NCBI GenBank assembly: GCA_015655335.1
Contig: JAATFF010000026.1
Coordinates: forward strand, 1-43,927
Reading direction: 5' to 3'
DNA from: Lysobacterales bacterium
Lineage (GTDB): Bacteria > Pseudomonadota > Gammaproteobacteria > Xanthomonadales > Rhodanobacteraceae
DNA length: 43,927 nucleotides
Shown here piece after piece: positions 1-43,927 of the stretch. Under the pieces are notes generated by a model. The model worked only from the letters and a program-made list of their open reading frames with translations. It had not been told where the DNA came from and did no database searches. Positions within the stretch are counted from its first letter, which is position 1. Each line of letters starts with the position of its first letter. Both the position numbers and the translations under genes were made by a program.

Positions 1-575
1 GCCGAGCGCAGCGCTTCGTTGAAGCCGTGCGTGTCGCGATGCACTTCGCGCTGGTTGACCAGGCACTTCTGCGAGGTGTGCACGAATTCGATCGGATCCT
101 CGATAGTGAGGATGTGGCCGTATTCGTTCTTGTTGATGTGGTCGACCATCGCCGCTAGCGTGGTCGACTTGCCCGAACCCGTCGGTCCGGTGCACAGGAT
201 CAGGCCCTGTGGCTGTTCGATCAGCTCACGGAAAATCTTCGGGCAGCCCAGGTCGTCCAGCGTCAGCACTTCGGACGGAATGGTACGGAACACCGCACCC
301 GCGCCGCGGTTCTGGTTGAACGCGTTGACGCGGAAACGCGCCAGGCCGGGAATCTCGAACGAGAAGTCGACTTCGAAGAATTCTTCGTAATCGCGGCGCT
401 GCTTGTCCGACATGATGTCGTAGATCAGCGAATGTACCTGCTTGTGTTCCAGCGCGGGGATGTTGATGCGGCGTACGTCGCCATCCACGCGAATCATCGG
501 CGGCAGACCCGCCGACAGGTGCAAGTCGGACGCCTTGTTCTTCACCGAGAAGGCAAGCAGTTCGGCGATGTCCAT
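1..575 (-). CDS. pilT: Type IV pilus retraction ATPase PilT (N-terminal part, cut by window edge)
   Basis: Hexameric cytoplasmic ATPase that drives pilus retraction and twitching motility. The visible 191 residues start MDIAELLAFSVKNKASDLHL, the N-terminal PAS-like region of PilT. They continue through Walker A (GPTGSGKSTT), the acidic box (ILTIEDPIEFVH) and the start of the histidine-containing region (REVHRDTHG). The C-terminal half lies beyond base 1. The ATG at 575 is chosen because the family signature begins at once and a GGGGAT ribosome site lies about 9 bases upstream. The gene is divergent from proC. In many gammaproteobacteria yggS lies between these two genes; it is absent here. 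Identification is firm; whether a pilU follows cannot be seen. Confidence 0.97.
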   Translation of the reverse strand, partial: MDIAELLAFSVKNKASDLHLSAGLPPMIRVDGDVRRINIPALEHKQVHSLIYDIMSDKQRRDYEEFFEVDFSFEIPGLARFRVNAFNQNRGAGAVFRTIPSEVLTLDDLGCPKIFRELIEQPQGLILCTGPTGSGKSTTLAAMVDHINKNEYGHILTIEDPIEFVHTSQKCLVNQREVHRDTHGFNEALRS

Positions 576-867
576 CGGGTGTATCCCCTCAACCGATCGT
601 CAGTAAGAAAGTGCAAGCCACAAACAGGACGACGGTGGTTCACCGTGGATGGACGCGCCGGCTATGGGCATACCTGCCCCGCCGTTCCCCCGATCCCTTG
701 CAGCCGCCCCGATACTACTCGCGGCGACGGGCGGGCGGCCAGTCTTTCCTTTACGGCTTTGCGTGGCGACAGCGCAGTTTGCCGACCCTGTCACCGAACC
801 TGCGCCTTATCCAATCCGGGATGCTCCGGTAAGGTATACCTTCTTGAACAAGCCGGACCAAGGCAAC

Positions 868-1689
868 ATGACACGTATCGCATTCATCGGCGGCGGCAAC
901 ATGGCTCGCAGCCTGATCGGCGGCCTACTCAAGACCGGCGCGGCCGCCGCCAACTTGCGCGTCGCCGAGCCCTCAGCCCAAGCTCGCGAGTCCCTAGGCC
1001 GCGATTTCGGCGTCGCCACCTTTGCCGATAATCGACTGGCCGTGGCCGATGCCGATGTGCTGCTGCTGGCCGTCAAACCGCAAGTCATGCCGGCGATCCA
1101 CGCCGAGCTGCGCGATACCTTGCAACGCAATCGTCCACTGCTGATCTCGATTGCCGCAGGTGTACGCATCGACCAGCTTGAGCGCTGGTTTGGCAATCTG
1201 CTGCCGATCGTGCGCTGCATGCCCAATACGCCGGCCTTGATCGGCGCTGGAGCCACCGGATTGTGCGCCAACCTGCGCGTCACGCCGCAACAACGCGAAC
1301 AAGCCCAGCACATCTTGGACGCAGTCGGGATCACCCGCTGGATCCACGATGAGGCGCTGATGGATACGGTCACTGCGATCTCGGGCTCCGGGCCCGCATA
1401 CTTCTTCGCCATCGTCGAGGCACTCGAGGACGCTGCAGTAGCGCAAGGCATGCCGCGCGATACGGCGCGCATCCTGGCGGCACAAACCTGTCTTGGCGCC
1501 GGACGCATGCTGGTCGAAAGCAATGAATCGCCGTCGGTATTGCGGCAACGAGTTACCTCGCCGAACGGAACCACACAAGCCGCGCTGGAAAGCTTCAGTG
1601 CCGATCAATTGCCGCGCGTCGTAGCTCGCGCCGTAGCCGCCGCGACACGCCGCGGTGGAGAGCTCGCAGCCGCCCTGGACAAGGACTGA
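868..1689 (+). CDS. proC: Pyrroline-5-carboxylate reductase
   Basis: Last step of proline synthesis: NAD(P)H-dependent reduction of 1-pyrroline-5-carboxylate to L-proline, in the cytosol. The protein is 273 residues, normal for the family. It has an N-terminal Rossmann glycine motif (IAFIGGGNMARSLIGGL), the VKPQ segment after the dinucleotide domain, the RCMPNTPALIG motif, and the C-terminal signature region around TAISGSGPAYFF and VTSPNGTTQAALE. The frame is open further upstream to 649, but that extension does not resemble the family. The ATG at 868 follows an AAGG 5 bases earlier and begins directly at the Rossmann strand, so I use it. It is followed 7 bases later by yggT, so the two are probably cotranscribed. 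Confidence 0.96.
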   Translation: MTRIAFIGGGNMARSLIGGLLKTGAAAANLRVAEPSAQARESLGRDFGVATFADNRLAVADADVLLLAVKPQVMPAIHAELRDTLQRNRPLLISIAAGVRIDQLERWFGNLLPIVRCMPNTPALIGAGATGLCANLRVTPQQREQAQHILDAVGITRWIHDEALMDTVTAISGSGPAYFFAIVEALEDAAVAQGMPRDTARILAAQTCLGAGRMLVESNESPSVLRQRVTSPNGTTQAALESFSADQLPRVVARAVAAATRRGGELAAALDKD

Positions 1690-1696
1690 CCTATTT

Positions 1697-2272
1697 ATGC
1701 CTTATTTGCTTAGCGCGTTATCCATGCTGATCCAGGTTGCCTTTGGCGCCATCGCGACCTTGTTTTTGCTTCGCTTGCTGGCCGAGGCCAATCGCGCCGA
1801 TTTCCACAATCCGCTTAGCCAGTTCATCTATCGCTACACCAATCCGGTGCTGGCGCCGATCCGGCGCGTTCTACCGAACTGGCGCCGCATCAACCTCGCC
1901 GACTTGTTGATCGTCTGGCTCACGGTACTGGTGGAACGCCTTGTGATATTCGGCCTGGCGGGCTTTTGGCCGGCACCGCTGGGATTGCTGGTTTTGTCGC
2001 TGGCCGATCTGCTCGACTTCGTGTTGTTGTTCTACATCATCGTGATTTTCGGCTGGTCGCTGCTCACCATGCTTTCGGCCGATCCGCATCAACCGCTGAT
2101 CCGGCTTGCAGGCACCATTGTCCAACCCGTGTTGCGCCCCCTGCGTGGAAAGCTGGTGGTGGCAAACATCGACTTCTCGCCAACTGTGGTCGTGATAGTG
2201 CTGCTGCTCGCTCGACTGCTGCTGGTGGCGCCCTTGTTCGATCTGGGTGCACGCTTGGCACAAGGTGGCTGA
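1697..2272 (+). CDS. YggT family integral membrane protein
   Basis: A 191-residue inner-membrane protein of the YggT family. Two similar halves are visible, each a pair of hydrophobic helices followed by a polar segment of the form NP(V/L)..P(I/L)R: NPVLAPIRRVLPNW in the first half and QPVLRPLRG in the second. The family is linked to osmotic tolerance in E. coli and to cell-division-associated roles elsewhere; the molecular function is not settled. It follows proC by 7 bases, the arrangement proC-yggT common in gammaproteobacteria. The ATG at 1697 is the first in-frame start after the proC stop and leads straight into the first membrane segment. Confidence 0.92.
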   Translation: MPYLLSALSMLIQVAFGAIATLFLLRLLAEANRADFHNPLSQFIYRYTNPVLAPIRRVLPNWRRINLADLLIVWLTVLVERLVIFGLAGFWPAPLGLLVLSLADLLDFVLLFYIIVIFGWSLLTMLSADPHQPLIRLAGTIVQPVLRPLRGKLVVANIDFSPTVVVIVLLLARLLLVAPLFDLGARLAQGG

Positions 2273-2281
2273 GTCGCCACC

Positions 2282-2833
2282 ATGCGAAAGCATCTGCTGC
2301 CGATGTGGTTAGCCCTGGTGCCAGGCATGGCTTTGGCGCTGCCATCGGAACCACCGCAGATCGTGCTGCGCGGCACCGTCACCACCAACAGCGGCGAGCA
2401 TCCGGCGTGGTTGACGCTGATCTGCACACAGGGCGCCGGCGCTGCACTTTCTCTGCAGCTGATGCTCAGTACCGACAGTGCGCCCGACTTTCCCTTCGAC
2501 GCGTTCGAAGGACCTCGCGCTCCGGCTTCTTATCTACCCAGTGCGCAGTTGCAAGTAGGGCATCAGCGATTCACGCCCGCTACAGTGGCCGGTTGGTTCA
2601 GCGGCGATGTCGATGGCGCGTTTGTTTTCGGCATCGCTGTGACGCCTCGCCATCGCGCCACCGTAACCGACGTCGCGGCCGCACTTAGCAAACCAGGCGT
2701 TACCCTGACCTGGGTGCAACTCAGCGGCAATCTGCAAACGCCACCCCTGGCGGCGCAATTCACGCCGGATGCGATGCAGAGCAGCGCATTGAAACGTATC
2801 GCCGCGCCATGCTTGCCGCGCTCGAAGACATAG
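2282..2833 (+). CDS. Secreted hypothetical protein (183 aa)
   Basis: I do not recognise a family. The protein starts with a clear Sec signal peptide: basic MRKH, a hydrophobic run, and an AxA-like end near residue 19. The mature part is about 160 residues, rich in beta-type sequence (IVLRGTVTTNSG, LSLQLMLSTDS) and has one FPFDAFEGPRAP segment. Only two cysteines are present in the mature region (about residues 48 and 177), so a disulfide in the periplasm is possible. It starts 9 bases after yggT and so probably belongs to the proC-yggT unit. It ends 21 bases before the convergent cobalamin-binding gene. Coding is supported by operon spacing and the signal peptide; function is unknown. Confidence 0.75.
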   Translation: MRKHLLPMWLALVPGMALALPSEPPQIVLRGTVTTNSGEHPAWLTLICTQGAGAALSLQLMLSTDSAPDFPFDAFEGPRAPASYLPSAQLQVGHQRFTPATVAGWFSGDVDGAFVFGIAVTPRHRATVTDVAAALSKPGVTLTWVQLSGNLQTPPLAAQFTPDAMQSSALKRIAAPCLPRSKT

Positions 2834-2854
2834 AGACGCCTACGTGGTAACAAC

Positions 2855-3652
2855 TCAGCGCTGACGTCCTGCCCAATCGACAATCCGTGCGTGCATCGCG
2901 TCGAGTCCGTCGAACAGCGCCGCAGGCCCTGGCTGCAGAATGATTGGCGATTTGATCTCGTAAACATCGCCACTACGTACCGCCGGTATCGCATCCCAGC
3001 CCGGCCGCGCGGCAACTCGCTCGGGACGGAAGCGCTTACCGCACCACGAGCCGAGGATGATGTCGGGCGCACGCCGGATTACTTCCTCGCCATCGGCCAG
3101 AATGCGTTGTTTCGCCAAAGGCTCGCGAGCCAGTTCGGGAAACGCATCGTCGCCGCCCGCCACGCCGATCAGTTCCGCTACCCAACGAATGCCGGTGATG
3201 ATCGGTTCGTCCCATTCCTCGAAGTAGACCTTGGGTCGTCGCGACAGCTGCGCCGCTGCCGCACGCACTTTTGCCAGATGCGCTTCGGCGCTTTGCGCGT
3301 AACGTTCTGCCTTCTCGTACGCGCCCACCATCGCCCCAAGCCGGCGAATGTAGGCGAGGATGCCGTCGACGCTACGATGGTTACTGATCCACACCTCCAC
3401 GCCCGCATGAATCAGCTCACGCGCGATATCGGCCTGGAGGTCGGAAAAACCGATCACCAGATCCGGCTTGAGCGTGAGGATTTCTCCGACCCTGGCGCTG
3501 GTGAACGCAGACACCTTCGGCTTTTCTTTGCGCGCGCGCGGTGGGCGCACAGTGAAGCCGGAGATGCCTACGATGCGATGGTCTTCACCTAGCGCATAGA
3601 GAACTTCGGTAGGTTCTTCGGTGAGGCAGACGATGCGTTGCGGAAAGGACAT
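2855..3652 (-). CDS. Cobalamin-binding (BtuF-like) substrate-binding domain protein, no signal peptide
   Basis: Protein of 265 residues with the two-lobed helical-backbone fold of periplasmic B12/siderophore-binding proteins (BtuF/FepB type). The sequence shows RIVCLTEEPTEVLYALG at the first lobe, VGISGFTVRPP, then LKPDLVIGFSDLQADIARELIHAGVEVW. The second lobe has ELIGVAGGDDAFPELA and PDIILGSWCGKRF. Unlike classical BtuF it has no signal peptide: the conserved fold starts within ten residues of the ATG at 3652. The frame stays open upstream to 3715, but those 21 residues are only the translation of a REP-like repeat and I exclude them. No BtuC or BtuD gene is adjacent. Family membership is good; the real ligand is not proven by sequence. 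Confidence 0.85.
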   Translation of the reverse strand: MSFPQRIVCLTEEPTEVLYALGEDHRIVGISGFTVRPPRARKEKPKVSAFTSARVGEILTLKPDLVIGFSDLQADIARELIHAGVEVWISNHRSVDGILAYIRRLGAMVGAYEKAERYAQSAEAHLAKVRAAAAQLSRRPKVYFEEWDEPIITGIRWVAELIGVAGGDDAFPELAREPLAKQRILADGEEVIRRAPDIILGSWCGKRFRPERVAARPGWDAIPAVRSGDVYEIKSPIILQPGPAALFDGLDAMHARIVDWAGRQR

Positions 3653-3680
3653 AGATGCGGCTCTTTGCGTTTGCTTCCTC

Positions 3681-3808
3681 TCATCTCTGGGGAGAGGATT
3701 GAGGTGAGGGATCAATCTTGCAATGAACCTTCATCAAAGCATGTTTTCAATCGATGCTTTCGCAAGATTGGCCCCTCATCCCAAGCTTCTCCCCACAGGG
3801 GAGAAGGA
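3681..3808. repeat. REP-like palindromic repeat pair (about 125 bp imperfect inverted repeat)
   Basis: Nested inverted repeats between two minus-strand genes. The inner stem pairs 3736-3742 with 3754-3760 (7 bp). Next, 3713-3721 pairs with 3762-3770 (9 bp, perfect). The outer arms (about 3686-3710 and 3772-3800) are imperfect complements sharing a TGGGGAGA core. Each arm also carries its own small CTCTCC/GGGGAG hairpin. The sequence has the flavour of the GGGGAGAG-rich intergenic repeats common in Xanthomonadales. A related motif recurs at 43602-43620. Confidence 0.7.
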
Positions 3809-3827
3809 GCAAAGGCAAAGAGCCACC

Positions 3828-4268
3828 TCAATGGCCTAGCACCGTGACCGTCACCTTCCGTTGATGCGGATCCACCCGGTGTTCCCACAGGTAGATCCCC
3901 TGCCATGTTCCCAACTGCGGCTTGCCGCCGTGCACGGGGATGGTAAGGCTGACACCGGTGAGGATGGCTCGCACGTGGGAAGGCATGTCGTCGGGGCCTT
4001 CGGCATCATGTTCAAAGATGGCATCGCCATCAGGCACCGCGCGGGCGAACCAGCGCTCAAGATCGCTACGCACCGCCGGATCGGCGTTTTCGCTGATCAG
4101 CAGCGAGCAACTGGTATGCGCGGTGAAAACATGGACGAGGCCGACCTGCACGCCGCTTGATGAAACCAGCTGGGCCACCTTGTCGGTGACTTCGCTGAAA
4201 CCACGGCCGCGCGTGTGTACGGTAAAACCATTCTGTGTGACATGTTCCGCAGGTGTGGCTCGGCTCAT
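3828..4268 (-). CDS. yjbQ: YjbQ family protein (UPF0047; secondary thiamine-phosphate synthase)
   Basis: 146 residues, close to the usual size (about 138-145) of this trimeric cytosolic family. E. coli YjbQ has weak thiamine-phosphate synthase activity; the physiological role is still debated. Family signatures are all present: HVFTAHTSCSLLISENADP, the HDAEGPDDMPSHVRA histidine motif, ILTGVSLTIPV, and GTWQGIYLWEHR near the C-terminus. The ATG at 4268 gives the normal N-terminus. It lies 13 bases downstream of pdxH on the same strand, so the two likely form one transcript. The palindromic repeat at 3681-3808 lies just after its stop and may stabilise the message end. Confidence 0.93.
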   Translation of the reverse strand: MSRATPAEHVTQNGFTVHTRGRGFSEVTDKVAQLVSSSGVQVGLVHVFTAHTSCSLLISENADPAVRSDLERWFARAVPDGDAIFEHDAEGPDDMPSHVRAILTGVSLTIPVHGGKPQLGTWQGIYLWEHRVDPHQRKVTVTVLGH

Positions 4269-4281
4269 GGCGCACTCCAGG

Positions 4282-4869
4282 TCATGGATAAAGCAGGCGA
4301 CTGGTCCAGGTTTGGCCGTGGCGGTCCCAGCGCACGCGCTCGTGCAGCCGGAAGTTGGCGCCGTACCAGAACTCGATCATATCCGGCTCCACCACGTAAC
4401 CACCCCAATGCGGCGGGCGCGTTACATCACGATCGGCGAACTGCTGTTCGTAGTGGGCCACGCGTTGCTCGAACATCTCGCGCTGCGGCAGTGTCTGCGA
4501 CTGCAGCGACGCCCAGGCGCCGATCTGGCTGCCACGCGGACGACTCGCGAAATAAGCGTCGGACTCCTCTGTCGACAGCTTGCGTACGGCACCTTCCACA
4601 CGCACCTGCACACCTTCGCGCAGCCTCTTCCAGTGAAAGCAGAGCGCAACCTGCGCGTGGGCATCGAGCTGCACGCCTTTGTCGCTCTCGTAATTGGTGA
4701 AGAAGCGGAACCCGCGCTGATCGGCCCCCTTCAGCAGCACGATGCGCGAGCTGACGCGGCCAGCAGCGTCCACGCTGGACAGATTCATGGCCATCGGCTC
4801 GGGATCGCCGCTGACCACCGCCTGATCCAGCAAGGTGTTGAAAGTGTCAAGAATCTCGAGTTTCAGCAT
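4282..4869 (-). CDS. pdxH: Pyridoxamine/pyridoxine 5'-phosphate oxidase
   Basis: FMN enzyme that oxidises PNP and PMP to pyridoxal 5'-phosphate, the last step of vitamin B6 synthesis and salvage. The product is 195 residues, slightly shorter at the N-terminus than the E. coli enzyme (218) but similar to xanthomonad forms. Visible signatures are SSRIVLLKGADQRGFRFFTNYESDKG (FMN-binding region), ALCFHWKRLREGVQVRVEGAVRKLS, SRPRGSQIGAWAS, and the C-terminal HWGGYVVEPDMIEFWYG and RLHERVRW motifs. The ATG at 4869 is the first start of the frame. It is divergent from the glycerate-kinase-like gene with only 40 bases between the starts, so both promoters must overlap or sit inside the neighbouring gene. 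Confidence 0.96.
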   Translation of the reverse strand: MLKLEILDTFNTLLDQAVVSGDPEPMAMNLSSVDAAGRVSSRIVLLKGADQRGFRFFTNYESDKGVQLDAHAQVALCFHWKRLREGVQVRVEGAVRKLSTEESDAYFASRPRGSQIGAWASLQSQTLPQREMFEQRVAHYEQQFADRDVTRPPHWGGYVVEPDMIEFWYGANFRLHERVRWDRHGQTWTSRLLYP

Positions 4870-4909
4870 AGGGACTTGAATCGTAGCCAGCGCACGTCAT
4901 CATGACGCG

Positions 4910-5740
4910 ATGACAGAGGATGCTAGCACGCAAAATCTGGCCCTCGCCGGGCACCTGCTGGACCAATACGCCGGCCGCATCGCGCGGACGCACCGGCCGT
5001 ATCTGCTTGGCCTGTCGGGCCTTCAAGGGAGCGGCAAGAGCACCCTGGCGCGGGTGATCAAGACCCAGGCCGAGCACCGCGGCTGGCCCACTGAGATACT
5101 TTCGCTCGATGATTTCTATTACTCGCGCAGCGAACGCGAAACACTCGCCCAGCAAGTCCATCCGCTGCTGCGCACGCGCGGGGTGCCCGGCACCCATGAA
5201 ATCGAGCTTCTGCTTTCCGTGCTTGCCGCACTGCCCCATGCCTCAGAGAAACTGCCCGTCGCGTGGCCTCGTTTCGACAAAGGCCGTGACACGCGCATGC
5301 CCCCTTCGCGGTGGCCACGCGCCACGCGTCCGCCGCGGCTGGTCGTCGTGGAAGGCTGGGCCTTGGGCCTGCGCCCACAGCTGGAGAGCGCGCTGGAACT
5401 TCCGGTGAACGAACTGGAGCGCAAGGAGGATGAAGACGGCCGCTGGCGTCATTGGGTCAACAAGCAGCTGCGCGCCTACCAACCGCTTTGGCGCAAGCTC
5501 GATGCGCTGATCGTGCTGCAAGCACCCAACTGGGAAGTCGTGCGCGGCTGGCGCAGCGAAACCGAAAAAGAACTGCTGGCGCGGCGTGCACCTCTGGCTA
5601 TGGATGCCCAAGCCATGGATCGCTTCCTGGCGCACTTCGAACGCCTCAGCCGCCATGCGCTGGCGACGTTACCCGTGCTGGCGGACACATGTGTCGAGTA
5701 CGACACCAAACACCACGTGACCGGCCTCAACCATAGTTGA
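4910..5740 (+). CDS. D-glycerate 3-kinase-like P-loop kinase
   Basis: 276-residue cytosolic P-loop kinase of the plant GLYK/bacterial glycerate-kinase-like group related to uridine and pantothenate kinases. Walker A is GLQGSGKST at residues 37-45. It is followed by ILSLDDFYYS (about 63-72), a base-binding aspartate region, and by GTHEIELL and the PRFDKGRDTR motif typical of the family. VVVEGWALG follows, and the C-terminal part has PNWEVVRGWRSETEKEL. Proposed reaction: ATP + D-glycerate to 3-phosphoglycerate. Family assignment is good; the substrate is inferred, because relatives with other substrates share the same motifs. It stands alone on the plus strand between pdxH and dodecin. Confidence 0.85.
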   Translation: MTEDASTQNLALAGHLLDQYAGRIARTHRPYLLGLSGLQGSGKSTLARVIKTQAEHRGWPTEILSLDDFYYSRSERETLAQQVHPLLRTRGVPGTHEIELLLSVLAALPHASEKLPVAWPRFDKGRDTRMPPSRWPRATRPPRLVVVEGWALGLRPQLESALELPVNELERKEDEDGRWRHWVNKQLRAYQPLWRKLDALIVLQAPNWEVVRGWRSETEKELLARRAPLAMDAQAMDRFLAHFERLSRHALATLPVLADTCVEYDTKHHVTGLNHS

Positions 5741-5792
5741 AGCCCGCGTCGACCGACGATGGCCGGTGCGATGCGGAGTTAAGCGCTCGCAT

Positions 5793-5996
5793 TCATTGAA
5801 CGACGAAATTGATGCGCATGTTGACGCGCCATTCCACCACCGAGCCGTCGTCCTTGGTGACGACTTTGATGTCTTTGATCCAGGCACCCTTGATTTGCTT
5901 GACCGACTCGGCGGCCTTGCTGAGGCCGTGCTTGACGGCATCTTCAACACCCTTGCTGGACGACGCGTTGATCTCGATTACCTTGGCAACCGACAT
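5793..5996 (-). CDS. Dodecin (flavin-binding dodecamer)
   Basis: 67-residue protein matching dodecins, small proteins that form hollow dodecamers and store or buffer flavins (in some species CoA). The order is diagnostic: MSVAKVIEINASSSKGVEDAV, then a helix (KHGLSKAAESVKQIKGAWI), then the strand pair ending SVVEWRVNMRINFVV. The tryptophan in VVEW stacks on the flavin in characterised members. The start at 5996 is preceded by a strong AGGAG (6004-6008 on this strand). Longer upstream readings of the frame are not family-like. It is a single-gene unit convergent with the kinase gene. Confidence 0.95.
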   Translation of the reverse strand: MSVAKVIEINASSSKGVEDAVKHGLSKAAESVKQIKGAWIKDIKVVTKDDGSVVEWRVNMRINFVVQ

Positions 5997-6488
5997 GGTG
6001 GCTCTCCTGTGCAACAGGTAACCGCGCAAGCGACGCGGCAGCGCTCCCCCGAACCGGGAGTCTGATGCCCTCTGCCGAGGGGCACAAGTTGCTATGCCGC
6101 ACACTTTTTGGCGTCGATTCCGTATGAATTCGCCACTGTCATAAGGGTTTGCGGACGGCACGCCTGAGCAACGAGCCTGAACCTCCGCCTCGATCGACCC
6201 GTCTAGCGATAGGTGACCATGCATTTAGGAATAGAACTATAGGCCCGCCGTTTCCCTGCAACCATAATTCGCTCACTAGAAGTTTCAGAAAAAACGCATC
6301 CCATTTTCAGCCAGTTCGCGCACCGCGCCTGCCCATTCACATCACCGCAGTGCCAATACGAGCATGTCTCTCGCTCGGATTCATGGGCTGGCCATGCTGA
6401 AGGTGGCGTCATGGCAGTGACTGCCGTAAAGCAGATCACCGCCGTGTGTCATGACAAGCGCCCATAACAGTAGTCAAGCCTCGTGCCC
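5997..6488. other. Long non-coding interval between dodecin and the response regulator
   Basis: About 490 bases without a convincing gene. It must hold the promoters of dodecin (minus) and of the response regulator (plus). I see a small hairpin at 6006-6018 (CCTGT/ACAGG) overlapping the dodecin ribosome site and a weak GC hairpin at about 6066-6083. The bases from 6190 to 6310 are visibly richer in A+T than the flanking genes, which would suit a promoter. The minus-strand open frame at 6203-6439 has no family features and I do not call it. Confidence 0.5.
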
Positions 6489-7244
6489 ATGGATCTCGCC
6501 AAAAAGAAATTTCATCCGGAACCGTACCTTGTGAACGGTCGTCCGGTCCGGATTGCCATTGCGGATGATCATCCCCTTCTGCTTTCCGGCCTCTCACACG
6601 AGCTGGAGAAACATCCCAGCATTACAGTCGTGGGGTCTGCCGAGAACTCGACCGACTTAGTCGCGTTACTCAACAAGCAATCCGTCGATATAGTCATTTC
6701 CGACTACACCATGCCAGGCGGCTCTTACGGAGATGGGATAACGCTATTCGAATTCCTGAAGCGGCGCTTCCCTGGCATTCGGCTTATTGCGCTTACCATG
6801 ATGAGCAATCCGGCGATCATCCGTTCCCTGATGACACAAGGCGTCGATAGTGTCTTAAGCAAGGCCGATTCGCTGGTTTACGTCACCGGCGCGATATATG
6901 CCGTACTCGCCAACAAGCACTTCTACTCGCCGTCTGTCGACGCCATCGTGAAAAGGTATGCCGCCGACCACGGCGCGAATCTGCAAACGAGAAATCTCTC
7001 TACGCGCGAATTGGAAGTCGTTCGACTTTTCGTATCGGGCCTCACCGTCAGCGAAATCGCCGGCCGATTGCATCGCAGCAAGCAGACCATCAGCACGCAA
7101 AAGATGAGCGCGATGCGCAGACTCGGCATTCGTCGCGATGCCGACCTCATCATGTATGGCGTGAATGCGAACCTTAGCTCGCACATCGTCGATAACCGCA
7201 CGGAAGCGCTACCGGTACGCTTGCCGGACGCCGGCGACTATTGA
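6489..7244 (+). CDS. Response regulator, RcsB/NarL-like (REC + LuxR HTH), orphan
   Basis: Two-domain transcription factor of 251 residues from the ATG at 6489; a GTG 6 bases upstream is also possible. The receiver domain (about residues 19-140) has the acidic pair in IAIADDHP (D26, D27), the phospho-acceptor D72 in VISDYTMPGG, a threonine in LIALTMM and the lysine in VLSKADS (K125), so it looks phosphorylatable. The SDYTMPGG(S)YGDG stretch resembles RcsB. The C-terminal LuxR-type HTH spans about residues 168-222 (LSTRELEVVRLFVSGLTVSEIA, then SKQTISTQKMSAMRRLGI). No histidine kinase gene is nearby, so the partner must be elsewhere. Its last 7 bases overlap the end of the convergent epimerase gene. 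Targets cannot be inferred. Confidence 0.9.
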   Translation: MDLAKKKFHPEPYLVNGRPVRIAIADDHPLLLSGLSHELEKHPSITVVGSAENSTDLVALLNKQSVDIVISDYTMPGGSYGDGITLFEFLKRRFPGIRLIALTMMSNPAIIRSLMTQGVDSVLSKADSLVYVTGAIYAVLANKHFYSPSVDAIVKRYAADHGANLQTRNLSTRELEVVRLFVSGLTVSEIAGRLHRSKQTISTQKMSAMRRLGIRRDADLIMYGVNANLSSHIVDNRTEALPVRLPDAGDY

Positions 7245-8083
7245 AGTCTATCGGCCGCCCATAGCTCCGCGTATCCTGCACGTGCGTCCGGCCATCGGAC
7301 ACGAAAACCGCTTGCACGCAACCGTACATTGCTCAGCCGTTTGCTGCCGATTGACGCTGGTGCGGGCCCTTCGGGTACGGGAGGACCACCGACCAGCGCG
7401 GCAAGGCTGACGTACAGCTCATCTAACAGCAATGGCGTGTCGTCGACACCCAGGTACAAGGCTTGCGGTTTGCTCAAGTGAAGCAGATGCGCGATCGCTC
7501 CCGCTGCGTCGTCGACATGGATGCGATTGGTCCAATGCGCATGTTCACGCGGAGCGCACGCAAGTCCTGCACGCACCCGTTCGATCAACTGCATACGCCC
7601 GGGCCCATACAGGCCAGCAAGGCGCAGCACCGACGACCGAATCGGCTGAGTCGCCAACCAACGTTCCGCCTCAAGCAACACCTCGCCATTGAAGCCCAAG
7701 GGCGCCGGTGGCGTGTCCTCATCGACCCACGCGCCAAGGTGCTCGCCATAGACGGCACTGGAAGAGACCAACAGTACGCGCTGCAGCGACTTTCCCATCA
7801 GGGCATCCAGCATATGCCGCAGGCCATCGATGAAAATGGCGCGGTAAGCGGCTTCCTCCCGCGCGCCGGGCGTTGGCGCGTAAACCAGTTGCGTGATATC
7901 CGCCGGCAGATCCCGCAGTGTCTCGGGCCGCGTCAGATCGGCGTGCAGCCAATACAAAGAGGAGTCGTCCCGCGTGGGCGGATGGCGTCGCAACGCGTAC
8001 ACCTCGTCGCCGCGTGCCTGCAACAACCGGGCCGCGCGCTGACCCAAGTCACCGCATCCGGCTATAAGAACCCGTTCGGACAT
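7238..8083 (-). CDS. NAD(P)-dependent epimerase/dehydratase-like (atypical SDR, YeeZ-like)
   Basis: 281-residue protein with an N-terminal Rossmann motif (RVLIAGCGDLGQRAARLL, the GxGxxG pattern), then VYALRRHP and LVYAPTPGAREEAAYRAIFIDGLRHML. The active-site region reads VLLVSSSAVYGEHLGAWVDEDTPP. The usual YxxxK catalytic pair of extended SDRs is not visible: the expected place reads FNGEVLLEAERWL. Close relatives such as E. coli YeeZ are also atypical here. Function is therefore an inference of nucleotide binding only. It is convergent with the response regulator, overlapping it by 7 bases, and divergent from aroK with 28 bases between starts. Confidence 0.82.
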   Translation of the reverse strand: MSERVLIAGCGDLGQRAARLLQARGDEVYALRRHPPTRDDSSLYWLHADLTRPETLRDLPADITQLVYAPTPGAREEAAYRAIFIDGLRHMLDALMGKSLQRVLLVSSSAVYGEHLGAWVDEDTPPAPLGFNGEVLLEAERWLATQPIRSSVLRLAGLYGPGRMQLIERVRAGLACAPREHAHWTNRIHVDDAAGAIAHLLHLSKPQALYLGVDDTPLLLDELYVSLAALVGGPPVPEGPAPASIGSKRLSNVRLRASGFRVRWPDARAGYAELWAADRLQ

Positions 8084-8111
8084 CTATCCACCCGCTTGCT
8101 AAAATCAACCC

Positions 8112-8654
8112 ATGAATCCTTCGTGCAACTTGTTCCTCGTCGGTCCGACGGGAGCCGGCAAGACCTCGATCGGCCGACAGCTTGCGGCACGCTATGACAT
8201 GCCCTTTCTCGATCTGGACCTGGAAATCGAGCGTCGCACAGGTGTGCCCGTAAGCACCATTTTCGACATCGAAGGCGAAGAGGGCTTTCGTCGGCGTGAA
8301 TCCGTCGCGCTGGACGAGTGTAGCGGTCGCCGCGGCGTGTTACTGGCCAGTGGCGCAGGGGCTGTGCTGGATCCCGCCAATCGCCGCCATTTGAACGAAC
8401 GCGGCTATGTGGTTTGGCTGCAAGTTACCGTGCCCCAGCAACTGCAGCGCCTTGCGCATGACACCTCACGCCCCCTATTGGCCGATACGGATCGCCATCG
8501 GAAACTGGAAGCCATGGCCGCCGTGCGCACTTCGCTGTATAGCGAAATCGCGGACCTGATCGTCCCTCACGGCGGTGAACAAGAAGGTATTGTTGCGGCG
8601 AGCGAACGCTGCATCGCACTGATCGATCAACATTGGAACCGACAAGTCGCATGA
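8112..8654 (+). CDS. aroK: Shikimate kinase
   Basis: Phosphorylates shikimate at the 3-hydroxyl with ATP, fifth step of the shikimate pathway, in the cytosol. 180 residues, normal length. Walker A GPTGAGKT is at residues 11-18. [13 protein letters not shown] carries the shikimate-binding aspartate. [14 protein letters not shown] carries the binding arginine, and the lid arginine is in DTSRPLL. One oddity: the strand that in most members reads TGGG reads SGAG here (LLASGAGAV, about residues 77-84), so the middle glycine of the substrate-binding GGG is alanine. The stop overlaps the aroB start as ATGATGA, the usual aroK-aroB translational coupling. Confidence 0.95.
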
Positions 8655-9757
8655 TGAGCAACGCAACGCCTCAGACCATCGATGTCTCGCTCGACGAACG
8701 CAGTTATCCGGTATGGATCGGACGCGGGCTGCTCGACGATAGCGCGCGTTGGCGCGCGACATTGCGCGGACGGCATGCGCTGGTCATCAGCAATCGCACG
8801 GTTGCGCCGTTGTATTTGGAGCGCGTCGCGCGCGGCCTCGATGGCCTGCGTTGGTCCTCGTTCCTGCTTGACGATGGCGAAGCACATAAGAGTTTCGCCA
8901 ACGTCGGCCTGGCGCTGGATGCGCTGGCGACATTGGGCGCCACCCGTGACGCCTGCGTCATCGCGCTGGGCGGCGGTGTGGTGGGCGATCTGGCCGGCTT
9001 CACGGCCGCCTGCTGGATGCGCGGAATCGACCTTATCCAGATGCCCACCACACTACTGGCAATGGTGGACTCCTCCGTCGGAGGGAAAACCGGCGTAAAC
9101 CTTTCCGCGGGGAAAAACCTGGTAGGCGCTTTCCATCAGCCACGTGCGGTCGCCGCCGATATCGGCACGTTGGATAGCCTACCCGACCGCGAATATCGCG
9201 CCGGCATCGCCGAGATCGTCAAAGGGGCCGCCATTGGCGATACGACCTTCTTCGCGTGGCTGGAACAACATGCGAAAGCTCTGGCCACCCGCGACGAAAC
9301 GGCTCTTGTGCACGCCATAGCCACCAAGGTGCGCTACAAAGCCGGTGTCGTTGCACGCGACGAAACCGAACAAGGCGAGCGCGCCCTGCTCAATCTTGGT
9401 CACACGTTTGGCCATGCGCTGGAGACGGCCGGTCGCTACACCGCGCTGCTGCATGGAGAGGGCGTCGCCGTGGGCATGCTGCTGGCGGCCAGGCTCTCCG
9501 AACGGCTTGGGATGAGCGACCCGGCCGACACGTTGCGCCTTGAACAGCTGTTGAAAGAGGTTGGTTTGCCAACCACCGTCCCGCCAGGCACTGATCCGGA
9601 ACAACTGCTGGCCCTGATGCGGCTGGACAAAAAAAACACGGCCGGCACCCTGCGATTGATCCTATGGCGCAGCATCGGGCGTGCCGAGATCGTGTCCGGC
9701 GTGAATGAAGCCGATGTGCTGGCCATTTTGCGGGAAGCGGCCAAGGGGCGAGATTGA
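8651..9757 (+). CDS. aroB: 3-dehydroquinate synthase
   Basis: NAD- and divalent-metal-dependent cyclisation of DAHP to 3-dehydroquinate, second step of the shikimate pathway. 368 residues from the ATG at 8651 (367 from the adjacent ATG at 8654). Diagnostic motifs: LDDGEAHKS, the NAD-binding [43 protein letters not shown], and the metal ligand region [11 protein letters not shown], followed by [10 protein letters not shown]. The annotated frame is open 18 bases further upstream inside aroK, but the 4-base overlap with the aroK stop is the conserved arrangement. Together with aroK it supplies chorismate; a tyrosine-branch gene is found separately at 15335-16456. Confidence 0.97.
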
Positions 9758-9892
9758 CCCGGCCCCGGTCGCGGCGGCAAAAGAACCAGCTCCTCGAATA
9801 CCTACCGCCGCCATCGTTGCAGAACCCTCGCTAGCAGCGCGCCGGCCCTCTAGAATGATGTTTCTGCGGCATGACAGCCGTAACGTTTAACC

Positions 9893-10165
9893 ATGGACGC
9901 CATGCGCCTCTATCTGCAAACCATGCCTGCCTCGACCGAGGCGCCGCGCTATGTCCAGATCGTGCTGGAGCAGGATCTGCTTGGCGGCTGGACGCTCTAT
10001 CGCGAATCCGGCACCCAGGGTGGCCGCGCTACGCTGAAGCGCGACCAGTATCTGGAGCGCGATGCGGCCATCGCGGCCTTCGAAAAAATGCGCGATGCCC
10101 AGCTCAAGCGAGGCTTCCGCGTGATGTTTGCCCAGGGCATAGACGGCCCATACGGACGCCGATAA
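9893..10165 (+). CDS. Small WGR-domain-like protein (90 aa)
   Basis: A single short domain resembling WGR, the nucleic-acid-associated module of PARPs and some bacterial proteins. It shows the order RYVQIVLEQDLLGGWTLYRESGTQGGRATLK followed by a charged helix (RDAAIAAFEKMRDAQLKRGFRV). The eponymous Trp-Gly-Arg itself reads Ser-Gly-Thr here (RESGTQG where REWGRIG is usual), while the preceding GGW and following glycines are kept. Stand-alone WGR proteins of this size are known in proteobacteria; their role is unclear. Start is the ATG at 9893 or the in-frame ATG at 9902; neither has a strong ribosome site. hemE begins at the very next base after the stop, so the two are translationally linked. 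Confidence 0.75.
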   Translation: MDAMRLYLQTMPASTEAPRYVQIVLEQDLLGGWTLYRESGTQGGRATLKRDQYLERDAAIAAFEKMRDAQLKRGFRVMFAQGIDGPYGRR

Positions 10166-11236
10166 ATGCTTCCTTCCCTCAAGAACGATCTTTTGCTGCG
10201 CGCCCTGCGCCGCGAACCCACCGATACCACGCCCGTATGGGTCATGCGCCAGGCCGGCCGCTACCTGCCGGAATACCGCACGACCCGCGCCAAGGCCGGC
10301 AGCTTCATGGCCCTGGCTCAAAACCCCGAGCTGGCCTGCGAGGTAACGCTGCAACCGCTGCGCCGCTTCGAGCTGGATGCGGCGATCCTGTTCTCGGACA
10401 TCCTCACCATTCCCGACGCGATGGGTCTGGGCCTGTCGTTTGCGCAGGGCGAGGGTCCACAGTTCGCACGTCCGGTGCGCAGTCGCGCCGATGTCGAACG
10501 GCTGGGCGTACCTGACATGGAAAGCGAGCTGCGCTACGTCATGGATGCCGTGCGACTGATCCGTCGCGAACTGGACGGCCGTGTACCGCTGATCGGCTTC
10601 TCTGGCAGCCCCTGGACACTCGCCTGCTACATGGTGGAAGGCGAAGGCTCGCGCGATTTCGCCACCGCCAAAGCGATGTGCTGGAACGAACCTGCTTTGG
10701 CGCACACGCTGCTGGACACGTTGGCGAAATCGGTAGCCGCCTACCTCATTGCACAGGCGGCAGCAGGCGTTCAAGTATTGATGATTTTCGATACCTGGGG
10801 CGGTCTACTGAGCCCTTCCGCTTACCGTGAATTTTCACTGCGCTATATGGCGCGCGTCGTCGAAGTATTGAAAGCAGATACGCACGCGCGCGATCTTCCG
10901 GTGATCCTCTTTTCCAAAGGTGCCGCTGCACATCTCGCCGACATGGCCGACACAGGCTGCGCTGCGCTCGGCGTGGACTGGACCATCGACTTGGCCGACG
11001 CACGTCGCGCGGTGAACAGCAAGGTGGCGCTGCAAGGCAATCTCGACCCAGCGGTGTTGCGCGCCAACCCCGAGATCATCCGTCGCGAAGTGCGCAACAT
11101 ACTCGACAGTTACGGCAACCATCCCGGCCACGTTTTCAATTTCGGCCACGGCATTACGCCCGAGGTCGATCCTGAGCACGTGAAAGTGCTCGTCGACGAA
11201 GTGCATAGCTACAGCCGCCAGTTGCGCGGCCGCTAA
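10166..11236 (+). CDS. hemE: Uroporphyrinogen decarboxylase
   Basis: Cytosolic, cofactor-free decarboxylation of the four acetate groups of uroporphyrinogen III to give coproporphyrinogen III in haem synthesis. 356 residues, normal. Signatures: the N-terminal substrate loop [16 protein letters not shown] (about residues 23-38), the active-site aspartate region [45 protein letters not shown], and near the end GNLDPAVL and HVFNFGHGI. The ATG immediately follows the stop codon of the WGR-like gene. A strong 17-bp hairpin closes the transcript at 11249-11286. Confidence 0.97.
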
Positions 11237-11248
11237 ACACGTGAAGCT

Positions 11249-11286
11249 TTTGCCGTCATTCCTGTGCAGACAGGAATGACGGCAAA
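11249..11286. terminator. Perfect 17-bp inverted repeat between hemE and the convergent MFS gene
   Basis: 11249-11265 pairs perfectly with 11270-11286 around a GCAG loop. The arms begin TTTGCCGTCATTCC. There is no long T tract, but the symmetry and position between convergent genes suit a bidirectional transcription stop. The GTCATTCC...GGAATGAC core is also the type of intergenic repeat often scattered in Xanthomonadales genomes. Confidence 0.75.
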
Positions 11287-11317
11287 GAACAGCCATCGTC
11301 GAGCTTATGCAGCCTGA

Positions 11318-12748
11318 TCAGGCATGCATGTCCTCCAGCTCAATACCGCGCGTCTCGCGCACGGCACGCATCACAAATATCAGCGAGAGCAAGGCAAACA
11401 GCGCGTACAGGCCGTATGCAAAGCTGAGCCCGATCTGCGCCAGCCACGGAAAGGTGCTGGTGATGGCGAAATTTGCCAGCCATTGCGCGGCGGCCGCGAC
11501 GGCCAGCGCGATCGCGCGAATACTGTTGGGGAACATTTCACCGAGCAGCACCCACACCATCGGACCCCAACTCAGGCCGAAGCACACGACATAAGCATTG
11601 GCCGCAACCAGGGCGACCATGCCCCAAGGTGCCGGCAGACTCAACGTTGCGCCGCTGCCGGTCGCCTGCGAAAAACACCACGCCATCAATCCCAACGTGA
11701 CGGTCATGCCAGCCGAGCCGATCAACAGCAGCGGCTTCCGGCCGATCTTGTCGACCAAGGCAATCGCCACGAGCGTTACCAGCACATTGACGATGGAAGT
11801 GGCCACCGTCAGCGAGAACGAATCGGCTTCGCTAAACCCCACCGAATGCCACAGCGTCGAGGAGTAGTAGAAGATGACGTTGATGCCGACAAATTGCTGG
11901 AACACCGATAGCAGAATCCCCGTCCACACGATCGGCAACATTCCCATCCGCGCACCACGCAGATCGCGCAGCGAGGGACGATATTCCGCACGCAGGCTGT
12001 GCGCGATGTCGTTGACCTTGGCATCCAGCGCAGCGTCACCGTGCAGATCCAGCACTTTTGCCAACACCGCACGCGCCTCGGGGAGGCGTCCGCGTGCCAC
12101 CAAGTAACGCGGCGATTCGGGCACGCCCAGTACCAGCACGCCATAGATAAGTGCCGGTACCGTAGCGACCAGGAACATCCAGCGCCATGCTTCCAGCCCC
12201 AGCCACAACATCTTGGACGCGCCACCGGCCGTACTGGCTAGCCACGCGTCGCTAAGCAAGGCCACAAAAATGCCCAGCACGATGGCTAACTGCTGCATCG
12301 AGCCCAGACGTCCGCGCACGTAAGCCGGCGATATTTCGGCGATATACGCCGGCGCGATGACCGACGCCATACCCACACCGATGCCGCCCACTACGCGCCA
12401 CAACACCAGATCCCACACGCCATGCACGAGCCCGGAGCCCACGGCGCTCATCACCAGGAACAGCGCGGCCACCTGCATGGTGCGCACGCGACCCAATCGG
12501 TCAGCGAGTGGACCGGCGTACCACGCGCCAAGCGCCGAACCGAGCAACGCGCAAGACACCGCGAAACCGATCTGTCCAGCCCCGAGACCAAAACCATGAC
12601 GCACCGCATCAACCGCACCATTGATGACGGCCGTGTCGAAACCAAAAAGGAATCCACCGATCGCTGCCGCTGCGGCAATCAGCACCACTCGTGCCGTGGC
12701 TCGCCCTTCTTCACTCTGCCCAGTATTCGTACTTGTATTTAGGTTCAT
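11318..12748 (-). CDS. MFS sugar porter (XylE/GalP-like proton symporter)
   Basis: 476-residue inner-membrane carrier with the expected twelve hydrophobic segments. Sugar-porter hallmarks: GFLFGFDTAVINGA in helix 1, the loop 2-3 motif ADRLGRVR, ISPAYVRGRLGSMQQLAIVLG (helix 4-5 with RG/Q), the PESPRYL motif after helix 6, QQFVGINVIFYYSSTLW in helix 7 (sugar-binding QQ and YYS), DKIGRKPLLLIGS, and near the end EMFPNSIRA. The last loop has RETRGIELED. The substrate is probably a hexose or pentose taken up with protons; the exact sugar cannot be told. It stands alone downstream of the helicase gene on the same strand, 86 bases away. Confidence 0.9.
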   Translation of the reverse strand: MNLNTSTNTGQSEEGRATARVVLIAAAAAIGGFLFGFDTAVINGAVDAVRHGFGLGAGQIGFAVSCALLGSALGAWYAGPLADRLGRVRTMQVAALFLVMSAVGSGLVHGVWDLVLWRVVGGIGVGMASVIAPAYIAEISPAYVRGRLGSMQQLAIVLGIFVALLSDAWLASTAGGASKMLWLGLEAWRWMFLVATVPALIYGVLVLGVPESPRYLVARGRLPEARAVLAKVLDLHGDAALDAKVNDIAHSLRAEYRPSLRDLRGARMGMLPIVWTGILLSVFQQFVGINVIFYYSSTLWHSVGFSEADSFSLTVATSIVNVLVTLVAIALVDKIGRKPLLLIGSAGMTVTLGLMAWCFSQATGSGATLSLPAPWGMVALVAANAYVVCFGLSWGPMVWVLLGEMFPNSIRAIALAVAAAAQWLANFAITSTFPWLAQIGLSFAYGLYALFALLSLIFVMRAVRETRGIELEDMHA

Positions 12749-12834
12749 GGATCATGCTCCCCGCATGATGATGTCACGTGGTTGCCGATTCTGCGGGCGC
12801 GCGTATGACCTGTCCGCCTGAATACGTATGCAGG

Positions 12835-14799
12835 CTAGAAACTATCACGCACCACGGCGTCTGCGTCGTCCACATGCACCGAAGCATGTTGGAAGAACGT
12901 CCGCACAGCGCCAATGTCCCGCGTGCGCGGCATCGGCGGCAGACTGGCGAGAAACAAGCGCCCATAACCCTTGGTGGTAAGGCGCGGATCGCACAGCACC
13001 AACACGCCGCGATCGTGCACATCTCGAATCAAACGCCCCGCGCCCTGCTTCAACGCAATCACCGCGGCGGGCACCTGCCAGCCCATGAAAGGATTGATGC
13101 CCGATTGCTCCAGCGCTTCCAGGCGCGCCTGCAGCACGGGATCATCCGGCGCCGCAAACGGCAGCTTGTCGATCACCACCACCGAGAGCGCTTCGCCCGC
13201 CACATCGACGCCTTCCCAGAAACTGGCCGCCCCCAGCAATACACCGTGACCACTGGCGCGAAATTCCTCCAGCAACTGATGCCGCGGCGCGTTGCCCTGT
13301 ACGAACAGCGGCCATGGCACCCGGTCAGCCAACAGCTCGGCTGCACGGCGAAGGGCGCGATGCGATGTAAACAACAAAAACGCGCGGCCATTCGATGCCT
13401 GCAATACCGGCATCACGGCATCGATGACACGTTCGGTGTAATCGCGTGCGGCCGGATCGGGCAGCCCTTCGGGCATGTAGCACAGTGCCTGCTGCGCATA
13501 GTCGAATGGACTCTCCAGGCTAAGCGTCTGCGGATCGTCCAAACCGAGCTGGCGGGCAAAGTGATCGAAATGTCCTGCCACCGACAACGTGGCCGACGTG
13601 TGAATCCAGGCGGCGCGGGTGCGCTCGCGCATCGCCCGCAACGGTGCGGCCAGATCCAGTGGCGTCGCGTGCAGCGCGAAGCCGCGCGGAAACAACTCGT
13701 ACCAGCGTACGTCTTGTTCGGAATGCGCTTCGGCGATCCGGTCGAGCCGTTCGGTCAAGTTGACCGCGCGCTCGTGCACATTCATAAAACCACGAGAACG
13801 TTCGGCCTGCGACGCCAGGACATCCGTGAACGCCGCCAGCAACTCACCAAGATCGCGTAGCGCCGCAGACACACCGCCGCGTTGCAGAAGTTCGTTGAAA
13901 GAACCGCGCGTTGGCAGCGGGTCCAGCGCCAAGCGAAGCTTGCGCACCGCTTCCTGCAACGCCTCGATGGGCTCCAATAGCAAGCCGATCGCACCGGTAA
14001 TGCCGCTGCATTCGGCCAACGCATCCTGTGCCAATTCGGTGAGTTGGCGCGCGCTGAGGCTTTGCGAAAAAAACTGCCCGGCCAGCTCTGGTATCTGGTG
14101 CGCTTCGTCCAGAATGAAAGCCTGCGCTCCCGGCAGAATCTCGCCGAAGCCCTCCTGCTTCAACGCCAGGTCGGCGAACAACAAGTGATGGTTGACCACC
14201 ACCAAATCCGCTTCCTGTGCCTCGCGCCGTGCTATCACTACATGACAGTCGTCGTAGAACGGGCATTCCACGCCAAGGCAGTTTTCGGGCGTGGACGTAA
14301 CGCGCAGCCACAACGGCGAATCTTCCGGCACCTCGGCCAATTCCATGCGATCGCCGCGGCGCGTACGTGCGGACCAGGCGCGAATCGCCGCCAACTGTGA
14401 CGCCTGGTTGCGATCGAAACTGGCGCCTTCGCGCACGGTTTGATCGAGCCGATACAGGCACAGGTAATTGGCACGCCCTTTTAGCAACGCCGTCTTCAAT
14501 CGCGTGCCAAGCACGGAACGCACTTTGGGCAGATCGCGAAAGAACAGCTGGTCCTGCAGCGCCTTGGTGCCGGTCGATACGATCACTCGTTCGCCCGACA
14601 ACATGGCCGGCACCAGATAAGCGTAGGTTTTTCCGGTACCCGTCCCGGCTTCGGCAATCAGCGTTTCGCATTCGGCGATGGCATGTTGCACGGCCTTTGC
14701 CATCGCCTGCTGCGCGGGACGGGGTGCGAAGTTCGGCAACTCGCGGGCAAACGGGCCGTCGGCGCCGAGCAGCGCGCCGATGTCATCGGGGTCGGTCAT
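12835..14799 (-). CDS. yoaA: ATP-dependent DNA helicase, YoaA/DinG family (iron-sulfur)
   Basis: 654-residue XPD/DinG-type superfamily 2 helicase; length and motif spacing fit YoaA better than DinG. Walker A is AGTGTGKT (residues 51-58). The four cysteines of the 4Fe-4S cluster are visible at C114 (NYLCLYRL) and C174, C179 and C185 (CLGVECPFYDDC). The DEAH box is at 231-234 (ILDEAHQIP). C-terminal helicase motifs include FLLFTSHRAL, LLGAASFWEGVDV, VVIDKLPFAAP and QGAGRLIRD. E. coli YoaA works with the polymerase III chi subunit in repair of stalled forks; a similar role is inferred. Divergent from the MAPEG gene. Confidence 0.93.
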   Translation of the reverse strand: MTDPDDIGALLGADGPFARELPNFAPRPAQQAMAKAVQHAIAECETLIAEAGTGTGKTYAYLVPAMLSGERVIVSTGTKALQDQLFFRDLPKVRSVLGTRLKTALLKGRANYLCLYRLDQTVREGASFDRNQASQLAAIRAWSARTRRGDRMELAEVPEDSPLWLRVTSTPENCLGVECPFYDDCHVVIARREAQEADLVVVNHHLLFADLALKQEGFGEILPGAQAFILDEAHQIPELAGQFFSQSLSARQLTELAQDALAECSGITGAIGLLLEPIEALQEAVRKLRLALDPLPTRGSFNELLQRGGVSAALRDLGELLAAFTDVLASQAERSRGFMNVHERAVNLTERLDRIAEAHSEQDVRWYELFPRGFALHATPLDLAAPLRAMRERTRAAWIHTSATLSVAGHFDHFARQLGLDDPQTLSLESPFDYAQQALCYMPEGLPDPAARDYTERVIDAVMPVLQASNGRAFLLFTSHRALRRAAELLADRVPWPLFVQGNAPRHQLLEEFRASGHGVLLGAASFWEGVDVAGEALSVVVIDKLPFAAPDDPVLQARLEALEQSGINPFMGWQVPAAVIALKQGAGRLIRDVHDRGVLVLCDPRLTTKGYGRLFLASLPPMPRTRDIGAVRTFFQHASVHVDDADAVVRDSF

Positions 14800-14900
14800 C
14801 CTCGCAGTATCGCGCAGCGTCGGCAGATGGGGAACCGGTGTAACGCATCCGGCTCTGGCGCGAAGACCTCTCTGAGGTCCACCATCCTGTGGTCGCTACG

Positions 14901-14906
14901 AGGAGA
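14901..14906 (+). promoter_or_regulatory. Ribosome binding site AGGAGA deciding the MAPEG start
   Basis: A near-consensus site 6 bases before the ATG at 14913. The frame is open to 14889, but this site places the start at 14913. A 6-bp hairpin (14865-14870 with 14874-14879) lies upstream in the leader. Confidence 0.65.
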
Positions 14907-14912
14907 AATGCC

Positions 14913-15302
14913 ATGAACGTCGAGCTGCAGATGTTGGTGTGGAGTGTCGTATTGGGGTTGGTACAGATGGTTATCGCCGTTACGGGCGCAACAGGACAGC
15001 GCGGACTCGGTTGGGCCGCCAGTCCGCGCGACGGTGCGCAGAACCCCCTTACCGGTGCGGTAGCGAGATTGGATCGCGCCAGTGCCAATTTTTTGGAAAC
15101 CTTCGTGTTCTTTGCCGCGGCCGTACTTATCAACAGCGTTCTACAACGCCACTCGGCGACGACGGTGCTGGGCGCACAGCTCTACTTCTGGGCGCGATTG
15201 ATTTACATACCCGTGTATGCGCTGGGCATTCCTTATCTGCGTACATTGATCTGGCTAGTGAGCATCGTCGGCATCGTGCTGCTGCTCCCACCGCTTTTCT
15301 GA
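14913..15302 (+). CDS. MAPEG family membrane protein
   Basis: 129-residue protein with four hydrophobic helices, the membrane-associated eicosanoid/glutathione metabolism (MAPEG) fold. After helix 1 the loop reads GLGWAASPRDGAQNPLTGAVARLDRASANFLETFVFFAAAVL. The R..A..N..E arrangement is the family signature and lines the glutathione site in eukaryotic members. Helix 4 and the tail follow (YALGIPYLRTLIWLVSIVG). The bacterial members lack a known physiological role. Single gene, convergent with the prephenate dehydrogenase gene; a hairpin at 15342-15366 lies between the two ends. Confidence 0.88.
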   Translation: MNVELQMLVWSVVLGLVQMVIAVTGATGQRGLGWAASPRDGAQNPLTGAVARLDRASANFLETFVFFAAAVLINSVLQRHSATTVLGAQLYFWARLIYIPVYALGIPYLRTLIWLVSIVGIVLLLPPLF

Positions 15303-15334
15303 TCGGGCCGTTTTCGTCTACGTAGCGCGCATCT

Positions 15335-16456
15335 CTAAATGTCGGCCGCGTCCACGACGCGGCCGATAGCATCTTGTTCGATGGCAAGGATCGCTTCACG
15401 CAACGATTTCGCATCCCCATGTCTGTCGATACCGATGCGAAACAACAGCTCGCCATCCGCGCTACGCGAGGAATGGATCGAATCGAGATTGATCCCGTGC
15501 CGTTCGAATACCGACAACAAGGCACGCAACGATCCCGGCCGATCCAGCGGCAGAAATACGCTGATGAAGCGCGGCTCGTGCAGATCGGCGAGCAGATAGC
15601 CCAAGCGCTCGAAGGCATAACTTCCTTCGGCTACCGCGCGCTCCCCGACATAGGCGCGACTATCCTCGAGCAGTTTTTCGCGCAGTTGATGCCGCGCCGC
15701 GTCGTCGCCGCTGCGCACCAGATCGCGCAGCGTGTCCAGATGTGCCGTCAGCCGCTCCAACATCGGTGCGACGTAGGGATTCTCGAACTGGATATCCTGA
15801 TAGATCGCCGGATTTCCAGCGAGGATGCGCCGCGTCACGGCTACGTCCAGTTCGTAGCCCACCGAACGGAACGGATGTATGCCATCGAGGCCGCCCACGG
15901 CCGGCGCCAGCTCTCGCAACACGGCACCCTGTGCCATGTGCGTGGCGTGCACCATGCCTTGTACCAAGGCCATCACGCGATCGTGTTGCTCCGCTTCGGC
16001 GCGTACGCAGTCCGCCTCGCTGGCGACAAGAAAACGCTCCAGCCACGGGCGCCACGCATCCAGCCGCGCTTCGCACACCACCATCGCGCGACCGCGCAAC
16101 GTGGATGCCTTAGGCGCCGCGCTCATCGGATGCAGGCCGACCACTTCCGCGCGCGACGTCAGCATGGCTGTCACCGGCGCAGCTTTGATCGAGGTGATAT
16201 CCAACCACAGCTGGCGATGCTCAGCGCCCGCGGCAAGTTCGACATAGTGGCGGATGAGCGATGGGGTCTGGCGAATCGGAGCGCAAAACACCAGCACGTC
16301 GACCGCTTCGATCAATGCGCGTTCCGATAACGCGGTCTCGCCGCCCGGATCGCGACCAAGCACGCGCAGTCCCATGCGTTGCTCGAAGAATTGTCGCAGC
16401 CAGCGTCCGTAGGAACCCCGGCTGCCGACCAACCCAACCGTGGGCGTCGTTTTCAT
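15335..16456 (-). CDS. Prephenate dehydrogenase with C-terminal ACT domain
   Basis: 373-residue TyrA-type enzyme, oxidative decarboxylation of prephenate to 4-hydroxyphenylpyruvate in tyrosine synthesis. The N-terminal NAD domain begins TVGLVGSRGSYGRWL. Its glycine motif is GSRGSYG, a departure from the commoner GGxGxMG, also seen in monofunctional forms. It continues with VLVFCAPIRQTP, WLDITSIKAAPV, and the catalytic-histidine region VGLHPMSAAP. A second histidine occurs in VQGMVHATHMAQG. A helical dimerisation domain follows. The last about 75 residues form an ACT domain (FISVFLPLDRPGSLRALLSVFERHGINLDSIHS), likely for feedback by tyrosine. No chorismate mutase domain is present. It follows the TPR lipoprotein gene by 9 bases, so it is probably cotranscribed with mrcB. 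Confidence 0.87.
   Translation of the reverse strand: MKTTPTVGLVGSRGSYGRWLRQFFEQRMGLRVLGRDPGGETALSERALIEAVDVLVFCAPIRQTPSLIRHYVELAAGAEHRQLWLDITSIKAAPVTAMLTSRAEVVGLHPMSAAPKASTLRGRAMVVCEARLDAWRPWLERFLVASEADCVRAEAEQHDRVMALVQGMVHATHMAQGAVLRELAPAVGGLDGIHPFRSVGYELDVAVTRRILAGNPAIYQDIQFENPYVAPMLERLTAHLDTLRDLVRSGDDAARHQLREKLLEDSRAYVGERAVAEGSYAFERLGYLLADLHEPRFISVFLPLDRPGSLRALLSVFERHGINLDSIHSSRSADGELLFRIGIDRHGDAKSLREAILAIEQDAIGRVVDAADI
15342..15366. terminator. 10-bp perfect GC hairpin at the end of the prephenate dehydrogenase gene
   Basis: 15342-15351 pairs perfectly with 15357-15366 around a 5-base loop. The stem lies inside the last ten codons of the minus-strand gene, just before its TAG, and 40 bases after the convergent MAPEG gene. 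No long T run follows on either strand, so a terminator role is likely but not certain. Confidence 0.5.
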
Positions 16457-16465
16457 GACGAAGTC

Positions 16466-17005
16466 TTAGTAGCGTTGAATGCCGGGCTCGCGGCATTCCT
16501 CGACGCCTTTGTTGGCCGACGCGGCGCCCGCGGCATCATTGGCATGCTGACGCATTTCGACGACGGTCTGCCAGTTACGCGCGCACAGTGGACCCTGCTT
16601 GGAACCGAGCGACCAGGATTGGTGTGCGAGTTTTTCGGCCAGATCGTAGTTGCCCATATAGATGGCCAATTCCGCGCGGTCCTGCAGGACATCCGGCGAA
16701 TCGGGGCTGCGCTTCAGCGCCTGATCCAACTTCGCAGCCGCGGCATCGTACTGGCCGTTGCGTTCGTCGCTACGGGCAGCGTCCTGCAAAGCGGTAATGC
16801 CCGGATCGACCAGCGGATGGACGTTGATCACCGATTTATCGCGCTCGCCCGCAGCCTGGATGTCCGCCACCATCGTGGCATTGGATTTCCCTTGCGGCTT
16901 GGGTGCTTCGGGCGCGGGTTGTGCACACGCTGCAAGCAAGATGCTGGTCAGTGCGACGGGCACGAAAGGATGAAATGCACGGGGCCTACGGAACGGCATG
17001 ATCAT
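16466..17005 (-). CDS. TPR-containing outer-membrane-type lipoprotein
   Basis: 179-residue protein with a lipoprotein signal: the hydrophobic run ends LTSILLAAC, placing the lipidated cysteine at residue 27. A low-complexity AQPAPEAPKPQGK linker follows. TPR-like helices appear at about residues 75-140: YDAAAAKLDQALKRSPDSPDVLQDRAELAIYMGNYDLAEKLAHQSW. Two further cysteines (PLCARNW and EECREPG) may pair. The start codon overlaps the mrcB stop in an ATGA, so translation is coupled to PBP1b. This suggests a role next to PBP1b, perhaps as an accessory like LpoB in position only; there is no sequence similarity to LpoB that I can see. Confidence 0.85.
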   Translation of the reverse strand: MIMPFRRPRAFHPFVPVALTSILLAACAQPAPEAPKPQGKSNATMVADIQAAGERDKSVINVHPLVDPGITALQDAARSDERNGQYDAAAAKLDQALKRSPDSPDVLQDRAELAIYMGNYDLAEKLAHQSWSLGSKQGPLCARNWQTVVEMRQHANDAAGAASANKGVEECREPGIQRY

Positions 17006-19338
17006 TCTCGGGTTGTTGCGGTGGGTGCGGTAGCGGCCGGGGCAGGAGCGCTCTGGCCGGAGCCGAACAGATTACCGACCTTTTGCCAAAAACACCCCTC
17101 TGAATCGCTCGACAGTGAGCCTGCAATCACCGGCACCTGTTTGGCGCCCTCGCATTGCGGATCGCTACGCTTGCCGTCGGAGGGGTTGATCCAGGCCATT
17201 TCCAGCCCTTCGCCCGGGGCTGCCGAACGTGGCTGGGTGGGCAGTTTGCGGAACAGCTCCTGCCAGGCCCGCAGGGCACCGGTCGCGCCGAACAGATGGC
17301 TAGGCTTGTTGTCGTCGCGTCCCATCCAGAACACGCCCAATCGATCGCCCGTAAAACCGGCGAACCAGCTGTCGCGCAGGTCGTTGCTGGTGCCGGTTTT
17401 GCCGGCAGTGTGCAGCCACGCGAAACTCGAATCGGCCAGCGAGTGCGCGGTGCCGTATGTAGCCACCTGCTGCATCGCCCAGGTCACCAGGCGCACTGCC
17501 GGCTGGTACTCGCCCTCGCCGCTCTGCACTTCGTAACGCTTGATGGTGCGACCGTTGCTATCGACCACACCGCTGACAGCAAGCAGTGGCAATGCGTGGC
17601 CGTCGGACGCCAGGTACTGATAAAGCTGTGCGACCTGGATCGGTGCCAGATCGATCGCACCGATCAGCAGCGACGGCCCGGGCTGAATGGAGGTGAGACC
17701 GAACGAGTCCAGGAACGCCTTAATCCGCGGCACACCCACATCCAGGCCAAGATGGATGGTGGCGAGGTTCCAGGAATAGGCCAGCGCATCGACCATCGGC
17801 ACCATGCCGTGACTCTGGTTGTCGTCGTTGTGCGGCGTCCACGGCGTGCCGTCGGGCTGACGCATGCTGATCGGCGAATCATCCAGCTCGGTGGCGAGGT
17901 TCCAATGCTCAGGCTTGGTGAGCGCCACCAGATAAACGAACGGCTTGATGGTCGAACCGATCGGCCGCTGCGCATCCAACGCGCGATTGAAGCCCTGGTC
18001 ACCGGCAAACTTGCTGCCCACCACTGCCAACACGCTGCCGGTCTTGGCATCGGTGATCACGGCCGCGGCCTGGGTATCGTCGCCACGCTTGCCGAGGTTT
18101 TTGATGGCCGTGTCGATCGCCTGCTCGGTATAGAGCTGCGTTGCCGGATCGAGCGTCGTGAAGACCGACAAGTTGCCCTGTTGCAGGGTTTCTTCGTCGA
18201 AATCGTTAGTGATCTGCGCGCGTACCAGCTGCATGAAGGCCGGGAAACGATCGTGCGGCAACTGACCGTCGGCAATCACGCCCAGCGAGGTGGCTTGCGC
18301 CGCGTGCGCCTGATCCGATGTCAGCAGACCGGTGGTGGCGAACTGGTCGAGCACCAGGTTACGTCGCGCTAAAGCGCGATCGGGGAAGCGTCGCGGATCG
18401 AACTGGCTCGGCCCTTTGACCAGGCCAACTAACAAGGCAACCTCTTGAGGACGCAGGTATTCCAGACGCCGTCCAAAATAAAATTCCGACGCCGCAGCAA
18501 AGCCACGCACTGCCTGGTTGCCCTGCTGCCCCAGAAACACTTCGTTGATATACGCCTCGAGAATGCGCGATTTGCTGTAGTGCATCTCCAGCAACACCGA
18601 CATCAGCGCTTCGTTCAACTTGCGCCCCATATTCTGATCGCGACTCAGGAACAGGTTGCGCACCAGCTGTTGCGTGATGGTGGATGCGCCCTGCACGGTG
18701 TGGCCCGCGCGAAGGTCGGCGAACGCAGCGCGAAGGATGGCCGTGAAATCAACACCGATGTGATGTTTGAAATCGCGATCTTCCACAGCCTGTAATCCAC
18801 CGATCAGCAACGGCGGCACGTCGTTCAACTGGACGATACTGCGGTCTTCCTGCTTGGCGCCGTAGACGGTGGCGATGCGCGCGGGATCCAGATGCGTTTC
18901 GCGCAAGGATTTATCGGCGCCCAGGTCGGTTACCGACTGCACCTCGCCCTGACCCAGCGTCACGCGTACGTGCTTGGGCAACTCGCCGCCATCGGGACCG
19001 GCATAGCCACGCGATGAAATGAAATAGCTGCTGCCCTGCCTGGCCCAGCTGCCCAGCACCTGACCGTGACCATCGGCAACATACCCGGCGAAGGTCAATT
19101 CCACCTCCAGCGCGGCAGGCGTCATCGGCACGCCAGCTGCCAGGCGCAAGGGTTGCGAGTACACGCGTGTGGGCACGGCGAAGACGAGATCGTTGAAGCG
19201 ATCCTGCACGCGCTTGTTCAATATCAGCGAGTACGGCAGCACGAAACCGAAGAACAGGCCCGTGCAAACCCAGAATGGAATGCGCAACCACGGCCAGCAA
19301 ACACGGGCGATCGATCGAATTCGGCTCAGAAAGTCCAA
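17002..19338 (-). CDS. mrcB: Bifunctional penicillin-binding protein 1B
   Basis: 778-residue class A PBP with peptidoglycan glycosyltransferase and DD-transpeptidase activities, anchored in the inner membrane with its catalytic domains in the periplasm. One membrane helix at about residues 18-40. A UB2H-like region follows (VYSQPLRLAAGVPMTP). The GT51 domain has catalytic E186 in AVEDRDFKHHIGVD, then QGASTITQQLVRN. The transpeptidase has S462-TIK-465 (PIGSTIKPF), S522-WN-524, and the KTGTS motif from K647. The start is unusual: the first start-type codon is a TTG at 19338 with no good ribosome site, and the frame stays open upstream without any ATG or GTG. A CTG at 19353 is an alternative. 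It is followed by the lipoprotein gene with a 4-base overlap. Confidence 0.95.
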   Translation of the reverse strand: MDFLSRIRSIARVCWPWLRIPFWVCTGLFFGFVLPYSLILNKRVQDRFNDLVFAVPTRVYSQPLRLAAGVPMTPAALEVELTFAGYVADGHGQVLGSWARQGSSYFISSRGYAGPDGGELPKHVRVTLGQGEVQSVTDLGADKSLRETHLDPARIATVYGAKQEDRSIVQLNDVPPLLIGGLQAVEDRDFKHHIGVDFTAILRAAFADLRAGHTVQGASTITQQLVRNLFLSRDQNMGRKLNEALMSVLLEMHYSKSRILEAYINEVFLGQQGNQAVRGFAAASEFYFGRRLEYLRPQEVALLVGLVKGPSQFDPRRFPDRALARRNLVLDQFATTGLLTSDQAHAAQATSLGVIADGQLPHDRFPAFMQLVRAQITNDFDEETLQQGNLSVFTTLDPATQLYTEQAIDTAIKNLGKRGDDTQAAAVITDAKTGSVLAVVGSKFAGDQGFNRALDAQRPIGSTIKPFVYLVALTKPEHWNLATELDDSPISMRQPDGTPWTPHNDDNQSHGMVPMVDALAYSWNLATIHLGLDVGVPRIKAFLDSFGLTSIQPGPSLLIGAIDLAPIQVAQLYQYLASDGHALPLLAVSGVVDSNGRTIKRYEVQSGEGEYQPAVRLVTWAMQQVATYGTAHSLADSSFAWLHTAGKTGTSNDLRDSWFAGFTGDRLGVFWMGRDDNKPSHLFGATGALRAWQELFRKLPTQPRSAAPGEGLEMAWINPSDGKRSDPQCEGAKQVPVIAGSLSSDSEGCFWQKVGNLFGSGQSAPAPAATAPTATTRE

Positions 19339-19470
19339 CGTGGGGGTATCCAGTGCAAGGGGGCGAATGAGCAGTGGCCGATCATAGGGCTCGGCACCCG
19401 GCGGCCGGATGAACGCGACACCCCGGGGTATGGCATAGCGCGGCCGTTCCAGGGCCGTTGCGCGGGCAGA

Positions 19471-20310
19471 TCACACCGGGGTCCGCCAACAATCCGCATC
19501 CGGGCGAAAGGGTCTTGGCTGAATGCCCAGCAATTGAGTCATTTCCGTGTTGTCGGCGATGAGATCGACTTCCAAGCGGCTCAACGGCCCGCGCAGTGCC
19601 GCCACACTGCGGCTGGCCACGCGTAACGACCACGCCGGCAATGGCAGCGGCAAGGTGTCGACCGGCAGGCTACGGCGTACCCGCGCAAACATCTCGCCAA
19701 CCGGCAGGCGCTCGCCTCCACCGATGGGAAGAACTTTCATGGCGGCTGCCGGTGTATCGAGCGCGGCCAATGCTGCGTGTGCGAGATCCTCTGCATGGAC
19801 GGGCTGGCGCATGCCGCGCCCCGCCGGCAACGGGAACACCCTTCTGCGCATCGCGCGCTGCGCTATAGGTGTGAGGCTGTTGTCCAGACCAGCGCCGTAG
19901 ATCAGCGTCGGGCGCAACACCGTCCATTCGCTGCCGTGCCGCGCACAAGCAGTAACGGTGGCGTTTTCACCATCGCGCAGGCGCTGGGAGATCTCGCGTT
20001 CGGCAGGCACTTCCGAGGCGCGCTTGCTTTCCGCGCCCATTGAACTGATGGCCACGACACGCGGTGCATGCGGTAACTCAACACTACTGAGCCACACGGA
20101 AAACAAATCCAGCGGCCCGAAACTGAAAATCGCAGAGATGTCGGCAATGGCATGTACGGGTCCGGGAAGACTCCCCTCAACCCAAGTAACGCCAGGTGTC
20201 GATGCACGCAGCACGCGGCTTAAGGCAACGACGGTTTCATCGCGCGCACTGAGCAGCGGCAGCATATAGTGCCCGATCTGCCCACTACCGCCGAACACCA
20301 ATACCGTCAT
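19471..20310 (-). CDS. NAD(P)-binding epimerase-like protein (atypical SDR)
   Basis: 279-residue Rossmann protein: VLVFGGSGQIGHYMLPLL (GxxGxxG) at the N-terminus, VVALSRV after strand 2, PRVVAISSMGAESK at the strand carrying the catalytic serine, then VLRPTLIYGAGLDNSLTP. The usual YxxxK pair is not obvious. The later KVLPIGGGERLPVGEMFARV matches the tail of NAD(P)H-binding epimerase/dehydratase families acting on membrane-linked sugars or as complex I assembly relatives. The substrate cannot be told. Its start overlaps the stop of the upstream repeat protein by 4 bases (ATGA), so the two are translationally coupled. Confidence 0.82.
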   Translation of the reverse strand: MTVLVFGGSGQIGHYMLPLLSARDETVVALSRVLRASTPGVTWVEGSLPGPVHAIADISAIFSFGPLDLFSVWLSSVELPHAPRVVAISSMGAESKRASEVPAEREISQRLRDGENATVTACARHGSEWTVLRPTLIYGAGLDNSLTPIAQRAMRRRVFPLPAGRGMRQPVHAEDLAHAALAALDTPAAAMKVLPIGGGERLPVGEMFARVRRSLPVDTLPLPLPAWSLRVASRSVAALRGPLSRLEVDLIADNTEMTQLLGIQPRPFRPDADCWRTPV

Positions 20311-21995
20311 CCACCGCCCTGCATGCGCACGGTGAGTTCCTGCACTCGCGGATCGCTCGGCATCAGCTTGCGGCCTTGCTCCAGCGACAGGGCGGCATTG
20401 TTGCGATCGCCACTATCGAGCTGTTGCTGTGCCTGATCGAGCCACGCATCGGTGAGCCTGCGACGCGATGGCAGCAGTCCCGCATCGCCCGGCGAAAGAT
20501 TGCTGAGCGCATCGAAGAGATCGCCCGCTTTGTTGAGATTACCGGCGTTGACCGCTTGATTGAATTGCTGCTGCACCTGACCGGGGAGCCCTTGCAAACC
20601 AGCCAATGCAGCCTGGTTATTGCCGTCGATGGCCAGCGCGCCACGATAAAGATAGTAAGCGCAGTCGCCGGGAGGAGACATGATGTTGCCGTGCTGTGCG
20701 GCGACTTTCGCTTGCTGCACCATATTCGCGACTTGCACTTGCTGCTGCGGCGTCAAGCTGACCGACGGCGTGCTCGCGGTGTTGTCGTCCTGGCCTGCAC
20801 TTGTTGCCGCCGATTGACCCAGCCGCGCACGCGCGGCAACCAAATCGGCAGATTTCGGCGTAAGCGCCGCGGCTTGCTCCAGCAGCTGCTTGGCCTGATC
20901 GCTATCCCCGCTATCGACGGCGGCATTCGCCTGCACGATCAACGCTTCGGCGACCTGACCGAGTCCTGCTTTGGCCTGTGGATTGTTGGGATCGATGGCT
21001 AGCGCCGCCTTGAAATGCGCTAAAGCGGTGTCACTGCCATCGCCCACGACACGCCCGGCGCGCAGGGCGTCGTTACCCTGGTTGATCGCATCGGTAAGCG
21101 CATCGCCTGCTTGCGTCTGCAACGATGCCAGCGACGCGCGCAAAGTCGGCAGCTGGGCGTAATTGGGTAATAAAGCCGCCAGATGATCGATACCGGTGGA
21201 GGCAGTCGCCGCGTCGTTCGCGCTCAACGCTTTCTGGATCTGTGCGGCCAGCGCGTCGCCAACTTGATCCAGGCCATGCCGGGCCACCGCATTGTCCGGG
21301 TCGGCGGCCAGCACACGCTGGTAAAGCGCAGCGGCACCGTCCTGGCCATCCAGCTTGCCGTCGCTCAACGCTTGCTGAGCTTGTTCGACCAAGTTGGTGG
21401 TTTGACCTGTCGCCACCTGCGCCTTGGCGATCGCCTGACTGAGCCGATCCACATCGCTGCCACCGCCAAGCAATTCGCGCGCATTGGTCAATGCCTGCTC
21501 GGCTTCATCCAGATGACCTGCCTGCAACGCGGCATCCGCGCGCGCAATTTCCGCGCGGCCCACATCATTGAGGCCCTGGCGCGCATTGTCGTTATCGGGC
21601 TCGAGCGCCCGTGCTGCCTCGAACAGCTCGCGTTCGCTGGTGCCGTCGGCGCCGTCCAAATGACCTTGTTGCAAGGCGGCCTGCGCACGATGCAAGACAT
21701 CGTCGAAATCCGTGCGCGGCACCAAGCCGCGCAGGCGATTCTGGTTGAACCAAAGTCCAGCGACCGCCACTAGCAACAACACGATCACCAACGGCACCAG
21801 CCAACCGCGCCCGCCCTTGCGTTTGTTTTTGCTCGGAGGCGCGCTGCGGCGATAACCGGGCTCAACATTCATCCGCGGCAGACCGTCATTCGGCTCAGCG
21901 GGCGGGCGCGGGCGATCCAGATGATCGAGATCACCCAGTTTCGGTTCGGTACGGCCGTTATGTCCGGGGTCGTGCGGGTCGCGGTTTCCGCTCAT
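20307..21995 (-). CDS. Single-pass membrane protein with four two-part TPR-like repeats
   Basis: 562 residues. A polar, proline-rich cytoplasmic N-terminus (1-62) is followed by one membrane helix (about 66-84, WLVPLVIVLLLVAVAGLWF). The large periplasmic part consists of TPR-like helices. Four units of about 100 residues start near 100, 200, 302 and 422. Each has a first half with a glycine insertion and the pattern A(L/I)..DP.N..A..GL..V (ADPDNAVARHGL, AIDPNNPQAKAGL, AIDGNNQAALAGL), and a second plain TPR half (ALQAGHLDEAEQAL, AVDSGDSDQAKQLL, AVNAGNLNKAGDLF). Similar repeats occur beside formylglycine-enzyme or kinase domains in other xanthomonads; here no such domain is attached. Function unknown; overlaps the epimerase-like gene by 4 bases. 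Confidence 0.85.
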   Translation of the reverse strand: MSGNRDPHDPGHNGRTEPKLGDLDHLDRPRPPAEPNDGLPRMNVEPGYRRSAPPSKNKRKGGRGWLVPLVIVLLLVAVAGLWFNQNRLRGLVPRTDFDDVLHRAQAALQQGHLDGADGTSERELFEAARALEPDNDNARQGLNDVGRAEIARADAALQAGHLDEAEQALTNARELLGGGSDVDRLSQAIAKAQVATGQTTNLVEQAQQALSDGKLDGQDGAAALYQRVLAADPDNAVARHGLDQVGDALAAQIQKALSANDAATASTGIDHLAALLPNYAQLPTLRASLASLQTQAGDALTDAINQGNDALRAGRVVGDGSDTALAHFKAALAIDPNNPQAKAGLGQVAEALIVQANAAVDSGDSDQAKQLLEQAAALTPKSADLVAARARLGQSAATSAGQDDNTASTPSVSLTPQQQVQVANMVQQAKVAAQHGNIMSPPGDCAYYLYRGALAIDGNNQAALAGLQGLPGQVQQQFNQAVNAGNLNKAGDLFDALSNLSPGDAGLLPSRRRLTDAWLDQAQQQLDSGDRNNAALSLEQGRKLMPSDPRVQELTVRMQGGG

Positions 21996-22211
21996 GGCTC
22001 GGGAGCTGGCTAGTTAACGCACGCAGCTTAACATTGCGCCATCTACCCGCGCTGGCGGCAGGATGTTGCGTTCAACTGGCGGCAAGGCACTTAATGCGCT
22101 GCCGGATGGGCTGCTCGCTCGGCTTTTCGGCCTTCCGGGCTCTTGTTATTCAACAAGTGCGCGAATGTGTGCGCCACGCCCTTCCGAAGCCCCCTCGCGC
22201 GCGATGGCGGT

Positions 22212-24335
22212 CTAGCCCGCCCCCACCCGCCTTGCCTCCACCACATTCGGCAAAGCCGCCAGCCGATCCAGCAGCGTCGACAGCTGCTCAAAATCACGTA
22301 CTCGCAGGGTGTATCGCATCTCCACTTCTCCGGTCCGCGCAAACAGCCGGCTGGACGAGGCGATGATGCCGATGTTGGCATTGCTGATCACACCGACCAC
22401 ATCCTTCTGCAACCCTTTGCGGTCGTAGCCATTGAGTTGGATGGTGACCTCATACGCCTGTGCCGCAGCCTGCCCCCAACTCACCTCGATGACGCGATCC
22501 GGATCGCGTCGTGCCAACCGCGCCAAGCTGGCGCAGTTAGCACGATGCACCGACACACCACGAGTGCGGGTAATAAAACCGCGTACCGGATCGCCCGGGA
22601 GCGGTTGGCAGCAGCGCGCCAACACCGTGAGCAGGTTGCCCACACCTTCGATGCTGATGGCACTGTGATCGAACACCGTCGGCCTTGCAGCCGTGGGCAT
22701 GCTCGGCGGCTCTGGCGGTTGCTGCGACTCCTGCAACACGCGCGCGACTTGGCCCGGGCTGATTTCGCCCAAAGCCAGCGCGATCAGCAGCTCATCGTGC
22801 GTTTGCAGATTGAACAAGGCCGGTAGCTTGGCCTGATCGGTATCCGGCATGGCGAGGCGTTTGAGCTCGCGCTCGAACAGCGCACGGCCTGCCGCAAGAT
22901 TCGCCTCGTGCGCGCTGCGACGAAACCACGCACGCACCTTGTCGCGCGCACGACTGGTATTGAGATAGCCATGGTGTGCCGACAACCAGTCGCGACTGGG
23001 CTCGGCAATCTTGGCAGTGAGAATCTCTATACGATCGCCGCTGTGCGGTTGATGGGTTAACGGCACGATGCGTCCGTTGACCTTGGCGCCTCGGCAACGA
23101 TGACCCACTTCGGTGTGCACGTGATACGCAAAATCGAGCACCGTCGCTCCGTGCGGCAGGTCGATCACTTCGCCCCGGGGAGTCAACACATAGACGCGAT
23201 CTTCGAGCAGCTCGGTTTGTAGCTCCGCAGCCAGCTCGCCGTCGTCGTTGCGCGGCTCGAGCAGTTTGCGCATCCAGGCAATTTTTTCCTCGAAATCAGC
23301 GTCGCCGCTACCGCCTTCCTTGTAGCGCCAGTGCGCGGCCACGCCGAGTTCGTTGGCGCGATGCATATCGTGCGTGCGGATTTGCACTTCCAACGTTTTG
23401 CCACGGGGACCGATCACCGCCGTGTGCAGCGAGCGATAGCCGTTGCTCTTGGGGCGTGCCACGTAGTCGTCGAACTCGCCCGGCAGATGCGGCCACAAGG
23501 CGTGCACGACGCCAAGCGCTCCATAGCAGTCCGCGACGTTGTCCACTAACACGCGCACGGCGCGGATGTCGTAGAGATCGGAAAACTCCACCGCCTTGCG
23601 CTGCATCTTCTTCCAGATGGAGAAGATGTGCTTGGGCCGCCCGGCCAGATCCGCATGAATGTCTGCCACTCGCAATGCTTCGCCCAGCTCGGACAATGTT
23701 TCGCGAATAAAGCTCTCGCGATCGCCGCGGCGCTCGTCCAGCAATGAAGCAATACGTCGATAGGTATCCGGTTGCAGATATCGGAAAGCGAGGTCTTCCA
23801 GTTCCCATTTCAGCTGCCAGATGCCCAGCCGGTTGGCGAGCGGCGAATGGATATCCCGCGTAAGGCGCGCCAGTTCCTGCCGCTCGCTTTCCGGCAACGC
23901 GTTGGCAGCGCGCATCTTTGCCAGCTGGCGTGCCAGCAGAATAAACACCACGCGCAAGTCGCGGATGATCGCCAACAGCAAACGACGCAAACCTTCCGAC
24001 CCACCTTCGGGCGGTCGTTGCGCATGCAATGCCCACACTCGCTCGGCCGCCATTTGTCCGGCGACCAGGCGTTGCAATTCATCGCCCAGCGACGCACCGC
24101 GCTGCTCCCAAACAGGAGGACGGCTATGCGCCACCTCGAACCAAAGGGCCGCTGCCTGGGTATGCGCGTCGCATCCGAGCATGGCCAGCAGATCGAGCAC
24201 GTCGCCGCACTCGCGTTCGTTCACACCGCCCTGCTCGCAAGCGGCCAGCGCATCGGCCAGCACGGCAGGCAGTGCGCCAGCACGTAACTGCCACGCCGCT
24301 AAATGCCCGGCAGCAGTGGTGTTGGCATGAACCAT
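22212..24335 (-). CDS. relA: (p)ppGpp synthetase I, RelA
   Basis: 707-residue long RSH protein making (p)ppGpp from ATP and GTP/GDP on stalled ribosomes. The N-terminal hydrolase-like region is degenerate: where active enzymes have an HD pair with ALLHDVVEDT, this reads ALWFEVAH (about 64-70), so no hydrolase activity is expected. The synthetase domain has GRPKHIFSIWKKM, FSDLYDIRAVRVLV, the EFDD motif (287-290, the EXDD class of monofunctional RelA) and SNGYRSLHTAVIGP. VQIRTHDMH and GVAAHWRYKE follow. A TGS domain (VYVLTPRGEVIDLPHGATVLDFAY) and a C-terminal ACT domain (about 630-707) are present. The start ATG at 24335 is preceded by AAGGGA about 11 bases upstream and by a 9-bp hairpin. It lies downstream of hrpA on the same strand. 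Confidence 0.96.
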   Translation of the reverse strand: MVHANTTAAGHLAAWQLRAGALPAVLADALAACEQGGVNERECGDVLDLLAMLGCDAHTQAAALWFEVAHSRPPVWEQRGASLGDELQRLVAGQMAAERVWALHAQRPPEGGSEGLRRLLLAIIRDLRVVFILLARQLAKMRAANALPESERQELARLTRDIHSPLANRLGIWQLKWELEDLAFRYLQPDTYRRIASLLDERRGDRESFIRETLSELGEALRVADIHADLAGRPKHIFSIWKKMQRKAVEFSDLYDIRAVRVLVDNVADCYGALGVVHALWPHLPGEFDDYVARPKSNGYRSLHTAVIGPRGKTLEVQIRTHDMHRANELGVAAHWRYKEGGSGDADFEEKIAWMRKLLEPRNDDGELAAELQTELLEDRVYVLTPRGEVIDLPHGATVLDFAYHVHTEVGHRCRGAKVNGRIVPLTHQPHSGDRIEILTAKIAEPSRDWLSAHHGYLNTSRARDKVRAWFRRSAHEANLAAGRALFERELKRLAMPDTDQAKLPALFNLQTHDELLIALALGEISPGQVARVLQESQQPPEPPSMPTAARPTVFDHSAISIEGVGNLLTVLARCCQPLPGDPVRGFITRTRGVSVHRANCASLARLARRDPDRVIEVSWGQAAAQAYEVTIQLNGYDRKGLQKDVVGVISNANIGIIASSSRLFARTGEVEMRYTLRVRDFEQLSTLLDRLAALPNVVEARRVGAG

Positions 24336-24356
24336 CTTGCAGCGTTCCCTTAGCGT

Positions 24357-24379
24357 CGCGGCGTGCGGATCACGCCGCG
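24357..24379. promoter_or_regulatory. 9-bp GC hairpin in the hrpA-relA gap, upstream of the relA start
   Basis: 24357-24365 pairs perfectly with 24371-24379 around CGGAT. It sits 22 bases before the relA ATG in an 87-base gap after hrpA. It could be the hrpA terminator (no T tract follows) or part of the relA leader. Confidence 0.45.
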
Positions 24380-24422
24380 CGTACAGCCAGCATAACGCTT
24401 GGCGGATCGCGCGGGGATGGGG

Positions 24423-27400
24423 TCAGCGCAGTGCTTCCAGCGCCTTCGCTAGACGCTTGGCCGATACGGGCTCGGCGGTTTTCAGCTCCTGGGCGAATAG
24501 CGAAACGCGCCATTCTTCGATCAGCCAACGCAGCTCATCGAGCCCCGCTTCGCCGGCCGCGCGATAGTTGAGGTATTCGCGCCAGTAGGGCAGCACCTGC
24601 AGCATTCGCTGTTGATCCTTGGCCGGATCCTGGCGCAACCGTTCGGCACGCAGTCGCATGGCCTTCAGATACCTGGGAAAGTGCGCCAATCGCGCCGTCG
24701 GCAGTTCGCGCAGGAAGCCCGGCGCGAGCAGATCGTCGAGCTGCTCGCCAAGATCGTCGTAGCTGGCCCGAGCGAAACCGATCAGCGGCGGTTGCAGCCA
24801 TGGCTTCAACTCGGCCTGCGCCTCGATAATCGGCTCGGCCAAGTTGAGACGTGCGACCGCAGCCGCAAATATTCCGCGCGCAGCGTGGGTGCGTAATGCC
24901 TCAAAGGCCGCCGCACTGCGCGCATTCAAGTCGTGCGTGGCAAGCAGATCGACGAAGCCGCCTTCGACCAGATCTTCACGCAGGCCATCGACACTGCCAA
25001 GCGGCGCGTATTTCAGCGACATCGCGTTGGCAATCGGCAGACGTCGCCGTGCCTGCTTCATATCGCTGGCTAGCGCGTTGCGCAGCAAACGCTCCACACC
25101 TTGCGTATGGGCGGCCTTCGCCTCATCACGGCGCTCGAATACACGCAACGCAACCGCATCGCCAAGATCGACCAACGCGGGGAAGGCGAGCAGTCCGCCG
25201 TCGGAACGCACTTGCTCGGGGATTTCTTCGAAATCCCAACTTGTCACGTCTTCTCGTATCAGTTCGATATCGGTCTTGCGAGAAAAGGCCTCGCGCGCCT
25301 GCCCTTCCCATTGAGCGCGCATCACACTGAGGTCGCGCCCACTGGCAAGTGTTTTGCCGCTGTCGTCGTGCAGGCGATAACGCATGGCGAAATGGGGAGC
25401 CAGTTCGATGTGGGCAAAGTCATCGGCATGAATGTTTACGCCGGTCGTGCGCTTCAAGAAAGCCAACAACGCCTTCGCCAAGGGCTCGTCGCGCGGAGCC
25501 TCCGCCTCGACAAAAGCACGCGCAAAATCAGGTGCGGGGACAAAGTTACGGCGCAGGGCCTTGGGCAACCCTCGAATCAGTTCCGCAACTTTCTCGCCGA
25601 GCAGACCAGGGACCAGCCATTCGCAACGCGCCGCCGATAGGGCATTGAGCATGGCCAGTGGCAGATGAAGCGTCACGCCGTCGGCGTCATCACCGGGCAC
25701 AAAGCGGTATTCCAGCCGATAACGCTGCGGCGGCATGTCGAGCGAGGTAGGAAACGCTTTCGGATCGAGCCCCGAGCCACCCACCATCACATCGTCGATC
25801 GACCAGCGCAGCGCGGCCTGCTCGGCCGGGCGCGCGTGGCGATACCAAGCATCCAGTGCACGGCTACTGGCGATCTCCTGCGGTAACTTGCCGCGAAAGA
25901 AATCGACTAGATCGTCTTCGTGACGAATCAACCCTTCGCGACGCTGCCGAGCCTCGATGCCCTGCGCGTCTTCGAGCACGCGTTGATTGGCGCGTATAAA
26001 ATCCGCACGCGCATCGATGTCGCAGCGGGCGATGGCTTCGCGCAAGAAAAGTTCGTGCGCGAGCGCCGGATCTTGTTGCTGGAACGTCACCGGTCGACGC
26101 TCGACCAGCACCAATCCAAAGAGGCTGATTTGTTCGTAAGCGACGACCATGCCGCGCTTGCGCGACCAGTGTGCATCGCGGCAGGTGCCGCGCAACAGAT
26201 GTGCCGCTTGTTGTTCGATCCACAACGGTTCGATACGCGCACCCATCATGCCCCACACGCGTCCGCCGATATCGAGAATCTGCGCAGCGAAAATCCAGTT
26301 CGGCGGCGTCTTGGCTAACGCCGATCCGGGAAATACCTGGAAGCGCCGCTCGCGCGTGCCGCGATAAACGCTTTTTTCGTCTTTATGGCCCACTTGGGTA
26401 GGAAGACCGGCCAGCAGGCTGCGATGTACGGCTTCGTATAGCCGCTCGCTGTCGTTTTGTTCTGTTGCCGAAGCAGGCGACTGGAGATCGAGTGCGCGCT
26501 TGTCCTGACGCTCCTTGCCAGCGACCTTTGCCTTGGCATTACCGCGCTGAACAGCCGCCACTTCGCGTCGATCACCCTTGGATGCAGAAGCAAGATGCCA
26601 ACCGATCTCCTGCACCACCAGCAGCAACTGTCGATGCAATTCGCGCCACTCGCGCATACGAATAAAACTGAGAAAATGCCGCGAGCACCAGTCGCGCAGT
26701 TTCGATTGGGTCAACTCCTCGTGCGCGCTGTCGTACTCTCGCCATAGATTGAGCACGCCGACAATGTCGGACTTGGGATCGGCAAATGCAGCATGCGCGG
26801 CATCGGCCTGCTGTCGCGCATCGGCCGGACGCTCGCGCGGATCCTGCGTGCTTAGGAATGCAACCACCACCAGCAATTCGCGCAAGCTGCCCAGCTTTTC
26901 CGCCTCGACCAGCATGCGCGCCAGCTGCACGTCGATCGGCAAACGTGCAAGCGTGCGGCCGACCGCAGTGAGCTGCCGCCCCTCATCGATCGCACCAATT
27001 TCCGCCAGTCGGCGGTAACCGTCCGACACCACGCGTGGATCGGGCGATTCCAGGAACGGAAACTCATCCACTTCGCCCAGCTGCAGCGACAACATGCGCA
27101 AAATCACGTTCGCCAGCGACGATCGCAACAGTTCCGGATCGGCATAAGCCACGCGCGCGGCGTAATCGGCTTCGTCGTACAGGCGATAGCACACACCGGG
27201 ACCTACGCGTCCGCATCGACCCTTGCGTTGATCGGCCGCCGCCTGCGATATCGGTTCCACATGCAAGCGTTCGAGCTGGCTGCGCTGGCTATAGCGCTTT
27301 ACGCGCGCGGTGCCGGTATCGATGACGTAGCGAATGCGCGGAACGGTAAGCGAGGTTTCCGCCACATTGGTGGCAAGCACCACTCGCCGTTTCGAACCGG

Positions 27401-28448
27401 GTTTGAATACCCGATCCTGATCGCCCGCCGACAGGCGCGCGTACAGCGGCATGATCTCCGTTTCGCGATATTGCCGGCGTGACAGCAGCAGATGCGCATC
27501 GCGAATCTCGCGCTCGCCGGGCATGAACACCAGCACGTCACCATGCGGATCGTCGTGGGTGATTTCATCGAGCACTGCCGCCACATGCTCGGCACTGCCC
27601 TGCTGCATATCGCTTGCGCGTTGTTGGCGACGCGCCGCCACTTCGTCGGTGGAGCGCCAACGCACTTCCACCGGATACGCGCGTCCTTCCACGGACACTA
27701 CCGGCGCATTGCCAAAGTGTTCGGCGAAGCGGGCGGTGTCGATCGTGGCCGACGTGACGATGATCTTCAGCTCCGGCCGCTTCACCATCAAACGTTTCAG
27801 ATAACCCAGCAAGAAATCGATGTTGAGGCTTCGCTCGTGCGCTTCGTCGATGATGATCGTGTCGTACGCGGACAGCCACGGATCGCCCTGCGTTTCCGCC
27901 AGCAGGATGCCGTCGGTCATGAACTTGATAAGGCTTTGCTCAGATACTTGATCGGTGAAGCGCACCTGAAAGCCGACTTTGTCGCCCAGTTGCGTACCCA
28001 ATTCCTCAGCCACGCGGCGCGCAACCGAACGCGCGGCGAGCCGGCGCGGCTGAGTGCAACCGATCAAGCCCGCTTCACCGCGCCCTGCAACCAGGCACAG
28101 CTTGGGCAGCTGAGTGGTTTTGCCTGAGCCGGTTTCGCCTGCAATCACCACCACCTGATGGTCGCGGATCAGCTTGACAATCTCGTCCGCTCGCGCCGTG
28201 ATCGGCAGCGATTCGTCCAGCCGAATGGGCGGCTTGCTTTGCGCGCGCTGTTGCCGCCGCCCCGCGGAAGCGGCGATATCGGTAGCGAGTGCCTCCAGCT
28301 TTTTCGCGTCGGGACGGCGCGATAGCCCGCGCCAACGGCCTAACAGGCGGCCGAAATCACGGCTGGAAACCAAGTCCAACGATTTGCGCAAGGCGCGCAG
28401 ACGGGCTTCCGGGGAGACGGAGGGGGTGGCGGGTTTCGTATCACTCAT
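24423..28448 (-). CDS. hrpA: ATP-dependent RNA helicase HrpA
   Basis: DEAH-box helicase of about 1340 residues, the size of E. coli HrpA, which acts on stalled ribosomes and mRNA. Near residue 104 Walker A is GETGSGKTTQLPK. The remaining motifs are IIIDEAHERSLNIDFLLGYLKR, VTSATIDTARFAEHF, VLVFMPGEREIRD, RRVVLATNVAETSLTVP and QRKGRCGRVGPGVCYRLY. A winged-helix/ratchet region and the long HrpA-specific C-terminus follow, with HLPLAMLNALSAARCEWLVPG and a domain ending near LRWLIEEWRVSLFAQELKT. Start is either the ATG at 28448 or one at 28460; neither has a clear ribosome site, and a 7-bp hairpin lies directly upstream. Divergent from dps. Confidence 0.96.
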   Translation of the reverse strand: MSDTKPATPSVSPEARLRALRKSLDLVSSRDFGRLLGRWRGLSRRPDAKKLEALATDIAASAGRRQQRAQSKPPIRLDESLPITARADEIVKLIRDHQVVVIAGETGSGKTTQLPKLCLVAGRGEAGLIGCTQPRRLAARSVARRVAEELGTQLGDKVGFQVRFTDQVSEQSLIKFMTDGILLAETQGDPWLSAYDTIIIDEAHERSLNIDFLLGYLKRLMVKRPELKIIVTSATIDTARFAEHFGNAPVVSVEGRAYPVEVRWRSTDEVAARRQQRASDMQQGSAEHVAAVLDEITHDDPHGDVLVFMPGEREIRDAHLLLSRRQYRETEIMPLYARLSAGDQDRVFKPGSKRRVVLATNVAETSLTVPRIRYVIDTGTARVKRYSQRSQLERLHVEPISQAAADQRKGRCGRVGPGVCYRLYDEADYAARVAYADPELLRSSLANVILRMLSLQLGEVDEFPFLESPDPRVVSDGYRRLAEIGAIDEGRQLTAVGRTLARLPIDVQLARMLVEAEKLGSLRELLVVVAFLSTQDPRERPADARQQADAAHAAFADPKSDIVGVLNLWREYDSAHEELTQSKLRDWCSRHFLSFIRMREWRELHRQLLLVVQEIGWHLASASKGDRREVAAVQRGNAKAKVAGKERQDKRALDLQSPASATEQNDSERLYEAVHRSLLAGLPTQVGHKDEKSVYRGTRERRFQVFPGSALAKTPPNWIFAAQILDIGGRVWGMMGARIEPLWIEQQAAHLLRGTCRDAHWSRKRGMVVAYEQISLFGLVLVERRPVTFQQQDPALAHELFLREAIARCDIDARADFIRANQRVLEDAQGIEARQRREGLIRHEDDLVDFFRGKLPQEIASSRALDAWYRHARPAEQAALRWSIDDVMVGGSGLDPKAFPTSLDMPPQRYRLEYRFVPGDDADGVTLHLPLAMLNALSAARCEWLVPGLLGEKVAELIRGLPKALRRNFVPAPDFARAFVEAEAPRDEPLAKALLAFLKRTTGVNIHADDFAHIELAPHFAMRYRLHDDSGKTLASGRDLSVMRAQWEGQAREAFSRKTDIELIREDVTSWDFEEIPEQVRSDGGLLAFPALVDLGDAVALRVFERRDEAKAAHTQGVERLLRNALASDMKQARRRLPIANAMSLKYAPLGSVDGLREDLVEGGFVDLLATHDLNARSAAAFEALRTHAARGIFAAAVARLNLAEPIIEAQAELKPWLQPPLIGFARASYDDLGEQLDDLLAPGFLRELPTARLAHFPRYLKAMRLRAERLRQDPAKDQQRMLQVLPYWREYLNYRAAGEAGLDELRWLIEEWRVSLFAQELKTAEPVSAKRLAKALEALR

Positions 28449-28460
28449 GCAGACGTACAT

Positions 28461-28477
28461 GATAGCCGGAGGCTATC
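28461..28477. promoter_or_regulatory. 7-bp perfect hairpin just upstream of the hrpA start
   Basis: GATAGCC (28461-28467) and GGCTATC (28471-28477) with a GGA spacer lie immediately before the possible hrpA start codons and within the 128-base divergent region shared with dps. It may be an operator or a leader hairpin; the sequence alone does not decide. Confidence 0.35.
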
Positions 28478-28576
28478 GCCGGTATCTGCACTATCCATTT
28501 CCCCCGCGCACAGTGCGCCGGTAAGCTCGAAAGCCTGGAAACCGTCCCTACTACCCCACTTGGAAAGGAGCGAACC

Positions 28577-29044
28577 ATGGCTACCAGCATCGGCATTGCC
28601 AAGAAGGACCGCGAAACCATCGCCAAGCAGTTATCCAAGCTGCTTGCGGATACCTACTCCCTGTATCTGAAAACCCATAGCTTTCACTGGAACGTGACAG
28701 GCCCTCATTTCAACAGCCTGCACGGCATGTTCGAGATCCAGTACAACGAACTGTGGCTGGCCGCGGACGAAGTCGCCGAGCGCATTCGCACCCTCGACGT
28801 GTTTGCACCGGGCTCGTACAGCCAGTTCGGCAAGCTCACCACCATCAAGGAAGAATCCGGCGTGCCGGACTGGAAGGACATGGTCGGCCAGCTGGTGACC
28901 GGCCACGAAATCGCCGCGACCACGGCACGCGCGGTGATCAAGGCGGCCGATGCATCAGGCGACGAAGGCACCGCGGACATGGTGACCGGCCGCCTGAAGG
29001 AGCATGAAAAGACCGCGTGGATGTTGCGTTCGCTGTTGAAGTAA
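28577..29044 (+). CDS. dps: DNA starvation/stationary-phase protection protein Dps
   Basis: 155-residue ferritin-like dodecamer subunit that binds DNA, oxidises Fe(II) with peroxide and stores the iron. The interfacial ferroxidase ligands of the family line up: H37 and H49 ([20 protein letters not shown]), E53, and D64 and E68 (AADEVAERI). The C-terminus ([20 protein letters not shown]) is the final helix; the N-terminal tail is short and carries lysines ([10 protein letters not shown]). A strong AAGGAG (28565-28570) precedes the ATG at 28577. A 9-bp hairpin follows the gene at 29083-29105. No clear OxyR or Fur site could be picked out by eye in the upstream 128 bases. Confidence 0.96.
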
Positions 29045-29082
29045 TCCGGCCAAACAGCCACGCAAAACGCTTTATCGGCTCA

Positions 29083-29105
29083 CCCCTCTTTCAGCGAAAG
29101 AGGGG
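29083..29105 (+). terminator. 9-bp hairpin after dps
   Basis: CCCCTCTTT (29083-29091) pairs perfectly with AAAGAGGGG (29097-29105), loop CAGCG. It begins 38 bases after the dps stop. No T run follows, so it may act with Rho or as a message-end stabiliser. Confidence 0.6.
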
Positions 29106-29423
29106 CTGTCAAGGCAATCAATGCTTGTGGCTTCACCTCGAAGCCCGAGCCCTCAGTGGCATCGCGCGTCCTCCGCACAGAACCGCCAGACCAGTCGCAC
29201 GAGCACGCGTTGCTCGCAGCTAGCCCCTCAGTTTGCGCTCGAAATCCGGCACCACTGACCTTCGTCAAAGAATGCGAAGATAGGCTGTAATCAGCCCAAG
29301 CCGCAGGATGGGCCTGACCTTGCGCTGACCGCTCCCGTCGCAATTTATTGAGTGAACGGCCATCGAATTGTTAAGCTCCCCGGGCTTCATGCGCCTCGAG
29401 AGAGGCACCTCCCGGGGACTTTC
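29106..29423. other. Non-coding leader region between dps and the glucan synthase gene
   Basis: About 320 bases with no believable gene. It carries a small hairpin at 29283-29296 (GGCTG/CAGCC). Near its end is a nested hairpin at 29377-29418 that covers the region just before the likely start of the next gene. A GTG at 29352 is in frame with the downstream gene, so the last 72 bases could be coding if that start were used. Confidence 0.5.
29377..29418 (+). promoter_or_regulatory. Nested hairpin covering the ribosome-site region of the glucan synthase gene
   Basis: Outer stem TCCCCGGG (29377-29384) pairs perfectly with CCCGGGGA (29411-29418). An inner stem GCCTC (29393-29397) pairs with GAGGC (29402-29406) around GAGA. 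The only purine-rich stretch before the TTG at 29424 (CGGGGA) lies in the outer right arm, so the structure could hide the ribosome site. Confidence 0.4.
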
Positions 29424-32012
29424 TTGAGCGCCAGACCCACCCAAACAAAATCCAAGCTGTCGATTTTCACCGCTATCGTGCTGGCGTTGACGGTCGCCGC
29501 GCTGAATATCGGCCTGTGGTGGTGGGGTAATCGCCCGCATGGCCCGGATGACTGGCATGGGCAGATCAACGGCTTCGCCGTCTCGTTTTTCCAGCGCTAC
29601 CAAAGCCCGTTCACGCAAAGTTTCCCCAGCGACAACCAGATCGACGGCGACCTCAAGGTATTGCGCCCGTACACCGACCGCATCCGCACCTACTCCACAC
29701 TGGAAAACCCCCAGGTCTACCGTCTGGCCCAGAAGGAAAGGCTGAAAGTGATGGCGGGCGCGCAGATCGACACCCGTCTTGAGAACAACGAAAAGGAAAT
29801 GGACGCGCTGATCGCGCTGTCACACCGGTATCCGGACACCATCGATCGCGTGATCATCGGCAACGAGGTGCTGTTCCGGAACGATCTTCCCGTGGATCGG
29901 ATGATCACCTACCTGGATCGCGCCCGCGCGCACATCAAACAGCCCGTATCGATCGCCGAGCCGGACTACATCTGGCTGAAGTACCCGGAGCTGGCCGATC
30001 ACGTAGATTTCATCACTATCCACCTGTTCCCGTTCTGGAACGGCGTTGACCGCAAGGATTCCATCGGCGCCGCCCTGGGTGCCTATAACGCGATCAAGCA
30101 ACGATTCCCCAACAAGCTGGTCATCGTTGGTTAAATAGGTTGGCCATCCAATGGCGATCGACGTGAGCGCGCCTATCCGTCCATCTCCAACGAAGCCATC
30201 TTCATCCGCGATTGGCTCAATGTGGCGAAGGCTGACCACATTCCGTACTACCTGATGGAAGCCTTCGACCAGCCGTGGAAAGAACAGCTTTCGGGCCGTA
30301 CTGAAGCCTATTGGGGCATGTTCAGCGCCGATCGCCAGCTGAAATTCCCCTTCATCGGCCCGGTCACCGAAGACACCGGCTGGCCGTGGAAGGCGCTCGC
30401 CGCCAGCCTGCTCGCGCTGATACCGATGATCTGGTTCGGTATCCGCTTCAGCCGCTTCAAGCCAATGGGTCGTTTGTTCTTCGACTTCCTGATCCAGCTG
30501 GCCTGCGGCTTGATCGTGTGGTCGGTGACGCTGCCGTTCAATTTCTATCTGGACTGGATCGACTGGAGCATGTTGGTGCTGCTGTTCCCGGCGCAGGTGG
30601 CGATCCTGCTGATCAATGGCTTCGAATTCACCGAAGTGCTGTGGCGGCGCGAGTGGATTCGCCATGCCGGGATGCTCACGCCCGATCCGGCCGAGAAACA
30701 GCCCTTCGTCTCCATTCACCTGGCTTGCTACAACGAGCCGCCGGAAATGGTGATCATCACGCTCGACTCGCTGGCCGCGCTCGACTACCAGAACTACGAA
30801 GTGCTGGTCATCGACAACAACACCAAAGATCCGGCGATCTGGAAGCCGGTACAGGAATACTGCGAGAAACTCGGCGAGCATTTCCGCTTCTTCCATCTGG
30901 AACCGTGGCCGGGCTACAAAGCCGGCGCACTGAATTTCGGCCTGAAAGAAACCGATCCGCGCGCCGAAGTTGTCGCGGTGATCGACGCCGACTACGAAGT
31001 CCGTGCGGACTGGCTGGCCACACTGACCGGCCACTTCCACGACCCGAAAGTCGCCGTGGTGCAATGCCCGCAAGCGCATCGCGATTTCGAGCACAACCGC
31101 TTCCGCCGCATGACGGCGTGGGAATACGACGGTTTCTTCCGCATCGGCATGCACCATCGCAACGAGCGCAACGCCATCATCCAGCACGGCACCATGACCA
31201 TGGTGCGGCGCTCGGCGCTGGAAGGCACCGGCGGTTGGTCGGAGTGGACCATCTGCGAAGATGCCGAACTCGGCCTGCGCCTGATGCATGCCGGCTATGA
31301 GCTGGTCTACGTCGATGAGCTGATGGGCAAGGGCCTCACGCCCGCCGACTTCAAGGCTTATAAGAGCCAGCGCTACCGCTGGGCCTTCGGCGCCATGCAG
31401 ATCCTCAAGGGCCGCTGGAGCTGGATGACGAAGAAAGGCCCGTTGACCAGCGGCCAACGCTTCCACTTTCTCACCGGCTGGTTCAGCTGGTTTGCCGATG
31501 CACTGCATCTGCTCTTCACCCTGATGGCGATCTTCTGGACCGCCGGCATGGTGGCGATGCCGCAGCTCTTCAGCCTGCCGATGCAGCTATTCCTGGTTCC
31601 GGTGATTGGCTTCTTCTTCGCCAAGGCCATTTTCGGTTTCGTGCTGTATCGCGCCCGCGTTCCCTGCAGCTGGTACGACACCCTGATGGCCTCGGTCGCC
31701 AGCATGGGCCTTAGCCACGCCATCGCGCGGGGCATCCTGCACGGACTCACGCGCGAGAAAACCTCGTTCGTGGTAACGGCCAAGAGCCGGCGCCTGGGCG
31801 GCAGCAACTTCGCCGCTTTTGCTCCCGTTCGCGAAGAACTCCTGATGGCCTGCGCGCTCTTGCTGTGCATCGTCGGTATGGCGTTGAGCTTCGGAACGCG
31901 CTACATCGAAGGCACGTTGTGGATGTTCATCCTGGGCGCACAAGCGATTCCCTACGTCTCGGCGCTGGCGGGTGCATGGATCGCGCATACGGCGGGCGAT
32001 AAGGCCGGCTGA
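29424..32012 (+). pseudogene. GH17-GT2 beta-glucan synthase/transglycosylase (NdvB-like), interrupted by an in-frame TAA
   Basis: One continuous frame of 863 codons broken only by TAA at codon 237. The start is taken as TTG 29424 (MSARPTQTKS); a GTG at 29352 is possible. Membrane helix about 13-33. A GH17-like domain follows: RTYSTLENP, the acid/base glutamate E148 in RVIIGNEVLF, then HLFPFWNG and KLVIVG, after which the family motif E-(T/I)-GWP is expected; here it reads stop-IGWPSNG. After several membrane helices comes a GT2 synthase domain (LACYNEPPE from about 432, DAD 521-523, TICEDAELGLR, QRYRW 649-653) and more membrane helices. Such fusions make or remodel periplasmic beta-1,3-type glucans. 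The 5' piece is 236 residues; a GT2 piece could restart at GTG 30222 or ATG 30255/30318. Confidence 0.85.
30132..30134 (+). other. In-frame ochre codon at the GH17 nucleophile position
   Basis: TAA sits between KLVIVG and IGWPSNG. The GH17 signature requires glutamate here, and GAA to TAA is one base change. The reading frame is the same on both sides, so this is a substitution, not a frameshift. Confidence 0.9.
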
Positions 32013-32067
32013 TCGCTTGGGCGCCCTTCCGCCGGGAGAGGAGCCGACGAAAAGACGCACTGCAAAA

Positions 32068-32095
32068 TAGGGGCATGCTTAATGCGCAGCCCCTA
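32068..32095. terminator. 7-bp hairpin between the glucan synthase gene and tamA
   Basis: TAGGGGC (32068-32074) pairs with GCCCCTA (32089-32095); the loop contains a smaller GCAT/ATGC pairing. It lies 56 bases after the glucan synthase stop and 56 before the tamA start, so it may end the first transcript. No T tract. Confidence 0.35.
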
Positions 32096-32150
32096 CCCGA
32101 CTCGCTAAGCTGCCACTTGCGATGTCGTGACGAGGATGGAACCCTGACGC

Positions 32151-33914
32151 ATGCGCCGGATTCGCCGCCGCCACATTCTGCTACTGCTGTTGCTGATCCC
32201 GGGATTGAGTCATGCCGGGGTGCAACTGGTTGTGGACGGGGTTGACGATCCACTGAAAGCCGCCGTGATCGCCGGCGTCAGCCTTTCCCAGTACAGCAAT
32301 CGCGACGTGAGCGAGGCGCAGGTGCATCGCCTTTATGAGAAGGCCGACACACAGGTCGCTACCGCGCTGCAGCCGTATGGTTACTACGATGCGCACGCGA
32401 CCGGGAAACTCGAACAGGTCGGCAAAGATTGGAAGGTGACCTTGCATGTAGTGCCCGGCGATCCGGTCAACGTCACGTCGGTCGATATCCAGATCGATAC
32501 GTCCGCCGCAAAACTCGGCCCCATTCGTTCCGCTCGACGCGCCATCGACAAGCTCAAGGGCGAACGCCTTGACGACGGCGCTTACGACTCGGCACGCGAT
32601 GGATTAAGCGGCGCGCTCACCGCCAACGGCTATCTGGATGCGCGCATGACCGTGCATCGCGTCGACGTGAATCGCGGCGAGCACAGCGCTGCCATCCATC
32701 TGGCTTGGGAGGTCGGTCGCCGTTACCGCTACGGACACATTCATTTCGAAGGCTCGCAATTCCAGGAAGGATTTCTGGATCGCTACGTGCCGTTTAAATC
32801 CGGCGATTATTTCGATCAGGCGCAACTGCTGAAGCTACAACAGACGTTGAGTGGCGCCGACTATTTCTCCGTCGTCAACGTGATTCCGCAAATCGACACG
32901 GCGAAGAACGGCATCGTCGATATCGATGTGGAACTGTCGCCCGCCAAACGCACGATCTACACCGCCGGCCTGTTCGTCGGCACCGATACCGGTATTGGTG
33001 TGCGCGGTGGCGTCGAACAGCGCTGGGTGAACAAGTACGGACACAAATGGAAGAACGACATTGTGTTGGCGCAACGCCTGAAGATGGTGTCGACGCAATA
33101 CACCATTCCGCTGCCGGGCGATAACCAGCGCAGCCTGAACTTTGGCGCGACGTATCGCGATTCGGACACCGTGACCTCGCAATCGCGCACGCTCGAATTG
33201 ATCGCGAATGAAAGTGAGCTATGGCACGACTGGATTCGCACGGTAGGTGTCCATGCACTCACGGGCACATTCGACGTCGGCAAGACACCCGACGAACCCG
33301 AAAACACACCCGGTGTGGAGCACGGCAGCAGCACGCTCGTTTATGTCGAAGGTTCGCTCGCGCGCAAACAGGCCGACAATTTCGATTTCGTTCGCCGTGG
33401 CTGGTCCATCAGCATCGATGCAAAGAGTACGGCAAGCGATTTCCTTTCGTCGGCAAGCTTCAGCCAGATTACCGTCGATGGAAAATGGATACGCGCATTC
33501 TGGCGCAACAATCGACTGATCCTGCGCAGCACGATCGGACACACCTGGACCGACGATTTCGAAGCACTGCCGCCGCAGCTGCGTTTCTTCGGGGGTGGCG
33601 ATCAATCCATCCGCGGCTATCCGTTCCAGTCGATCGGCCCTGAAAACAGCTACGGTCGCGTGATCGGCGGCCACAATCTCGCTATTGCCAGCGCCACCGT
33701 GGAGCACTACTTCACGCCGCGTTGGGGCATCGCCACCTTTGTCGATGCTGGCAACGCTTTCGACGGCACGAGCGTGCAGGCAAAAATCGGTACTGGCGTC
33801 GGTGTACGCTGGCGCTCGCCGGTTGGCATGATCCGGCTCGATGTCGGCACCCCGATCAACGACGCACAGCGTCACGGTGTCGAATTGCACCTGGTCATCG
33901 GGCCGGATCTGTGA
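32151..33914 (+). CDS. tamA: Translocation and assembly module outer-membrane subunit TamA
   Basis: 587-residue Omp85-family protein that helps insert autotransporters and other beta-barrels. A Sec signal peptide ends near SHAG (residue 22). Three POTRA domains follow (about 23-265); examples are ALQPYGYYDAHATGKLEQ and LTANGYLDARMTVHRVDV. A 16-strand barrel makes up the rest. The substrate-loop motif GGGDQSIRGY at 481-490 is the Omp85 signature, and the last residues end in an aromatic/hydrophobic-rich strand (VELHLVIGPDL). The ATG at 32151 gives a proper signal peptide. tamB starts 9 bases after the stop, the conserved tamA-tamB pair. Confidence 0.95.
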   Translation: MRRIRRRHILLLLLLIPGLSHAGVQLVVDGVDDPLKAAVIAGVSLSQYSNRDVSEAQVHRLYEKADTQVATALQPYGYYDAHATGKLEQVGKDWKVTLHVVPGDPVNVTSVDIQIDTSAAKLGPIRSARRAIDKLKGERLDDGAYDSARDGLSGALTANGYLDARMTVHRVDVNRGEHSAAIHLAWEVGRRYRYGHIHFEGSQFQEGFLDRYVPFKSGDYFDQAQLLKLQQTLSGADYFSVVNVIPQIDTAKNGIVDIDVELSPAKRTIYTAGLFVGTDTGIGVRGGVEQRWVNKYGHKWKNDIVLAQRLKMVSTQYTIPLPGDNQRSLNFGATYRDSDTVTSQSRTLELIANESELWHDWIRTVGVHALTGTFDVGKTPDEPENTPGVEHGSSTLVYVEGSLARKQADNFDFVRRGWSISIDAKSTASDFLSSASFSQITVDGKWIRAFWRNNRLILRSTIGHTWTDDFEALPPQLRFFGGGDQSIRGYPFQSIGPENSYGRVIGGHNLAIASATVEHYFTPRWGIATFVDAGNAFDGTSVQAKIGTGVGVRWRSPVGMIRLDVGTPINDAQRHGVELHLVIGPDL

Positions 33915-33923
33915 GGCCATGAC

Positions 33924-36900
33924 GTGAATACCGCATCCAAGCCCACTCCCCGCCCTCGCCGTCGCTGGCTGCGCGTGTTCGGCATCGTCGTGCTGCTTGT
34001 CGTCGTGCTCCTGGCGAGCGGCACCGGCTGGTTGTTGTGCACGGCGCCGGGCCTACGTTTTGCGCTGGAACGTGCAGAAGGTTTCACAAACGGCGCGTTG
34101 CAGGTGCAGAACGCGCAGGGGCGTCTGATTGGTCCGCTGCAGATAGGCAGCGTGCGTTATGACGATGGCGAAGGCACGCATGTCGCGATTACCAACGCAG
34201 ACATCGAGTGGCACCTGGGTGCCCTGCTCTACAAACGCCTGCACGTCACCAGCCTCAACGTTGATCGCGTGGATGTCGCACTGCCCAAGCCCAAGGAAGA
34301 ATCTTCCTCGTCCAGCAGCTTTTCGCTGAAACCTTCGATCGAGATGGTGCTGGATCGCGTGTATGTCGGTCCGGTGACTATCACGCAGGGCAACAAGCCG
34401 GTATTCGCCTCCGATCAACTCGATCTCGCCGGGCGCTGGACGAACGATGGCATCCGTGTCGATCGCCTGTCGCTGCATGCACCGGAGGGTTACGTCCATG
34501 TGGACGGCCAACTGGGCATCGGCAAACGGTATCGCGGCAAAGGCCATGCAGTGGTGTCATGGAAGATCGGCGACAACGAATACGCCGGCACGATCGATGC
34601 GCAAGGCAACGGACGCAGTGCGCAATTACAACTTGCGCTGACACAACCCATGCTCGCGCAACTGCGGCTTGAGATGGATCAACGCAAGAACAATGCATGG
34701 ACTGGCAAGCTCGATCTGCCTGCGTTCGATCCGAAACCGTTGATCGGCGATAGTTCGATGTCGCGTCTCGCGGCAAACCTGCAAGGCAGCGGCGATCAAT
34801 ACGGCGGCACGATCACCGGTGCACTCGATCTCAACGACTATCATCTGCTGCTTCAACCACTGCAAGGTCAGTTCGACAAGGATTTCAAGACGCTCACGCT
34901 GCAGCAGCTTCAACTTGCATCGCCACAGATGAAAGGCCAAGTCAGCGCCAAGGGCACTATCCAGCTCGACGCACACCCTATAAGCGCCGACCTCGCCGTC
35001 AACTGGAAAAACCTGGAACTGCCCGCCAGTCTAGTTGGACAGATGCTCGATAGTCAGGGCCAGATCACCGCGAAAGGCAGCATCGATCAGTATCACGCCG
35101 AAGGCGATGTCACGATCGGGCCACCGGGTAAACCGGCGAAGCTCGCGTTGAATCTGGACGGCACGCCAAAGCAGATCCAACTGCATACGCTCAGCCTGCT
35201 ACAGCCGCAAGGTCAACTCGCCGCCAACGGCACGCTTACGCTTGTGCCGGATCTTGCATGGCAATTCCAGGCGACCGCCAGCAAATTCGATCCGGGCCAA
35301 TTGTTCGTAGATTGGCCGGGCTCGCTCGATGCCGACTTCGGTACGCAAGGCACGCTCACCAAGAATAGTCCCAACGTCACCCTCGATCTGCGTAAACTGG
35401 AGGGCACGTTACGGCAACGCCGCTTGCATGGCGTCGGCCATCTGCATCTGTCGCCCAACGATGTGCTCGACGGTACGCTGGAACTGGCCTCAGGCAACAG
35501 CACGGTGAAAGTGCTTGCCCGCCCGGGTGACAGCAACAACGCAGATGTTACGCTTGCCATCGCATCGCTCGGCGATTGGCTACAGCAATCCGGCGGTCAA
35601 TTGAATGGTCAATTTCATGTGCGCGGCAAGCTGCCCAAGCTGGCCATCAACGGTACGCTGCAAGGCCAGTCGGTTGCATGGGAACAACAAACCATTCAGC
35701 GCCTGAATTTGCAGGCCGATATTCCCGACATCAGCACCCCCGGTGGAAAGCTTGCCATCGACGCCTCCGGCGCGAACATCGGCGGCCTCGCCTTCCATCA
35801 AATCGATGTAAACGGCCATGGCACCTCAGCGCAGCATCAACTGACATTGAATGCGCAAGGCCAGCAGCTCTCTACTTCGCTGACGCTCAATGGATCGCTG
35901 AAAGGCCAGAACTGGAACGGCACGCTTTCTGCACTCACGCTTGATGTATCCGGACTGCCGCGCTGGCATTTGCAGCAGCCGACGCGACTAGCGTGGAATA
36001 ACGGTAGCGCGAATGTCGGCGATCTTTGCCTAACAGCCGGCGATCCGTCGCTGTGCGTCAATGGCAGTTACGACAAGAGCGGCAATCTCGACGCCAGTTA
36101 TCGCTTGCACGCCGTGCCACTCACGTTGGTGATGGACGCGACAGGTAGCGCGAACATGCCAGTAAGCGCCGAGGGTGTGCTCGAGGGAAGTGGAAAAATC
36201 CATCGCAATGCTGCGGGCAACCTGACGGGCAACGCGAGCATTACCTCATCGCACGGTCGCATCATCTATAACGAACACCCCGATCAACCGGCGCTTACGT
36301 ATAACAACCTCGCGCTCAATGCCACGCTCGCGCCTGGAAACCAACAGGCGACACTTCATGCCATCATCTACGGCACCGGCTATGTGAATGGCCAAGCGTC
36401 CATTACAGGTGCGCAGCAAGTGTTGACCAGCCAGATCGGCATGCATCTGGATAAGCTCGACATCATTGGCCTGTTCACCGATTCGCTTGCGAACGTCAAG
36501 GGCAAGCTCGATGGCAATTTCAAACTCGGTGGCACGTTAAACGAACCAGCCATTACGGGACTGGCGAGCGTCGATAGCTTCGCCGCCGAAGTGCCCGACG
36601 CGGGATTGAAACTGACAAATGGCCGATTGACCGTAAGCGCCGCCGATACACGCCAGTTGCGCATCAACGGCACGGTGCAATCCGGCAAGGGATCGCTGGC
36701 GATCGAAGGCGTTGCAGGGCTCGACGCGCAAACGCCCACCGCGATCACCTTCAAAGGCAGCCAGTTCACGGCAGTCGACATTCCCGCTGCAAAAGTCGTC
36801 ATCTCACCCGATGTACTCGTGCGACGCGATACGCAGGGCATTAACGCCACGGGTAGCGTGTCGATGGATAGCGCTGACGTGAACCTCGACAAGTTGCCGG

Positions 36901-37706
36901 GCAATGGCGTGAATAAGGCGTCGTCCGATATCGTGATCGTCGATCAACCGCAGCAACCGGCCAACGATGGCGGCATGCCCATCAATGCGTCGATCAAGGT
37001 CGATCTCGGAAAGCACGCGCATCTTGTCGGCATGGGCTTGGACGGCCGATTGAGCGGCGTGATCACTGTCAACGAACGACCGGGCCGCGAAACCACGGGA
37101 CAGGGCCAGGTAAGCGTCGACGGCACGTACAAAGCGTACGGTCAGAATCTGCAGATGCAGCATGGCTTGTTGTTGTTCGCCAGCTCGCCCATCAGCAATC
37201 CCGGACTCAACATTCGCGCGCTACGTAGCCTTACACCGAATGCCACGATCGATGAAGGACAGCAGGTAGGTCTGCTCATCTCCGGTACCGCGCAGCGGCC
37301 GGTGCTCACCGTGTTTTCCAACCCGGCGATGGATCAATCCGACGCGTTGTCCTATCTGGTGACCGGCAAGCCGATTTCACAGGTGAAAGGCGGGGAAGGC
37401 AGCATGGTGACGGCGGCAGCTCAGGCATTGGGGTCGGCGACCGGCAATCTTTTGGCGAAGAGTGTCGGCAGCAAACTCGGCATCAGCGATATCGGCGTAT
37501 CGAGCAGCGACGCGTTGAATGGCAGTTCGGCATTCACCGTCGGCAAATACCTGTCGCCGCGGCTGTATCTCAGCTATGGCATCGGGCTTTTCGAACCTGG
37601 ACAGGTGATCACGCTGCGCTATCGCTTGAGCAAGCGCTGGAGTTTCGAAGCGCAGAACGCCACTGACTTCAACCGCGCCAGCCTTAACTATCGCATCGAA
37701 AAGTAA
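33924..37706 (+). CDS. tamB: Translocation and assembly module inner-membrane subunit TamB (AsmA-like)
   Basis: 1260-residue protein anchored in the inner membrane by one N-terminal helix (about 15-35, LRVFGIVVLLVVVLLASGTGWLL) and spanning the periplasm as a long beta-taco. It is thought to work with TamA and to carry phospholipids to the outer membrane. The body is repetitive beta sequence with many G.L..(D/N)G.. turns. The C-terminal DUF490 region shows LGKHAHLVGMGLDGRLSG, SNPGLNIRALRS, SDALSYLVTGKPIS, and the final YLSPRLYLSYGIGLFEPG with RYRLSKRWSFEAQN. The start is a GTG at 33924, 9 bases after tamA; no ATG fits. Confidence 0.95.
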   Translation: MNTASKPTPRPRRRWLRVFGIVVLLVVVLLASGTGWLLCTAPGLRFALERAEGFTNGALQVQNAQGRLIGPLQIGSVRYDDGEGTHVAITNADIEWHLGALLYKRLHVTSLNVDRVDVALPKPKEESSSSSSFSLKPSIEMVLDRVYVGPVTITQGNKPVFASDQLDLAGRWTNDGIRVDRLSLHAPEGYVHVDGQLGIGKRYRGKGHAVVSWKIGDNEYAGTIDAQGNGRSAQLQLALTQPMLAQLRLEMDQRKNNAWTGKLDLPAFDPKPLIGDSSMSRLAANLQGSGDQYGGTITGALDLNDYHLLLQPLQGQFDKDFKTLTLQQLQLASPQMKGQVSAKGTIQLDAHPISADLAVNWKNLELPASLVGQMLDSQGQITAKGSIDQYHAEGDVTIGPPGKPAKLALNLDGTPKQIQLHTLSLLQPQGQLAANGTLTLVPDLAWQFQATASKFDPGQLFVDWPGSLDADFGTQGTLTKNSPNVTLDLRKLEGTLRQRRLHGVGHLHLSPNDVLDGTLELASGNSTVKVLARPGDSNNADVTLAIASLGDWLQQSGGQLNGQFHVRGKLPKLAINGTLQGQSVAWEQQTIQRLNLQADIPDISTPGGKLAIDASGANIGGLAFHQIDVNGHGTSAQHQLTLNAQGQQLSTSLTLNGSLKGQNWNGTLSALTLDVSGLPRWHLQQPTRLAWNNGSANVGDLCLTAGDPSLCVNGSYDKSGNLDASYRLHAVPLTLVMDATGSANMPVSAEGVLEGSGKIHRNAAGNLTGNASITSSHGRIIYNEHPDQPALTYNNLALNATLAPGNQQATLHAIIYGTGYVNGQASITGAQQVLTSQIGMHLDKLDIIGLFTDSLANVKGKLDGNFKLGGTLNEPAITGLASVDSFAAEVPDAGLKLTNGRLTVSAADTRQLRINGTVQSGKGSLAIEGVAGLDAQTPTAITFKGSQFTAVDIPAAKVVISPDVLVRRDTQGINATGSVSMDSADVNLDKLPGNGVNKASSDIVIVDQPQQPANDGGMPINASIKVDLGKHAHLVGMGLDGRLSGVITVNERPGRETTGQGQVSVDGTYKAYGQNLQMQHGLLLFASSPISNPGLNIRALRSLTPNATIDEGQQVGLLISGTAQRPVLTVFSNPAMDQSDALSYLVTGKPISQVKGGEGSMVTAAAQALGSATGNLLAKSVGSKLGISDIGVSSSDALNGSSAFTVGKYLSPRLYLSYGIGLFEPGQVITLRYRLSKRWSFEAQNATDFNRASLNYRIEK

Positions 37707-37718
37707 TGACGCGCGGCG

Positions 37719-38492
37719 TTATCGCTTGTGCGCCGAACACCCGCAACTTTCCTCGTGATAGCGCCCGTTGCGCTCCACGGTGCCGTGCGTGCCGTATTTG
37801 TCGTGAGGCCGCACCCAATCGCCCAGTGAATGGTGTGGACCGTACTCCGCCCTGCCCTTCGGGCTGACATCCAGGAACGGATAGATTCCCAGAAATATCT
37901 CGCAACCGCGGCCGAATGCGGCATAGGTGAGAAAGATTTCGCCCTTTTCGTTCTTGTAGAAAACGCTGTCGCCTGACAGATCTTCCATTGGCGGATCGAT
38001 TTCACGGAAGTTATAGACCGCCTTTTTCGCCTGCATTTGCTTCGGCGTGTACGACACATCGAAGTCGTAATTGAAATCGCTGCGATATGAAGAGACAAAC
38101 GGAAAACGCCAACCCATTCGTTTGCGCAACACTTCAATTTCTTCCAGCGGCGCACGCGCAATCGCCACGTACGAAAGATCGTGGTTCTGCAGATGCACCA
38201 GAGTGCCTTCCAGATGATCGACCTCCAAGGCGCACCCAACGCAATGATGCTGTTGCCCTGGACCCAGCATGTAATGCTTGACGAACAGCTGACTTCGTCC
38301 GTCAAAAAGATCCGATAGCGTCAGCTTTCCCGAAGGACTTTCGAACTCATAATTTTTCTCAATCTTCAGCCAGGGCAGCGCACGCCGCTCGGCGTTGAGC
38401 TGATCGCCCAGCTGCATATGCGCCTTCTCTTTCGCTACCAGGGCCCGACGAGCCTCCAGCCACGCTTCGCGCGATACGACGTCATGTTCCAT
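37719..38492 (-). CDS. DUF899 family thioredoxin-like protein
   Basis: 257-residue cytosolic protein of the DUF899 group, which has a thioredoxin/AhpC-like fold. Family pattern: EAWLEARRALVAKEKAH at the N-terminus, RRALPWLKIEKNYEF, LSDLFDGRSQLFVKHYMLGP, then a CVGC pair at residues 84-87 and VDHLEGTLVHLQNHDLSYVAIARAP. The long FREIDPPMEDLSGDSVFYKNEKGEIFLTYAAFGRG region and the C-terminal SCGCSAH follow. The CxxC and the C-terminal cysteines suggest redox or metal chemistry, but the substrate is unknown. A GTG at 38504 is in frame, yet the ATG at 38492 has GGAG 7 bases upstream, so I use it. It lies 21 bases after the DHA2 transporter gene and is convergent with tamB (12 bases). Confidence 0.86.
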   Translation of the reverse strand: MEHDVVSREAWLEARRALVAKEKAHMQLGDQLNAERRALPWLKIEKNYEFESPSGKLTLSDLFDGRSQLFVKHYMLGPGQQHHCVGCALEVDHLEGTLVHLQNHDLSYVAIARAPLEEIEVLRKRMGWRFPFVSSYRSDFNYDFDVSYTPKQMQAKKAVYNFREIDPPMEDLSGDSVFYKNEKGEIFLTYAAFGRGCEIFLGIYPFLDVSPKGRAEYGPHHSLGDWVRPHDKYGTHGTVERNGRYHEESCGCSAHKR

Positions 38493-38513
38493 GGCGATCT
38501 CCACTAAGACGTT

Positions 38514-39980
38514 TCAATGTGCCGCAACAGGTTGTTCATCGGCTGGTGCGCGAGCGATACGCAGCAACGCCGCACCGATCAATGCCGCCAGGGCAGCGAA
38601 GCACGCGCCGACCAAGAACGCGGATTGATAGCCGGATGCCAGCGCAAATGTCTGCGTTCGTCCCATCGCAAGCATTGTTTGCGATCGCGACGCTGCGAGA
38701 CTTGCGAGCACCGCCAGTCCAAGCGGGCCGCCCAGCATGAAAGCGGTGTTGACCATGCCCGACGCCAGGCCTGATTCATTCGGCGACACATCATTCATTG
38801 CCGCCAGCAACATCGGATTGAATGCAATACCTGCACCAAGCCCCAGCATCACCATGCCGGGAAGAATGTCGCGCACGAAATGACCGTTTTCCGGCGCATG
38901 CGAGAACAACAGCAAACCGCATGCCGCGAAAACCAGCCCCCACGCAAGCGGACGACGAATGCCAAAACGCATCACCAGCTTCGCGGACAGGCCGAGCGAA
39001 AACGCAGCCATGATGATATTGGCCGGCAGAAACGCCAGGCCCACCTCCATCGGGCTGTAACCGAGCACAAGCTGCATGTACAAGGCGGAGAGAAAGAACC
39101 ACGCGAACATCGACGCCGCCCACAGCACAGCGGTGATATTGGCAACCGCCAGATTGCGCAGGCGGAACAAGCGCAGCGGCATCAGCGGCACACGCACGCG
39201 CGTTTCGATCCAGAAAAATACAGCGAGTATCAGCACCGCCACCGCAAGCTGTCCCAGCGTACGCGATGATGTCCAGCCCATCTGGTTGCCGTTGACGATG
39301 GCATATACCGCCAACAGCATCGCCGCAGTGACGGTGACCGCGCCCCACACATCCAGATGTCGCGAAGCCACGCTGCCGTGTGCCGCGGGCAACAAGCGCA
39401 GCGACAGCATCATGACGATGATACCGATGGGCAGATTGACCAGAAATATCCAGTGCCAGCTCAGGCTGCTGGTCAGTACGCCGCCGAGCATCGCGCCAAT
39501 GCTGCCGCCTCCGGCGCACACGAAACCGTAGATGCCCATCGCTTTCGCGCGATCAGCGGGTTCCGTAAACAGATCCATGATCAGCGATAACCCGACCGCG
39601 CTGACGACGGCGCCGCCAAGTCCTTGCACGCTGCGCGCGACGACCAATTCGAGCTGTGTCGTCGATAGACCGCATGCGAGCGACGCCAGCGTAAAAAGCG
39701 CGATGCCGTACAGAAACAGTTTTCGATGCCCGTACAAATCGCCAAGCCGTCCGCCCAGCAAGAGAAAACCGCCATACGTCAGCATGTAGGCATTGACCAC
39801 CCAAGCCAAAGCCGTATCGCTAAACAGCAGATCCGTTTTGATCGACGGCAGCGCCACGTTCACGATGGTGGTATCCAGCACGATCATCAACACGCCAAGG
39901 CACAGCACCATAAGTGCCCACCAGCGTCGATCCGAATGCATGGACGCGTGGATGGCTGGACCAGTGGAAGACGCCGTCAT
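38514..39980 (-). CDS. MFS drug exporter, DHA2 family (EmrB/QacA type)
   Basis: 488-residue inner-membrane proton antiporter with at least a dozen hydrophobic segments; DHA2 members have 14. Signatures: LCLGVLMIVLDTTIVNVALPSI in helix 1 (motif D1), the loop LGGRLGDLYGHRKLFLYG (motif A), ARSVQGLGGAVVSAVG (motif B), and GPxG-like FVCAGGGSIGAMLGGVLTSSLSWHWIFLVNLPIG (motif C). Substrates are probably toxic hydrophobic compounds. The frame is open to 40151, but a perfect AGGAGA site precedes the ATG at 39980. DUF899 follows on the same strand by 21 bases. No MFP (EmrA) or regulator gene is adjacent. Confidence 0.93.
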   Translation of the reverse strand: MTASSTGPAIHASMHSDRRWWALMVLCLGVLMIVLDTTIVNVALPSIKTDLLFSDTALAWVVNAYMLTYGGFLLLGGRLGDLYGHRKLFLYGIALFTLASLACGLSTTQLELVVARSVQGLGGAVVSAVGLSLIMDLFTEPADRAKAMGIYGFVCAGGGSIGAMLGGVLTSSLSWHWIFLVNLPIGIIVMMLSLRLLPAAHGSVASRHLDVWGAVTVTAAMLLAVYAIVNGNQMGWTSSRTLGQLAVAVLILAVFFWIETRVRVPLMPLRLFRLRNLAVANITAVLWAASMFAWFFLSALYMQLVLGYSPMEVGLAFLPANIIMAAFSLGLSAKLVMRFGIRRPLAWGLVFAACGLLLFSHAPENGHFVRDILPGMVMLGLGAGIAFNPMLLAAMNDVSPNESGLASGMVNTAFMLGGPLGLAVLASLAASRSQTMLAMGRTQTFALASGYQSAFLVGACFAALAALIGAALLRIARAPADEQPVAAH

Positions 39981-39984
39981 GATT

Positions 39985-39990
39985 TCTCCT
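39985..39990 (-). promoter_or_regulatory. Ribosome binding site AGGAGA deciding the DHA2 transporter start
   Basis: Read on the minus strand, AGGAGA lies 4 bases before the ATG at 39980. It rules out the longer frame starting at 40151, which would bury the GH92 promoter. Confidence 0.75.
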
Positions 39991-40138
39991 GAAAGTTGTT
40001 GCGGCCGCGGCGAATACCGGCGGCCTCTGTATCTGCGTCGAACGAGCCGTCCCGTAATCGACATGTGACACTGAACGCGTTCGGCCATGCTAGACCATAC
40101 GCCGCTGCCGCCGGGCTCACGCGTTGCTGCGCTGCGGT

Positions 40139-40167
40139 TTGACACAGGCAATTTAGATCGATTTAAA
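40139..40167 (+). promoter_or_regulatory. Candidate sigma-70 promoter for the GH92 gene
   Basis: A perfect -35 TTGACA at 40139-40144, 17 bases, then TTTAAA at 40162-40167 (4 of 6 to TATAAT). It lies 58 bases before the GH92 ATG; an AGGGG ribosome site is at 40214-40218. AT-rich bases 40151-40168 between -35 and -10 could hold an operator. Confidence 0.55.
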
Positions 40168-40224
40168 TCCGGCTTTCCGTACGTTCCGGCCGGTCATACC
40201 TGCACGGCCTTATAGGGGTGACAG

Positions 40225-43200
40225 ATGCTCAAGGCGACAGAATCTTCCGTGACACGTCGTCGGCGACCGCTTGTGGTTTTCGCGCTGGCATTTTTCACGA
40301 CGTTGGCCAGTGCCGGCCCGAGCAACGATGTTTTCTACAGCTCATTCGAAACCGGGCAGCCGTCGCCCATCGCGAGTTCGGTAAACGCTGCGTTCGGTAT
40401 CCAAGTTGCTGGCGGTCCATCCGAACAGGACGCCTACAGCGCCAAGCCGGGCGTAGGCTTCACCGGACTTCATTCGCTGCACTATTACGGCAACGCCGGC
40501 GGCAAGCAGGAAGCCGCCATGTTCGACGTCGACCTGCCAGTCACCGCGAACACGCAGCTTTCGTATCTGCTGTTTCCTTGCGCTGTCACCAACGATCTGC
40601 GCGATCCCTCAACGTATGTTGCAGTCGATCTGATCTTCGACGACGGCACCCGTCTTTCCGGACACGCTGCACAAGATCAACACCGCATCGCCGCCGAAGC
40701 GCATGCGCAAGGCGAAAGCCGCACGTTATACGTGAATCAATGGAACAAGCTGTCGATCGATGTCGGCCACGCCGCAGCGGGGCGCCGCATTCGTCACATC
40801 GTGTTGATGCATAACGGACCCGCGGCGCACTTCGAGGGATTTCTGGACGATCTGCGTATCGGTCCTGCAACGGAAGAGGCCTCCGACCAGCATCCTAGCG
40901 ACTTGGTCGAAACACGCCGCGGCACGAACTCCAACAGCGTTTTCTCGCGCGGCAACAACTTTCCTGCGCTTGTGCTGCCCCATGGCTTCAATTTCTGGAC
41001 ACCAGTGACCGATGCGAGCTCCGACTGGATGTACCAGTATCAGGAGCGCAACGACGCCAACAATCACCCGCGCCTCGAAGCCTTTTCGCTCTCGCATGAA
41101 CCCAGTCCATGGATGGGCGATCGTCAAACCTTCCAGATGATGCCAGCCGCCGTCGCCACCGGTGCGCCCAGCGCGAATCGCGAAGCACGCGCATTGAGCT
41201 TCACTCATGACAATGAGATCGCACACGCGCACTACTACAAAGTGACGTTCGACAACGGCATCGTCGGCGAGATGACGCCGACCGATCACGCGGCCGCGTT
41301 CCGCTTCACCTTTCCCGGCAATCGCGGACAGCTGATTTTCGACAACGTCACCCATGATGGCGGCATCGCGCTGAATCCTTCACGTCGCAGTTTCAGCGGC
41401 TACTCCGATGTAAAGAGCGATCTTTCAACCGGAGCCACGCGTCTGTTTTTCTATGCGACCGTAGATCAGCCGGTGAGCGAAAGCGGCAGGCTGACAGGCG
41501 AGAAACGCGACAACGTTACCGCGTGGTTTGGGTTTAACACGTCGAAAATAAAAACAGTGAATGTACGCATCGCCACGTCGCTGATAAGTTTGGAGCAGGC
41601 CAAGCACAACCTCGCACTTGAAATTGCTCCGCACGAAAGCTTCGATGATGTGCGCAACGATGCGCAACGAATTTGGGACAAGCAACTTGGCATCGTGCAC
41701 GTGCAAGGAGCCAGCCACGACGAGCTTGTCACGCTTTACTCAAGCCTTTATCGCCTGCTGATGTACCCAAATTCGGCCTACGAGAACACAGGTACCGCGA
41801 GCAACCCGGTCTATCGCTATGCCAGTCCGTTCTCGCCCGAAGTGGGCAAGGACACATCCACGCAGACCGGCGCACGCATCGTCAATGGCAAGGTCTTCGT
41901 CAACAACGGTTTCTGGGATACCTATCGCACGGCATGGCCAGCCTACGCGCTACTGATGCCGCAGCAGGCAGGCGCGATGATCGATGGCTTTGTGCAGGAG
42001 TATCGCGACGGCGGCTGGATCGCGCGCTGGTCCTCGCCGGGTTACGCAGACTTGATGGTAGGCACCAGCGCGGATGTCGCCTTCGCCGACGCATGGCTCA
42101 AAGGCGTGCACAACTTCGACGTGCGTTCGTTCTATCAAGCCGCATTGAAAGATGCCACGGTCGTCAGTCCGCTAATGGGCACGGGCCGCAAGGGTTTGCA
42201 ACGCTCGATCTTCAACGGCTACACCGACAAGGACACCAAGGAAGGTTTGTCGTGGTCGATGGACGGTTATATTGCCGATTTCGCTATCGGCAATCTTGCG
42301 CATGCGCTTGCAGGGCAACACATCGGAGCCGATTCCTATCAGTCGCAATACGCTGAAGATGCGGCTTACTTCGACAATCGCGCGCTGAATTACGTCAATC
42401 TGTTCAACCCAGATATCGGCTTCTTTGTCGGTCGCGATGCGCAAGGGAATTGGCGCTACACCAAGCAGAATTTCGATCCGTTCCAGTGGGGCGACGACTA
42501 CACCGAGACGGACGCATGGAACATGGCCTTCCACGCACCGCAAGACGGTGCGGGACTAGCCGCTCTTTACGGCGGCCGCGACGCGCTTGCAGCCAAGCTG
42601 GATCAATTCTTCGCAGCGCCTGGCATCTATCACGTCGGCAGTTATGGCAAGCCGATCCATGAAATGCGCGAGGCACAAGCGATACGCATGGGCCAATACG
42701 GTCACAGCAACCAGCCTTCGCACCACATCATCTATATGTACGACTACGCTGGCCAACCGTGGAAAGCACAGGACAAGGTGCGCGATGTGTTGTCGCGGAT
42801 CTACCTCGGTAGCGATATCGGCCAGGGCTACGTGGGCGATGAAGACAACGGTGAAATGTCGGCCTGGTGGTTGTTTAGCGCGGCAGGTTTTTATCCACTG
42901 CGTATGGGCACGCCGGAGTATGTGATCGGCGCGCCGTATTTTCCGCATATGGATATCACCCTGGAGAACGGCAAGCACATAGTCATCAATGCAGCCGGCG
43001 TCAGCGATCGCAACCGCTATGTGCGAAGCCTTCGCGTGAACGGCAAGCCGTGGGACAAACTTACCTTGCCGCACACATTGCTCGCGCAAGGCGCGACGCT
43101 GGATTTCACGATGGGGCCGCAGCCCTCCACGTGGGGCAGTAGCGAACAGGCGTTGCCCGCGTCGCTGACGGCCGCCGGCAAGCCCATGCCGTTGCGCGAT

Positions 43201-43587
43201 CTTGTCGGGCCCGGTCAAGGGCAAGCCGGCAGCGAACCGGCGATCTCGGACCTCGATGCGCTGTTCGATCACACCAGCGATACCCAAGCACAGCTGCCCA
43301 GCCCCCATGCCATCGTGAGCTGGCATTTCCCGCAACCCCATGCGATTGCGATGTATACGCTGACGTCGGGCGCGCAGGCAGCCGCTCCTTCGAACTGGCA
43401 GTTGGAAGCTTCCGATGATGGTCGGCACTGGTCGGTGCTGGATGCACGCCGAGACGAGCATTTCCCATGGCCACGTCAAACGCGTGCGTTCGGGATTCAC
43501 CAACCCGCACCGCACGCCTATTACCGCCTTCGCTTCGATAACGACAAGGCCGCCGCGCTCGCGGAAATCGGTTTGCTGGGGCTTTAG
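40225..43587 (+). CDS. GH92 family alpha-mannosidase, secreted
   Basis: 1120-residue calcium-dependent exo-alpha-1,2-type mannosidase of family GH92, acting on mannose-rich glycans outside the cytosol. The signal peptide (basic TRRRRP, then a hydrophobic run) ends near residue 31 (ASAG). The N-terminal beta-sandwich follows (about 35-480), then the alpha/alpha barrel with VTLYSSLYRLLMYPN, FVNNGFWDTYRTAWPAYALL, GFVQEYRDGGWIARW, and YMYDYAGQPWKAQ. The GDEDNGEMSAWW motif at 871-882 contains the catalytic acidic pair. The last about 110 residues look like a discoidin/F5-8-type carbohydrate-binding domain (SNWQLEASDDGRHWSVL, YYRLRFDN). It has its own promoter, and a hairpin follows at 43602-43620. 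The linkage specificity is inferred from the family. Confidence 0.94.
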   Translation: MLKATESSVTRRRRPLVVFALAFFTTLASAGPSNDVFYSSFETGQPSPIASSVNAAFGIQVAGGPSEQDAYSAKPGVGFTGLHSLHYYGNAGGKQEAAMFDVDLPVTANTQLSYLLFPCAVTNDLRDPSTYVAVDLIFDDGTRLSGHAAQDQHRIAAEAHAQGESRTLYVNQWNKLSIDVGHAAAGRRIRHIVLMHNGPAAHFEGFLDDLRIGPATEEASDQHPSDLVETRRGTNSNSVFSRGNNFPALVLPHGFNFWTPVTDASSDWMYQYQERNDANNHPRLEAFSLSHEPSPWMGDRQTFQMMPAAVATGAPSANREARALSFTHDNEIAHAHYYKVTFDNGIVGEMTPTDHAAAFRFTFPGNRGQLIFDNVTHDGGIALNPSRRSFSGYSDVKSDLSTGATRLFFYATVDQPVSESGRLTGEKRDNVTAWFGFNTSKIKTVNVRIATSLISLEQAKHNLALEIAPHESFDDVRNDAQRIWDKQLGIVHVQGASHDELVTLYSSLYRLLMYPNSAYENTGTASNPVYRYASPFSPEVGKDTSTQTGARIVNGKVFVNNGFWDTYRTAWPAYALLMPQQAGAMIDGFVQEYRDGGWIARWSSPGYADLMVGTSADVAFADAWLKGVHNFDVRSFYQAALKDATVVSPLMGTGRKGLQRSIFNGYTDKDTKEGLSWSMDGYIADFAIGNLAHALAGQHIGADSYQSQYAEDAAYFDNRALNYVNLFNPDIGFFVGRDAQGNWRYTKQNFDPFQWGDDYTETDAWNMAFHAPQDGAGLAALYGGRDALAAKLDQFFAAPGIYHVGSYGKPIHEMREAQAIRMGQYGHSNQPSHHIIYMYDYAGQPWKAQDKVRDVLSRIYLGSDIGQGYVGDEDNGEMSAWWLFSAAGFYPLRMGTPEYVIGAPYFPHMDITLENGKHIVINAAGVSDRNRYVRSLRVNGKPWDKLTLPHTLLAQGATLDFTMGPQPSTWGSSEQALPASLTAAGKPMPLRDLVGPGQGQAGSEPAISDLDALFDHTSDTQAQLPSPHAIVSWHFPQPHAIAMYTLTSGAQAAAPSNWQLEASDDGRHWSVLDARRDEHFPWPRQTRAFGIHQPAPHAYYRLRFDNDKAAALAEIGLLGL

Positions 43588-43601
43588 CCCGCTATAGGCA
43601 T

Positions 43602-43620
43602 CCTCTCCTATGGGGAGAGG
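43602..43620 (+). terminator. 7-bp hairpin after the GH92 gene (REP-like core)
   Basis: CCTCTCC (43602-43608) pairs with GGAGAGG (43614-43620). It begins 15 bases after the stop. Its GGGGAGAGG core is the same type as the repeat at 3681-3808. No T run. Confidence 0.45.
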
Positions 43621-43711
43621 GCATACCGCGCGCCCTAGCCCAAAAGTCATGCACACAAGCCGATCATCGCGGACTATCGTGGCGAACTCATTCCCACAGA
43701 AGGTGATAGCC

Positions 43712-43927
43712 ATGCAGCGGTTTCGATGGATACTCACGGCGGCCGTCATCGGTGGCGCTACAACGCTCATAGCGGCGCCCGCCGCGATGGGAGCAAGCCC
43801 CATGGCCAAGACCAGCCATACGGATATCGGTATCGATCTGACCGGTATCGATCATGCCATTCAGCCGGGCAACGACTTCTTCGGCTATGCCAACGGCACT
43901 TGGCTGAAGACGGCGCAGATTCCGGCC
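43712..43927 (+). CDS. M13 family metallopeptidase (N-terminal part, cut by window edge)
   Basis: The 72 visible residues begin with a signal peptide (MQRFRWILTAAVIGGATTLIAAPAAMGA). They continue with the characteristic start of neprilysin-like M13 zinc peptidases: IDHAIQPGNDFFGYANGTWLKTAQIPA, matching the DDFFxYVNGxWLxxxxIPxD pattern. The HExxH zinc site lies beyond the window. The ATG at 43712 is preceded by AAGGTGAT. Members are periplasmic or secreted oligopeptidases; the substrate here is unknown. Confidence 0.9.
   Translation, partial: MQRFRWILTAAVIGGATTLIAAPAAMGASPMAKTSHTDIGIDLTGIDHAIQPGNDFFGYANGTWLKTAQIPA

Follow-up and report, generated by a model that had tools for sequence, protein, structure and literature searches.

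In-frame stop codon at the GH17 nucleophile of a GH17-GT2 glucan synthase gene in a Dyella draft genome: a possible recent null allele

In the sections of PMC10237404 that deal with them, the 'Orphan' BcsA-like GH17-GT2 proteins of pseudomonads are proposed to be cyclic beta-1,3-glucan synthases, and the motifs given there are E(T/S)GWP(T/S) for the nucleophile and VG(S/N)EV for the proton donor. The GH17 beta-1,3-glucanosyltransferase of the solved structure 4wtp differs from the protein described here: it is soluble, stands alone and has its nucleophile intact. The window (the whole stretch of DNA that was analysed, 43,927 nucleotides) corresponds to the complete contig C101 of a draft assembly and carries an interrupted GH17-GT2 gene. 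A literature search on premature stop codons as pseudogenes or as sequencing errors, with the GH17-GT2 family outside its scope, has found nothing.

The GH17-GT2 reading frame extends from 29424 to 32012 on the forward strand, with 862 codons preceding its natural TGA stop, and membrane anchor, GH17 barrel, membrane helices and GT2 domain are read along it in this order. A single internal stop, TAA at 30132-30134 (+), is located at the GH17 nucleophile codon, in KLVIVG(stop)IGWPSNG. The N-terminal piece (29424-30131, +, 236 codons) comprises the membrane anchor and the beginning of the GH17 barrel, in which the acid/base residue E148 lies; it starts with TTG at 29424, and the reading frame is open upstream to GTG 29352. 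The remaining frame (30135-32012, +, 625 codons plus TGA) includes the end of GH17, the membrane helices and the GT2 domain. This reading has confirmed the initial annotation, which had placed one TAA at these coordinates in an otherwise open frame with no other frameshift or stop.

The protein was aligned with phmmer in its read-through form, with an X placed at the stop. It matched 4wtp with an E value of 6.9e-27 over query residues 64-307, and the X was aligned with the E of ISETGWPS in this GH17 glucanosyltransferase; in 4wtr/4wts, the second deposited sequence, an A is found exactly at the column of X. The match to 4wtp spans both pieces and the piece after the stop matched Pfam GT2 families, which supports the GH17-GT2 architecture first proposed. 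The post-stop piece also matched the GH17 tail at 31.1 bits (cut-off 28.2). For the pre-stop piece, Pfam and NCBIfam gave no match at E 0.001. It must be counted against the family label that Pfam GH17 was found only on the post-stop piece, whereas the solved-structure match covers both. Glutamate was present at the stop column in 45/45 aligned relatives, which together with the 4wtp alignment locates the stop at the GH17 nucleophile, as had been claimed. The claims on the other catalytic elements also held: the acid/base E148 (IGNEV) is E in 45/45 relatives, with the proton-donor G-N-E motif kept in the window copy, and the GT2 motifs DAD, CEDAELG and QRYRW were read in frame.

A total of 59 loci were gathered, from which 12 duplicates, L095 (the same as L078) and L117 (cut by a contig end) were dropped. 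The 45 rows kept for conservation and trees were 15 from Dyella, the genus to which the window lineage belongs and one of the two named in the initial annotation, and 30 from other relatives; 24 of these rows were used for the comparison of private columns, and eight relatives plus the window for the codon model. The comparison with orthologues suggested in the initial annotation gave, besides the invariant glutamate, a frame unbroken in 15/15 congeners, with 871-901 codons. A match to the post-stop query was found in 230/233 family genomes and, among the matches listed, all 149 besides the window were in open frames of at least 828 codons spanning the nucleophile. The stop was found solely in the window assembly among the relatives seen, a disrupting lesion peculiar to the window lineage in an otherwise conserved frame, as would be expected of a pseudogene. 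No second GH17-GT2 copy was found in the window's own assembly. Another GH17 membrane protein of 532 codons is encoded on contig C108 of the same genome; it has an intact ETGWPS and is about 34% identical in GH17, but it is far shorter than the GH17-GT2 protein and matched the post-stop query over residues 2-102 only. A match of this GH17 kind was obtained in 16/16 genomes of the genus.

The initial annotation had described the membrane helices as all preserved, which was contradicted by the alignment. An in-frame loss of nine bases, equal to one unit of a short tandem repeat, is located at the junction 30599/30600 (+), and one membrane helix is three residues short with respect to 45/45 relatives, in which the three columns are occupied. 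On the basis of the alignment, this deletion would speak against a preserved GT2-only enzyme. Private columns amounted to nine in the window, four of them due to the stop and the deletion, vs 0-7 in the 24 other rows. At 30243, the window has P and the 24-row set D, in a column that is not invariant among the 45 rows.

The gene also has a mosaic structure. A patch of Rhodanobacter-type sequence at about 30186-30339 (+) is nearer to non-Dyella relatives (best amino-acid identity 87% vs 70%) and has a one-codon gap common to 5 of the 30 non-Dyella rows. In a tree of its 156 columns it groups with L079 at an SH-aLRT of no more than 85; the remainder of the gene clusters with L072 at an SH-aLRT of 99. 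The patch begins about 50 bases after the stop. A local error hot spot or a donor tract containing the stop has been considered and rejected, the surrounding residues being Dyella-like (GDRRERAYPSISN). A second Rhodanobacter-like stretch was observed at 31809-31943, the tree having been made for 30186-30339 alone.

On its right side the gene is followed by a stretch, from about 32.0 to 40.1 kb, in which the window shares 85-91% identity with L071 (G072, D. dinghuensis), and other relatives reach mostly 61-80%, with L077 at 86% in one bin. To the left of the gene L071 is no nearer to the window than the others, and in long matches elsewhere in the genome G072 shows about 75-77% identity, G082 being the nearest at 82-83%. 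Judging from these identities, the tract at 32000-40150 would derive either from homologous exchange or from a chimeric assembly. This tract holds tamA-, tamB-, DUF899- and MFS-type genes. The G082 record, from which L072 and L084 were taken (contig C132), is named 'Candidatus Eremiobacteraeota bacterium isolate BOG_genome_mining.93'; its sequence is Dyella-like, the genome search puts it in the genus of the window, and the name is likely wrong. A short dispersed REP-like repeat was observed at 3660-3830 of the window, with many imperfect copies on both strands in this and related genomes, and in G074, G075 and G076 the GH17-GT2 gene is closely followed by further copies.

With the codon model, omega on the window branch was 0.098 vs 0.088 in the background for the whole gene (p 0.55), 0.128 vs 0.145 before the stop (p 0.70) and 0.083 vs 0.061 after it (p 0.056). 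The 75 codons after the stop gave 0.127 vs 0.062 (p 0.18, on a long branch), and from 76 codons after the stop onward the values were 0.061 vs 0.057 (p 0.84). In the likelihood profile, for which only the length of the window branch was re-optimised, 2 delta lnL was about 4.6 (4.56) at omega 0.14, and a rough mixture allows at most about 5% of the window branch to have been free of constraint, as recent loss predicts. The omega of four of the five other tested tips was not different from the background. In the fifth, L076 of G068, an intact GH17-GT2 gene, a raised branch omega (0.182 vs 0.082, p shown as 0.000) was observed. Relaxed selection has been discarded as proof of a pseudogene, omega being normal on the window branch, and a higher value would in any case have lacked specificity, as the intact L076 shows. 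From the normal omega it follows that the stop is young, or that it is not real, or that the pieces are still under selection, and omega alone cannot separate these cases. The dN/dS check proposed in the initial annotation has therefore found no relaxation on the window branch, a result compatible with a stop of recent date, with an error and with constraint that still persists.

The window assembly has 3,504,455 bases in 169 contigs, is 86.17% complete and 1.44% contaminated and, from its fragmentation, is probably metagenome-derived. In order to scan it for stops, 326,253 of its bases (the window and 20 stretches) were compared by alignment with proteins from relatives, and 175,334 of them were covered. 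A codon-usage scan for in-frame stops had been too noisy and had missed the stop at 30132, homology being used in its place. Sixteen stops were flagged, and two of them showed third-codon-position change on both sides: the one at 30132 and one at L125:14184-14186, in a conserved gene for a GspD-like secretin. The latter, located on the reverse strand (G000:C108:74184-74186), is also an isolated in-frame stop of the same assembly; the broken gene matched Pfam Secretin and GspD N0, and an intact copy is present in G075. The reverse control with two relatives (217,577 covered bases) yielded 12 flags, with two passing the rule, both in L150 of G075 and both set aside as antisense frames. One of them lies under a 433-codon frame on the opposite strand; for the other, the query comes from L126, where the frame on the opposite strand is presumably FliO-like, and the control would count one instead of zero if this flag is real. 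Fifteen relatives at the GH17-GT2 locus (270,695 covered bases, two loci being common to both control sets) gave four flags, none passing. Two isolated stops vs none in the controls is a suggestive result, but it is a small number and fits error and gene decay alike.

The explanation that we favour, with modest confidence, is that of an ordinary GH17-GT2 'Orphan' cyclic-glucan-synthase gene in which a null mutation has arisen recently in this Dyella lineage. We infer that the stop is real, the truncated product inactive and no restart product made. Translation would end at residue 236, within the GH17 barrel and ahead of any GT2 residue, so that neither half would be expected to work, and the helix deletion and the mosaic patch would fit a gene that is drifting or being recombined, their order relative to the stop being left free. 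A null allele would be supported by the position of the stop, at an invariant glutamate in a frame unbroken in all congeners, by a second in-frame lesion in a tandem repeat, which is unusual for sequencing, and by the lack of Shine-Dalgarno-like sites ahead of the restarts; the whole-gene omega supports it as well, being as recent loss predicts. Against it, the assembly is fragmented and incomplete, the second isolated stop fits a consensus error equally, the normal omega fits a gene intact in the living cell or constrained pieces, the 9-base deletion keeps the frame open and could be tolerated, and the private columns are not far above those of intact copies. The main rival, next after the recent null allele, is a consensus or assembly error: the genome is a draft and probably metagenome-derived, and the gene would be intact in the living bacterium. 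We regard this error as quite possible, though less likely than a null allele. The number of contigs and the completeness of the assembly speak for it, as do the two clean genes with isolated stops, when none was accepted in either control, and the mosaic signal, which could come from mixed strains. However, a 9-base deletion is no usual sequencing error, two against none remains a small number, the metagenomic origin is itself deduced from fragmentation, and essential genes should be struck by errors too, but the two that are broken here seem dispensable. The initial annotation had offered four readings, of which recent pseudogene and sequence error are left standing and GT2 split and programmed readthrough are not supported.

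A split of the gene, in which translation would restart beyond the stop and yield a GT2-only synthase that selection maintains in the absence of GH17 activity, appears very unlikely. The downstream frame keeps DAD, ED and QRYRW over 596 codons from the candidate GTG at 30222-30224 (+), a restart proposed in the initial annotation, and omega is at the background level from 76 codons after the stop onward; nevertheless, on a long branch a young stop would leave omega low in any case, and for everything after the stop it is, if anything, raised. No Shine-Dalgarno-like sequence was found in the 20 bases before 30222, 30255 or 30318; at the candidate ATG 30318-30320 (+) only a G-rich stretch, GGGGC, directly abuts the start codon, too near for a usual Shine-Dalgarno site. 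With these sites lacking and a conserved helix of the GT2 half shortened, the survival of a GT2 synthase by restart has not been sustained. That such a GT2-only enzyme, its transglycosylase off, makes an uncut linear glucan instead of a cyclic one, perhaps with assistance from the other, intact GH17 protein that the genome encodes, is a little more improbable still. Programmed readthrough or recoding of the TAA, giving a full-length protein in part of the molecules, would be allowed by a frame open to its natural end, and we give it hardly any credit: all relatives seen lack a stop at this site, and TAA also ends the window genes at 10166-11236, 28577-29044 and 33924-37706, among others. A change of genetic code gained no support: among 24 window frames picked by hand, each of the three stop codons terminates other genes. 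It had also been suggested that selection removed GH17 catalysis in particular. One substitution separates 199/861 sense codons from a stop and, with the nucleophile codon added, a catalytic glutamate would therefore be struck by about 2 of every 200 random nonsense changes, so that a stop at one of the two is a coincidence of about 1 in 100. This exact position is what speaks for such selection, but many possible catalytic hits across many genes make one coincidence unremarkable, an intact E-GWPS motif is still present in the separate GH17 protein of the genome, and the stop takes the GT2 half too, the synthase not being spared, which makes it a poor way to select against GH17 alone. Selection of this kind is thus not needed and seems to us scarcely credible. 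Neither the sequence comparison nor the selection and restart-site checks gave support to a purpose for the stop.

If the stop is real, the window holds a single naturally occurring null allele of a GH17-GT2 glucan synthase otherwise conserved across the family, and its lineage is able to live without this synthase or has lost it recently. If it is an error, the case calls for caution on single stops in fragmented genomes. A new mechanism is opened neither by a real stop nor by an error, and the mosaic gene with its adjoining exchanged tract may be more useful, as an example of recombination affecting a conserved synthase gene.

Compared with known systems, the window gene is best described, from its alignments, as a broken member of the 'Orphan' BcsA-like GH17-GT2 family, the annotated product of which would lack two defining features. 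The nucleophile E of E-x-GWP is missing in the window copy, its codon being the stop, and GH17 and GT2 are not in one open frame, as they are in the 15 congeners. As in the Orphan proteins, a periplasmic GH17 domain, membrane helices and a cytoplasmic GT2 domain would be predicted in a single chain, with the proton-donor NE, DAD, ED and Q(Q/R)xRW and with no PilZ match; unlike them, the window copy has a stop at the E-GWPS nucleophile and has lost three helix residues. The similarity to the GH17 beta-1,3-glucanosyltransferase 4wtp/4wtr, which we take to be the RmBgt17A of PMC10237404, puts both catalytic residues in register. The BcsA cellulose synthase (4hg6, 4p00 and 5ej1; E 2.4e-25 to 3.1e-25) shares the GT2 core and the membrane helices that follow it, but BcsA has no GH17 domain and the window protein no PilZ match, and the score of the window protein was 125 bits, with a curated CelA cut-off of 699 bits.
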